DNA of 42,852 bases from Nocardia farcinica (GTDB lineage: Bacteria > Actinomycetota > Actinomycetes > Mycobacteriales > Mycobacteriaceae), in assembly GCF_029867845.1 (NCBI RefSeq), contig NZ_JARWRU010001228.1, positions 1 to 42,852 of the forward strand, given 5' to 3'. A program made the position numbers and the translations under genes. The notes under the pieces are model-generated. The model had not been told where the DNA came from. It saw only the letters and a list, made by a program, of their open reading frames with translations, and searched no databases. This document shows positions 1-42,852 of the stretch, piece after piece (the first letter of the stretch is position 1; every line of letters begins with the position of its first letter).

Positions 1-125
1 CCGCCGGGGAAGGTGACTCGCCCGCCGCACCATCGGGCTACCTCGTCGGGGGTGACGCGGTTGGTGAGTTGGACGGCTTCGATCTCGACTGGCCGTTTGC
101 GGTATCGCTCGGGTGTGAGTGCCAT
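1..125 (-). CDS. Phage protein of the YRKxPVEIEAVQ type, 3' end missing
   Basis: The first 41 residues are visible; the gene runs off the left edge. The N-terminus carries RYRKRPVEIEAVQLT followed by RWCGGR, a signature of a small protein found in many phages and prophages whose function is unknown. The start is an ATG at 125. Right upstream lies the homopolymer tract at 126-298, so its true 5' neighbour and ribosome binding site cannot be judged. It reads in the same direction as the rest of the leftward early operon, so it is probably the next accessory gene after the one ending at 299. Family recognition is from the motif only. Confidence 0.7.
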   Translation of the reverse strand, partial: MALTPERYRKRPVEIEAVQLTNRVTPDEVARWCGGRVTFPG

Positions 126-298
126 GCCCGCGCACGGTAGGGGGGGGGGGGGGGGGGGCGCCCCCCCCCCCCGGGGGGGGGCCCAAACCCCCCACGGGCG
201 CCCCCCCCCGGCCCCGGCCCCCCCGGCGGCCGCCCCCCCCCCCCGCCGCCCCCCCCCCCCCGGGGCGGGCGCCCCCCCCCCCCCCGGGTGGGGGGTGG
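126..298. other. Homopolymer G/C tract, probable sequencing or assembly artefact
   Basis: Long uninterrupted runs of G and C, with almost no A or T, fill this stretch. No gene can be read through it, and nothing else in the phage part resembles it. A second tract of the same kind sits at the right end of the contig. The abrupt change from normal coding sequence on both sides suggests poly-G read artefact or a bad join rather than biology. Order and distance between the genes on either side should not be trusted. Confidence 0.75.
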
Positions 299-583
299 TT
301 ACGCTGCGCCTCGGGTGCGGTCGAGGGTGCGGACGTACCGCTCGTACTCGCGGCGGCGGCGTTCGCGTTCCTCCTGCTCGGCCCGCCGCTTCTCCTCCTC
401 AGCACGCTGCCGTTCGAAGGTGGTGCGGGCGGCGGTCACTCGTTCGAGGGCCGCGTAATAGTTCGCTTCCCAGCGACCGCCGAGGTTGACGTACATTTCG
501 GCTCGTTCGGCGGCGTCCTGCAAGGCGAGGAGTTCGCTGTAGGTGACGTACTCGCTGGCGTGGGTGATCTTCGGGCTGGTCAC
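299..583 (-). CDS. Small charged coiled-coil protein, function unknown
   Basis: 94 residues. The first half holds a short Ala-rich helix region; residues about 55-85 are almost all Arg, Glu, Gln and Lys and would form a long charged helix or coiled coil. No known domain recognised. The GTG start at 583 overlaps the stop of the upstream membrane microprotein as GTGA, a coupling pattern used throughout this operon, which supports both gene ends. The stop at 299 lies directly against the homopolymer tract, so the reading frame ends just before the artefact. A scaffolding or DNA-binding role is possible but nothing in the sequence shows it. Confidence 0.6.
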   Translation of the reverse strand: MTSPKITHASEYVTYSELLALQDAAERAEMYVNLGGRWEANYYAALERVTAARTTFERQRAEEEKRRAEQEERERRRREYERYVRTLDRTRGAA

Positions 584-696
584 AGGGTGCCGCCGGTCGA
601 AAGGTAGTGGCCGAGAGCGATGACGGCGGCGATGAGGAGCAGCAGGAGCAGCACGTCAGCGGCGAGGCTGTCGGTGATGCGGTGCAAGAGTTTCAC
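580..696 (-). CDS. 38-residue single-pass membrane microprotein
   Basis: Starts at a GTG at 696, preceded by a clear GGAAGGAACC ribosome binding site. Residues about 13-28 are a run of Leu, Ile, Ala and Val, giving one transmembrane helix, followed by a short tail (GHYLSTGGTL). It is the first gene after one of the four repeated stem-loop leaders (697-760), so it heads its own transcript. The stop overlaps the next start as GTGA. Size and topology would fit a holin-like or accessory membrane peptide, but it is far from the endolysin and no family is recognised. Confidence 0.6.
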   Translation of the reverse strand: MKLLHRITDSLAADVLLLLLLIAAVIALGHYLSTGGTL

Positions 697-760
697 AGAT
701 CCGGTTCCTTCCGGTTCAGAGTGAGGGCTTATCCCTCGAACACCTATGACGGTACACACG
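697..760 (-). promoter_or_regulatory. Repeated promoter and stem-loop leader, copy 1
   Basis: Read on the minus strand, a GTGTGTACCGTCA block is followed by the stem-loop GAGGGATAAGCCCTC and then CCGGAAGGAACCGG before the GTG at 696. The same order of parts recurs before 5,982, before 6,281 and, on the other strand, before 23,346. The upstream block sits where a -10 region would be, so the stem-loop should be at or near the 5' end of the mRNA, just before the ribosome binding site. Confidence 0.6.
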
Positions 761-796
761 CATGTGCACGGCGGCAAGGGGTTGGCCCGAAACATT

Positions 797-1330
797 TCAA
801 GGCGTGTCGGCCACCTCCACCACCTGCCCCTCGATGGCTTGCCCCTTCTCCATCAACCGCAGGAACTCAGCCTTCAACTCATCCAGCGACGATGAAGCCT
901 CCGCCCCCATACTCACCTGGTTCACAGTCACATTCGGGCCGGTGAACCCACCCAGCATCATCAGCCGGCCGAGCGCCTTCTCCGCCGCCCGATGCCCCTT
1001 CTCGAACCGGTCGAGATCACCGCCAGCGACGCCTTCCAACATGACTGTGACAGCGTGCCGCCACAGCAGTTCCGCGCGAGCCGTGTACCGGGGGCGCAGG
1101 TGTTCAGCGGCTTCGGTGGCGGCGCGTTTGAAGTGCGCGTTCACCGCGTACCGTGCAGAGGCGGGGTTTGTGTAGCCCAGCTCGGCCGCGATCTCGCTGT
1201 ACGTCCACCCCTTCACAGCGAGGTCCGCAGCCTGTTGATGCTTCGCCATCACCTTCGGGGACGCGACAGCGTTACCCTTCGGCGGACCCTTCCGCTTCTT
1301 CAAGTGTTCGGGTTTGCGGGGGGTCGCCAT
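797..1330 (-). CDS. Helix-turn-helix protein, probable terminase small subunit
   Basis: 177 residues from an ATG at 1,330. A basic N-terminus (PRKPEHLKKRKGPPKG) leads into a helix-turn-helix at about residues 32-65, with ADLAVKGWTYSEIAAELGY as its first two helices. A helical region then ends in a segment with a GGDL...RAAEKALGRLMMLGG pattern like that in small terminases, which bind the packaging site and recruit the large subunit. The C-terminus is acidic. Downstream genes that would confirm this (large terminase, portal) are not in the window, so a plain DNA-binding regulator remains possible. Confidence 0.55.
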   Translation of the reverse strand: MATPRKPEHLKKRKGPPKGNAVASPKVMAKHQQAADLAVKGWTYSEIAAELGYTNPASARYAVNAHFKRAATEAAEHLRPRYTARAELLWRHAVTVMLEGVAGGDLDRFEKGHRAAEKALGRLMMLGGFTGPNVTVNQVSMGAEASSSLDELKAEFLRLMEKGQAIEGQVVEVADTP

Positions 1331-1547
1331 CAGCAACCCCTGTCGTTGTTGTGGATGCCCATACCGGTGAGGTTGCAGGGGAGGGGTGCAACCTCGCCCG
1401 CGTCCGCCCGTACGCACTGGCAGCTGCGCAAGCTTCGGCGATCCGTATTTCCTCGGTGCGGCGGCAGTGGTGGCAGCCGTCGCCCTTGAACTGTCGCCAG
1501 TGTGCACCCCGGTCAGCGCACTCCTCGTACCGCTGCCACCACGGCAT
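1272..1547 (-). CDS. Small Cys/His-containing phage protein, function unknown
   Basis: 91 residues starting at an ATG five bases after the preceding stop. The N-terminal third has ECADRGAHW and CHHCRR, a spacing seen in small actinophage proteins that may bind zinc; the C-terminal half is Thr, Pro and Ala rich and probably disordered. It overlaps the probable terminase small subunit by 59 bases, more than usual in this operon. The true stop may therefore be right but the gene only moderately certain. No clear ribosome binding site. Confidence 0.45.
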   Translation of the reverse strand: MPWWQRYEECADRGAHWRQFKGDGCHHCRRTEEIRIAEACAAASAYGRTRARLHPSPATSPVWASTTTTGVADGDPPQTRTLEEAEGSAEG

Positions 1548-1552
1548 GACCG

Positions 1553-1849
1553 CTACTCGGTGAGGGTGTCGAAGCCGAGACCGCCGGTCTCAACGGCGGG
1601 GCCGATGGGGGTGGCGTCGGCGAGTCCGAGGCGCTGGGCGTGTTCGGCGAGGCGGTCCCGGACCTCGCCTGTGGTCTCGCGGACGTTGATCGGTTCCGGC
1701 CGGTTCCGGGTGTAGATGCTGGCGCCGGTGGACAGGCTGACCGGATCGATCCCAATCACCACTGTCGTCTCGTACGGGGTGACAGCTTCGATCGTGGTCG
1801 GGTCCACCAGGATCACAGCACCGGAAGGGTCGTGGAATTCGAGCAGCAT
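1553..1849 (-). CDS. Small phage protein of beta-rich type, function unknown
   Basis: 98 residues. The ATG at 1,849 has a good GGAGAAG ribosome binding site and overlaps the stop of the interrupted membrane gene as TGATG. The sequence alternates hydrophobic and polar residues (AVILVDPTTIEAVTPY, TTVVIGID), suggesting a compact beta structure. It ends in a segment, ETTGEVRDRLAEHAQRLG, like the short helical tails of single-domain phage proteins that resemble FlbD-like folds. No function can be assigned. It was originally the gene following the membrane protein now split by the insertion element. Confidence 0.65.
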   Translation of the reverse strand: MLLEFHDPSGAVILVDPTTIEAVTPYETTVVIGIDPVSLSTGASIYTRNRPEPINVRETTGEVRDRLAEHAQRLGLADATPIGPAVETGGLGFDTLTE

Positions 1850-1881
1850 CAGTTCTTCTCCTGGGTGATGGCGGCGAGTCG
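1849..1881 (-). pseudogene. 3' remnant of the membrane-protein gene split by the insertion element
   Basis: Directly after the right end of the insertion element the frame reads RLAAITQEKN and stops. The stop overlaps the ATG of the next gene as TGATG, the same coupling seen between other intact genes here. This fits the last ten codons of the gene whose 5' part is at 3,622-3,738. Confidence 0.5.
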
Positions 1882-1972
1882 TTGACGTCCTCCCGGCCCT
1901 GAAGGGACCGGGATTCCTCCTGAACCTTGCGGTTCTCCGGTGGGTTCCTGTTTCACAGGGACCTGCCTTCCG
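1882..1972 (-). ncRNA. Probable omega RNA (reRNA) scaffold at the right end of the IS605-like element
   Basis: In this family the RNA that guides TnpB is made from the 3' end of tnpB and the right end of the element. The 90 bases after the tnpB stop contain the expected end hairpin and the terminal GGGAGGACGTCAA stretch. The guide segment would be the flanking phage sequence on the minus strand starting at 1,881 and beginning CGACTCGCCGCC. Assigned from family knowledge and position; no transcript evidence. Confidence 0.5.
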
Positions 1973-3124
1973 CTAAGCGGCTGGACTTACGGTCCCTCCG
2001 CAGGCAGTTAGACTCCCGGCCCGTCCGGCCGTGAGTATGTTGATCGCCGCATTCCAATCGCGGTCGTGCGTCGTGCCGCACCCACACGTCCATTCGCGGA
2101 CGTGCAGGGGTTTCTTCTCCCCGATCACGCCACAGTTGGAGCACATGCGGGTGGAGGGGAACCAGCGGTCGACCTTCCCGAAGGTTCGCCCATACCGGGC
2201 GGCTTTCTCCTCCAGCATGGTGACGAACATCGACCAGCCCGCATCGTGCACCGACTTCGCCAACCGGGTGCGGGCGAGACCCTTCACGCACAAGTCCTCC
2301 ACGTACACCGCTTGGTTCTCGCGGATGATCCGTGTCGAATGCTTGTGGGCCCAGTCCCGCCGCGTATCCCCAACCTTGGCGTGCGCGCGAGCAACTTTCA
2401 CCCGAGCCTTCGCCCGGTTCGCCGATCCCTTCTCCTTGCGGGACAGGGCCTGTTGTGCCTTCCGCAACCGTCGTTCGGCCTGCCGCAGGAAACGCGGGGA
2501 CTCGATCGTCTTCCCGTTCGACATCACCGCGAACGTGGTCAAGCCGAGGTCGATACCCACCTCGGACTCGATCGGCGGCAACGGCTGATCGTCCACCTGC
2601 ACAACGAACGATGCGAAGTAGCGGCCCGCCGCATCCTTGATGATCGTCACCGACGACGGCTCCGAGGGCAGCTCCCGCGACCATGTCACCTTGAGGTCGC
2701 CGATCTTCGGCAACCGCAACTTGCGGCCCGCCGTGATCGCGAACCGGGCGTTCTTCGTGAACCGGATCGCCTGCCGCGTGTCCCTGCGAGAACGGAACCG
2801 GGGTAGTCCGATTCGTGCGCCCTTCCGCTTCCCCGTGACCGAGGCGAAGAAGTTCCGGTAGGCGGTGTTCAGGTCGGCCAACGCCTGCTGCAACACGACG
2901 GACGACACTTCGCCCAGCCATGCCCGTTCCGGGGTGGCCTTCGCTGCGGTGAGACGCTTCGACAGTTCGGCGTCGCTGATCCGTTCGCCCTTCTCGAATG
3001 CTTCCATCCGCGCCGCGAGTGCATCGTTGTACACCACGCGCGCACACCCGAACGCCTGCGCCAGCTTGATCTGCTGGCCGGGCGTCGGATAGACGCGGAA
3101 GTTGTACCGAAGCTGCACACCCAC
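1973..3124 (-). CDS. tnpB: TnpB RNA-guided nuclease of the IS605-like element
   Basis: 383 residues, the usual length for TnpB. It has the N-terminal LRYNFRVYPTPGQ start, the RuvC-like catalytic motifs (IDLGL at 191-195, YVEDL at 274-278 and HDRDWNAA near 353-360), and a C-terminal zinc finger with CSNCG at 328-332 and CGCG at 347-350. All key acidic residues are present, so it should be able to cut DNA next to a transposon-adjacent motif using RNA from the element's right end. The GTG at 3,124 is used here; a GTG two codons further in (3,118) would match the family start better. It is divergent from tnpA. Confidence 0.92.
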   Translation of the reverse strand: MGVQLRYNFRVYPTPGQQIKLAQAFGCARVVYNDALAARMEAFEKGERISDAELSKRLTAAKATPERAWLGEVSSVVLQQALADLNTAYRNFFASVTGKRKGARIGLPRFRSRRDTRQAIRFTKNARFAITAGRKLRLPKIGDLKVTWSRELPSEPSSVTIIKDAAGRYFASFVVQVDDQPLPPIESEVGIDLGLTTFAVMSNGKTIESPRFLRQAERRLRKAQQALSRKEKGSANRAKARVKVARAHAKVGDTRRDWAHKHSTRIIRENQAVYVEDLCVKGLARTRLAKSVHDAGWSMFVTMLEEKAARYGRTFGKVDRWFPSTRMCSNCGVIGEKKPLHVREWTCGCGTTHDRDWNAAINILTAGRAGSLTACGGTVSPAA

Positions 3125-3140
3125 AGCCTACAGTTGGTTT

Positions 3141-3557
3141 ATGGACAACAGCAATGAGATACGCACAGGTAGGCACTGTGTTTTCGCTCTCCATGCACAC
3201 TTGGTTTTCGTCACCAAGTACCGGCATCGGGTGTTCGCCGCACGCCACCTCGAACGGATGGAAGAGATCATGCGGGCGGTGTGCGCAGACTTCGAATGCG
3301 AACTCGTCGAGTTCAACGGCGAGTCCAACCATGTCCACCTCCTCGTGAACTTCCCCCCGAAAGTTGCCCTGTCGAAACTGGTGAACTCGCTCAAAGGGGT
3401 GTCGTCGCGGCGGATGCGGCAAGAGTTCCCCGAACTGGTCCAGCACTATTGGCGTGCGCAACGCTTGTGGTCGGGTTCCTACTTCGCGGGCTCGGTAGGC
3501 GGTGCCCCCTTGTCGATCCTGCGCCAGTACATCGAACAGCAGGACCGTCCCGTCTAG
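3141..3557 (+). CDS. tnpA: Y1 transposase TnpA (IS200/IS605 family)
   Basis: 138 residues from an ATG at 3,141. This is the single-strand DNA transposase that cuts and joins the ends of the element through a 5' phosphotyrosine. The HUH motif is HVHLL near residues 67-71, the conserved HLVFVTKYR block is near 20-28, and the candidate catalytic tyrosine is in LRQYIEQQ close to the C-terminus. Length and motifs are normal, so the enzyme should be functional. It is divergent from tnpB, with both starts in the middle of the element. Confidence 0.93.
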   Translation: MDNSNEIRTGRHCVFALHAHLVFVTKYRHRVFAARHLERMEEIMRAVCADFECELVEFNGESNHVHLLVNFPPKVALSKLVNSLKGVSSRRMRQEFPELVQHYWRAQRLWSGSYFAGSVGGAPLSILRQYIEQQDRPV

Positions 3558-3621
3558 GGCACGCTCGGGCCTTGGCGGCCCTCCCGCGTGGGCCTTCACC
3601 CCCGCCCTGAAGGGCGGAGCA

Positions 3622-3738
3622 CTAGCCCACATTTCGGTAGCGGCCGGTGAACACCGCCCAGGCGATGGGGATCAGGGCGCCCAGTACGAGGAGTGACACG
3701 GACAGGAGGGCGAACAGGGCAGCTTCGATGGTGCTCAA
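3622..3738 (-). pseudogene. 5' part of a small membrane-protein gene interrupted by the IS605-like element
   Basis: A TTG start at 3,738 overlaps the stop of the upstream membrane protein and has GTGGAG as ribosome binding site. Residues about 7-28 (FALLSVSLLVLGALIPIAWAVF) form one transmembrane helix, followed by TGRYRNVG and a stop that lies at or inside the insertion boundary. The original C-terminus can be read across the element as RLAAITQEKN at 1,849-1,881, giving a protein of about 45-48 residues. With the adjacent two-helix protein it could be part of a holin pair, but it lies far from the endolysin gene. Confidence 0.55.
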
Positions 3739-3995
3739 CGGCTCCACTTCCAGAGGAGGCCGGCGAGGATGGCCCCGCCGACGATGATGGACAGGAGTGC
3801 GGTAACTGCGGACCCGATCAGTTGGGGGAGGGTCGCCCAGATCGCGGTGAACACGAGTGCGCCGATGCCGACACCGATGGGGATGGTGATGATGAAGACG
3901 GCGATAAGGGCGAAGGTCTGCCAGACGGGCCGACCGTCAGGGCGTGTCGGGTGGTCGGCGTGTCGGGCAGGGATTCGGGTGGGGGCAGCGGTCAC
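3735..3995 (-). CDS. Small two-helix membrane protein
   Basis: 86 residues. After a polar Pro/Arg-rich N-terminus come two hydrophobic helices: FALIAVFIITIPIGVGIGA near 29-47 and ATLPQLIGSAVTALLSIIV near 54-72, then a short positively charged end (LLWKWSR). This holin-like topology is the only functional hint. The GTG at 3,995 overlaps the stop of the preceding microgene as GTGA, which decides it over the GTG one codon upstream. Its stop overlaps the TTG of the interrupted membrane gene. No family recognised. Confidence 0.6.
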   Translation of the reverse strand: MTAAPTRIPARHADHPTRPDGRPVWQTFALIAVFIITIPIGVGIGALVFTAIWATLPQLIGSAVTALLSIIVGGAILAGLLWKWSR

Positions 3996-4096
3996 CACTT
4001 CCAGACTCCGATGGGTGCGGTGAAGACGGGGAGGGTCTGCTCGAGAGTGACGACCGGGTGGAAGAGGTAGGGGGCGAGGAGTTCACGAACGCACAT
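3992..4096 (-). CDS. 34-residue microprotein, function unknown
   Basis: ATG at 4,096 with AAAGGAC as ribosome binding site, overlapping the end of the phosphoesterase gene by 14 bases; its own stop overlaps the next GTG. The peptide begins MCVRELLAPYLFHPV and ends in TAPIGVWKW, mildly hydrophobic but without a full membrane span. Coupled starts on both sides are the main support. No homology recognised. Confidence 0.5.
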   Translation of the reverse strand: MCVRELLAPYLFHPVVTLEQTLPVFTAPIGVWKW

Positions 4097-4592
4097 GGGT
4101 GTGTCCTTTCGAGATGGTGTCAGCGACCCAGGGGAGGGGAACGGGTCGGAGTTGGTGGGCGTCGAGGCCGACATGGATTTGCCTGCCCCGCACCTGGATG
4201 TGGGAATGGGTGTGTCCGTGGAGCAGCCATTGCCCGGTGTCGGGCATCCGCCATTCGGCGTGTCGGCTCTCTGGGGCGTGGTCGCCGTCCGGGTCGTCCC
4301 GGTACGGGAAGTGCGACAGCAGGACACGCTGCCCGGCGATGCGGAGCGTGGCTACGGACTGCACTGTCTCGAACACGTCCAGCCAACGTCGCATCCGCTT
4401 GTGTGCACGGGACCGCATCGGATGTGTTTCGTCATGGTTGCCCGACACCAGATGCTTGATGCCGGGGCGGACGAGGCGATCCCAGTTGGCGGCTACTGCG
4501 GCGTCATGGTCGTCGACATCGGCGAACCCACGCAGCCCTGCGACCATCCCGTGGTGAATGTGCAGATCGCTACAGAACCAGATCGCTGTCAC
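4083..4592 (-). CDS. Calcineurin-like metallophosphoesterase lacking the GD motif
   Basis: 169 residues. The fold signature is clear: DLH at 9-11 (first metal ligands), GNHDE at 51-55, LLSHFPY at 91-97, and GHTHSH at 126-131. These enzymes hold a two-metal centre and cut phosphoester bonds; phage copies are often listed as phosphoesterases of unknown substrate. In normal family members a GDxxx(D/H) motif lies about 20-30 residues before GNHD. Here WDRLVRPG runs straight into IKHLVSGNHD, so that segment looks deleted and one bridging metal ligand is missing. The enzyme may be inactive or altered. GTG start at 4,592 overlaps the upstream stop. Confidence 0.8.
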   Translation of the reverse strand: MTAIWFCSDLHIHHGMVAGLRGFADVDDHDAAVAANWDRLVRPGIKHLVSGNHDETHPMRSRAHKRMRRWLDVFETVQSVATLRIAGQRVLLSHFPYRDDPDGDHAPESRHAEWRMPDTGQWLLHGHTHSHIQVRGRQIHVGLDAHQLRPVPLPWVADTISKGHTHVRS

Positions 4593-5014
4593 TGCGCCTC
4601 CACCGCCGGGGCGTGCTTCTCGATCTCGTCGATGCGGTCCACGTCCTCAGCGGTAAGGAGGCGCCCGATCCACGAGCCGTCCGGTGCGGTGGTGGGGAGG
4701 GCGGACACGTCGCCGCCGGGGTAACAGCCGAGAGCCCAGGCATTGTCGATGGCTTCGATGAAGCTGTAACCGGGGACGATGCACGCACCCAACCAACTGG
4801 GTCCACCTGGTCGCTGCTCCTCGCGGGGTGGGGCCTTCTCCGGGTCGCAGAACGACAGCCACCACAGCGGGAGTCGGCTGTATTGGCGTTCATTGATCGC
4901 GGTCGCGGCCTCCGCCAACTGGGCGCCGCTCGCATCATGCGGCAGGGTGATGGCGACACCATGACCACGCAACGTGATCGTCTTCGCCGCGACCTGATTC
5001 GGGGGCTGGTTCAC
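4589..5014 (-). CDS. Conserved actinophage protein, function unknown
   Basis: 141 residues from a GTG at 5,014 that overlaps the previous stop. It contains LPLWWLSFCDPE in the middle and WLGACIVPGYSFIEAI followed by WALGCYPGG, a pattern I recognise as common in hypothetical proteins of actinobacterial phages. The N-terminal part, TITLRGHGVAITLP, looks like a beta strand pair, and the C-terminus is acidic. No catalytic motif is visible. Its role is unknown; it belongs to the leftward early operon. Confidence 0.7.
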   Translation of the reverse strand: MNQPPNQVAAKTITLRGHGVAITLPHDASGAQLAEAATAINERQYSRLPLWWLSFCDPEKAPPREEQRPGGPSWLGACIVPGYSFIEAIDNAWALGCYPGGDVSALPTTAPDGSWIGRLLTAEDVDRIDEIEKHAPAVEAQ

Positions 5015-5475
5015 TGGCCGGCCCCGACCGTTGCTGCGGTGATGGTGAGGTATCGCTCTCCGGTGGTGCGCGCCAACTTCTGCACCAGGTCGGCGAGGTC
5101 ACTGCCCAGGCTGGGGCGGATGTTGCCTTCGCGGTCCTTCCATGACATCTGCACTGACCCGCCCGCGTCCGCGGTGACGACGAGCGAGTAGGGGACGCTG
5201 ATGGTGCTGTCCAGGCGCAGTGTGTAGGCGACGATCGGGAGGGCGGTGGGGTGGGCGTGATGCTGATCCAACGCGGCGGTGGCGGCGTGTTCGATGACGG
5301 TCGGCCACATGTCCGTCGGCGTGTCCGGGTCGAGACTGATGGTGAATGCGGTGTGGAGGGTGTGGCCGTCGAACGCCCACCCGATCAGACGGCTTCCCTC
5401 ACCTTGCTCGTTGAGGACAGTGGTGGTGGCGCGGTCCAGCTCGTCGGAGCGGCGGGACACGGTCGGTGCGGTCAC
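5011..5475 (-). CDS. Hypothetical phage protein, 154 residues
   Basis: No domain recognised. The sequence is mixed alpha/beta without membrane segments or Cys pairs. A central part (LPIVAYTLRLDSTISVPYSLVVTADAGG) alternates like beta strands and the C-terminal part is amphipathic. The GTG at 5,475 overlaps the stop of the 60-residue gene upstream, and its own stop overlaps the next GTG. Codon use is like the neighbours, so it is a genuine member of the operon. Confidence 0.65.
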   Translation of the reverse strand: MTAPTVSRRSDELDRATTTVLNEQGEGSRLIGWAFDGHTLHTAFTISLDPDTPTDMWPTVIEHAATAALDQHHAHPTALPIVAYTLRLDSTISVPYSLVVTADAGGSVQMSWKDREGNIRPSLGSDLADLVQKLARTTGERYLTITAATVGAGQ

Positions 5476-5654
5476 TGGTTCTTCGGGGCGGCGGAGGCGA
5501 TGACGTGACCGATGATCTGCAACGCCTGGGCTTCGCTGAACCCGGCCTGGATCATCGCGGCGTAGTAGTCGTACAGGTGGGCCCCGAACTTGCGGGCAGC
5601 GGCGGACGGTTCGACCTTCGCGGCAGGGTCGGGGGTGAAGTGGTCAGGACGCAT
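5472..5654 (-). CDS. Hypothetical small phage protein, 60 residues
   Basis: ATG at 5,654, overlapping the upstream microgene stop as TGATG. A Pro-rich start (MRPDHFTPDPAAK) is followed by a helical part, YDYYAAMIQAGFSEAQALQIIGHVIAS, resembling short proteins in actinophage early regions. No catalytic or binding motif is visible. Its stop overlaps the next GTG as GTGA. Confidence 0.65.
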   Translation of the reverse strand: MRPDHFTPDPAAKVEPSAAARKFGAHLYDYYAAMIQAGFSEAQALQIIGHVIASAAPKNQ

Positions 5655-5743
5655 CAGGGGTTTCCCTTCTCGGGGGTGTCAGGTGTTGGGGTGTACTCGG
5701 TTGCGGCGCAGGGGAAGCGGCTCACGTATTCGCGGCGGGCCAT
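5654..5743 (-). CDS. 29-residue microprotein in a coupled operon
   Basis: ATG at 5,743 overlaps the upstream stop as TGATG, with GAGGAGA as a strong ribosome binding site inside the upstream gene. The stop again overlaps the next ATG as TGATG. The peptide starts MARREYVSRFPCAATEY and ends PEKGNP. Double coupling and the ribosome binding site make it likely to be translated. No function known. Confidence 0.5.
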   Translation of the reverse strand: MARREYVSRFPCAATEYTPTPDTPEKGNP

Positions 5744-5982
5744 CAGATCTCCTCGGCGGTGTACGCGCCGGACAGCAACTGCCGTGCGCGGACATGGGTG
5801 GCGGTCATGGGTTCGGTGACGGTTCCGCCGCATTCATGCCTGATGACGGTGCAGAAGATCTCGCGGCAGCTGTCATCGCACAACGGGATGGGGTCGCCGA
5901 TGGCGTCGACACGGAGGACGCGAACACCAGCCGGGGTGGTTTCGCGGTAGCAGTCTCCGACATGGAGAAGGGGGTGGTTCAT
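5743..5982 (-). CDS. Hypothetical phage protein headed by a repeated leader
   Basis: 79 residues from an ATG at 5,982 with GGAAGGAACC before it. Four Cys residues are present (HVGDCYRE, CDDSCREIFC), the latter spaced so that metal or disulfide binding is possible. It is the first gene after the second copy of the repeated stem-loop leader, so it should head a transcript running left through the 29-, 60-, 154- and 141-residue genes and the phosphoesterase. No family recognised. Confidence 0.65.
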   Translation of the reverse strand: MNHPLLHVGDCYRETTPAGVRVLRVDAIGDPIPLCDDSCREIFCTVIRHECGGTVTEPMTATHVRARQLLSGAYTAEEI

Positions 5983-6044
5983 CCGGTTCCTTCCGGGTGG
6001 TGAGTGAGGGCTCTATCCCTCGAACAAAAGTGACTATACACACG
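5983..6044 (-). promoter_or_regulatory. Repeated promoter and stem-loop leader, copy 2
   Basis: On the minus strand: GTGTGTATAGTCAC, with TATAGT as a good -10, then GAGGGATAGAGCCCTC as a stem-loop, then CCGGAAGGAACCGG right before the ATG at 5,982. This copy has the best -10 of the three minus-strand copies. Stem arms are GAGGG and CCCTC. Confidence 0.65.
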
Positions 6045-6080
6045 GGTGCATGCCGTCACAAGCGAAACGACTAGCGGGTT

Positions 6081-6281
6081 TCAGCCATCCGATCCGGTGG
6101 CCGGAATGGTGTCGAGAATGTACCCGCACAACCAATCCGACAACGCCGCGACAGCATCGCGATCTGTCATCGGGACGGGGCCTTCCAGCAGCGTAAGGTC
6201 ATGATCCACCAACGCCACCCGACCGCGATTGTCGGTGACGACATGCACGCCGAGCGGTGACCAGTCGGTGAGTTGATGCAT
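6081..6281 (-). CDS. Hypothetical small phage protein, 66 residues
   Basis: ATG at 6,281 with AAGGAG upstream; it is the only gene between leader copies 3 and 2. The sequence has a beta-rich first half (LGVHVVTDNRGRVALVDHD) and a helical second half (DAVAALSDWLCGYILDTI). No membrane span and no recognised domain. Having its own leader and being followed by another suggests independently tuned expression. Confidence 0.6.
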   Translation of the reverse strand: MHQLTDWSPLGVHVVTDNRGRVALVDHDLTLLEGPVPMTDRDAVAALSDWLCGYILDTIPATGSDG

Positions 6282-6342
6282 CAGGGCTCCTTCCCCAGCG
6301 GTGAGGGCTCCATCCCTCGAACAAACCTGACGGTACACACTC
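6282..6342 (-). promoter_or_regulatory. Repeated promoter and stem-loop leader, copy 3
   Basis: On the minus strand: GTGTGTACCGTCAGG, then GAGGGATGGAGCCCTC as a stem-loop, then a GGAAGGAGCC ribosome binding site before the ATG at 6,281. The stem arms match the other copies; the last part differs slightly from CCGGAAGGAACCGG. Confidence 0.62.
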
Positions 6343-6358
6343 ACATGCTGGCGGTCAA

Positions 6359-7144
6359 TCAGGATGCGGCGGCGTGTCTGTCCTCAACGATTGCCCTCTC
6401 GATCGTGCGCGGATGCAACCCCATCCGCTGCCCGATCTGAACCGGTGCCAAACCCTCCGCCCGCAACTCCGCAACAGTCTCCCGCAACGCAGCAGTCCGC
6501 TCCGCACGAGACGGCACCGTGGTGCGGGACGGCACCGCCATCACCCGCGGATCGTCGATGTCCAACCCCTCCCAATCCAAAGGCGCGGGATGCCCGTCAC
6601 GTTCAGCGAGGTTGCGTGCCAACCGATGCCGGCCTGTCGTGCAGGGGGTGCCGGACAGCTTCTCGTACACGTCGTGGACGGCGGCCCATGTTTCCCATGC
6701 GGTGAACCGGTAGCGGCTGATCCGGTACAGGGCGTCTCGTGCGTACCCCATTTCGTTGGCGATGGCGGGGAAGGTCCAGCCGATCGCTTGCAGGGCGTGC
6801 AGGCGGCGGGCGGCGCCGATGGCGAGGACGATCTGCTGGCGCTGGTTGGGGGTGTGGGTGACGGCCATGATGGCGCGGGCGTGTCGGATGCGGGTGGTTT
6901 CGGATACGCCGAGGTTGATGTTCTGGATGCACGAGTAGTGGACTTGGGCGTCGCGGGCGATGGATGCGAGGGGCAACCCGAAGTCGTCGTGGAGGAGGTG
7001 GACGTGTTCGCGGACGGGGGCGGAGGGGACGTAGCCGGGGAGTCCGGCGAGGGTTGTGCGCATCTCGTATTTGGCGTGTTTGCGGCCTTTCGGTTTGAAG
7101 CTGGTGTGGATGTGTCGGGAGGGGGTGGGGATGGGGTTGGGCAT
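6359..7144 (-). CDS. Multi-helix-turn-helix DNA-binding regulator
   Basis: 261 residues with three helix-turn-helix-like regions: HDDFGLPLASIARDAQVHY near 52-70, LHALQAIGWTFPAIANEMGY near 115-134, and LRAEGLAPVQIGQRMGLHP near 227-245. The first, with the V..APVREHV lead-in and a following TRIRHARAIMAV, matches the DNA-binding proteins common in actinophage early regions. It probably regulates early or middle transcription. The ATG at 7,144 has only a weak ribosome binding site. It follows another helix-turn-helix gene by two bases and is the last gene before leader copy 3. Confidence 0.75.
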   Translation of the reverse strand: MPNPIPTPSRHIHTSFKPKGRKHAKYEMRTTLAGLPGYVPSAPVREHVHLLHDDFGLPLASIARDAQVHYSCIQNINLGVSETTRIRHARAIMAVTHTPNQRQQIVLAIGAARRLHALQAIGWTFPAIANEMGYARDALYRISRYRFTAWETWAAVHDVYEKLSGTPCTTGRHRLARNLAERDGHPAPLDWEGLDIDDPRVMAVPSRTTVPSRAERTAALRETVAELRAEGLAPVQIGQRMGLHPRTIERAIVEDRHAAAS

Positions 7145-7146
7145 GG

Positions 7147-7638
7147 TTAGGCGGAGTCTCCGAGTTCGAACAGGGGCAGGGTGGTGTCAGTTACGCGGGG
7201 CCGGCGAGTTGGCCCGGTGGGGTGGAGTACGTACACGGTGGGCGGGCATTGGATGCGGCGTGCTGCTGCGAGTTGGTCGATGAGTTGGCCGCGGGATTCC
7301 TTCAACCGTTCGACTTCGGCGAGGACGCGGGCGTGTTCTTGGGGGGTGATTCCTGCGGGGCGGGTGGAGATGCGGGCGGTGCGGGCTTCATCGACGAGGA
7401 GTTTCGTGGTGAGCACGGCGACGGGTTCGCACCTGACCATCTGCACGGTGCGGCGGGAGCAGCGCAGCCATGCGGCGATGGTGTCGGTGGTGATTCCGCG
7501 GTGGGTGAGTTGCGCGATCAGCCAGGCCCGGTCGTGTTGGGAGAGCTGTTCGTGGTGGACCCGCCCCGCTATCGCGGCCTCGATGAGGTTGGCGTCGGGC
7601 TCCCACTTCGGTTGATGCATGGGGACGACAGAGGACAC
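7147..7638 (-). CDS. Helix-turn-helix DNA-binding protein
   Basis: 163 residues. The GTG at 7,638 is chosen because GGAGGTG lies six bases upstream; an ATG six codons in is the alternative. Residues about 38-70 (IAQLTHRGITTDTIAAWLR followed by CSRRTVQMV) form a classic helix-turn-helix. After it a helix HARVLAEVERLKESRGQLIDQLAAARR is likely to make a coiled-coil dimer interface. This looks like a small phage transcription factor and is paired with the next regulator downstream. Targets unknown. Confidence 0.7.
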   Translation of the reverse strand: MSSVVPMHQPKWEPDANLIEAAIAGRVHHEQLSQHDRAWLIAQLTHRGITTDTIAAWLRCSRRTVQMVRCEPVAVLTTKLLVDEARTARISTRPAGITPQEHARVLAEVERLKESRGQLIDQLAAARRIQCPPTVYVLHPTGPTRRPRVTDTTLPLFELGDSA

Positions 7639-7642
7639 GGCT

Positions 7643-8116
7643 TCACCTCCGGGGGTAGATGCGGCGGAACGGGATACGGGCGGCGGCGGCAAGTCCGAGG
7701 CACCCCCACGTGCCGGGGGAGTCGGCGCGGTTCGGGGTGAGCGGGAAGGCGAGGAGCAGTTCGGCACCGGACCGCACCATTTCGGCGTTGCGGCGTGGTC
7801 CGGCGTCGGGGCAGTACCAGGTGCCGTCCCGGCGTTGTCGTCGCGGGCGTTTGCATTCGACGGTGCACGGCCCTGCCCAGTCGGCGGGGTGGGGTTCGGC
7901 GAGCACGGTGGGGCCGGGCATGTCCTGGCGGGCGTGCACCCATTGGGCGGCAGCCTCGTCCGCGCCCCGTCCACAGTCGCCGTGCACCACCGTCAATGTG
8001 TCGCCGGGGTACAGGAGGTCGGCGACCGCGTCGAGTTCATCCCACACCTGGGCAGGGTCGGGCCAGTCCCGGCTACCGGTGACGATGACCCGGCGACGGA
8101 TGGGGATTCCGGTCAT
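7643..8116 (-). CDS. SLOG-domain protein (DUF2493, YspA-like)
   Basis: 157 residues. It opens with RVIVTGSRDW, followed by VVHGDCGRGADEAAAQW near 44-60, EPHPADW near 74-80 and GPRRNAEMV near 106-114. These are the nucleotide-binding loops of the DprA/Rossmann-like SLOG family, which binds nucleotides or their derivatives. In phages such proteins may sense or process nucleotide signals, but the ligand is unknown. The length is normal. ATG at 8,116 overlaps the preceding stop. Confidence 0.85.
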   Translation of the reverse strand: MTGIPIRRRVIVTGSRDWPDPAQVWDELDAVADLLYPGDTLTVVHGDCGRGADEAAAQWVHARQDMPGPTVLAEPHPADWAGPCTVECKRPRRQRRDGTWYCPDAGPRRNAEMVRSGAELLLAFPLTPNRADSPGTWGCLGLAAAARIPFRRIYPRR

Positions 8117-8349
8117 CGGGGTTCACCTCCGGGCGGCGGGACGATCGCGGCGGGGGCAGCGGTCATCGGCTTGTGTCGGGACTTCGGGTCGGAGTCGTTG
8201 GTGAACAGCGTCCCCATCCGCAGGTGGGGTTTGTGGACGAGGCAGGGGACGGGGGCTTCCGCGTCGGGGCGGTGAAGCCATCCCGTGCCCCGGCACCAGG
8301 TGCGGCACGCCTCCAGTTCGGCGGAGGTGGGGGTGTCCGGGGCGCTCAC
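8113..8349 (-). CDS. Small phage protein, function unknown
   Basis: 78 residues from a GTG at 8,349 overlapping the stop of the replication gene. The N-terminal half, CRTWCRGTGWLHRPDAEAPVPCLVHKPH, has three Cys and two His in a pattern that may hold zinc; the rest is Pro and Ala rich. It lies between the replication protein and the SLOG gene. No family recognised. Confidence 0.6.
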   Translation of the reverse strand: MSAPDTPTSAELEACRTWCRGTGWLHRPDAEAPVPCLVHKPHLRMGTLFTNDSDPKSRHKPMTAAPAAIVPPPGGEPR

Positions 8350-9458
8350 GCCGTCACCCCCAGCACAGGAGCGGGGGCGGGGAGGGTGAGGTCGGCGGGG
8401 CGGCGGCGCTCCCTCCAGCGAGGCATCGAGTAGCGGCGGGGCTTGGCGGACAGTTCAGCGCGGACCGTGGCTACAGCAGCGCGGCGGACGCGATGGTCCC
8501 GGTGATCACAGGTCGAACCGTCGCGGCGGCCCAGGTCGTCGCACAGGGTGCAGGCGTCGATAGCGGCCAACGCCCGTTCCTGCTCCTCGGCAGCCTGTTC
8601 GGCAGCCCGTTCCCGCTCAGCCTCTACACGTTCGGCAGCGGCCTTCTCAGCCTGTGCCGTGTCCCAAGCGATCCTGTTGCGTCGATGCCATCCGCACGCC
8701 CCGCACGCATCCGGTGTGCCATTGGGATGAGTGGGGCAAGTGGAGGGGGGAGGAGTGTCCCCGCCCGCTACCGCAGGCTCGATGCTCGGCGCGACCGGCC
8801 CTCTAGATACCCCCTCCTCTAGATAGCTCTGGATCAACTGCCCGATCGGGTCGTCACTTTTGACGAGGGGGTCCGGGGTTTCTCCGCTGGTAGATGCATC
8901 CCCCCCGGTGGCCGAACCCGTGTCGCCGGGTACCCGTTCGGGGGCCGGGGGGCTCGTCATTCCTGACGATGGGGCCTCGTCATTTTTAACGAGGGGGGTC
9001 GACACGTTTCCGCTGGTCAACACCTTCTCCAATGGTGCCCACAACAGGAGGTAGTCGTTGCTCGAGCGGCCACCGTCCTCCCGCCAGCGGGGCCGCGACA
9101 CCAGGGCACCGAGCCGCCGCAACTCCCGCAGACCCCGGTCCACAGCAGAAGGGGACATGCCGATCAACTCCGCGATCGTCTTCCGCTTCGGGAACCCCGA
9201 ACGGGTCTTACGGTTCATCAGGCGGGCGATCGCATCCCACACCTTCACCGCCACACGGGACGCGCCGGCATCGAGGAGCCAGTGCGGGATCTGGGTGAAG
9301 CGGGTACCAGCGGGACGCTTGGCAGCGGTCTCCCACAGTTCGTCAGGAAGGGTCGGCAGAGGAGCCTTGTCGTTCATGGATGTCTCCGTGTCCGGGTCGA
9401 TCCCGGTGTCGTGACGGCTGAATCCGTCGGTCAATTGAGAAGGGTGGAGGCTGGTCAT
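8346..9458 (-). CDS. Probable replication initiator with winged helix-turn-helix domain
   Basis: 370 residues. The N-terminal half has FTQIPHWLLDAGASRVAVKVW followed by GFPKRKTIAELIGMSPSAVDR and LRELRRLGALVSRPR, the winged helix of phage and plasmid initiators that melt the origin and load the helicase. A Ser/Thr/Pro-rich linker (about 145-245) is followed by a CPTHP...CGACGWH zinc-finger-like part, an Ala/Glu-rich coiled coil, and CTLCDDLGRRDGSTCDHRDHR. The ATG at 9,458 follows GGGGGTAGGG; a second ATG at 9,377 is possible. The linker-encoding DNA carries three palindromic repeats that could be the origin. No helicase or polymerase gene is in the window, so it probably uses host enzymes. Confidence 0.75.
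   Translation of the reverse strand: MTSLHPSQLTDGFSRHDTGIDPDTETSMNDKAPLPTLPDELWETAAKRPAGTRFTQIPHWLLDAGASRVAVKVWDAIARLMNRKTRSGFPKRKTIAELIGMSPSAVDRGLRELRRLGALVSRPRWREDGGRSSNDYLLLWAPLEKVLTSGNVSTPLVKNDEAPSSGMTSPPAPERVPGDTGSATGGDASTSGETPDPLVKSDDPIGQLIQSYLEEGVSRGPVAPSIEPAVAGGDTPPPSTCPTHPNGTPDACGACGWHRRNRIAWDTAQAEKAAAERVEAERERAAEQAAEEQERALAAIDACTLCDDLGRRDGSTCDHRDHRVRRAAVATVRAELSAKPRRYSMPRWRERRRPADLTLPAPAPVLGVTA
8801..8992. repeat. Palindromic repeats inside the replication gene, candidate origin
   Basis: Three 16-base palindromes lie in the linker region of the initiator gene: TCGTCACTTTTGACGA at 8,851-8,866, TCGTCATTCCTGACGA at 8,954-8,969 and TCGTCATTTTTAACGA at 8,977-8,992. Each has TCGTCA/TGACGA-type arms and a four-base centre, and all are followed by G-rich DNA. 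A direct repeat CTCTAGATA occurs at 8,801-8,809 and 8,817-8,825. Origins with iterons inside the initiator gene are known from lambda. That these act as an origin is inference. Confidence 0.45.
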
Positions 9459-9463
9459 CGACC

Positions 9464-9670
9464 CTACCCCCATCCGTCGGGATCGCTGCATTCACAGCTC
9501 TCGTGTCCGGCGTACTTGCAGGGCGAACACCAATCCACACCACTGATCCGATACTCGGCGAGGTCACCGCAATGGCAGCGAGCCCACGGCAGCGCAGTGG
9601 CTGGGTATCGGCGCCGCACCGACGGCCGCAGATCCGGCAGGCGGCGGACGATCGTGAGCAGATCCCTCAC
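9464..9670 (-). CDS. Zinc-ribbon-like small protein
   Basis: 68 residues from a GTG at 9,670 that overlaps the preceding stop. The C-terminal half has CHCGDLAEYRISGVDWCSPC and CECSD, with pairs of Cys spaced for zinc binding; the N-terminus is basic and Arg-rich. It is located directly before the replication initiator, so an auxiliary role in replication or transcription is possible, but not shown. Confidence 0.6.
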   Translation of the reverse strand: MRDLLTIVRRLPDLRPSVRRRYPATALPWARCHCGDLAEYRISGVDWCSPCKYAGHESCECSDPDGWG

Positions 9671-9981
9671 AGCTCCACCTCCACTGGCTCGATAGCGGCA
9701 CGGTGGAACGCCTCGATCGCGTCCTGTGCCGCTATGCAGTAGTGGTCGGTGCTGTCGATGTCGAGCCGCTTCCACTTCGGCAGGTCAGGGTCCGCGACAC
9801 GGAGGCGTTTGTACATCGCCTTCGCTGCGGCCACAACGACCGGACTCCAATGCTGCCCCACGCTGGCGCGCTGCTGCCCGCGGCGGCTCGTCGGCCCCTC
9901 GCACACGCACACACAGTCCCGATTGGTGATGTACCTGCACCGCGCGTGGTCGCCATCCATGCACGGAATACAGGTGCTCAT
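9667..9981 (-). CDS. Cys-rich phage protein, function unknown
   Basis: 104 residues. It begins MSTCIPCMDGDHARCRY and continues CVCVCEG, a dense Cys/His cluster likely to bind metal, then has a helical domain with HWSPVVVAAAKAMYKRL and DSTDHYCIAAQDAIEAFHRA. The ATG at 9,981 overlaps the upstream stop as ATGA. No known domain recognised; position suggests an early gene near the replication module. Confidence 0.6.
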   Translation of the reverse strand: MSTCIPCMDGDHARCRYITNRDCVCVCEGPTSRRGQQRASVGQHWSPVVVAAAKAMYKRLRVADPDLPKWKRLDIDSTDHYCIAAQDAIEAFHRAAIEPVEVEL

Positions 9982-10202
9982 GCCGCACCCCCAGCCGTCA
10001 GTTCGGTGCCGTCCTTGAACACGCGCAATGACCGGCCCGTCCCGGACACGTACACAGTGATCTCCTGACCGGCAGCGGTCTCGATCCGCAGCACCACCCG
10101 CCGATCAATGACGGCGGTACGGGCGACTTCCACCGGACCCCACACGAACCCGTGGTCGGTGTCCTCGAGGGCAAGCACGGGAGCCTTACCGTCGTCCCTC
10201 AT
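9978..10202 (-). CDS. Small beta-rich phage protein, function unknown
   Basis: 74 residues from an ATG at 10,202 overlapping the previous stop. It is rich in short strands (RTAVIDRRVVLRIETAAGQ, ITVYVSGTGRSLRVF), suggesting a small beta barrel. No motif points to a function. Its stop overlaps the start of the Cys-rich gene. Confidence 0.55.
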   Translation of the reverse strand: MRDDGKAPVLALEDTDHGFVWGPVEVARTAVIDRRVVLRIETAAGQEITVYVSGTGRSLRVFKDGTELTAGGAA

Positions 10203-10339
10203 GCCGCACCGCCCGTCCGGTTGTAGACCGTGCACGTGTCGTCGCACGGCTGCTCGGCGGTGTGGGAGTGCAAGCCGACTACGGGCCATGCATCGAGGAC
10301 AGGAGTGTGTGCCTCCAACAACAGGGCGTCCCGGATCAT
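10199..10339 (-). CDS. 46-residue phage microprotein
   Basis: ATG at 10,339 overlaps the upstream stop as ATGA, and its stop overlaps the next ATG. The peptide begins MIRDALLLEAHTPVLDAWP and ends with CDDTCTVYNRTGGAA. Only coupling and similar codon use support it. No family recognised. Confidence 0.5.
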   Translation of the reverse strand: MIRDALLLEAHTPVLDAWPVVGLHSHTAEQPCDDTCTVYNRTGGAA

Positions 10340-10761
10340 GGCTTCACCGCCCGCAGCTTCGGCGGGAACAGCTTCACGGTCACCGACTGCGGTGGCGTGA
10401 TGGTGATTTCGTAGGTGCCGCGATCCTCGCCGGGGTCGGCGGTCCGGTCTCCCGTGATGACGTACGACTCGTCGTCTTTGGCCGGGTCCGGGTGCCAGAG
10501 GTGATCGAAGATGTGGCCGCGCTCGATCTCCACGCGCGTCCTGACCTCGCGGCCATCGGAGTAGCGACCCCACTGTTCGACCAGCGGGCCGAGCACTTCC
10601 TTCACCTCGTCGCGCATGGCGTCGATCGCTGCGAGTTCGTCGTGCTCGTCGCTGCAAATGCCGCGCCCGCTGAGGCTGTCCAGAGTCCAGCTCACGGTGT
10701 CCGTGACGCGATAGGCCATGTACTTCAACGCATCGAGGCTGGTGTAGTTCGGGGTGCTCAT
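10336..10761 (-). CDS. Hypothetical phage protein, 141 residues
   Basis: No domain recognised. The first 60 residues are helical and acidic (YMAYRVTDTVSWTLDSL, DEHDELAAIDAMRDEVKEVL); the second part is mixed with a final beta strand rich in Thr, Val and Ile. ATG at 10,761 overlaps the stop of the antirepressor gene as ATGA. It reads as part of the early operon that starts with the antirepressor. Confidence 0.6.
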   Translation of the reverse strand: MSTPNYTSLDALKYMAYRVTDTVSWTLDSLSGRGICSDEHDELAAIDAMRDEVKEVLGPLVEQWGRYSDGREVRTRVEIERGHIFDHLWHPDPAKDDESYVITGDRTADPGEDRGTYEITITPPQSVTVKLFPPKLRAVKP

Positions 10762-11591
10762 GCCGCACGCTCACGAGTGATCAGGCGGGCGATGGCCTCA
10801 GCGCCAGCAGGGGTGACCTTCAGGGTGTGCATGACCTCACCCCGGAAACGGGGGGCCTCATGCACTTCGACGGGCCGGAAGTATGGACGCTTGTGGGCGT
10901 ACGCCGAGTAGCGGCGGCGCGTCTCCTTGCATTGCTTGGTGTCGGACCAGCGGGTCTCGGTCTCGAAGTAGATCCAGCCCTTGTCCACGAGCAGGTCCCG
11001 CAGCCAGTCCTCGCCCACATCGTTGGCGGCGGCGACTGTTCGGAGCTTCAACAGGTCGGCGTCGGCCACGTACTGCTCGACATAGTTGACCTTCGATGCA
11101 TCCTCGGCGATCTTCGCGGTGAGCGCCTGGTTCGTCGCGGTCAGTGAGCGAACCCTCCCGTCGAGGATCGCGACGGCACTACGAATGATCTCGTCTTCGG
11201 ACAGAGCGGGCCGCTCGGCGTCGAGCAGCATGTCCCGCACCTGGCGGGCGACGGGCGAATCCCGCAGCAGCATGCCGACTCGGAGGACAGCGCGCCGGGG
11301 GAAGACGGCGATCCTGCTGGCAGAGGAGGTGAGTTGCTTCGGGTAACTCGCCTCGAATGCGGATCGGGTGACGACCCGGTAGCCGTCGCTCTCCAGTTCG
11401 TCCCGGTTGTCGAGCACCAGCGCCCGGATGGTTCCGGCGTTCACCTCATAGAACTCGGCGACCGATTCGGTGAGGACGTGGAAGTCGTCGGGCAGCATGC
11501 GCAGCACGCCCACCTTGTCGAGTACGTCGGTGCGGTCGGCCAGGGCGTCGCGGTCAGCGCGAGCGTGGGCGAGAGTGAGATCGGTACTCAT
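10758..11591 (-). CDS. Phage antirepressor with C-terminal KilAC domain
   Basis: 277 residues. The C-terminal part from about residue 165 matches the KilAC DNA-binding domain of phage antirepressors: KVNYVEQYVADADLLKL, TVAAANDVGEDWLRDLL, then WIYFETETRW, YRRYSAY-like and HTLKVTPAGAEAIARLI elements. The N-terminal half has a separate helix-turn-helix-like domain (FYEVNAGTIRALVLDNRDEL) and PRRAVLRVGMLLRDSPVARQV. Such proteins oppose the repressor or regulate early genes. It is the first gene after the promoter-bearing gap at 11,592-11,877. ATG at 11,591. Confidence 0.8.
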   Translation of the reverse strand: MSTDLTLAHARADRDALADRTDVLDKVGVLRMLPDDFHVLTESVAEFYEVNAGTIRALVLDNRDELESDGYRVVTRSAFEASYPKQLTSSASRIAVFPRRAVLRVGMLLRDSPVARQVRDMLLDAERPALSEDEIIRSAVAILDGRVRSLTATNQALTAKIAEDASKVNYVEQYVADADLLKLRTVAAANDVGEDWLRDLLVDKGWIYFETETRWSDTKQCKETRRRYSAYAHKRPYFRPVEVHEAPRFRGEVMHTLKVTPAGAEAIARLITRERAA

Positions 11592-11711
11592 GCTGCACCG
11601 CCGATGGCGGGAGCGGCGGCACAGTTATGCCGGACCGTAACGAGTAATAATCCTTTATAGGCTGTAGCATGCACTACTAGCCCCTTTCTGTCCGAGAAAC
11701 AAAGGGGGTTA
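11592..11711 (-). promoter_or_regulatory. Probable promoter region of the antirepressor operon
   Basis: AT-rich compared with its surroundings. On the minus strand CCTATAAAGGATTATTACTCG contains TATAAA and TATTAC as possible -10 boxes about 50 bases before the antirepressor start. The 11-base string CGAGTAATAAT (plus strand, 11,640-11,650) recurs exactly in the operator before the XRE-ImmA module near 19,128. A CCCCTTTCTGT/ACAAAGGGG hairpin lies at about 11,681-11,706. Confidence 0.45.
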
Positions 11712-11770
11712 GGCCCTGGGATCGCGGAACGAGTTGGTCTTCCACCACCGACTCGAACCCACCTGGGGCC
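11712..11770 (+). ncRNA. Possible structured RNA in the gap before the antirepressor
   Basis: Two nested inverted repeats: GGCCC at 11,712-11,716 with GGGCC at 11,766-11,770, and GAGTTGGT at 11,731-11,738 with ACCGACTC at 11,747-11,754 (one G-U pair). The stretch codes for nothing on either strand. Strand is uncertain because the pairing works both ways. It could also be a DNA operator. Confidence 0.3.
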
Positions 11771-11840
11771 GTCTTTCATCATACCTGATCTTGACGCTTG
11801 AACCGTGTTCGCCCTCAGCGGAATCCGCAGGTCAACCCGC

Positions 11841-11875
11841 ATAAAAGCGGGGGCCGCAACAACACCGGCCCCCGC
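11841..11875 (-). terminator. Intrinsic terminator after the DNA methyltransferase gene
   Basis: GCGGGGGCCG at 11,847-11,856 pairs perfectly with CGGCCCCCGC at 11,866-11,875. On the minus strand the stem is followed by TTTTAT, giving a standard intrinsic terminator three bases beyond the methyltransferase stop. It separates the recombination-methylation operon from the antirepressor operon. Confidence 0.8.
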
Positions 11876-11877
11876 CC

Positions 11878-12831
11878 TCACGCCACACCACCTAGTCGCT
11901 GCGCCACCCGCCGAGCGAGGAACGTAGCCACAGGCACAGCCACCGCGTTGCCAACCATCTTCCGCACCTGATCCGATGTCCCCACCCACTGATACGAATC
12001 CGGGAACCCCTGCGCCCTCGCCCGCTCCCGATTCGTCAGCATCCGATAGAACACACCCTCACCCGTCACCGTCGCGACCGCGTGATGATTCCCGCCGGCA
12101 GTGACGGTCGCCAACGGATGCCGATCCGCCCTCCGCGGCTTCGCATTCCTCCGATACATCACCAGATGCGGCACACCCTCATCAGTGATCTGGTCGATCT
12201 GCGGGGACACATACAGGCGCCGCGTCATCAACTGCCCCCGATCAGGATCGAGCAGCGACGACGCCACAGGGACCGGGCCAGCAGGGACAGTCAGGTCCAC
12301 CCCACCTTCACGGGTGAACACCCCGAACCACCGCTTCCGGGTTTGCGCCACCCCACCCGGCACCTTCGCCGCATCGAGGATCACGGACTGACACCGATAC
12401 CCCAACGCAGCCAGGCCATCCAGCCACCAACCGAACAACGACCAGCGAGTGAACTCGGGAACGTTCTCCACGATGATCACCTCATAGCCGTGGACTTCGG
12501 CAGCAGCGATCACCGCGAACGCTGTCGCCCGATCGATCGCGCCAGCATCCGCACGCAACCGCTCCAGCTCGGCGGGCGGCTGCTTCCGCCCCCCAGCCCG
12601 GCTGTGCCAGACGCACGAGGGAGAGGCCCACAAACCGGTGGTGCGGGGGAACGTACGGAAATCAGTCTCCGACAAGTTCGCCAACACATGCTCGGTCTCG
12701 GGGTGGTTCTTCTGATGAGTGGCGACCGCAATATCCCAATGATTCGCGCAGATCTCCACACGATGCCCGGCCTGCCGCAACCCCTCGGAGGAGCCGCCAC
12801 CACCAGCGAACAGATCAGTCCACGTGATCAC
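11878..12831 (-). CDS. DNA (cytosine-5-)-methyltransferase
   Basis: 317 residues; transfers a methyl group from S-adenosylmethionine to C5 of cytosine in DNA. Motif I is DLFAGGGGSSEGLRQAG near the N-terminus, motif IV is SPSCVWHS with the catalytic Cys (PSC in place of the common PCQ), motif VI is ENVPEF, motif VIII QTRKRWFG, and motifs IX-X LTNRERARAQGFPDSY and VGNAVAVPVA. All parts are present, so it is probably active. No restriction enzyme partner is seen; in phages it is likely to protect against host restriction. GTG at 12,831 overlaps the upstream stop and a terminator follows. Confidence 0.93.
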   Translation of the reverse strand: MITWTDLFAGGGGSSEGLRQAGHRVEICANHWDIAVATHQKNHPETEHVLANLSETDFRTFPRTTGLWASPSCVWHSRAGGRKQPPAELERLRADAGAIDRATAFAVIAAAEVHGYEVIIVENVPEFTRWSLFGWWLDGLAALGYRCQSVILDAAKVPGGVAQTRKRWFGVFTREGGVDLTVPAGPVPVASSLLDPDRGQLMTRRLYVSPQIDQITDEGVPHLVMYRRNAKPRRADRHPLATVTAGGNHHAVATVTGEGVFYRMLTNRERARAQGFPDSYQWVGTSDQVRKMVGNAVAVPVATFLARRVAQRLGGVA

Positions 12832-13067
12832 GCCGCACCTCGCCAGCCGCGATGTTCGCTCACATGCTCGAAGTAGTCCTGTTTCATGCCGCACTGGCGA
12901 CAAGTCATCACACCCGTGATGGCGTGGACATGGGGCAGATGCTCGGGGTAGCGGTATAGGGCCACTTCGGTGGTGAAGAAGATGCCGTCACAGGTGGGAC
13001 TCAGGCAGACGAACGTGTACTTCTTGCCGAACAGTCGCCACCACAACTTGGTCACGCGATGGATCAC
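12828..13067 (-). CDS. Small zinc-finger-like protein, function unknown
   Basis: 79 residues. Two CxxC-type pairs (CLSPTCDG and CRQCGMKQDYFEH) with nearby His residues suggest a metal-binding fold. ATG at 13,067 overlaps the stop of the HNH gene as ATGA, and its stop overlaps the methyltransferase GTG. No family recognised; it lies between HNH endonuclease and methyltransferase genes, but a functional link is not shown. Confidence 0.6.
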   Translation of the reverse strand: MIHRVTKLWWRLFGKKYTFVCLSPTCDGIFFTTEVALYRYPEHLPHVHAITGVMTCRQCGMKQDYFEHVSEHRGWRGAA

Positions 13068-13453
13068 GCCACACCCCCAAGCGGTGCGGGTAGCTCATGC
13101 ACTTGCCCGTCGTCATCGAGCAACACCAACCGGCCCAACCTCAACACTGGGGTAGCGGTGGACTGTTCGCCGTGCCGCAACCAATACCCGGCCTCATGCG
13201 CGGCCGACGGGTTCGCCTCCGCCCAACCATGGCATCCGCGAACACCATCACCACACAACGCGAGCAGGTTCGACGCATCCCAGCGCCCACCCTGCGACCG
13301 CTTCCGCCTGTGATGCACAGTCGTCCCGAACTGCCCACACCGTTCACACCTGCCACCGGAACGAGTCGCCACGATCTCCCGACCGTGTTCCTCAGCGCCA
13401 GCAGTGGATGGGCGTTTGCGGGGCGCCGGCTTCGGCCACGCCTGCCGCATCAC
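13064..13453 (-). CDS. HNH endonuclease-like protein
   Basis: 129 residues. CERCG near 36-40, VHHRRKRSQGG near 46-56, NLLALCGDGVRGCHGWAEAN near 62-81: the HNH core with zinc-binding Cys pairs and the double His. Phage proteins of this form nick or cut DNA and often act in recombination or packaging. Here it directly follows the ERF annealing gene, so a role in phage recombination is likely. GTG at 13,453 overlaps the ERF stop. The C-terminal 40 residues are an unassigned beta-rich tail. Confidence 0.8.
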   Translation of the reverse strand: MMRQAWPKPAPRKRPSTAGAEEHGREIVATRSGGRCERCGQFGTTVHHRRKRSQGGRWDASNLLALCGDGVRGCHGWAEANPSAAHEAGYWLRHGEQSTATPVLRLGRLVLLDDDGQVHELPAPLGGVA

Positions 13454-14193
13454 GCCGGAGCCCCGGCAGGTTCCGCGGGCGCACCCTCAGCGGGGACACC
13501 GTTGCTGGCGGCGTGCTCGCTGCGGTACTTCTCCGCCAACGCCCGGATGGGGGCGGGATCGGTGACGTGCTCGATGTTCACCCCATGCAGGCGGTAGTAC
13601 TCGGCGCCGACAGCAGTCCGGTCGATACCGAGCCGGTCCACCAGTCGACCCAACTCGATCCGCGCCGTCTCCGCCTCAGACTGGGGGCGGGCGGCCCGCT
13701 GCGGTTCGCTGTTCACGCCTGCCCGTTCGTGGCTGTTCGCGTCCGGGTCGGGCTCGTGAGTGGGGATGGTGAGCGACTGAATCAGGAACACTCGGTAGGC
13801 GACCGACTGGGCTTTCGCCACAGCCTTATCGCTCGAATCGCTGGCTTCGCCGTAGGAGCTGCCCGTGAACTCGTCCCCCGCCGGGCCGATCACCCGATAC
13901 TCCATCTCCACGGTCACGTTCTTCATCGCCGAACCCGACTTCGACTGGTACCGCTCCACCTCCATCGACACCGGACGCGGCAACACCACCACCCCATGCG
14001 TGCGCAGAGCAGGCCCGACAGCATTGAGAACCGCATCGATTCCGCGGAAGTTGAAACCCTGATCCCGGTTCCGGTCGTTCTTCCCGACAGCTTGAACATC
14101 ACCCATGACCCGCGACCACGCCTGATGCACTGGCACCTTCGGCGGGTCCACCACCTCGGCTACCGGCTCGTCCACTGCCTGCCCATTGGTCAC
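13450..14193 (-). CDS. ERF-family single-strand annealing protein
   Basis: 247 residues. The ERF core lies at about 22-130: VHQAWSRVMGDVQAV, FNFRGIDAVLNAVGPALRTHG, VEMEYRVIGPAGDEF and GEASDSSDKAVAKAQSVAYR. ERF proteins anneal complementary single strands during phage genome circularisation and homologous recombination. The C-terminal 80 residues include a helix pair and a Pro/Ala/Glu-rich tail typical of the flexible end that can bind single-strand binding protein. GTG at 14,193 overlaps the upstream stop. Next to the HNH gene it forms the phage recombination module. Confidence 0.9.
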   Translation of the reverse strand: MTNGQAVDEPVAEVVDPPKVPVHQAWSRVMGDVQAVGKNDRNRDQGFNFRGIDAVLNAVGPALRTHGVVVLPRPVSMEVERYQSKSGSAMKNVTVEMEYRVIGPAGDEFTGSSYGEASDSSDKAVAKAQSVAYRVFLIQSLTIPTHEPDPDANSHERAGVNSEPQRAARPQSEAETARIELGRLVDRLGIDRTAVGAEYYRLHGVNIEHVTDPAPIRALAEKYRSEHAASNGVPAEGAPAEPAGAPA

Positions 14194-14723
14194 TGCCCGT
14201 CCTCCAGCTCACGCCCTGCCAGGCCGGCGGGGATGGCGACACGGCCAGCCAGCATGTCCGCGACGAGCTGTCGCGCGACCCCGGTGGGGCGTACGGAGAT
14301 GACGCCTTCGGGGTGGTGGATGCGGGTGCCGGGAACCTCTCGGGTTGCCGCGATCCGCAGTGCTTGTTCCCGCAAACTTTCGGGGATCACTTGGCGCACA
14401 CCCTGCAACAGGTGCGGGGCGTGCTCGGCGAGGACAGCGGCCACTTGGTCAGCGGGCCCGAAGTCGGGGACCTCTTTGATGCGATCAGGGAATGTGGCGT
14501 GAATCCAGTCCTCGAATTCGGCGGCGTCTTCGACACGCGCGATCGGCTTCGGATTGGATTTAGTCACAGTGCCGAGTGTTTGTTTCGACTCGGTAAAAGC
14601 GGTCAGCTTCGAACCGTCCGCCATTACCCTGGCGCAGTCCTCTTTGGCAATCGTCTGTTCGGACTTCATGAGGTCATGGAAGACGCGCAGGAAAATGGCC
14701 CGCTCGATTTCGGAATGAGTCAC
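14190..14723 (-). CDS. Hypothetical protein of the recombination operon
   Basis: 177 residues from a GTG at 14,723 overlapping the upstream stop. No domain recognised. It is mostly helical, with AEFEDWIHATFPDRI, AVLAEHAPHLLQGVRQVIPESLREQAL and a final VARQLVADMLAGRVAIPAG. Genes in this place, directly before ERF or RecT genes, often encode host-nuclease inhibitors or accessory recombination proteins. That is context only; no motif supports it. Confidence 0.6.
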   Translation of the reverse strand: MTHSEIERAIFLRVFHDLMKSEQTIAKEDCARVMADGSKLTAFTESKQTLGTVTKSNPKPIARVEDAAEFEDWIHATFPDRIKEVPDFGPADQVAAVLAEHAPHLLQGVRQVIPESLREQALRIAATREVPGTRIHHPEGVISVRPTGVARQLVADMLAGRVAIPAGLAGRELEDGQ

Positions 14724-14974
14724 GCCGCACCCCGCTTCGTGCCCACGTAATGCTCCGGCGTCACATTGAACTGACGCATCCACTCGTGCACGTCGGCGGC
14801 TGTGTACCGGACGGGTGCGTTCTGGCCGTCACCGACCTTCGAGTACTTCGGGCCGCGCCCCTTCATCCGCCACTGCGCCAACGTCACCGGATGCACACCG
14901 ATCAACTTGGCGGCCTGCCGGTTGTTCAGATACTGCCCACGTGGGGCGTCCTGAATGTCAACGTCACTGGACAT
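14720..14974 (-). CDS. Excisionase/MerR-like helix-turn-helix protein
   Basis: 84 residues from an ATG at 14,974 with GGAAGGAG upstream. QYLNNRQAAKLIGVHPVTL followed by AQWRMKGRGPKYSKVG and VRYTAADVHEWM is the winged helix-turn-helix of the AlpA/excisionase type. It leads the leftward early operon just after a promoter region with a large inverted repeat. It may regulate that operon or assist excision; a second candidate excisionase is at 15,461-15,658. Confidence 0.7.
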   Translation of the reverse strand: MSSDVDIQDAPRGQYLNNRQAAKLIGVHPVTLAQWRMKGRGPKYSKVGDGQNAPVRYTAADVHEWMRQFNVTPEHYVGTKRGAA

Positions 14975-15227
14975 TTCCGAATCTCCTTCCAGGGCGGAAG
15001 GGCGCAGAAACCAGTGCGGCCGGTAGGCAGGATAAGCCGACTCATGGAATCTACCTGCGAGGTGGTGTTGCCCGCTGGTAGGCACATCGGCTAGCCTGAC
15101 GACGGCTACGCGTGGTTTCCTAGACCTTCCGCGTGGTGTTATAGGTGGGTTGTGGCGGTTGTCGACGAGTGGTGTCCGAGACGACCGCCACAACTATAAC
15201 TCACTACAGGTTGCAGGCAACCCCCTG
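14975..15227 (-). promoter_or_regulatory. Leftward early promoter with a 15-base inverted repeat
   Basis: On the minus strand TTGCCT (15,220-15,215) and TATAGT (15,198-15,193) are spaced by 16 bases, a good -35/-10 pair. Just downstream an inverted repeat has arms at 15,149-15,163 and 15,180-15,194 (GTTGTGGCGGTTGTC, one mismatch). The second arm abuts a further TATAAC. The arms flank the likely start point, so binding there would control the operon. No gene is seen in this stretch. Confidence 0.55.
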
Positions 15228-15449
15228 CTACCCACTACCTCCTTCGCCGAGCATGTCCCGCCGAATCTTGTAGATCATCGGCTCCGACAACTCCGCATCC
15301 TCAGCGATCACCGCCCGCGGCACCTTGGCCTGCACCGCCGCCAAGATCAACTCGTTCCGCCGGCGCGTCAACCTCTCGGTCACCGCCTGCAACTCTGCGA
15401 CCGTCTCACGCAGTTCCGCACGGATCGCGTCGGCATCCCCTGTCTCCAT
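15228..15449 (-). CDS. Small helix-turn-helix-like protein
   Basis: 73 residues. The first 45 residues form a charged amphipathic helix (ELRETVAELQAVTERLTRRR), and the end, VPRAVIAEDAELSEPMIYKIRRDML, reads as a helix-turn-helix. This pattern is common in small actinophage regulators. ATG at 15,449 follows the excisionase-like gene by 11 bases. It ends just before the promoter of the next leftward operon. Confidence 0.65.
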   Translation of the reverse strand: METGDADAIRAELRETVAELQAVTERLTRRRNELILAAVQAKVPRAVIAEDAELSEPMIYKIRRDMLGEGGSG

Positions 15450-15460
15450 AGCGGAGGAGG

Positions 15461-15658
15461 CTACCTGTCAGCGCCGCGTGTGCTGGCGCGTCGGGAGTGC
15501 GAGTCTTCCCACGCCTTCACCGTGCGCGCCGAAATGCGTACCGCCCTGCCGACTCTCAGGTGCGCCAGCTCTCCCGCTTTCGCCATCCGATGCACTGTGC
15601 GGGTCGAGATCTTCCAACGTTCCGCCACCTCGGCGGGTGTCAGATATTCGCCAGTCAC
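15461..15658 (-). CDS. Excisionase-like helix-turn-helix protein
   Basis: 65 residues. EYLTPAEVAERWKISTRTVHR followed by MAKAGELAHLRVGRAVRI is the excisionase/HTH_17 fold that bends DNA at att sites and steers integrase toward excision. The GTG at 15,658 is chosen since it overlaps the Cro-like gene stop as GTGA and has GGGAG upstream; a GTG at 15,670 is the alternative. It lies opposite the integrase across the switch region, the usual place for xis. Confidence 0.72.
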   Translation of the reverse strand: MTGEYLTPAEVAERWKISTRTVHRMAKAGELAHLRVGRAVRISARTVKAWEDSHSRRASTRGADR

Positions 15659-15861
15659 TTTGTCTCCCACAGTAATTCGATGGGGGCACGCAACGCTTTG
15701 GCGATCGCGTCGGCCAGGTCTTCGCCCGTGGTGTCTCGGCGTCCGGCCAATAGGTGATCAATCGTGGAGTGGTGTACGTCGACCTTCGCCGCGAGTCTTC
15801 GCGTGGTCAGGCACTCCTGCTCCATCAGCGCCCGCAGCGTTGCGGGGGATCGAAGCCGCAT
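15655..15861 (-). CDS. Cro-like XRE-family regulator
   Basis: 68 residues. LRALMEQECLTTRRLAAKVDVHHSTIDHLLAGRR is a helix-turn-helix of the Cro/C1 type; the rest (EDLADAIAKALRAPIELLW) completes the five-helix fold. It is the first leftward gene, divergent from the repressor-integrase operon, so it is the likely Cro that turns off the lysogenic promoter. ATG at 15,861. Confidence 0.78.
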   Translation of the reverse strand: MRLRSPATLRALMEQECLTTRRLAAKVDVHHSTIDHLLAGRRDTTGEDLADAIAKALRAPIELLWETK

Positions 15862-16104
15862 CGGAAAACCAACCCCCTACCCGTTACTACCGAATGCTAC
15901 TAATCACTATCGGGGCAATTCACCCATGATCGATGCCCACATGTCAACTGGTAGTTGCGATTCAGCAAACCGCCAGTAGGCAATCAATAATCGGTGATAA
16001 TCGATAGATGCGTTACAGCCCCAGCTCACCTACCGTTGAAGCGCCAACCGTGCCAGTAGGCACAGACCAAACGGTTCGTAGTGAGATAGAGGGGAATCCG
16101 CACC
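15862..16104. promoter_or_regulatory. Divergent immunity-switch region with palindromic operators
   Basis: Between the Cro-like and repressor genes. Two related palindromes occur: GCCAGTAGGC at 15,972-15,981 and TGCCAGTAGGCA at 16,051-16,062. A third element, CAACTGGTAGTTG, is near 15,949-15,961. ATAATCG is repeated 10 bases apart near 15,987-16,003, with GATAAT usable as a plus-strand -10. These are likely operators for the repressor and Cro-like protein; which protein binds which is not shown. Confidence 0.6.
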
Positions 16105-16449
16105 ATGAAGCTCGCCGAGCTGATCGCCACACACCGCCGCGACCGCACCTACACCCAACTCGAACGCGACGGCAACTGCCACCTCGGCGCCGCCCGCTGG
16201 GCACAACTCGCCACCGGAAACCTCCGTGCCTTCCCCTCCCCGGACAGCCTGCGCTGCATCGCCAAAGCCCTCGACGTCCCCGAAGAAACCGTCCTCCTCG
16301 CCGTCGCCGCATCGCTCGGCATCAACACCCCCCGCCGATCCCGCCTCGCCACCCTCCTCCCAGACCAAACAGATGACCTCTCCGACCAATCCGTAGCAGC
16401 AGTCATCCACGTCATCCGCGCACTCTGCGCAGCACAAGGAGTCCTGTAA
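16105..16449 (+). CDS. Probable immunity repressor, XRE-like
   Basis: 114 residues from an ATG at 16,105 with GAGGGGAA upstream. The N-terminal 65 residues (LAELIATHRRDRTYTQLERD, ARWAQLATGNLRAFPSPDSL, CIAKALDVPEETVLLAVA) fit an XRE-type DNA-binding domain in the variant form of actinophage repressors, with a less regular recognition helix. The C-terminus is a short helical part without a protease domain, so it is not a LexA-type cleavable repressor. The stop overlaps the integrase ATG as TAATG, coupling immunity and integration. Confidence 0.72.
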   Translation: MKLAELIATHRRDRTYTQLERDGNCHLGAARWAQLATGNLRAFPSPDSLRCIAKALDVPEETVLLAVAASLGINTPRRSRLATLLPDQTDDLSDQSVAAVIHVIRALCAAQGVL

Positions 16450-17666
16450 TGAGCAAGGGGGACGGCTGGATTCAGAAGAAGGTTCGAAAGAGTCCACGCA
16501 CCGGGAAGGTCACCACCACCTTCGTTGCCCGCTTCACCCCACCCGGCGGAGTGGAAGTCAGCAAGTCCTTCAAGAAACTGGGCCGCTCCAACGAACCCGG
16601 CACCGCCGCACACTGGCTCGCCCAGCAACGCGCAGACGTACACAACAACCAATGGGTCAACCCAAGAGACCGGGAATGGACAGTCGGCGAATGGGCCGAC
16701 GAATGGTTGGCCTCCTACACCGGCATCACCAAAGACAGCCTCGACTCCTACCGTGACGTCATCGAATTCGATATCAAACCCAGCGGTCTGGGAGATGAAC
16801 CACTCCGCTCCGTCGACCGCATCCGCATGGGCAAATGGATACGCGAACTCACCGAAGACCGATGGTGGGCCCCCGACCAAAAACCCCTCGCCCGCTCCAC
16901 CGCCACCAAACGCCGCACCATCACCGCCATGATCTTCGGCGCCGCACACGACGACGAACTCATACCCCGCAACCCCATGCGCCGAGTACGGGTAGCGAAA
17001 GACGACGTAACCGTAGAAGCGATCCTCCCCGAAGAACTCCCCACCCCCGACGAACTATGGAAGCTGTACGAGACAGCGCAGAAACACTCACCCCTGTTCG
17101 CCCCACAAATCCTCGTCGCCGCCGGCACGGGCCTGCGGCCCGGCGAAATCCTCGGACTCCAACGCGCCCACATCCGCAACCGTGAACTCCATGTGGTGCG
17201 GCAACGACAGATGAAAGCACCCACCCCCATCTACGGCCCTCCGAAGTCAGCAGCCGGGCGACGCCGTGTCCCGTACGGAGACACCGTGGAGCAGGCTTTG
17301 ACCGAACATCTCGAGGCGATCGATCCGGGGAAGGACGACCCGATCTTCCTGTCCCGTGGCCGCGGCGGACGCATCCGGGAGTGGCATCGCTCAACGTGGT
17401 CGGATCATTGGAGGCGGATCGTGGAGGCCGCCGGGCTGGAGCATCGACGCTTCTATCTGTGGCGCCACTATTATGCGTCGGTCCTGATCGAGGGCGGGGC
17501 GTCGCCGACGATGGTGATGACCCGCATGGGTCACAGCAACAGCAAGCACACCCTGGAAAGGTATGCGCATCTGTGGCCGAACACGGAGGAGGTGACGCGC
17601 GAGTTGAGCGAGCACGGACTGCGACGGGACAAAGACGGGACAATCCGTCCCGAGGACGAGGGCTGA
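16449..17666 (+). CDS. int: Tyrosine site-specific integrase
   Basis: 405 residues. An N-terminal beta-rich arm-binding part (GDGWIQKKVRKSPRTGK) is followed by a core-binding domain and a catalytic domain from about residue 195. Visible active-site residues are Arg in GTGLRPGEILGL, Arg-His in LWRHYYAS, His in MGHSNSKHTLERY, and the nucleophile Tyr in LERYAHLW. The usual HxxR box reads YLWR, so its first His is replaced by Tyr. It follows the repressor by a TAATG overlap. About 50 bases downstream lies a truncated cytidine deaminase gene that appears to contain the attachment site. Confidence 0.93.
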   Translation: MSKGDGWIQKKVRKSPRTGKVTTTFVARFTPPGGVEVSKSFKKLGRSNEPGTAAHWLAQQRADVHNNQWVNPRDREWTVGEWADEWLASYTGITKDSLDSYRDVIEFDIKPSGLGDEPLRSVDRIRMGKWIRELTEDRWWAPDQKPLARSTATKRRTITAMIFGAAHDDELIPRNPMRRVRVAKDDVTVEAILPEELPTPDELWKLYETAQKHSPLFAPQILVAAGTGLRPGEILGLQRAHIRNRELHVVRQRQMKAPTPIYGPPKSAAGRRRVPYGDTVEQALTEHLEAIDPGKDDPIFLSRGRGGRIREWHRSTWSDHWRRIVEAAGLEHRRFYLWRHYYASVLIEGGASPTMVMTRMGHSNSKHTLERYAHLWPNTEEVTRELSEHGLRRDKDGTIRPEDEG

Positions 17667-17715
17667 ATGCCTCCCGCCTGGGTGTGGGTGGGGGCGTGAT
17701 GGGAGGTGTGGCGAC

Positions 17716-17892
17716 GTGACCGCTATCGACTGGGATCTGTTGCGGGCCAGCGCATATGAGGCGATGCGGCAGGCTTACGCCCCGTACTCGCTATTCCCCG
17801 TGGGGGCTGCCGGGTGGACGGGGGGTCGGGTGGTGACGGGGGTGAACGTGGAGAATGTCTCAATCGTTACGCCCCGGACTACTCTCCGGTAA
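17716..17892 (+). pseudogene. cdd: 5' part of a cytidine deaminase gene carried by the phage
   Basis: A GTG at 17,716 with GGGAGGTG upstream begins a frame whose first 49 residues match the start of actinobacterial cytidine deaminase: IDWDLLRASAYEAM, QAYAPYSLFPVGAA, GGRVVTGVNVENVS. The real enzyme continues with YGLTLCAEC and the zinc site; here the frame changes at residue 50 to IVTPRTTLR and stops. It cannot be an active deaminase. Since it follows the integrase and identity to cdd ends sharply, it is best read as the phage side of an attachment site within host cdd. After integration the phage 5' part would join the host 3' part. Confidence 0.75.
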
Positions 17893-17938
17893 CCAAAAAT
17901 CATCACGGATTATCACCCGCTATCACGCGCTATCAGGG
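17845..17938. other. Candidate attP: core at the end of the cdd fragment plus arm-type repeats
   Basis: The core is expected within 17,845-17,862, coding NVENVS, where similarity to cdd ends. Forty bases on, four direct repeats start at 17,901 (CATCAC), 17,911 (TATCAC), 17,921 (TATCAC) and 17,931 (TATCAG), with exact 10-base spacing, one helical turn. Such phased repeats beside a core are typical arm-binding sites for tyrosine integrases. That both parts are present next to each other means attP is unbroken in this contig. Confidence 0.6.
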
Positions 17939-17997
17939 TCCGAACCCCCAGGAGACGCGACACCAGAGACACCAGCGACAGCCACCACAACGGCAAC

Positions 17998-18038
17998 CGG
18001 GACAACGACGGGACAAACCGGGACAAGCCGGGACACCA
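17998..18038. repeat. Second set of phased repeats beside attP
   Basis: Four units of the form CCGGGACAA follow each other at 10- to 11-base spacing (ACGGGACAAA is the second). They lie 60 bases past the TATCAC repeats and before the end of the minus-strand microgene. They could bind excisionase or integrase, or be an unrelated repeat. No gene is supported between 17,893 and 18,054. Confidence 0.45.
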
Positions 18039-18054
18039 CACCCGGCCCGCACGG

Positions 18055-18156
18055 TCAGGACAGCAACGCCCCGACGATCGACCACAGCGCACCCGCGATC
18101 ACCGGGACATCCCCGAAGTCGAGATTGCCCAACACCTTGCCCAGTGCAGCACTCAC
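18055..18156 (-). CDS. 33-residue hydrophobic microprotein after the endolysin
   Basis: GTG at 18,156 with GGGAGAA upstream; stop at 18,055. The peptide, beginning VSAALGKVLGNLDFGDVPV and ending in IAGALWSIVGALLS, has one short hydrophobic helix. It is the gene after the endolysin, where holins often lie, so a very small holin-like or lysis-accessory peptide is possible. The helix is short for a full span, so this is tentative. Confidence 0.45.
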   Translation of the reverse strand: MSAALGKVLGNLDFGDVPVIAGALWSIVGALLS

Positions 18157-18225
18157 GGCCGTTCTCCCATCACTCGATCCGCGCGGCCCGACCACCAGAC
18201 CGCGCCCCCGCCCGAAGGCGAAGAC

Positions 18226-19065
18226 CTACTCGCCGCCACCCAGCGACGACCGCCACGGGTACGGCAGCTCGCTGGTCATCATCTTCGGTTCGGCCGGGGG
18301 AACCAGCACCTCGATCAGGCGATCCACCTTGATCTCCAACGCCTTGATCCGCTGCTCATTGCGGAAGTCCGCAGCATCCGAGTTCAGCACATACCCGACG
18401 AGGGTGTCCCTGTACTCGGAGTCCGCCACCCGCGACCCGAACCCGAACGTCAACTCGTGATGGATGCGCCGCACCTTCTCCAACAGCTCCCGCTGCTCGG
18501 CATCCGACAGACCAGTCACCTTCTCGCCGCCCTTCAACCTGGCCGCGACCGCAGCCCGGAACATGTCCATATCCATCTGGCCGGGATCCCACTTGCCCTG
18601 CTTCGCCCCAGCCCATTCCTTGTGCCCGATCACCCGATCCGCACCCACACCGAGACGACGCACGATCGCCGCACAACACCGCACGTAGGCGTCATATTGG
18701 GTGGGGGACCAGCCTTCGGTGCCGTTGTTCACGGCCTCGATCCCGATGGCATGGAAGTTCGCGTTGTCCTCCGGCAGCCCCGGATACTTCCCGCGTCCCG
18801 CATGCCAGGCGACACCGACCGCGACCACGGTGGCGGTGCCGTCCTTCGCGAGATGGATTTGCGACAGCGGGCCCGCCAGATGCGGGAACCCGTACGCGAT
18901 CTCTGAGGCCGGCGTGTTGGAGCCACCTGTGTGGTGGGCGATGACGTGCGTGATCTGTTTGAAGTCGCCGTGACCGCGGTCTCGCCAGCCGGGGAACTCG
19001 ACAACGTTCACGCCTTCGGCGCGCAGCACGTCAGCGAGCCAAATCGGGTCTCCGGTCCAAGCCAT
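18226..19065 (-). CDS. Endolysin (LysA): N-acetylmuramoyl-L-alanine amidase
   Basis: 279 residues. It cleaves the amide bond between muramic acid and L-alanine at lysis. The Amidase_2 fold shows ITHVIAHHTGG with the first zinc His, IHLAKDGTATVVAVGVAWHAG, HAIGIEAVNNG, and VIGHKEWAGAKQGKWDPG with the second His and the catalytic region. The C-terminal 90 residues are a helical segment (LSDAEQRELLEKVRRIHHEL, IKALEIKVDRLIEVL) rather than a known cell-wall binding repeat. The ATG at 19,065 is used; a GTG at 19,074 is also possible and neither has a strong ribosome binding site. No mycolyl-esterase LysB is seen nearby. Confidence 0.88.
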   Translation of the reverse strand: MAWTGDPIWLADVLRAEGVNVVEFPGWRDRGHGDFKQITHVIAHHTGGSNTPASEIAYGFPHLAGPLSQIHLAKDGTATVVAVGVAWHAGRGKYPGLPEDNANFHAIGIEAVNNGTEGWSPTQYDAYVRCCAAIVRRLGVGADRVIGHKEWAGAKQGKWDPGQMDMDMFRAAVAARLKGGEKVTGLSDAEQRELLEKVRRIHHELTFGFGSRVADSEYRDTLVGYVLNSDAADFRNEQRIKALEIKVDRLIEVLVPPAEPKMMTSELPYPWRSSLGGGE

Positions 19066-19127
19066 ATACCGCACGATAGGGATGGGGGGTGCAGTAGGCT
19101 GCCGTAGACCGACGATGGTACTTGCTC

Positions 19128-19163
19128 GAGTAATAATATTACGGGCTGTGATATTATTACCGC
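19128..19163 (+). promoter_or_regulatory. Palindromic operator and promoter of the XRE-ImmA module
   Basis: GTAATAATAT at 19,130-19,139 and ATATTATTAC at 19,151-19,160 form a perfect 10-base inverted repeat with an 11-base spacer, ending four bases before the GTG at 19,164. TATTAT or AATATT can act as -10, so a bound regulator would block transcription. The XRE protein encoded in the operon is the obvious candidate. With no ribosome binding site, the first gene may have a leaderless mRNA. Confidence 0.6.
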
Positions 19164-19772
19164 GTGAATGACCCTCTCGGTAGGTTGCAGGCGACCCTCA
19201 CTCCACTCGTTCCCTGCATGCACCAGGCCCTCAACGCTGCAAAGATCGACTCCAACCGCAGGAGCCGCCACCAGCTGCACAAGCGGACCGGCTGCAAATG
19301 GCTACGCTCAGACCTGTTTCGCGCCGACCTCGGCGACCACCTCACCGAAACACTCCCCGACGGCTGGACACTCGACACCGACGAACGCGAACAGCGTCGC
19401 GGCGCACTGGTACTCAAGTCGGTCGACGGATACATCCAAGCGCGCATACAGCGAGTGAACGCTGACGGCACCATCCCCGAGGCGCGTACGGATCGGCGGC
19501 GGGGCTTCTACGACAACTGCGACATCCGCGAAGTCGACCTGCTCGGCCAGTGTAACCACAACCTGATGGTCACCTACAGGGAGCCGGAAGGAGATCTACC
19601 GTTCGTAGTGCGCGCCATCCGCCCCTACCACGTTCCCGAACTCATGTTCTCCATCGTCATGCCCGCAGTCGCTGACGACTTCCTCAAAGGCCGTTTCGAC
19701 ATCGAGAACGACGGCAGCCACCAGGAACTGTTCGGCGACGACACTGACTTCGGCACCGGCACCGATAGCTGA
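19164..19772 (+). CDS. Unknown protein paired with an XRE-ImmA regulator
   Basis: 202 residues from a GTG at 19,164 with no ribosome binding site. I recognise no domain. The N-terminal 50 residues are basic and helical (MHQALNAAKIDSNRRSRHQ, HKRTGCKWLRSDLF); the middle is mixed (DGYIQARIQRVNADG, RRGFYDNCDIREVDLLGQC); the C-terminus is acidic (FGDDTDFGTGTDS). No membrane segment. It overlaps the XRE-ImmA gene at the TGATG-like junction at 19,772, so the two are co-translated. Pairs like this, a protein of unknown activity before an XRE-metallopeptidase regulator under a palindromic operator, are typical of toxin-antitoxin or phage defence modules; that is inference. Confidence 0.7.
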   Translation: MNDPLGRLQATLTPLVPCMHQALNAAKIDSNRRSRHQLHKRTGCKWLRSDLFRADLGDHLTETLPDGWTLDTDEREQRRGALVLKSVDGYIQARIQRVNADGTIPEARTDRRRGFYDNCDIREVDLLGQCNHNLMVTYREPEGDLPFVVRAIRPYHVPELMFSIVMPAVADDFLKGRFDIENDGSHQELFGDDTDFGTGTDS

Positions 19773-20887
19773 TGAGGCTAGATCCACACCACATTAAGAG
19801 CCGAATCCGAGCCCTGCGAGAGCTACGCGGCTGGACACAGCATGAACTCGCCGACATCGCGAGCATGTCCCAGCCGCTGATCAGCTCACTGGAGAACGGC
19901 ACCAGAACCGCCACCTTCCAGCATGTTCAAACCATCTCGCAGGCAACCGGCGTCCCCGAAAGGTTCTTCGTCCTCGAAGTCGAGGAACTGACCGAAGCGC
20001 AACTGCACTTCCGCAAACGCCGTACCGCTCCAACGAAAAGCACTCGCGCGGTGGTTAGGAAGTTCAGCGAAGCCCGGCACCTGGCGAAGGAGCTGGCAGC
20101 CACCTACCGGCCGAAGGTCGAACTGCATCCCGTGAAGGGTGCCGTCGACAACAACGACATCGAGGAAATCGCTCTCGATGTCCGGTCGGCATTGGGGTTC
20201 GATGATGGCCCGATCAAGCATGCAATCCGCAGCTGTGAGCGCGCCGGGTTTCCCGTGGTGATGTTCGGCTCCGAGGATGGGATCGTCGAAGACCACTGCG
20301 GCGTCTCCTACACAGACGCCACAGGATTCGGTGTCATCGCCGCCCGCACCGGTCAGTCCGGTGACCAGCTACGGATGACGGTCGGGCACGAACTGGCTCA
20401 CCGCCTTCTGCACACGTTCCGTGACGTTCCTGAGAAGCAGCGCGAGCAGGAAGCGTTCCGGCTGTCGGGCGCACTGTTCCTACCGCGCGACGTCGCACTC
20501 GAGGAGCTGTCGGACTCGTTGACACTCACCGGGTACGCGCGACTGAAAGCGGCCTGGGGGATCTCCATCCAAGCGTTGATCATGCGCGCCCATGCCCTCG
20601 GCGCCATCGACGACGAACGCCGCGCGTCGTTGATGCGTCAGATCAACCGCCGTGGTTGGCGTACCGACGAGCCTGTTGAGGTCGGTGTGGAACGCCCCGC
20701 CCTACTGTGGCATCTGCTCAACCAGCGGTTCGACAAGGCCACCTATTGGCGAGCGTCGGAAGAGCTGGGGTTCGCCCAGTCTGACTTGATGGAATGGATT
20801 CCAGCACAGAGCCGACCAGCGGGTGAAGGGCAGGCGGATGTCATCCGGCTGGATGAAGTAGCGCGCAGGAGAGCGGCCAGGGCATAG
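19772..20887 (+). CDS. XRE helix-turn-helix protein with ImmA/IrrE metallopeptidase domain
   Basis: 371 residues. Residues 8-62 are an XRE domain (IRALRELRGWTQHELADIA, SMSQPLISSLENG). The ImmA/IrrE (COG2856) zinc peptidase domain follows, with the active site HELAH at 206-210 and a further Glu in REQEAFRLSGALFLP near 223-237. In ICEBs1 and Deinococcus, ImmA/IrrE proteases cleave repressors to relieve repression. In one polypeptide with a DNA-binding domain the protein may regulate its own operon. The C-terminal 90 residues are a further helical domain. ATG at 19,772 overlaps the previous stop; a strong terminator follows. Confidence 0.9.
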   Translation: MRLDPHHIKSRIRALRELRGWTQHELADIASMSQPLISSLENGTRTATFQHVQTISQATGVPERFFVLEVEELTEAQLHFRKRRTAPTKSTRAVVRKFSEARHLAKELAATYRPKVELHPVKGAVDNNDIEEIALDVRSALGFDDGPIKHAIRSCERAGFPVVMFGSEDGIVEDHCGVSYTDATGFGVIAARTGQSGDQLRMTVGHELAHRLLHTFRDVPEKQREQEAFRLSGALFLPRDVALEELSDSLTLTGYARLKAAWGISIQALIMRAHALGAIDDERRASLMRQINRRGWRTDEPVEVGVERPALLWHLLNQRFDKATYWRASEELGFAQSDLMEWIPAQSRPAGEGQADVIRLDEVARRRAARA

Positions 20888-20919
20888 CCCACGCAAGGTT
20901 GTTCGACAGTAGGGGCACG

Positions 20920-20958
20920 GCGGCCACCCCCTCACTCGAAGGGGTGGCCGCTGTCGTT
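20920..20958 (+). terminator. Intrinsic terminator after the XRE-ImmA module
   Basis: GCGGCCACCCC at 20,920-20,930 pairs perfectly with GGGGTGGCCGC at 20,941-20,951, a ten-base loop between, followed by TGTCGTTTGG. The T run is poor but the stem is very stable. It closes the two-gene operon. Confidence 0.7.
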
Positions 20959-21035
20959 TGGCCGGGATGATGCACACACATGTGCCGCGCCAGCAACCGT
21001 CCCGCCATCCGTGTCAACCTGCGTGTTTCCAGTCA

Positions 21036-21119
21036 CTCCAGTCACTGGAGCGACACCAGCGCATGGACTATACACACATCTGGCTGATACTTTGGGGGAC
21101 AGAAAGGAGGTGCCCACAC
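21036..21119 (+). promoter_or_regulatory. Promoter and palindrome before the four-module winged-helix gene
   Basis: CTCCAGT and ACTGGAG at 21,036-21,050 form a 7+1+7 palindrome. TGATACTTT near 21,084 can be a -10, and AAAGGAGG near 21,103-21,110 is a strong ribosome binding site nine bases before the ATG. GACTATACACAC at 21,067-21,078 matches the promoter part of leader copy 2. The palindrome could be an autoregulatory operator. Confidence 0.5.
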
Positions 21120-21896
21120 ATGGTCACTCGCTACCTGGACACAGTCGAAATCGCCCACCGCCTGCGCCGGCCACAGAACACCATCGCCCTATGGATCAGG
21201 ACTGGGAAACTCCCCGCCCCCCACGTGCAGATCGGTGAAAGGTTCCGCGGCTGGCTACCGGAAGTCATCGCCGACCCGAACCTGTGGGGCGCCCCCGTCG
21301 ACACCGTCCACTACCTGCGACGCCAGGAACTCACCCAGTGGATACGCAGCCAAATCGGTGAAGGCACCCCCTACCGGATACCCGAACCCGACATTCAAGT
21401 CGGTGACGTGCCCGGCTGGCTGCCGCCCACACAGGTCGATCCGGCATGGCTGATCAACACTGCTGACATCTACCCGGAAGACGCCCTGAAACATCGGATC
21501 GTCTACCTCGGTGCCGGTGACATCAGCGAACGTCTCGGCCGCCCACGCTCCACCATCAACAGGTGGATCACGGAAGGGAAGCTGCCACCCCCGAACGCCC
21601 GCATCGGCACGAGGGCTCAGGGCTGGCTACCTGAGGTGATCGACAACCCCGACAGTTGGGGTGCCACCAATCATGTGACGATCCGGTATGTGTCCGCCCC
21701 CGAGCTGGCGCGGCTGATCGGCGTGAAGCGGGGTACCCTCAACCATTACAAACTGCCACCCGAGGACGCGCTGATCGGCAACATTCGCGGGTACTTGACG
21801 GAGACGATCGACGCATGGAATGCGCGCCGCCCCGGTGTCCGTCCCCCGTGGTCGGGGGAGGATTGGCATCTGCCACCCGAGGTGCGCGCCTCCTAG
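21120..21896 (+). CDS. Protein of four tandem winged helix-turn-helix modules
   Basis: 258 residues, starting at the ATG at 21,120. Four related units of about 60 residues follow each other, each with an excisionase/AlpA-type helix-turn-helix and a closing GWLPEVI-like strand: RYLDTVEIAHRLRRPQNTIA (unit 1), YLRRQELTQWIRSQIGEG (unit 2), YLGAGDISERLGRPRSTIN (unit 3), YVSAPELARLIGVKRGTLN (unit 4). Units 1 and 3 are closest, both with TGKLP/EGKLP and GWLPEVI. Units 2 and 4 are more diverged. One chain would contact several DNA sites. It is convergent with the tail chaperone gene, overlapping by four bases. No named family known to me has this layout. Confidence 0.7.
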   Translation: MVTRYLDTVEIAHRLRRPQNTIALWIRTGKLPAPHVQIGERFRGWLPEVIADPNLWGAPVDTVHYLRRQELTQWIRSQIGEGTPYRIPEPDIQVGDVPGWLPPTQVDPAWLINTADIYPEDALKHRIVYLGAGDISERLGRPRSTINRWITEGKLPPPNARIGTRAQGWLPEVIDNPDSWGATNHVTIRYVSAPELARLIGVKRGTLNHYKLPPEDALIGNIRGYLTETIDAWNARRPGVRPPWSGEDWHLPPEVRAS

Positions 21897-22827
21897 TCCC
21901 CAGCCAAAGCGGCGAACGCGGCGAAGCTGGCCTGCTGCTCGGCCACCTCGAACCCTGGCGGGGGTGTGTCGTCATCCAGTGACGGTCGATAGAGGGTGGT
22001 GTTGAGTCGGTCCCGGTCCTCTTTCGTGTGGGCGGCGTCGATCAACATCACCTCCACCACATCCAGGATGGCATGCATATCCGGGAGCTGACGTAGCGGG
22101 TCAGGGATACCTGACAGGATGAGGCGTCCCCGTATCCGGGGCCAGTCCCGCGCCGCGAACTCCGCTAGGGTCGCGACGGCAATGTAGGGCGCGACGTACC
22201 CATCGTGGCGATCTTCGACATGAGTTCACCGAAAATCTTGATGTCGATGGCTGTGTCCGGGTTCATCATCGCCGCCAACAGGTCACCGTAGGAGCGGTCC
22301 GAGATGTGCATGCGCACAAACAAGGTGACCATATCGGTCTGTGTCTTCGCCGGGGTGTGCTTGGAGACGGCCATCGAGAATGCCTGCAACGCGGCCGGTT
22401 GCGGCTTCCGCGCCTGAATCGTCATCCCATGCAACTCGATCGTCCCATGCCTCCACACCGGCGCCGGGTTGCCGTCACTGTCCAACACGACCACACCGTC
22501 ATCGTCACGGTCGTACTCGCCGGCCGGGATGGGATCACCGTTGCTGTCGCGAACAGGCTGACCGTCCTTGTCGAGTTCGTACGCTTGTCCGGTGGGGTCG
22601 ATGACCGGGCCGAGTTCGGTGGATGCTGCGGGCTCCGTGAGCGCGTCACCGCCCACGACGGGGCCGATCGGTGCCGTCACTTGCTGGCGGCGCTGCCGCA
22701 CCAACGCAGCCTCCTGCCGCAGCTGCTCGAACATGGCACGTTCCGCGGCCAACGCTTCACGTTCCTGCTCGAGATCGTTGGTCTGCGAGGCCAAGTCCTC
22801 GATACCACTCGGCGGCTGATACACCAT
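21893..22827 (-). CDS. Tail assembly chaperone, frameshifted long form (gpGT-like)
   Basis: The short form ends at 22,165. In the -1 frame an uninterrupted frame covers that stop and runs to 21,893, coding for APYIAVATLAEFAARDWPRI, GRLILSGIPDPLRQLPDMHA, ILDVVEVMLIDAAHTKEDRD and a Phe/Ala-rich end. This is the T part of the G/T chaperone pair, made by ribosomal frameshifting in nearly all siphoviruses with long tails. G and GT bind the tape measure and the major tail protein during tail assembly. The -1 frame is open only from after a TGA near 22,228 to the stop, so the shift must lie between there and 22,167. Total about 310 residues. Confidence 0.75.
22165..22827 (-). CDS. Tail assembly chaperone, short form (gpG-like)
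   Basis: 220 residues, ATG at 22,827 with GGAG nine bases before. The C-terminal 90 residues match the chaperone core: IELHGMTIQARKPQPAALQAF, MVTLFVRMHISDRSYGDLL, MMNPDTAIDIKIFGELMSKI. The first 60 residues are a Glu/Gln/Arg-rich coiled coil. Between them lies an Asp/Gly-rich insert (DKDGQPVRDSNGDP, DRDDDGVVVLDSDGNP) with three DxDGx-type stretches that could bind calcium. In most phages this gene lies directly before the tape measure; here it is 7 kb downstream of it, past the minor tail genes and a block of opposite-strand genes. Confidence 0.8.
   Translation of the reverse strand: MVYQPPSGIEDLASQTNDLEQEREALAAERAMFEQLRQEAALVRQRRQQVTAPIGPVVGGDALTEPAASTELGPVIDPTGQAYELDKDGQPVRDSNGDPIPAGEYDRDDDGVVVLDSDGNPAPVWRHGTIELHGMTIQARKPQPAALQAFSMAVSKHTPAKTQTDMVTLFVRMHISDRSYGDLLAAMMNPDTAIDIKIFGELMSKIATMGTSRPTLPSRP
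22198..22203 (-). promoter_or_regulatory. Candidate -1 frameshift site in the tail chaperone gene
   Basis: On the minus strand the zero-frame codons ATG GGT ACG (Met-Gly-Thr) can shift one base back to read GGG TAC. The product changes from KIATMGTSRP-stop to KIATMGYVAPYIAV, which fits the family. There is no classic X XXY YYZ heptamer in the permitted window, so the exact slip codon is a guess. Confidence 0.4.
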
Positions 22828-23173
22828 CGTCTTGTCTCCATCCCTGTTGCTGCCCTGGATTACTGGGAGGGGACGGTAGAGAGACGGGGTGCAGGACAGG
22901 GCTGATCCGTCGCCGCGACGCCTGCCCGATCCAGTGGACGAATCGCACGCATCCCCGACCCGATGCGTGCACGTCCTCGGCTTCCGCCACGGATTGCACG
23001 CATGTTCGTGCACGTATCCCCGCCGGGCCGCGACCCGCTATCCTGATCGTGGGACGGAACGTATGCCGTCCTGCTCGAGGTTTGGGAGACTGGCGGAAGC
23101 GCGCATCCAAAACAGTCGAGACCGCAACGCCCCAGGATTAGCTACCCAAGGGGCGGGGACACAGCCCCCAGTC
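22828..23173. other. Gap without supported genes between tail chaperone and plus-strand block
   Basis: About 345 bases. Frames on both strands are rich in Arg, Pro and Cys and have no good starts or coupling, so no gene is called. A hairpin GCCCCC-AGTC-GGGGGC lies at 23,164-23,179. The promoter of the chaperone gene must be here, but no convincing -35/-10 pair was found. Confidence 0.5.
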
Positions 23174-23261
23174 GGGGGCCCTAGCGGGACGGCTGGCAGC
23201 GCAGTTTTGAGGGCCGCACACGTGGTGCCTTGCATATCGGGTTCGACTCCCGACGCCCTTA
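23174..23261 (+). ncRNA. tRNA-like element with a perfect T-arm
   Basis: TCGGGTTCGACTCCCGA at 23,237-23,253 is a textbook T-arm with a 5-bp stem and loop TTCGACT, followed by CGCCCTTA, which could be the acceptor strand and discriminator. The 5' half does not fold cleanly: GGGGGCC from 23,174 pairs with it only with two G-U pairs and a mismatch, and the D- and anticodon arms are poor (TTTGAGG could be a loop with anticodon TGA). It may be a decayed tRNA or tRNA mimic. Confidence 0.3.
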
Positions 23262-23290
23262 CCTCGAGGACGTAAAACATGCTTTGGCCT

Positions 23291-23345
23291 GCTAGAATGT
23301 AGGTAGTCCGAGGGATGAGCCCTCACCGTCACCGGAAGGAACCGG
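23291..23345 (+). promoter_or_regulatory. Repeated promoter and stem-loop leader, copy 4
   Basis: GCTAGAATGTAGG gives a -10 (TAGAAT at 23,293-23,298), followed by GAGGGATGAGCCCTC as stem-loop at 23,310-23,324 and CCGGAAGGAACCGG right before the ATG at 23,346. It is the only plus-strand copy and heads the six-gene plus block. Confidence 0.68.
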
Positions 23346-23837
23346 ATGACCAACCCTGATGACCTGCGCCGAGAAGCCGAAGCCCGACTCGCTGAAGCGC
23401 GTGAACAGTTGCGCGCTGCCGAACAGGCATACCGTCAAGTCGTCCCCTGCCAGCACGAACGATTCAGTTGGGATGGGGACCAGTTCACTTGCGACGACTG
23501 CGGCACTGAACGCGACGACCCGCGAGGCTGCCTGCACCACCGCATCGACAACGACACCTGGCAGTGCAAACGGTGCGGGGAGAAGATGATCGGCCAGCAG
23601 CGGGAAGTGGAGACCGTGCTCGACGCCCCCAACGCGGCAGCATGCACCAACCCCGAATGCAGTGGCGACATTCATGACCCGAACTGCGGCAACCCGACCG
23701 GACTGTACGTGCCTGACCGGATGCAGGAGCGGGAGGTGCGGCAGGACAACTGGCGCAGGATCACCCGTCTTCGGGGCGCGGATGATCGGGACCGGTTGTG
23801 CCGGGCGCATCTCGCCGAACACGAGGAGCAGCAGTGA
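23346..23837 (+). CDS. Zinc-finger-rich protein, first gene of the plus-strand block
   Basis: 163 residues from an ATG at 23,346 after leader copy 4. An N-terminal coiled coil (LRREAEARLAEAREQLRAAE) is followed by CQHERFSWDGDQFTCDDCG, HHRIDNDTWQCKRCG and CTNPECSGDIHDPNCG, three Cys/His groups likely to bind zinc. The last 50 residues are Arg and Asp rich. Such proteins may bind nucleic acids or proteins; no named family recognised. Its stop overlaps the next GTG as GTGA. Confidence 0.68.
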   Translation: MTNPDDLRREAEARLAEAREQLRAAEQAYRQVVPCQHERFSWDGDQFTCDDCGTERDDPRGCLHHRIDNDTWQCKRCGEKMIGQQREVETVLDAPNAAACTNPECSGDIHDPNCGNPTGLYVPDRMQEREVRQDNWRRITRLRGADDRDRLCRAHLAEHEEQQ

Positions 23838-24055
23838 GCGAACCCGACGTGACCAACACGCACGCGCATCGCCTGCCGCCACCGTCGTCGGTTGATCCTG
23901 CCGGGTTCGCCCGCCTACATCGCGCCGTGTCGGATGCGTTGATCGCCCACGCCGGCAAAGCAGGGGTGAAGCCGCCCCGGTTCTCCGAACGGTATGACAT
24001 CGCGGTTCGGGTGTGGCGGAACCTCAACCCCAGCAAGGAAGGCGAACAGTCGTGA
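23834..24055 (+). CDS. Small phage protein, function unknown
   Basis: 73 residues from a GTG at 23,834 overlapping the preceding stop. A disordered, His/Pro-rich start (THAHRLPPPSSVDPAG) leads into a helical part (FARLHRAVSDALIAHAG) and a basic tail (FSERYDIAVRVWRNLNP). No recognised family. Overlap at both ends marks it as part of a co-translated set. Confidence 0.6.
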   Translation: MSEPDVTNTHAHRLPPPSSVDPAGFARLHRAVSDALIAHAGKAGVKPPRFSERYDIAVRVWRNLNPSKEGEQS

Positions 24056-24333
24056 CCGAACCGAAGATCCCGTGGGGTCGGGGCTGGCAATGCTGGAGCG
24101 TCGCCGACGTTGAGCAGCTTCCCACCCACTCGATCATCTCTTGGCGGGACAGCCGCGACCAGGACGAGGAGACCGTGGCGCTCATCGCCCGCTGGGATGG
24201 CCCGTCCGCTCCTGTGACGCTGGAGCACACCGATAGCAGCTGCTACTGGTTGAGCGATCCCGAGGACTTGGTTCAGTGGCCTGCCACGGTGATCCGCGTA
24301 GGCCGGCCCAACACGGAAGGATCGAAGGCATGA
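24052..24333 (+). CDS. Hypothetical phage protein, 93 residues
   Basis: GTG at 24,052 overlapping the previous stop. Rich in Trp (WGRGWQCWSVADVEQL, SWRDSRD, CYWLSDPEDL), which with alternating strands (ETVALIARWDG, ATVIRVGR) suggests a small beta fold. The spacing of Trp and acidic residues has no match to a family I know. Stop overlaps the next ATG. Confidence 0.6.
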   Translation: MTEPKIPWGRGWQCWSVADVEQLPTHSIISWRDSRDQDEETVALIARWDGPSAPVTLEHTDSSCYWLSDPEDLVQWPATVIRVGRPNTEGSKA

Positions 24334-24590
24334 GTGGGGATGAGCAGAGGAACCCGGATCTGTCCGGCCTGTCCGATGCGTTGAACAACTTCCAATCCGC
24401 CATGACCAGGCTCGGTCAGACCGCAACCGCACAAGGGGCGTTCGGGTGGATGGTGCGTGGTGATCTGGAGAAGGCGCGGGAAGCTCTGCGGAAACTGCCG
24501 CCGGACAAACTGTTGGAGGTGTCGGCCGCAGCGTCAGCGTTGTCCGCTTTGGCCGACGAGGTTGCCGCCGAAGGAGGGCCGCAGTCGTGA
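24330..24590 (+). CDS. Small helical phage protein, function unknown
   Basis: 86 residues from an ATG at 24,330 overlapping the preceding stop. Mostly helical: LSGLSDALNNFQSAMTRLGQ, DLEKAREALRKLPPDKLLEV and AASALSALADEVAAE. No membrane segment and no catalytic motif. The form resembles small helical-bundle accessory proteins. Its stop overlaps the next GTG. Confidence 0.6.
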   Translation: MSGDEQRNPDLSGLSDALNNFQSAMTRLGQTATAQGAFGWMVRGDLEKAREALRKLPPDKLLEVSAAASALSALADEVAAEGGPQS

Positions 24591-24775
24591 GCGACGACGA
24601 GGGGACGGTGTACGGCATCCGCCCGCACCGCCCCATGACCGAACAGCAGGTGGCGACGGCTATGCGACTGTCCCGCGAATCCATGCGCCTGACTTTGGAG
24701 CGGGCGAACAAGATACGCGCCGAGGTCGGGTTGCCGCCGTTGACTGAACTGCCGAACCGAGGAGGCCAGCCGTGA
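24587..24775 (+). CDS. Small helical phage protein, 62 residues
   Basis: GTG at 24,587 overlapping the previous stop. RPMTEQQVATAMRLSRESMRL and LERANKIRAEVG form two amphipathic helices that could be a small helix-turn-helix, but the turn is not typical. Stop overlaps the next GTG. Function unknown. Confidence 0.58.
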   Translation: MSDDEGTVYGIRPHRPMTEQQVATAMRLSRESMRLTLERANKIRAEVGLPPLTELPNRGGQP

Positions 24776-25356
24776 CGAACCCCGAGGATGCTGTGCTGGC
24801 TGCGATCGACGAGCTGGAGCGGGACGACATCGACCGCCTCGTGGACTGGCAGATCGAACAAGGCTATGCCCGCGGTGACGGACCTGACCCGCACCGCGAG
24901 GAGACCACCGCATACACGTACGGCGAGCGCGCCGCCCTCGACCTGGACCACGTGGCTGGAGTTCTGCGTCGGATGGATGAGGGAGTGGCGCAGCGGATCG
25001 CATACACGCGGCTCACCGATGCAGGGTTCGCGATCGGCTGGCGACACTATGGCGCGATGGCAGCCGAGTCGCGAGACCAGTTCCGGCAGGTTTACCGACT
25101 GCCCGCGCCTGAACCCGGACCTGCTGTGGAGGACTGCGAGGAGTGTGCGGCCCGCACCCGCGACTACGGTTGCCCGCCTCGTTCATGCTCCCGCTGCTGG
25201 CTGGCCGACAACCCCGGCGGGCGGGTGTTCGAGATGCCTTTCCGCGCTGTCGAGATGAGCCCTGATGCGCTGCGCATGCTCTTCGGCGACAACGTGACCA
25301 TCGAGGATGGACGGTTCAGGATCGCCAGCACTGAAAGCCCTCCAGCATCGGCGTGA
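24772..25356 (+). CDS. Hypothetical protein, last gene of the plus-strand block
   Basis: 194 residues from a GTG at 24,772 overlapping the previous stop. The N-terminal 90 residues are acidic and helical (VLAAIDELERDDIDRLVDW); the middle has CEECAARTRDYGCPPRSCSRC, a Cys cluster probably binding zinc, and the end is VEMSPDALRMLFGDNVTIEDG. No family recognised. It is followed by a strong bidirectional terminator shared with the convergent tail genes. Confidence 0.62.
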   Translation: MTNPEDAVLAAIDELERDDIDRLVDWQIEQGYARGDGPDPHREETTAYTYGERAALDLDHVAGVLRRMDEGVAQRIAYTRLTDAGFAIGWRHYGAMAAESRDQFRQVYRLPAPEPGPAVEDCEECAARTRDYGCPPRSCSRCWLADNPGGRVFEMPFRAVEMSPDALRMLFGDNVTIEDGRFRIASTESPPASA

Positions 25357-25410
25357 CCGCGTATCCTGGTGTCTGCTCCGCTATCTCGCCGCATCCCACC
25401 TGCGGCAGAC

Positions 25411-25446
25411 CTACGCCCCGCCCTAACCCCCTGGGGCGGGGCGTAG
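25411..25446. terminator. Bidirectional terminator between convergent operons
   Basis: CTACGCCCCGCC at 25,411-25,422 pairs perfectly with GGCGGGGCGTAG at 25,435-25,446. It lies between the end of the plus-strand block (25,356) and the end of the minus-strand tail operon (25,454), so it can stop transcription from both sides. On plus it is followed by TTGTCTCTC. Confidence 0.8.
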
Positions 25447-25453
25447 TTGTCTC

Positions 25454-26062
25454 TCAGGGGAACACAGGGGTGGAGAACAGGTCGAGTCGGACGGGCCCGA
25501 CGCGCAGTACCCGGTGGGGTGCCGGGTTGCCGTAAATAGACGCCCAATCCAACCCCCATGCGAGGGTGGACCACGACACCTGGCAGCGGGCCTTCATCGT
25601 GTGTCCCGGCGCGAGCGTAGCTATATCGCCGATAGGGACGGAGGTGGTGGGATGCCGATCCTCGAACAGGTAGAAAACACCCACAGTGTCGCCGGACACT
25701 GTGCCGGTACCGAGGTCTCCGTAACCGCGGAGCCGCATCTCCTCGGTAAGCGTGGGGTCCGCGGGCGACGAGCCGTAGGAGGTGCCCCACTGCCACCGCA
25801 CCTGAACATGCTTGAGATTGTCGAGCGCATACCGGGACGCCCCATACGTCATCAAACAATGCACGTTCTGCGAGATGGGAGTGTCGTTCGTCCACGACAC
25901 GTTCACCGTGAACAGAGTGGTGCCGCTCGCGTTGCTGACGACGGCCGGGCTCGCACCACCGGCTTGGGCGGTAGCGCGATGCGCGTACTGCCAATTCCGC
26001 AGCGGCGCCACCTCACCATCAGCGACGGTGAAGAACGCGTCATCGACACAAGGCTCAGTCAA
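25454..26062 (-). CDS. Minor tail-associated protein, paralogue 3
   Basis: 202 residues. The TTG at 26,062 is chosen since it lies just after the previous stop with GAGTAGG upstream; no ATG or GTG in frame fits. It shares the pattern of the two genes before it: a VSWTNDTPISQNVHCLMTYG segment like the WMSDSPLPLMMRLQV and LSWTNSTGVNQRCWL segments of the others, then a late PGHTMKARCQV strand and a VGPVRLDLF end. These three appear to be diverged copies of one beta-rich tail protein. Last gene of the late operon, ending at a terminator. Possible role in the tail tip or receptor binding is inferred from location. Confidence 0.65.
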   Translation of the reverse strand: MTEPCVDDAFFTVADGEVAPLRNWQYAHRATAQAGGASPAVVSNASGTTLFTVNVSWTNDTPISQNVHCLMTYGASRYALDNLKHVQVRWQWGTSYGSSPADPTLTEEMRLRGYGDLGTGTVSGDTVGVFYLFEDRHPTTSVPIGDIATLAPGHTMKARCQVSWSTLAWGLDWASIYGNPAPHRVLRVGPVRLDLFSTPVFP

Positions 26063-26069
26063 GGCACAC

Positions 26070-26648
26070 CTACTCGGGTACAGCCCACAAGCGCAAACGC
26101 ACCCAGAAGGCACGCACCACCTGCAAAGCATTCGACGGAGTACGCCACTGACCCGGTGTCGTATACAGGGCCGCGTACCGGATATGCACCGTCTCCCCAG
26201 GCGGGACCGTGCCGATCACATCGTGGCGGACACTGTCATCCCACGCCCGGAACATGCGCGCGTAATGCATCTTATTGTAGGACCAGGGAGTGCCCTGAAT
26301 CTTGGCGCCGATCCCATCCTCATTCCCGTACGGCTCCGCCGCATTCGGAGACAACGCGATATCCCAAGACAAGGCGTCGTCGAGCACATAACTGTTGGGG
26401 TTGGCTGCCACGATCTGCCGAGGCGCTCGATGCGTCCCCAACCAACAACGCTGATTCACCCCAGTGCTGTTGGTCCAGGACAGCTCAGCCTGAATGAACG
26501 GCACCGGATCACTGGCACGCGCGACCTCACCATCACGACTCGACGCGACGAACCGTTCAGTCACAATCCGAGGCATCCACGCATCCGCCATCCCCGTCCC
26601 CAACGGGGTCGAAAACATGAGGTCCGAACTGCAAATAGGGATACTCAT
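26070..26648 (-). CDS. Minor tail-associated protein, paralogue 2
   Basis: 192 residues, ATG at 26,648 overlapping the preceding stop as ATGA. Shared features with paralogue 1 are IVAANPNSYVLDDALSWDI (compare IVTSNPNAVEIWDSWRI), a late PPGETVHIRYAAL strand (compare LPAGEEIDINYRCF), and LQVVRAFWVRLRLWAVP at the C-terminus (compare YARGVKLRLWAFP). No enzymatic motif. These look like beta-sandwich virion proteins, probably from gene duplication. Confidence 0.68.
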   Translation of the reverse strand: MSIPICSSDLMFSTPLGTGMADAWMPRIVTERFVASSRDGEVARASDPVPFIQAELSWTNSTGVNQRCWLGTHRAPRQIVAANPNSYVLDDALSWDIALSPNAAEPYGNEDGIGAKIQGTPWSYNKMHYARMFRAWDDSVRHDVIGTVPPGETVHIRYAALYTTPGQWRTPSNALQVVRAFWVRLRLWAVPE

Positions 26649-27259
26649 CGCACCGTCTCATCCGCCATCGGGAACGCCCACAACCGCAACTTCACACCCC
26701 GCGCATACACCTCATGCAACGGGCTGTTCGCGCTCGCGTTGTTCGACCACGGCGGCGGCGTCCACACGAAACACCGATAGTTGATGTCGATCTCCTCCCC
26801 AGCCGGCAACTCGACCCACTCTTCGCTTGCGGTGGCCGGGTAGTCCTGATGCACCCGCGCATAGTTGGGAAGAGCACTGGAGTTGGTGCCGTGGTCGATC
26901 GCCAACCGGCAGATGGAGTTGACCAGACCGTAAGAGGTGGGGTCGGCGGCGGGCTGCCCAACCCCTATCCGCCACGAATCCCAGATCTCGACCGCGTTCG
27001 GATTCGACGTGACAATCGTCCGATACGAGCGGATCACCTGCAACCGCATCATCAACGGCAACGGACTGTCAGACATCCACGTCAAACCCGTGTTGACCAG
27101 TGGGCGCCCGGTCGGGGTGGAGATACCGGACGTGCCGATCGACCCGTCATCGGTGGAAGCCGCCGACGCTTGCGCCACCACCCTCGGCACCGTCCACGGC
27201 TGTAGCCCGAGCTGCCCGCCCTCGATCGACAGGTTCCGTGACACACACACTTGAGGCAT
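26645..27259 (-). CDS. Minor tail-associated protein, paralogue 1
   Basis: 204 residues from an ATG at 27,259 with a G-rich ribosome binding site. It starts MPQVCVSRNLSIEGGQLGLQ and has the three conserved parts named for paralogue 2: WMSDSPLPLMMRLQVIRSY, VTSNPNAVEIWDSWRIG and the KLRLWAFP end. It follows the putative C1q-like tail protein by one base. Function is unknown; I believe homologues occur after the minor tail genes in Rhodococcus and Gordonia phages, but cannot verify it here. Confidence 0.68.
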   Translation of the reverse strand: MPQVCVSRNLSIEGGQLGLQPWTVPRVVAQASAASTDDGSIGTSGISTPTGRPLVNTGLTWMSDSPLPLMMRLQVIRSYRTIVTSNPNAVEIWDSWRIGVGQPAADPTSYGLVNSICRLAIDHGTNSSALPNYARVHQDYPATASEEWVELPAGEEIDINYRCFVWTPPPWSNNASANSPLHEVYARGVKLRLWAFPMADETVR

Positions 27260-27260
27260 G

Positions 27261-27926
27261 TCATCCCCCCCTAGAGGTCAGCGACAGGGACAGTGATGTC
27301 GGGATGGCGGTGGTGAAGATCGTCGCCGCACCCACCGTGCGTGTCGCCGGAGGCGACACGAACAACTGCACCGACTGCCCCGCCGTCAACGACAGCTGGC
27401 CCGCGATCGTGATACACGGAACCGAGATGCCGTTCGGCTCGTACATGCGGCCACCGATCGAGGTCACCGTGTCCACCAACACCACCAGATGGATCAAGCC
27501 ACCCCCCTGGGACAGGAACGCCGTCGCTGAAATGTCGTAAACACCGGTCTCGGGGACACGCATCGAATCGAACAGAGTCATGCCGGCAGTCCAATCCCCC
27601 ACCTCGGAGGACACGCCATCGAACATGACCACACCACCGCTGCCGGTGATGGTTTGCGCGGCGGTGCGTGTGGCGGTGACGGCGGGCCAAGCGTTGTCGG
27701 TGATGGCGTCGGGGTCGTTCTCGCCGCCGCTGGGTTTGCGGGCGATGATGACGCTGCCGCCCGCGACGTGGGAGGCGATCAGGTGACCTTCGGTGGAGGT
27801 GGAGAACACCCATTCACCCGCGCGGACGCTGGTGGGGTTTTCGGCGGATTCGATGCGACGTTGTGTGGACCGCGCCCACTCCGCGTCATTCTTCGGTTCC
27901 CGGATCGGCTCAGCGGTACCGGTCAA
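27261..27926 (-). CDS. Minor tail protein with C1q-like C-terminal domain
   Basis: 221 residues. The TTG at 27,926 overlaps the previous stop as TTGA. The N-terminal 60 residues (EWARSTQRRIESAENP, VRAGEWVFSTSTEGHLIAS) are the attachment part common to actinophage tail-tip proteins. From about residue 110 the pattern MFDGVSSEVGDWTAG, FDSMRVPETGVYDISATAFL and the repeated strands that follow fit a trimeric C1q/TNF-like jelly roll. This is the best candidate for a receptor-binding tip protein in the window. Confidence 0.68.
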   Translation of the reverse strand: MTGTAEPIREPKNDAEWARSTQRRIESAENPTSVRAGEWVFSTSTEGHLIASHVAGGSVIIARKPSGGENDPDAITDNAWPAVTATRTAAQTITGSGGVVMFDGVSSEVGDWTAGMTLFDSMRVPETGVYDISATAFLSQGGGLIHLVVLVDTVTSIGGRMYEPNGISVPCITIAGQLSLTAGQSVQLFVSPPATRTVGAATIFTTAIPTSLSLSLTSRGG

Positions 27927-28933
27927 TTCGCGACCCTCCCTCCAGCCTGCTCCAGCTCCGACAAGTTGTCCGGCGTCGACAGCGTCAAAGCGACATCGGT
28001 ACCGGTAGGCGACCCAGCCACCTGCACCTGGTCGACACGCAGCACCGTACGCAACCCCAGTGCAGACACCGATAGATTGATGCCGGGCACCAGATCATCC
28101 AGCTCGATCGGCGCATCCGCCGTCAACGTCGAGGACGCGGGCACTACAAGTTCGTCCCGGATACGGGCAGTGCGTTTCACATAGTCAGCCGCGGCCCGCT
28201 GAATGTTCGACACCCCGAACAGGTCGTCCAGGTTCACGATGGACTGAAGGACCAGCCCGCCGAGTTCACGACGCTCCGTGAACGCCCCGTTCTTGCCCTG
28301 CACCCGCACATCCGTCTTCACCCCGCGCCCGGACCGGCGGATCTGAATCCCCTCCGCCATATGACATTCCTCCAGCTCCGCAGCCGGGGCCGCAGGCTGG
28401 TTACCGAGGACCGGGCGACCCCGCACCACAGTCCACCGGAGGCCGAGCTTCGACAGCTCCGACATCTCCTGATGAAGCATCTTCAAATCCGACTTCACCG
28501 CGAAGTCGAAACGGGACTCGGTACGGGATGGCAACACGATCGGGTCCGCAGACACCCCATGCAGGTCGAGCATTTCCCGCCACATGTCCGCCGCGATCGG
28601 CGCCACATCCATCTGCCGCCACTGCTTCGTGGTCAGGGTGCGGGTCTCCCACATCAAGCGGGACACGTCCATCGCTTCGATGGACATGGCGGTGCGGGAC
28701 CGGATCGGATCAACCACCACCCCGAACCATTGCAACGATGTGCCGTGCCAGCATGAGACCCAATGCGCCCACGGCGTCACCACCTCCGCAAGTTCCTGAA
28801 TGGGAGCGGTCAGGGTGAGTTTCGAAACCTCGTTGAGCTCTCTGCTCCACGAGAAGGACTCTGGGCACTCAATGGTGCCGAGCTGTGCACCGGTCTTGTC
28901 GTGGATCGCGAACGACGCCGCATCAAGCCTCAC
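27923..28933 (-). CDS. Minor tail protein of the siphovirus Gp37-like family
   Basis: 336 residues from a GTG at 28,933 overlapping the preceding stop. It begins MRLDAASFAIHDKTGAQLG, continues with FSWSRELNEVSKLTLTAP, and has LMWETRTLTTKQWRQMDVAP and EGIQIRRSGRGVKTDVRVQG. This is the layout of the baseplate hub-like protein found after the distal tail gene in actinophages (Gp37-like of Rhodococcus phage ReqiPepy6). It forms part of the tail tip below the distal tail ring. Confidence 0.75.
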   Translation of the reverse strand: MRLDAASFAIHDKTGAQLGTIECPESFSWSRELNEVSKLTLTAPIQELAEVVTPWAHWVSCWHGTSLQWFGVVVDPIRSRTAMSIEAMDVSRLMWETRTLTTKQWRQMDVAPIAADMWREMLDLHGVSADPIVLPSRTESRFDFAVKSDLKMLHQEMSELSKLGLRWTVVRGRPVLGNQPAAPAAELEECHMAEGIQIRRSGRGVKTDVRVQGKNGAFTERRELGGLVLQSIVNLDDLFGVSNIQRAAADYVKRTARIRDELVVPASSTLTADAPIELDDLVPGINLSVSALGLRTVLRVDQVQVAGSPTGTDVALTLSTPDNLSELEQAGGRVAN

Positions 28934-30177
28934 GCCTGCCGCCCCCTGATCGAAGCCTGAACCGAGAAGTCCAGCCCCGGTTCATGCTGGGCCACCAACT
29001 CCCAACACCCACTCGCATCGAGCACGATCGGTGTCCACGGCGCACCCGTCGGCGTGCCCACAATCCCCACCTGCCGCACCTGCTGCCCGCCCACCACGCC
29101 GTACGCGCGGCGGGCGACACTGTCGGCCACCACCGTCGCACCCGCCGGCAAGCCTGCGATGGACAGGAACCCGGTCCTGTCGCACATGGCGGTGTTCCCA
29201 CACGGCCTGATCCAGAAGTTCGCCGACACAGGTTCCTCGCCCGCGGTGATGGTGAGCGACAGCACCTGATCTACACACAGCACACCCGAGGCGGCGGGCA
29301 GTACCGCCACCCTGGTTTGCACCTCACACACCGGGACACAGCCCGCGCACACAGGTGGCTGCACGGGGCGAACGTCGATCACGTTCGGCACACACGTCAC
29401 TGACGCCAGGACTGGGATCTCCTCGCAGGAGGTGGGGGAGTCGCAGTCGGGGGCGTGCGCCCACGTGATCCCCTCCGTCACCGACGCATCCCAGTCGATG
29501 GCGAGGTTGGTGGCAGGCCCGTACGTGTACGGGTCGAGCACGGCCAGTTCGAAGTCCACCGTTTGCAGGGCGCCTTGCCGGTGTTCTTCACCGCGCAGGC
29601 CACGCGAGTTCGTCACCCGCGGCTCGCGGGTGAGGACCACCCGGTTCATCACCCGACGTAAGGTTTCGGGGTTGACCGCCGAGTTCTCCGGGTGCGCCGC
29701 CAGGAACTCCAGCGTGGTGCCCGCAGTCTTCGCTGCCCGCAACTGGCACGACAGCCAGTCCCGCCCGTACTCGACCCCCGCGTGTGTGCACCCGATCAGC
29801 TGCGCTTCCACCCTGATCTGCCGGTGGGTGTCGCGGTTGGCGGGGGCGATACCGCCCGCGCAGATCGCTTCAGACACCTGCCGGGACACAGGCACCGCAC
29901 CGAACCCCTCCACCGACAGCACCCAGATCCCGAGGAACTCGCCGGACTGGGGGATGGCGGGGTCGTACCAGGGGGCATTGGCGATCGTGTACGGGTCATC
30001 CCCCAGGAACGATTGCAGGCCTGGCCAGGAGTCGTCGTATTGGATGTAGTCATTGGCGCATCGGCATTGCGCGAGCGCTTCCTCCCACGACTGCGGCACC
30101 CCCGGTTTCGCGTGCGCAATCAGACGTGAGGTGTTGGTGAGTTCGGCCCCGCCCAGCTGGAGCCATCCGCGATACAT
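28930..30177 (-). CDS. Minor tail protein, distal-tail type
   Basis: 415 residues from an ATG at 30,177 with GGAGG seven bases before. It directly follows the tape measure, the usual place of the distal tail protein. The N-terminal 230 residues (GWLQLGGAELTNTSRLIAH, PGVPQSWEEALAQCRC, LQTVDFELAVLDPYTYG) form the ring domain; the rest has a Cys-rich linker (CVPNVIDVRPVQPPVCAGCV) and a carbohydrate-binding-like beta domain. At least a dozen Cys are present, unusual for a phage virion protein and perhaps a sign of disulfides. Confidence 0.78.
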   Translation of the reverse strand: MYRGWLQLGGAELTNTSRLIAHAKPGVPQSWEEALAQCRCANDYIQYDDSWPGLQSFLGDDPYTIANAPWYDPAIPQSGEFLGIWVLSVEGFGAVPVSRQVSEAICAGGIAPANRDTHRQIRVEAQLIGCTHAGVEYGRDWLSCQLRAAKTAGTTLEFLAAHPENSAVNPETLRRVMNRVVLTREPRVTNSRGLRGEEHRQGALQTVDFELAVLDPYTYGPATNLAIDWDASVTEGITWAHAPDCDSPTSCEEIPVLASVTCVPNVIDVRPVQPPVCAGCVPVCEVQTRVAVLPAASGVLCVDQVLSLTITAGEEPVSANFWIRPCGNTAMCDRTGFLSIAGLPAGATVVADSVARRAYGVVGGQQVRQVGIVGTPTGAPWTPIVLDASGCWELVAQHEPGLDFSVQASIRGRQA

Positions 30178-30188
30178 GAGGGTGCCTC

Positions 30189-33100
30189 CTACAGCAGGGA
30201 CAGCAGGTCGGTGCCGATACGACGCCCACCACCAGGGGACTCGTACACGGTCATCGGCACATTCACGGTCCGGTTGCCGGACTTCTCCAACGCAGCCACC
30301 AACCGATCGAAGCTTTCGGTTTGCGACGGGGACAGGACACGTTCCGGGGCGATCGTGTCCTTCACCATCAACCCCTTGCCGTAGGCGACACCACCGGAGT
30401 CGAACGCATCGATCGCCGCGCCCGCACCAACCGCCAGCGTGGACACGAACACCGCCGCCACACCAGCGAGCGCCGCACCCACGACCGCACCGACCGCAGC
30501 GCCGATCGCTGTACCGATACCGGGGATGACCGAACCGATCGCCGCACCGATCGCGGTGACCGCGACCTGGATCATGATGCCGAGGATCGCGGACAGGATC
30601 GGGATCAGCACCGACGTCATCAGATAGCGCAGGACAGCCTTGATCAACTCCCTGTTCAACCGGTTCTGCTCGGAGATCACCAGGTCACGCGAGGACTCGT
30701 TGCGCTGCATCAGGTCCGCGGTGTCCGCCACAATCCGGCCCGAAACGTCGAAGGCGTTGACCAGATCCCCACGGAAGTCCCGGATCTCCTGCCACGTGTC
30801 GACCAGGGTGTCCCGGATCTCGATCTCCACACCAGTCAAGCGGACGATCATGTCCACCAGTGGCCCACCCGAGATGTCCCGGCCCAACACGCCCCGAGGA
30901 TTGTCGACCCGTGACGCCTGCTGCGCCAGCGCCGCATTCGCGATGTCGTTCGCCACCGACATGAACGCCTGCTGCGCTGTCTGCGCCACCGACACCACAG
31001 CATCCGAGATCGCGGTCACCGCGTCGAACGCGCTACCCGGCGCACCGAACGGGGCAGGCGCCAACGCCGGATCAACGCCCACATCCAGGGCCTGCACCGC
31101 CGCTGTCGTCCCATCCGTGGATGCCGTGATCTGATCCGCCGACCCCTCCACCCAACGCTCCACCAGCCCGATGCCCTGCTGCACAGCCGACTGCATGATC
31201 GGCAACAACACGCCCTCGGACAGGCGGATACCGAGGCTGGCGAGCACGGCCTGCACCTGCTCGAAACCCTCCGCCAGCACACGATCAGTGGACGACTCGG
31301 AACGGTCCGCCAGATCCTGCACCGTCCCGAGCACCCGCCCGGTCACGTCCACGACCTGCCGATTCTGCTCCATCTGCTGCGCAAACTCCGGCGCCACCGA
31401 CGTGTCCTCCTCCACCCCCAGGACACGCGCGAGATGGTCAATCCCCTGCTGGAACACTGTCGCCGTCAACGGCTCAGGGCCCGGACCGGTACCGGACGCC
31501 ACCTGCTGCAACGACACCACCAGCGACTCGAACAAACGGGTCTGCTCCGGCGACAGGACTCGTTCGGGGGCGATCACATTCTTCGGCATGAACCCGACAC
31601 CGCTCGCGACACCACCGCTATCGAACGGATTCAACGCATCGAACACATTGCCGGCGAACTCGCGAGCCTTCGACCACGCCCCCGGCAACAGATCACCCAA
31701 ACCACCCACCATCCCGGTCAGGTGACCGGCCACCTTGTCCTCGACGGTGGTCAGGTAGGCGGGCGGGACCTCACGCCATCGTGGCGGCGGCGCACCGACC
31801 GCCGACAGCAGCGTGTCCCGGATCGGGCTCGTGAACTTGCGGATCGTGTCGAGCACCATGCGCTCCACAAACCCACGCTGCTCACCCACCGACGGCCCCA
31901 CACCCGACCCGGTGCCCGGCTGGAAGAAACCGTTCGCACCGATCGGCAAGTGATATTGAGTCAGGAACGAACGCGGGTCCGGGCCATCGTTGTAATGCAC
32001 ATCCCCACGCGCACCACCCGACTCCACCCGAGCCACCGCGAACAGACCAGGCACCTCACCCAGTACACCCGCCGTATGCCCGCCACCGGGCCCACCCGGA
32101 TCGTCGGTGACACCGATCGTGAAGCCAGGCCCGACGCCGGCGACGAACCCTTGCGGCCCGGTCGCGCGCTGGCCACGCCCGAACGAACTGGTCGCCCAAT
32201 ACCTTTGCCACGGATTCAGCCCGAGGATCGCCGCGGCGATGGAGCCCATGAAACCCGAGCAGTCGAAAGAATCGCCCCGCCAGCGGGGGCCCGCCCACTG
32301 GTAGGGGCGGCCGTGCTGGGCGCGCGCGAACTCGTGACCACGCGCCAACTGCTGCATCCACGGCTCGACAAACACCGCGCCACCGGTGCGATACCGCGGC
32401 ATCAACTGATCGAACAGCCCCTCCGGGGGCACGTTGCCGATGCCTCGGTCCCGCACCGCAGACCCGTAGGCGCTGAGGTTATCGCGGCCGAGCTGGGAGA
32501 TGATGCGCCCGTTGTCCCACGTGAACGGGATACCTCGCGCGATCATGTCACGGATCGCGTACAGGATGTTCTGACCACCAGCTTTGAGGACTTCCGCGGC
32601 GGTGACGACATGCTCACCATTGGACAGGTAGGCAAGGATGCTGTCGGAAGTTCCTGTGCCTGGACCATTGACCCCACCACCACGGGCGAAGCCGAGAGTG
32701 ACCTTCTCCATCGGCGCCATGCCGGGAATGAATTCCTGCACCGCATTCCAGGCCTTCAACAAGCCTTCGTTCCAGACGGTGTTCACGATGAACCGCACCG
32801 GGACAGCGGCAGCTTCTTTGATCTTGTCCCACGCCTTCGTGATGCCATCAACGCCGGTCTCGAACCAGCCCTTCACCTTGTCGATCGCTGTACCGAGAGC
32901 GGGGAACAGGGTGTCCTTCACCCAGTCGATCGCCTCGCCGATCTTCTCCATCGCCCACTTGAACTGGTCCGCGACCTCTCGGATGATCGGCAGCACATAC
33001 GGGATGAGGACGTCCTGCACCAGCCACGTGAACGCCTCCATCAACTTGATCAGCACCGGAGACAGCTCGACCAAAATGTTCAGCAAGGGGGGCAGGAGGT

Positions 33101-36074
33101 CGGCGGCGAGCTTCACAAGTTCCGGCAGCAACGGCAGGATCGCCATCAACAAATTGGTGAACGCGGTGACGATGCCGGGCAGCATCGGCGCCAACTGCTT
33201 GATCGCATCCGCGAGAGCGAGGCCGATCGTCTTCGCCACATCCGCGAGGATCGGCGCGATCTCCTGAATGACCGGGCTCATCTGCTCCGCGAACTGCGCG
33301 ATCACCGGGGCGAGGGCGACCGCGATCTCCGAGATAGCGGGAGCCAACGCCTGCAACACGGTCGACAGCGAGTCCGCGAACAACGGGATCAGCGGCGACA
33401 CCGCGGTCACGATGTCAGCGAACGCCTGCGCCAACGCCGGAAGACTAGGCGCGATAGCAGTGATCGCATCCGCCAACGCCAAACCCACCACCTGCGCAAC
33501 CTGCGACAGGGGCTCGATCATCGGCTGTAGCGCATCGAGGATGACGGTGAACAAGTGCGCGATCACCGGCAGGACCGGCTGCAACCCCTCCGCCAACGCT
33601 TTGATGAACGACCCGAGCGACGGCATGATCATCGTCAGCGACTCAGCGAACACCTTGCCGATCTCGCCCAAGCTGGGACCGAGCGACCCGATCATGTCAC
33701 CGATCGCCGTGAACAGCGGACCCAACGCAGGCAGCACAGCGCTAGCCATTTCGGCGAGCCCCACCATGATCGACCCCAACGAAGGCCCCAACGCCTCCAA
33801 CGCAGCCGACAACCCGTTGACAATTTCCTCGAGCAGCCCCGACTGCGCGATGTGCTCGAACGCCTCACCCAACGCGGAACCGATCGACCCGAACGCCTTG
33901 CCGAGCGATTCGGACAGCGGAGCGAACGCCTGCATCATCTGCGACATGCCGGCGAGGAAGCCGTCGGAGCCTTCCCGCATGCCGCGCATGAAACCTTCGG
34001 TGGATGCGAACGTGGCGTCCAGTCCCGCCATCCCCTCCGCTGAGGTGAGGAAGTCAGCGAAACCCTTAGCGCCTGCGTTCATTTCGGTGGCGATACCACC
34101 GAGCCCCGTTTCCAGAGACGGCATCACCGTGTTCGCCAAATTGGTGAACGTTTCATCGAGGCCGTCGAAGAAGTCGTCCTGTATGGAGTCCTTCACCTCA
34201 TCCCACGCGGGAGCGAGTTCACGACCGGCGAGGACGAACGCCTGTGCGTGAGGGGACAGTTCTTCCATCGCTTCGGCGAACTTCTTAGCTGAAGCGCCAC
34301 CATTGGATTGCGCCTCAGCCAAAGCCATTTGCGCGATCGTCACCTGCTGCTGCGCCCGCTCCGACGCTTTCGCCGCGTCCGCTACCCGCTGCTCCGCATC
34401 CGCCGCAGCTTCCTTCGCTGCCACCACCCGATCCGAATTTTCGATGCCCTTCTCCTGGGCCTCGTTCACTTCCTCGGCAACGTCCTTGCCGGCCTCGATC
34501 GCCTTGTCGTAGTTGAGTTGTGCACGCTCAACCCTGACCAGCGCTTTCTGTCGCTCGTCCACTGTCTTCGCGGAAAACACATCGGCCTGCGCTTCTTTGA
34601 GCGCGATCGCGGCTTCCTTCTGATCGATGACCGAGCCACGCAATTTGAACTGCAAGTCTTCGAGGTCATCAGCCGCATCCGAATACGCTTCACCGATAGC
34701 GTCCGCCGCGGACTTCGCATCCTTCTGGGCGTCAGCGAGGGTGCGCTGCGCGGACGCCGCCCCATCCGCCGCCGACTGCAACGACAACTGCGCCGACGCC
34801 ACCGCTTTCGCCTGCGATGCCGCTTCCTCCGGCCCGTTCTTCGCGGCCTCCGCAGCCGCATCGAAAGCGTCTTTCACACCGCTCAGGGCGATAGTCGCGG
34901 TACCGACAGCGGCAGCGATCGCTGGGCCCAACGCCATACCTGCGATAGCGAGACCACCGATAGCGCCAGCCGCCAAACCAGCCGCACCTGTGAGTGCCCC
35001 CAGTGCTGCGGTGACAGCGACGATTCCACCGGCGCCGATGCCTACTGATTGCAGCGAGTCCCGCAGCCGGTCGATCCTGGTGGCCTCGGTCTCGGCGTTG
35101 CTGCTGAACCGGAAGGTGGAGGTTTGGGATTGCAGTGCCTGAAGCAGGGCGGCGATCCGCGCCAGTTGTGCTTCGTCGGCGTCGATCCGAACCCGGATCG
35201 TCACATCCTTGTCGGTCAACTGGGCGAGGCTCGATGCGGCGGCCAACGCTGCCGCATCGATGTCGAAGTTCACTTTGAAGTTGATCGTCTTGTCCGCCAA
35301 CGACTGCAACGCCTGAAGGCTCGCCAACCCTGAAGCATCGATGTCGAACACGACTTTCGTGTTGATCGTCTTATCGGCCATCGACTGAATCGCCTGGAGA
35401 TTGGCGAGCCCGGTGGCGTCGATATCGAACTCGACCTTCGTGTTGATCGTCTTGTCCGCCATACCCTGCACCGCTTGCAGCTCGGCGAGCGCGGACGCAT
35501 CCACATCGAAATCGACTTTCGCTTTGACGGTTTTGTCGACCATCGCCGCCACAGCCTGCATGTCCGCCAAACCAGCAGCATCCACATCGAAGTCGACCTT
35601 CGCGCGGATCGTCTTATCCGTCATCCCCTGGATCGACTGGAGCCCCGCCAACTCGGTCGTATCCACATCGAAGTCGACCTTCGCCGTGATGGTTTTATCG
35701 GCCATCCCCTGGATCGCTTGCAGCTCAGCGAGAGCGGTGGCATCCAAATCGAAATCGGCTTTGATCTTGACGCTGCCTCCAGCGCCAGCGATCGCGGTCT
35801 CCACGTCCTGCTTCAGGCCGGCATCATCGAACTTCGCGCCGATCCGCACCTCAGGATCGAGGGTCCGTTCGATCTGCTCCAGTTCGGCTTCCAGCTCCCG
35901 AGAGAACTTGACCGAGTCGAAGTTGCCGCCGATCTTCACGTTCAACGGGGTCATGTCCAGTTCCCGCTGCACGTCTTTCATGGCGTCGATGACGACCCGG
36001 CGTAGCTCCTCATCGAAGCCGTCACCATCGGCGGTGATCGGGATACTGATTCCGGGCATCGTCACGCCGGGCAC
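30189..36074 (-). CDS. Tape measure protein with internal NlpC/P60-like peptidase domain
   Basis: 1,961 residues, the largest gene in the window; its length sets the tail length, and about 1.5 angstrom per residue would give a tail near 290 nm. Residues 106-294 are seven 27-residue repeats (FDVDATALAELQAIQGMADK type). A hydrophobic block (about 340-395) is followed by an Ala/Glu/Lys coiled coil, then long repeats rich in LAPVIAQFAEQMSPVI-like helices. A domain with GRPYQWAGPRWRGDSFDCSGF and later GGGHTAGVL has the Cys and His of NlpC/P60 peptidases, likely for cell wall opening during DNA entry. The C-terminus has a membrane-like Ile/Gly-rich part. GTG at 36,074 or ATG at 36,059; no clear ribosome binding site. 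Confidence 0.93.
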   Translation of the reverse strand: MPGVTMPGISIPITADGDGFDEELRRVVIDAMKDVQRELDMTPLNVKIGGNFDSVKFSRELEAELEQIERTLDPEVRIGAKFDDAGLKQDVETAIAGAGGSVKIKADFDLDATALAELQAIQGMADKTITAKVDFDVDTTELAGLQSIQGMTDKTIRAKVDFDVDAAGLADMQAVAAMVDKTVKAKVDFDVDASALAELQAVQGMADKTINTKVEFDIDATGLANLQAIQSMADKTINTKVVFDIDASGLASLQALQSLADKTINFKVNFDIDAAALAAASSLAQLTDKDVTIRVRIDADEAQLARIAALLQALQSQTSTFRFSSNAETEATRIDRLRDSLQSVGIGAGGIVAVTAALGALTGAAGLAAGAIGGLAIAGMALGPAIAAAVGTATIALSGVKDAFDAAAEAAKNGPEEAASQAKAVASAQLSLQSAADGAASAQRTLADAQKDAKSAADAIGEAYSDAADDLEDLQFKLRGSVIDQKEAAIALKEAQADVFSAKTVDERQKALVRVERAQLNYDKAIEAGKDVAEEVNEAQEKGIENSDRVVAAKEAAADAEQRVADAAKASERAQQQVTIAQMALAEAQSNGGASAKKFAEAMEELSPHAQAFVLAGRELAPAWDEVKDSIQDDFFDGLDETFTNLANTVMPSLETGLGGIATEMNAGAKGFADFLTSAEGMAGLDATFASTEGFMRGMREGSDGFLAGMSQMMQAFAPLSESLGKAFGSIGSALGEAFEHIAQSGLLEEIVNGLSAALEALGPSLGSIMVGLAEMASAVLPALGPLFTAIGDMIGSLGPSLGEIGKVFAESLTMIMPSLGSFIKALAEGLQPVLPVIAHLFTVILDALQPMIEPLSQVAQVVGLALADAITAIAPSLPALAQAFADIVTAVSPLIPLFADSLSTVLQALAPAISEIAVALAPVIAQFAEQMSPVIQEIAPILADVAKTIGLALADAIKQLAPMLPGIVTAFTNLLMAILPLLPELVKLAADLLPPLLNILVELSPVLIKLMEAFTWLVQDVLIPYVLPIIREVADQFKWAMEKIGEAIDWVKDTLFPALGTAIDKVKGWFETGVDGITKAWDKIKEAAAVPVRFIVNTVWNEGLLKAWNAVQEFIPGMAPMEKVTLGFARGGGVNGPGTGTSDSILAYLSNGEHVVTAAEVLKAGGQNILYAIRDMIARGIPFTWDNGRIISQLGRDNLSAYGSAVRDRGIGNVPPEGLFDQLMPRYRTGGAVFVEPWMQQLARGHEFARAQHGRPYQWAGPRWRGDSFDCSGFMGSIAAAILGLNPWQRYWATSSFGRGQRATGPQGFVAGVGPGFTIGVTDDPGGPGGGHTAGVLGEVPGLFAVARVESGGARGDVHYNDGPDPRSFLTQYHLPIGANGFFQPGTGSGVGPSVGEQRGFVERMVLDTIRKFTSPIRDTLLSAVGAPPPRWREVPPAYLTTVEDKVAGHLTGMVGGLGDLLPGAWSKAREFAGNVFDALNPFDSGGVASGVGFMPKNVIAPERVLSPEQTRLFESLVVSLQQVASGTGPGPEPLTATVFQQGIDHLARVLGVEEDTSVAPEFAQQMEQNRQVVDVTGRVLGTVQDLADRSESSTDRVLAEGFEQVQAVLASLGIRLSEGVLLPIMQSAVQQGIGLVERWVEGSADQITASTDGTTAAVQALDVGVDPALAPAPFGAPGSAFDAVTAISDAVVSVAQTAQQAFMSVANDIANAALAQQASRVDNPRGVLGRDISGGPLVDMIVRLTGVEIEIRDTLVDTWQEIRDFRGDLVNAFDVSGRIVADTADLMQRNESSRDLVISEQNRLNRELIKAVLRYLMTSVLIPILSAILGIMIQVAVTAIGAAIGSVIPGIGTAIGAAVGAVVGAALAGVAAVFVSTLAVGAGAAIDAFDSGGVAYGKGLMVKDTIAPERVLSPSQTESFDRLVAALEKSGNRTVNVPMTVYESPGGGRRIGTDLLSLL
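35193..35759 (-). repeat. Seven tandem 81-base repeats in the tape measure gene
   Basis: Each unit encodes 27 residues: a (V/A)xFD(V/I/L)D start, a helix with LAxLQAIQGM, and DKTIxxK. Units 1-6 are close copies; the seventh is diverged (LAAASSLAQLTDKDVTIRV). Even unit length in codons keeps the frame, so copy number could change without breaking the gene. Confidence 0.85.
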
Positions 36075-36105
36075 GATGTCAGGCAGGGGTGCAGCGCGAC
36101 CGGGG

Positions 36106-36510
36106 TCAGAGGCCCTGGCTCAACTCCTCGGTGATGGCGTCCCGCAGGAAAGGGTTCCCCTTGTATCCGGGGTGCCAGACCCGCTTGCGGAAGACGAGCC
36201 GACCCCGCCACCAGAACCGCAGGGCGCGTGCATGACGCGGTCGGATCTCATGTGCCCGCGTCCCTTCGTGAATGTAGATGGCGTGTTCGGCGCGGGCGTG
36301 TACCTCAACCCGCACTCTGGTTCCCTCGGCTCGTGCAGTGGTTCGGCCGATCGAATCCCGCAGCAACCCGGAGCGCACGTTCACTCGCCGTTTCGCGGTG
36401 AACACGACACGTTCAGCGAAACGGTCGAGACGCGGGGTCGCCAGTACTGCCGCCTGCTGCCCGGCCCCCACAGGCGGGGTGAAGACTTGACGGGCCCGCA
36501 CCTCACCCAC
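36106..36510 (-). CDS. Tail completion protein of HK97 gp10 type
   Basis: 134 residues from a GTG at 36,510. RRVNVRSGLLRDSIGR near 41-56 and VHARAEHAIYIHEGTRAHEIRPR near 69-91 are the signature of the HK97 gp10 family, which joins the tail tube to the head (tail completion or neck protein). FWWRGRLVFRKRVWHPG follows and FLRDAITE ends it, both typical. It lies just before the tape measure; normally the major tail protein and chaperone genes stand between, but not here. Confidence 0.82.
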   Translation of the reverse strand: MGEVRARQVFTPPVGAGQQAAVLATPRLDRFAERVVFTAKRRVNVRSGLLRDSIGRTTARAEGTRVRVEVHARAEHAIYIHEGTRAHEIRPRHARALRFWWRGRLVFRKRVWHPGYKGNPFLRDAITEELSQGL

Positions 36511-36513
36511 GGT

Positions 36514-36780
36514 CTAGTCCTCGGCGGCGGAGTCGGTGTCGCCGTCGTCGGAAGTGTCGGCTGCCTTGCGGCGGCGGGACCGCTTCGGCAGCTTGGCCGC
36601 TACGGGAGCATCCGTCACCGGGCCATCAGCAGCGGGCTCCACTTCGGGGTGATGCCATTCGATCACCTTCACATACCCCCTGCCCGCCAGTCGCCGTAGA
36701 TGCTCGGTCCACTCCACGGTGTGCTGCTCACCCCGCCTGCACACATCAGTGGACACAACACCCTCAATGGTGACCTGCAT
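36514..36780 (-). CDS. Small protein of the head-tail joining region
   Basis: 88 residues from an ATG at 36,780 with GAGGAG six bases before. The first half holds HTVEWTEHLRRLAGRGYVKV; the second half is a Lys/Arg cluster (KLPKRSRRRKAAD) and an acidic tail (DTSDDGDTDSAAED). Similar small genes with a charged end occur between connector genes in actinophages. No specific function. Confidence 0.68.
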   Translation of the reverse strand: MQVTIEGVVSTDVCRRGEQHTVEWTEHLRRLAGRGYVKVIEWHHPEVEPAADGPVTDAPVAAKLPKRSRRRKAADTSDDGDTDSAAED

Positions 36781-36782
36781 GT

Positions 36783-37316
36783 TCAACTCCTCTTGTCTGG
36801 GTTCAGCTCGACATAAGCGGGTTGCAGCCAAACGGCAACGAGGCCCTCGGGACCCACGGGCACGCCCGCACCCAGCCCGTATTCGGTGATCACATCCGCG
36901 GCCTTCGCCGCCTTCATCGCCGCACACAAGGCGGCATCGATCCTGTGCGAGTCGTCCCACTGCACAGCCGCGTGATGCTCCAACTCCGCCAACGTCCCGT
37001 CCAAGGGGTGGCAGCGGGCTATGCCGGCCTCAATGGTGATGGCTTTCGATGTGCCGCATTTACCGACCACGGCTTCGACGGGGAAGCGTTCGGTCCTCCA
37101 CCGTCGCGCTAGCCGCACCCACAGGTAGGGGCCGCATCCTTCGCAGGATGTGTCCTCGTCATCACCGACCAGCCACGGCGGGGGAACAACCGTGTCCCCG
37201 GCGAGGAGGTACACGTCATCAGTCCCGCCACCCAACGGCGGGTTCGCATGTGATGGGGAGAAGACAGCCCGTAGCTTCTCCACGGCCAGGCCGAGCACGG
37301 TCACCGATGCATCCAC
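36783..37316 (-). CDS. Head-to-tail connector or tail terminator-like protein
   Basis: 177 residues from a GTG at 37,316, four bases after the preceding stop. YLWVRLARRWRTERFPVE, AITIEAGIARCHPLDG and the AALCAAMKAAKAADVITEYGLGAG segment match small neck proteins annotated as head-tail connectors in actinophages. EGLVAVWLQPAYVELN ends it. Of the connector genes this one looks like the tail terminator or stopper; exact role is inferred from order. Confidence 0.68.
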   Translation of the reverse strand: MDASVTVLGLAVEKLRAVFSPSHANPPLGGGTDDVYLLAGDTVVPPPWLVGDDEDTSCEGCGPYLWVRLARRWRTERFPVEAVVGKCGTSKAITIEAGIARCHPLDGTLAELEHHAAVQWDDSHRIDAALCAAMKAAKAADVITEYGLGAGVPVGPEGLVAVWLQPAYVELNPDKRS

Positions 37317-37320
37317 GGCT

Positions 37321-38061
37321 CTACCCCTCGAAATCCGGCGACGACACGGCAGAGGGTGCGGACAGGCGGTGCGGGTTGTGGGCGGTCAACCACATGTCGA
37401 CCTGCGTGATCCCCGTCCGATAGTTCTCGAACAACTGTTCCGGGTCGACCATCTTCATCGTCACGCCACGGCGCGTCACCTGTTCGGTGCGTTTCGGGAG
37501 TGCGCATTTCTCGCCCTTGCACAGCGCATAGAACTCCTTCGCCAACAGGGCGACCATCGTGCCTGCCCCCGCTGGCGGCGGCTGCCCCTGTAGGTACTCG
37601 ACACTCCACGTGTTCGGTACACCGAGCGGGCGTTGTAGGTCTTGGTCCGGCCAATCCCCGACCGTCGAATACAACCAGTCCCCCTCGAGGCGGTAGGCGG
37701 TCTCCTCCCACACCACGCCAGCGACGGTGACGGCGGTGACCTCGCAGACGGGGCCGGGTAGGTGCACCATGCCGGGCCCGCCCCGTGAGCAGGTGGGGCC
37801 GCATCCGCAGTGGGTGTTGCGCCAGATCCCGCCATCCAGTTCGGGATGCCAAGTGTTGCCCGGTAGCCACAGGTTCTGCCATTGGGGGGACGGGCAGGGG
37901 CGGATGATGCGCGGGCAACACCCGTACTGGCGGCCCGTGAAGGACCAGAGGACACCGACAGCGGTGTCGATCGCAGCCTGCAACAGATCCTGGTCCACCT
38001 CGGACTCCACCTCGGGCAGGCATGTGCGGTCCGTTGGCCAGGTGCATGACATGGCGCGCAC
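37321..38061 (-). CDS. Head-to-tail connector protein
   Basis: 246 residues. LLQAAIDTAVGVLWSFTGRQYG, with the following CPRIIRPCP, is the start pattern of the actinophage head-to-tail adaptor (gp6-like), and GMVHLPGPVCEVTAVTVAGV, NTWSVEYLQG and ALLAKEFYALCKGE fit it too. It would bind the portal ring. The start may be the GTG at 38,061 or the ATG at 38,052; neither has a ribosome binding site, which with the next gene being on the other strand suggests the operon is broken off here. The capsid gene that normally comes before it is not in the window. Confidence 0.75.
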   Translation of the reverse strand: MRAMSCTWPTDRTCLPEVESEVDQDLLQAAIDTAVGVLWSFTGRQYGCCPRIIRPCPSPQWQNLWLPGNTWHPELDGGIWRNTHCGCGPTCSRGGPGMVHLPGPVCEVTAVTVAGVVWEETAYRLEGDWLYSTVGDWPDQDLQRPLGVPNTWSVEYLQGQPPPAGAGTMVALLAKEFYALCKGEKCALPKRTEQVTRRGVTMKMVDPEQLFENYRTGITQVDMWLTAHNPHRLSAPSAVSSPDFEG

Positions 38062-38126
38062 GGTAGGGGGGAGGGGTGCAGGCGGGGGATCGTTATCCGC
38101 CGTTCACCCCTGGGTGATACACAATT
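38062..38126 (+). promoter_or_regulatory. Promoter and palindromic operator of the toxin-antitoxin pair
   Basis: ATACACAATTATGTAT at about 38,115-38,130 is a near-perfect palindrome (ATACA/TGTAT arms) that overlaps the toxin start. Toxin-antitoxin operons are usually repressed through such a site. TATGTATATTC offers a -10, though it would put the start inside the first codons, so the true start could be downstream. Confidence 0.45.
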
Positions 38127-38495
38127 ATGTATATTCGAGGAGTGAAGGGCGCACCCCAACCGAAGCCGGTGAGATTCATCGGCCGAGCACTGAACGAGCT
38201 CCGAGACTTCCCGAAGGAGGCGCGAGAAGATGCCGGATACCAGATCCACCTAGTCCAGATCGGCGAGACACCGCCAACGTCGAAAGCGGTACCCGACATC
38301 GGCAAAGGTGTCCGTGAACTGCGGGTAGCCGAAAACGACAGTTGGTTCCGAGTCCTCTACGTCGCCGAACTGGCAGGCAAAGTGTGCGTCCTCCACGCCT
38401 TCCAGAAGAAGTCGAACCAGATGCCGAAGACAGCCAAGGACACCGGCAAAACCCGGTATCGGCAAGCTCTCGACGACGCATCCACCACCGCATAA
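38127..38495 (+). CDS. HigB/RelE-type toxin (phage-derived Gp49-like family)
   Basis: 122 residues. VRFIGRALNELRDFPKEA, DAGYQIHLVQIGETPPTSKAV, GVRELRVAENDSWFRVLYV and CVLHAFQKKSNQMPKTA cover the whole Gp49-like (PF05973) fold, an mRNA-cleaving ribosome-dependent toxin. The usual conserved Arg and Lys at the end are present. The start is unclear: ATG at 38,127, or a GTG at 38,142 close to GAGGAG. It is followed by a matching antitoxin. It lies between the phage connector genes and the phage/host junction. Confidence 0.88.
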   Translation: MYIRGVKGAPQPKPVRFIGRALNELRDFPKEAREDAGYQIHLVQIGETPPTSKAVPDIGKGVRELRVAENDSWFRVLYVAELAGKVCVLHAFQKKSNQMPKTAKDTGKTRYRQALDDASTTA

Positions 38496-38618
38496 CCGTG
38501 CGAGACCTTCACCGCTAACCCGCGAGACTTCCCATCCCCGAAGCACGTCACGCCGCCGCTCGCCCACCCCAGTAGCGAAGCCACCGCTATGGGCGAGCGC
38601 CCACCCCAAGGGCACATC

Positions 38619-38942
38619 ATGGACCTGAACTCCACCCCCGAATACGCATCCGTCTTCGACGCCATCACCGACACCCCAGCCCAAGCCGAGAACCTGCGAG
38701 TCCGAGCCCTCCTGATGCACGCCATCGGTGAACGCATCGACGAGTTCGGATGGTCGCAGCGCGTCGCCGCCAACAACCTCGGTGTCACCCAGCCCCGCAT
38801 CAGCGACTTGAAGAACGGCAAGTTGTCGCGCTTCTCGGTCGATGTGCTGGTGAACCTGGCTACCCGTGTCGGGCTGACCGTCCAGGTGAACGTGGTCGCC
38901 ACCGACGAGCACGCGAACGGCCGCGAATACGCCTGCAACTAG
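38619..38942 (+). CDS. HigA-type antitoxin, XRE family
   Basis: 107 residues from the ATG at 38,619 (AGGG upstream; an ATG at 38,589 is possible). The helix-turn-helix is IGERIDEFGWSQRVAANNL followed by VTQPRISDLKNGKLSRFS, as in the HigA2-like antitoxins that go with Gp49-like toxins. The order toxin first, antitoxin second is that of higBA. In phages such pairs may stabilise lysogens or block other phages. A stable hairpin follows the stop. Confidence 0.87.
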   Translation: MDLNSTPEYASVFDAITDTPAQAENLRVRALLMHAIGERIDEFGWSQRVAANNLGVTQPRISDLKNGKLSRFSVDVLVNLATRVGLTVQVNVVATDEHANGREYACN

Positions 38943-38952
38943 CTCGCCCCTT

Positions 38953-38987
38953 GAACGCCCCGGACGCTTCGTGTGGCCGGGGCGTTC
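38953..38987 (+). terminator. Terminator-like hairpin after the antitoxin
   Basis: GAACGCCCCGG at 38,953-38,963 pairs perfectly with CCGGGGCGTTC at 38,977-38,987. There is no T run after it on plus, so it may be a rho-independent terminator of the T-poor actinobacterial kind. Confidence 0.6.
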
Positions 38988-39011
38988 GCCACATCCCAGA
39001 AGGAACCTGCG

Positions 39012-39329
39012 ATGCAACTGCTCGCTCTGGTCCACATCCTCACCGACGACAATCCGCGCAGCGAGGACCCGGCCGCCATCAGGGCCGCGCTGCGGGCGGG
39101 CGCGCTCGACGTGCCCGAGGCGGTGCGCGGAGAGGTGCTCGAGATCGGTGACCGCGCGGAGGCGATCGAGGCCGCCGTACGCTGGGCGCGCCGCGGCGAC
39201 GCGGTGCTGGTGGCGGGCAAGGGCCACGAGACGGGGCAGGAGATCGCGGGGGTCAAGCACCCCTTCGACGACCGCGAGGTGCTCGCGGCGGCCCTGGCGC
39301 GCAAAGTGGGTGCGGAGGCACACACGTGA
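39012..39329 (+). pseudogene. murE: C-terminal fragment of murE (UDP-MurNAc-tripeptide synthetase) fused to phage sequence
   Basis: From residue 11 on the frame is the MurE C-terminal domain: [31 protein letters not shown] and HPFDDREVL, about 96 of about 510 residues. DDNPR binds diaminopimelate in the enzyme. The preceding ten residues ([10 protein letters not shown]), the AGAAGGAACC ribosome binding site and the ATG at 39,012 seem to belong to a phage gene cut off at about 39,040; the frames match by chance or by coincidence of the junction. The fragment lacks the ATP site and cannot be active. murF follows 97 bases later as in intact dcw clusters. Confidence 0.8.
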
Positions 39330-39426
39330 ACGGTGAAGCGGTACAGCATGTTCGGCACGATGGGCGGGAAAGCGGCCCGGAACATGCCCGTTCGGATCGG
39401 ACGGGCTCGGAGGACTTGACGGTTTC

Positions 39427-40926
39427 ATGATCGAGATGACACTGCGGGAGATCGCGGAGGTCGTTGGCGGCACGCTGCACGACGTCGCAGACCCGGAGGT
39501 GCGGGTGACCGGCGCGGCCGAATTCGATTCGCGCCGCGTCGGTGCGGGGGACCTGTTCCTGGCGTTGCCGGGTGAACGGGCCGACGGACACGATTACGCA
39601 CAGGCCGCCGTCGACGCGGGGGCGACGGCGGTGCTGGCTGCGCGGCCGGTCGGCGTGCCCGCCGTGGTGGTCGCGCCGAGCCCGGGCACGGTGCCGGCGG
39701 GCGCGCTCGCGGTGGCCCACGACCCGGACGGCTCCGGCGCCGCGGTCCTCGCCGCCCTCGGCGCCCTGGCCCGCCACAGCGTCGAGGCGCTGACCGCCGC
39801 GAGCGGACTGGAGGTGGTCGGCGTGACCGGCTCCTCCGGCAAGACCTCCACGAAGGACCTGCTCGCCGCGGTGCTCGCGCCGCTCGGCTCGGTGATCGCC
39901 CCGCCCGGCTCGTTCAATAACGAGCTCGGCCACCCGTGGACCGCGCTGCGCGCCGGCGCCGGCACCCGTTTCCTGGTGCTCGAGCTGTCCGCCCGCGGGC
40001 CCGGCCACATCGCCGCGCTCGCGCGGGTCGCCCCGCCCCGGGTCGGTGTCGTGCTCAACGTCGGCACCGCGCACCTGGGCGAGTTCGGCAGCCGCGAGGC
40101 GATAGCGCAGACCAAGGGCGAACTGGTCGAGGCGCTGCCCGAGACCGGGCTCGCGGTGCTCAACGCCGACGACCCGCAGGTGGCGGCCATGGCCGAGCGC
40201 ACGAAGGCCAGGGTGGTCACCTTCGGCCACGCCGAGAACGCCGACTTCCGGGCGAGCGAGGTGATGCTCGACGACGAGGCCCGCGCGTCCTTCACCCTGC
40301 ACACCCCCGGTGGGTCCGCCCCGGTGCGGCTGGCCGTGCACGGCGAACACCAGGTCGGCAACGCGCTGGCCGCGGCTGCGGTGGCCACCGAGTTCGGCGC
40401 CGACCCGCAGACCGTCGCCGCAGCCCTGTCCGGCGCGAAGGCAGCCTCGGCGCGCCGGATGGACGTGCGCACCACCGCCGCGGGGGTGACGGTGATCAAC
40501 GACTCCTACAACGCCAACCCCGACTCCATGCGGGCCGCGCTCAAGGCCCTCGTCACCATGTCCAGGGCGGCGGACACCCCGCGCCGCAGCTGGGCGGTGC
40601 TCGGCGAGATGGCCGAGCTCGGCGAGGACTCGGTGGTCGAGCACGACGCCATCGGCAGGCTCGCGGTGCGCCTGGACGTCGACCGGCTGGTCGTCGTCGG
40701 CACCGGACGACCCTCCCGGGGAATGCATCAGGGAGCGGTGATGGAAGGCTCGTGGGGCGAGGAGTCGGTGCTGGTGCCCGACATCGACGCCGCGCTGACC
40801 CTGCTCGACGCCGAAGTCGAGCCGGGTGATGTGGTGTTGGTCAAGGCATCGCAGTCGGTCGGCCTGTGGCGGGTCGCCGAGCATCTGACCCGCGCGGCGG
40901 GCAGCGACACGGAGGCAGCGCAGTGA
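39427..40926 (+). CDS. murF: UDP-N-acetylmuramoyl-tripeptide--D-alanyl-D-alanine ligase
   Basis: 499 residues. Adds D-Ala-D-Ala to the UDP-MurNAc tripeptide, the last cytoplasmic step of muropeptide synthesis. The N-terminal domain has [12 protein letters not shown] and [18 protein letters not shown]; the ATP site is [33 protein letters not shown] and [11 protein letters not shown] are further hallmarks. Length is normal. ATG at 39,427 (GGAGGA lies 13 bases before); an ATG three codons in is possible. The stop overlaps the mraY GTG. Confidence 0.97.
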
Positions 40927-41999
40927 GACAGATCCTATTCGCGGCGGCGATCGCGCTGACGGTGTCGATCCTGTTGACTCCGTTGCTGATCAAGTTCTTC
41001 GCCAAACAAGGCTTCGGACAGGAGATCCGGGTCGACGGCCCGGCCAGCCATCAGGCCAAGCGCGGCACCCCGACCATGGGCGGCGTCGCCATCCTCATCG
41101 GCATGTGGGCCGGTTACCTCGGCTCGCACCTCATCGGCATCGGCTACGACGCCGACGGCCCTTCGGCCTCGGCGCTGCTGGTGCTCGGCCTGGCCACCGC
41201 CCTCGGCGCGGTCGGCTTCCTCGACGACTTCATCAAGCTGCGCAAGGGCCGCAATCTCGGCCTGACCGCCGCGGGCAAGTACGTCGGCCAGCTCACCGCC
41301 GCCATCGTGTTCGCCATCCTGGCCCTGCAGTTCAAGGGCGGCAACGGGCTCACTCCGGCCAGCACCCACCTGTCCTACGTCCGCGACATCACCACGGTGT
41401 CGATGGGCGTGATCGTCTTCGTCGCCTTCGTCTGCCTGGTGGTGGTGGCCTGGTCCAACGCGGTCAACCTGACCGACGGCCTGGACGGCCTGGCCGCGGG
41501 CTCGATGAGCCTGGTGCTCGGCGGCTACGTGATCATCACGTTCTGGCAGTACTACCACGCCTGCGAGATCAAGCCGGAGGCAGGCTGCTACAACGTGCGA
41601 GACCCGCTGGACCTGGCGCTGGTGTGCGCGGCGGGCGCGGCGGCCTGCATCGGCTTCCTGTGGTGGAACGCCGCACCGGCCAAGATCTTCATGGGTGACA
41701 CCGGTTCGCTCGCGCTGGGCGGCCTGCTCGCCGGTCTGTCCATCACCACCCGCACCGAGCTGCTGATGGTCGTCATCGGCGCGCTGTTCGTGGCCGAGGC
41801 CGCCTCGGTGGTGCTACAGGTGGCGGTGTTCCGCACCACGCGCAACCGGTTGTTCAAGATGGCCCCGTTCCACCATCACTTCGAGCTGAGCAAGTGGGCG
41901 GAGACGACGGTCATCATCCGGTTCTGGCTGCTGGCGGCGATGGCCTCGGCGGTCGGACTCGGTCTGTTCTACAGCGAATACCTCTCCGCGGTCGGGTGA
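40923..41999 (+). CDS. mraY: Phospho-N-acetylmuramoyl-pentapeptide-transferase
   Basis: 358 residues. A membrane enzyme that moves phospho-MurNAc-pentapeptide onto undecaprenyl phosphate to make lipid I. About ten transmembrane helices alternate with the catalytic loops [37 protein letters not shown] and the HHHFE box near the C-terminus. GTG at 40,923 overlaps the murF stop as GTGA. Length is normal. Sequence style ([13 protein letters not shown] insert) agrees with Nocardia-like hosts. Confidence 0.97.
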
Positions 42000-42005
42000 T
42001 CCAGG

Positions 42006-42852
42006 ATGGTCGAACATTCTCCGCGGGCCCTGCGCTCACCGGGGCCCATGCTGGAATTCCTGCGTGGTCGTGACGTTCTCGTCGCGGGCTGGGGCGTCTC
42101 GGGGCGCTCGCTGGTCGAACCGCTGCGCGACATCGGCGCGCACCCGGTGGTCACCGACAGCGGCGCCGCCGCCCTGGCCGAGGCCGCCGGTCTCGGCCTG
42201 GAGGTCGCGACCTCCGTCGAGCTGGAGTCGGCCGACCTGAGCCGTTTCGCGCTGGTCATCACCAGCCCGGGCTGGCGGCCGGACTCGCCGGTGCTGGTCT
42301 CCGCGGTCACCGAGGGCATCCCGGTGTGGGGTGATGTCGAGTTCGCCTGGTGGGTCGACCAGGCCCGCATCTACGGGCCGGTGCGCAAATGGCTCGTGGT
42401 CACCGGCACCAACGGCAAGACCACCACCACCCAGATGACGCACTCGATCCTGCGCGCCGCCGGCATCCCCAGCGTGGCCTGCGGCAACATCGGCCTGCCC
42501 ATTCTGGACGCGCTGCGGCGCAATCCCGGCCCGCAGGTGCTCGCGGTCGAGCTGTCGTCGTTCCAGCTGCACTGGGCGCCCTCGGTACGCCCGGAGGCGG
42601 GCGTGGTGCTCAACGTCGCCGAGGACCACCTGGACTGGCACGGCGGCCTCGACGCCTACGCCGCCGCCAAGGCGAGGGCGCTGGTCGGCCGGGTCGGCGT
42701 GGTCGGCCTGGACGATCCGGTCGCGGCCACCCAGGCGCGGGGGGCGAAGGGCAAGCGGCCCCGCGGCGTGCGGGGGGGGGGGGGCCCCCCCCGCGGCGTT
42801 TGGGGGGGGGGGGGGGCAGGGGCCGGCCCCGCCCCGCCCACACCCCCCCGCC
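42006..42852 (+). CDS. murD: UDP-N-acetylmuramoylalanine--D-glutamate ligase, 3' end missing
   Basis: About 245 residues can be read before the sequence decays. ATG at 42,006. VLVAGWGVSGRSLVEPL is the UMP-binding start, TGTNGKTTTTQM the ATP-binding loop, ACGNIGLPI, LSSFQLHW and NVAEDHLDWHG the central ligase motifs. It adds D-Glu to UDP-MurNAc-Ala. From about 42,740 codons no longer match the family, and the tract after 42,761 is artefact, so the end is unreliable. Confidence 0.92.
   Translation, partial: MVEHSPRALRSPGPMLEFLRGRDVLVAGWGVSGRSLVEPLRDIGAHPVVTDSGAAALAEAAGLGLEVATSVELESADLSRFALVITSPGWRPDSPVLVSAVTEGIPVWGDVEFAWWVDQARIYGPVRKWLVVTGTNGKTTTTQMTHSILRAAGIPSVACGNIGLPILDALRRNPGPQVLAVELSSFQLHWAPSVRPEAGVVLNVAEDHLDWHGGLDAYAAAKARALVGRVGVVGLDDPVAATQARGAKGKRPRGVRGGGGPPRGVWGGGGAGAGPAPPTPPR
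42761..42852. other. Homopolymer G/C tract at the right contig end
   Basis: Runs of G and C like those at 126-298 replace the expected murD sequence. This is probably sequencing or assembly artefact. Confidence 0.8.

Follow-up and report, generated by a model that had tools for sequence, protein, structure and literature searches.

The start of a cytidine deaminase gene at the attachment site of a temperate Nocardia phage and its probable exchange with the host gene

Why does a phage carry, directly behind its integrase gene (int), the beginning of a cytidine deaminase gene (cdd)? The question is raised by the window, the stretch of DNA analysed here, which is the whole 42,852-nt contig C1228 of Nocardia genome G000 (an assembly of 1342 contigs). 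The window codes for a tape measure protein, an endolysin, a replication initiator, an anti-repressor and repressors and is thus phage DNA; virion and lysogeny genes occur together on the contig, as in a temperate tailed phage. Both ends (1-200 and 42650-42852) are low-quality G/C homopolymer runs without terminal overlap, probably an assembly artefact. From the analyses below it appears very likely that a temperate Nocardia phage, with its attP region in the window, recombines with cdd and gives rise to a hybrid gene in the lysogen.

The attP region and its relatives

The following features were assigned.

16105..16449, + strand: repressor-like gene (PHROG 12831, transcriptional repressor, E 2.5e-27; no Pfam match), one base common with the start of int
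16449..17666, + strand: tyrosine integrase gene (Pfam PF00589, Phage_integrase, E 1.5e-17)
17626..17643, + strand: P-arm sites, located in the 3' end of int, a pair of GGGACAA copies spaced 11 nt (GGGACA starts 17626 and 17637)
17701..17706, + strand: GGGAGG, ribosome binding site for the cdd piece
17716..17892, + strand: phage-carried 5' cdd piece, 49 Cdd residues followed by IVTPRTTLR and a stop codon
17842..17862, + strand: attP core region, the end of the cdd piece (...GTGGAGAATGTCTCA); the matching 21 nt are the same in attL and attR of G012
17880..17891, + strand: TAC-N6-GTA on the P' side, 18 nt past the core
17900..17939, + strand: four TATCA-type repeats with 10-nt spacing (starts 17900, 17910, 17920 and 17930), possible excisionase or accessory sites
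17998..18038, + strand: P'-arm sites, four GGGACA copies in steps of 10-11 nt (starts 17999, 18010, 18020 and 18030)

According to the original prediction, a frame with its own ribosome binding site behind int specifies the first 49 residues of Cdd and loses similarity after NVENVS, four repeats at 10-base spacing and a second phased set follow, and the attachment site is placed within the cdd piece. Coordinates and comparisons agree with all of these points. The frame has 58 codons, starting with GTG at 17716, 49 nt past the int stop, and ending with the stop codon at 17890-17892; similarity of its first 49 residues to the start of Cdd ends at NVENVS|IVTPRTTLR*. Both repeat sets are present, and the piece ends at the attP core, with attB located in cdd. 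Two further GGGACA copies, those within int, had not been listed; with these, members of the set lie to either side of the core. Nor had the prediction mentioned that arm sites occur within int or, as described below, the existence of fossil hybrids and the coincidence of attB with a conserved cis element.

The cdd piece matched, well beyond chance, in 147 of 150 Nocardia genomes (E 9e-19 to 2e-10, among the matches listed and the window itself aside); with the Pfam family dCMP_cyt_deam_2, E was 3e-4, below the Pfam cut-off. Nucleotide identity with host cdd, which had been proposed as a check, is present, reaching 72% over 86 nt for cdd of G000. Among the loci compared, the best DNA identity, 77% over 140 nt, was found to the hybrid-type cdd of G009. 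The window core and the G000 site have AATGTCTCA in common, with 9 nt in a row and 14 of the 15 bases of GTGGARAATGTCTCA; the window core is less like the site of its own host than the cores of its relatives are to theirs. For the four phage copies of the piece (six pairs), dN was 0.12-0.25, dS 0.57-1.40 and dN/dS 0.13-0.39. The piece is thus constrained as a protein in the phage copies.

Related integrases were found in two Nocardia genomes, G012 and G160 (58% identity each), and in the IMG/VR phage contig L111 (64%). All four integrases of at least 56% identity found in the searches are accompanied by a cdd piece, and for a more distant one in G104 (43%) no cdd piece was listed. A whole-genome scan with the integrase alignment yielded one named genome, Nocardia sp. 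CDC159 (G012). Homologues of the repressor-like gene are located directly before int in L111, G160 and G012 (54%, 50% and 47% identity, respectively). This gene, at 16105-16449 in the window, abuts int in all four relatives, and lysogeny control and int may be transcribed together as far as cdd.

The motif GGGACA is not rare in the window, with 26 copies on the + strand and 18 on the - strand, and the evidence for arm sites lies in their clustering and their recurrence in three relatives. In L111 and G160, a GGGACAA pair is likewise present in the 3' end of int, with three P'-arm copies at the equivalent place. GGGACG replaces GGGACA in step on both arms of G012, as would be expected if a single integrase reads the sites of both. 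The window, L111 and G160 and, as a variant, G012 thus have arm-type sites on either side of the core and an adjacent int, as in an attP region. L111 contains int, its own cdd piece, the core, TAC-N6-GTA at +18 and the arms in the order of the window, as well as a 10-nt repeat array resembling the TATCA-type set.

Prophage junctions in cdd and hybrid genes without a prophage

In G160 (two contigs), int (6742099-6743286) is located directly before an in-frame hybrid cdd (at 6741896), which is followed by deoA, and the 5' stump of the host gene (at 6805618), 63.7 kb away, adjoins sdhC. Portal, head, tape-measure and minor tail proteins are encoded between these prophage ends (five of the eight proteins scanned matched PHROGs). 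In G012, the host stump is found on contig C11, and int with an in-frame hybrid of 131 amino acids on C10, adjacency of the two contigs being assumed; the hybrid matches solved cytidine deaminases of the Mycobacterium type (PDB 3mpz, 3ijf) over its full length with E 1e-50. The sequence common to attL and attR measures 21 nt in G012 and 25 nt in G160, where it includes one C present in both junctions. To its right, attL continues with phage sequence like that of the window (TCAATC) and attR with host codons. In both genomes the junctions lie inside cdd after codon 49/50, placing attB in the 5' part of a protein gene. At the sequence level, position, frame, duplicated core and adjacency of the integrase are therefore established in two relatives.

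Two of the checks proposed with the original prediction, prophages ending in cdd and a hybrid gene in lysogens, are answered by these genomes: the related prophages end at the predicted codon, and an in-frame fusion of the element's N-terminus with the host gene, at attR, lies beside int. The prediction that the phage supplies the 5' end and places host cdd downstream of int, with a hybrid as the result, holds for G012 and G160; of the window phage itself no lysogen was seen, only the attP, and the cdd of its own genome is intact. Neither of the two outcomes named in advance as refuting the prediction occurred, since nucleotide identity with host cdd is present and the ends of the related prophages lie in cdd.

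We propose that the tyrosine integrase recombines the attP core, the last part of the phage cdd piece, with the site in host cdd. At attR, the ribosome binding site, start codon and 49 residues of the phage would be followed in frame by the host gene from codon 50/51, and the displaced 5' end of the host gene would stay at attL, next to sdhC. The lysogen would keep an uninterrupted hybrid deaminase downstream of the repressor-like gene and int. Given this position, transcription of the hybrid from phage signals, and with it a tie of pyrimidine salvage to lysogeny, is plausible. The hybrid enzyme should be active, and the window phage should behave in the same way as its relatives. In several Nocardia lineages, the prophage would have been lost later, leaving the hybrid as the sole cdd.

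Such genes emerged from a census of the 150 Nocardia genomes searched with the cdd piece, tallied among the matches listed (one second match, in G158, fell outside). The N-terminus was of the host type in 120 genomes and only of the phage type in 24, both were present in the two lysogens, one gene was cut by a contig end (G002), and three genomes had no match. The host-type N-terminus is one residue longer than the phage type. The distance between sdhC and cdd is about 0.3 kb in host-type genomes and 0.5-2.7 kb in the 22 phage-type genomes with both genes on one locus. A decayed, attL-like stump beside sdhC was detected in all 24 prophage-free hybrid genomes. In 22 of these, the best match in the stump search, 26-36 of 36 positions in every case, lay between sdhC and cdd, whereas 100 single-base shuffles for each gave maxima of 21-24 and three host-type controls reached 17-21; the remaining two, G015 and G074, likewise carry a stump. 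Past the core, the stumps resemble the P' side of the phage, not host codons. The core and the hybrid start are merely about 60 nt apart in G021 and G060. The interval between stump and hybrid is 2.7 kb long in G009, G158 and G159 (L015, L071, L078) and contains a 476-codon frame on the opposite strand.

A tree of sdhA was calculated for 43 of 146 genomes (22 fossils, 19 host-type genomes and the two lysogens). The fossils require five changes, at least four of them on well-supported branches, and fall into a clade of 14, a clade of four, the pair G021/G060, and the single genomes G023 and G126. Each change may represent either a gain or a loss, and support is weak for the forks around G023 and G126. 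Roughly, the fossil hybrids stem from about five events.

Could the cdd piece be a relic or passenger that imprecise excision took from a host and that plays no part in integration? Its size, only a third of the gene, and the intact cdd in the genome of the window would fit such an origin. The end of the piece, however, coincides exactly with the point of fusion between host gene and prophage in two genomes; the piece also recurs in four elements, each time among the same neighbours, and is constrained at the protein level; on these grounds the explanation, already contradicted by G012 and G160, was rejected and deserves hardly any credence. For the prophage-free hybrids, another origin was considered, either the start of cdd having been duplicated in tandem or gene conversion involving related genes. 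The types are poorly separated by N-terminal identity (means of 0.70 for phage-hybrid, 0.66 for phage-host and 0.66 for hybrid-host comparisons), three of the 24 hybrids (G060, G126 and G138) are closer to a host copy than to a phage copy, and no integrase match with E 1e-8 or better was obtained in the fossil loci scanned. N-terminal identity alone was therefore rejected as a type marker. Against duplication or conversion, each of the 24 stumps breaks off at the core and is followed by a P' start of phage type with TAC-N6-GTA, AAG is common to the phages and 23 of the 24 hybrids, and the shortening by one residue is found in 24 of 24. A duplication origin was rejected for these reasons and is regarded as very unlikely.

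Another doubt concerns the source of the window itself. The cdd gene of G000 (contig C341) is intact and empty, between sdhC and deoA, and the window phage is therefore not integrated there in this assembly; relative to G000 it may be free, induced or foreign. Origin of the contig from another organism, by contamination or as a phage in the culture, would agree with the low-quality homopolymer ends, with an unrecombined attP and an empty attB in one assembly, and with a contamination of G000 estimated at 2.2%. Integrase and attP of the window, on the other hand, match only Nocardia prophages among the sequences searched, and a foreign contig is a possibility we consider the less probable one, though a serious one. 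A DNA search with window positions 16400-18400 gave no match in phage records. In protein searches of these records, the cdd piece matched 12, 11 of them with less than 60% identity and no actinobacterial phage being named, and the integrase matched 945, all with less than 60% identity. The empty cdd of G000 and the possible contamination count against the reading of the window as an attP region that recombines with cdd, as do the weaker core match, the G104 integrase and the assumed adjacency of the G012 contigs.

A conserved DNA element at attB

The codon alignment of 19 host-type cdd genes revealed hardly any variation in codons -6 to 0 (TGC AAT GTG GAR AAT nTC TCA) or in some of the codons from +8 to +14 (GAA .. 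GTA .. GGT AAC). The element includes rare codons, TCA accounting for 0.5% of serine and GTA for 2.5% of valine codons in sdhA, sdhC and deoA. The sequence AATGTGGARAATNTCTCATAYGG was found in 116 of 148 genomes, namely in 114 of 118 with host-type cdd, in both lysogens and in none of the 24 fossils. The shorter AATGTSNARAATNTCTCA is present in 142 of the 148. It occupies the cdd position in all 118 host-type genomes; among the 24 fossils, 22 have it at the stump or on the contig of the stump, and G052 and G085 have near variants. A reversed-pattern control for the core search gave 0 matches. TAC-N6-GTA is located at +29 past the core in 19 of 19 host genes and in none of the 24 hybrids. It is found at +17/18 in all four phages or prophages and in 22 of 24 stumps, and at +28 in the other two stumps, its density in the loci examined being 1.2e-4 per base. 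The element, core and TAC-N6-GTA, lies inside cdd and coincides with attB in locus L010 (3983-4050). Untranslated stumps retaining it are those of L014, L015, L016, L017, L071-L092 and L138. In the clade of 14 species, the stump block has a mean identity to the consensus of 0.86, compared with 0.72 and 0.53 in its flanks; since a stretch at 676-950 is equally conserved, conservation of the stump is claimed only relative to its immediate flanks and on the genus-wide census. This second stretch (0.83-0.91), in the sdhC-cdd interval of G139 and 13 relatives (L072), lies nearer cdd, upstream of the hybrid gene, and may hold a small gene or serve the hybrid as a new promoter region.

We lean towards the view that attB is a host cis element overlapping cdd, most likely serving the divergent sdhC, and that the phage restores both the 5' end of cdd and this element. 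The core remains beside sdhC, as a host cis element would. The stumps keep core and motif, the hybrids lose both and the P' arm of the phage has TAC-N6-GTA, so that the phage seems to substitute for a cis element of the host as well as for a coding end. Its P' arm would bring TAC-N6-GTA to attL, 11-12 nt nearer the core than in the host, about one helical turn. After decay of the prophage, the stump would keep the element and the hybrid the enzyme, its codons free to drift; the overlap of coding and regulatory sequence would thus have been resolved repeatedly by phage. The element would presumably act on sdhC through some protein.

The frozen codons could instead reflect translation (pausing or mRNA structure) or the amino acids themselves, and the NVENVS peptide is indeed conserved across all types. 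TCA and GTA, however, are invariant across the 19 host genes, in contrast to the 24 hybrids with the same amino acids, which drop the frozen codons (TCC in 22 of 24), and untranslated stumps keep the core. Plain amino-acid conservation was rejected for these reasons, and a cause in translation or protein sequence appears unlikely compared with a DNA element read by the host.

The consensus for CRP/GlxR is TGTGA-N6-TCACA. On the sdhC-facing strand, the core fits it by eye at 8 of 10 bases, a weak match, and this identity was not adopted. Rfam searches revealed nothing in four loci. The element was absent from all 13 cdd loci of other genera in the order, and none of the same 13 had an sdhC match beside cdd. 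In viral contigs, the core pattern occurs in eight stretches, of which only L111 has the cdd context and TAC-N6-GTA. A second core copy outside cdd, with TAC-N6-GTA at +29, was detected in G091 (C121, L136; 11356-11373), 0.8 kb before a different tyrosine integrase beside tRNA-Leu, and the cis element may be carried there by a further mobile element. In G072 (C3, L135; 4003-4020), an exact 18-nt core copy without TAC-N6-GTA directly follows a phosphodiesterase-like gene. The copies in G072 and G091 and a variant in G014 gave no clue to the function of the core.

Relation to known integrating elements

Classical phages, such as phage 21 in icd and others, restore the 3' end of tRNA or protein genes, and replacement of the 5' end by integrating elements is rarer but has precedents. 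As in the classical cases, attP of the cdd phage carries a gene end and the target survives; unlike them, it is the opposite end, and the phage provides the translation start and expression signals. Compared with the Mycobacterium-type cytidine deaminases (3mpz, 3ijf), the enzyme of G012 is a hybrid of phage and host coding sequence. According to the genome data, the start of a host metabolic gene can be exchanged for good through phage integration, and within a single genus this concerns several lineages. Integration also brings to light a hidden, possibly regulatory element by parting it from the coding sequence. If the element acts on sdhC, a single stretch of 60 nt links a phage attachment site to a TCA-cycle operon and to pyrimidine salvage. 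The integrase with its well-defined attP and attB could serve as an integration tool for Nocardia. Searches of open-licence papers yielded no report of cdd with prophage and integrase, of a prophage with a cytidine deaminase attB in Nocardia, or of Nocardia temperate phages and their integration sites.

The closest published systems found are the dusA islands and prophages, in which a tyrosine integrase directs insertion into the 5' end of a metabolic or housekeeping gene (PMC4482086, PMC8409611). About half of 94 dusA islands are described as prophages, with a 21-bp imperfect repeat (Farrugia et al. 2015, PMC4482086; PMC8409611), and the elements are stated to supply a new N-terminus and promoter, that of IMEVchUSA3 being 61% identical over 35 residues (PMC8409611). 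ICE SXT is likewise reported to supply a new 5' end to prfC (PMC8409611). Given the dusA islands and SXT, the principle is already known. The cdd phage has the tyrosine integrase, the 5'-end target and the element-encoded N-terminus in common with the dusA elements as described, but differs in the gene, the host phylum and, judged by description, the integrase; the dusA passages contain neither prophage-free hybrids fixed in many species nor a cis function restored at attL. SXT, as presented in its source, is a conjugative element with another target gene, whereas the cdd phage has a larger 5' piece, 49 residues, and a fossil record. What appears to be new is the target, cdd, together with the fixed prophage-free hybrids that form this record and the double restoration of gene start and cis element.
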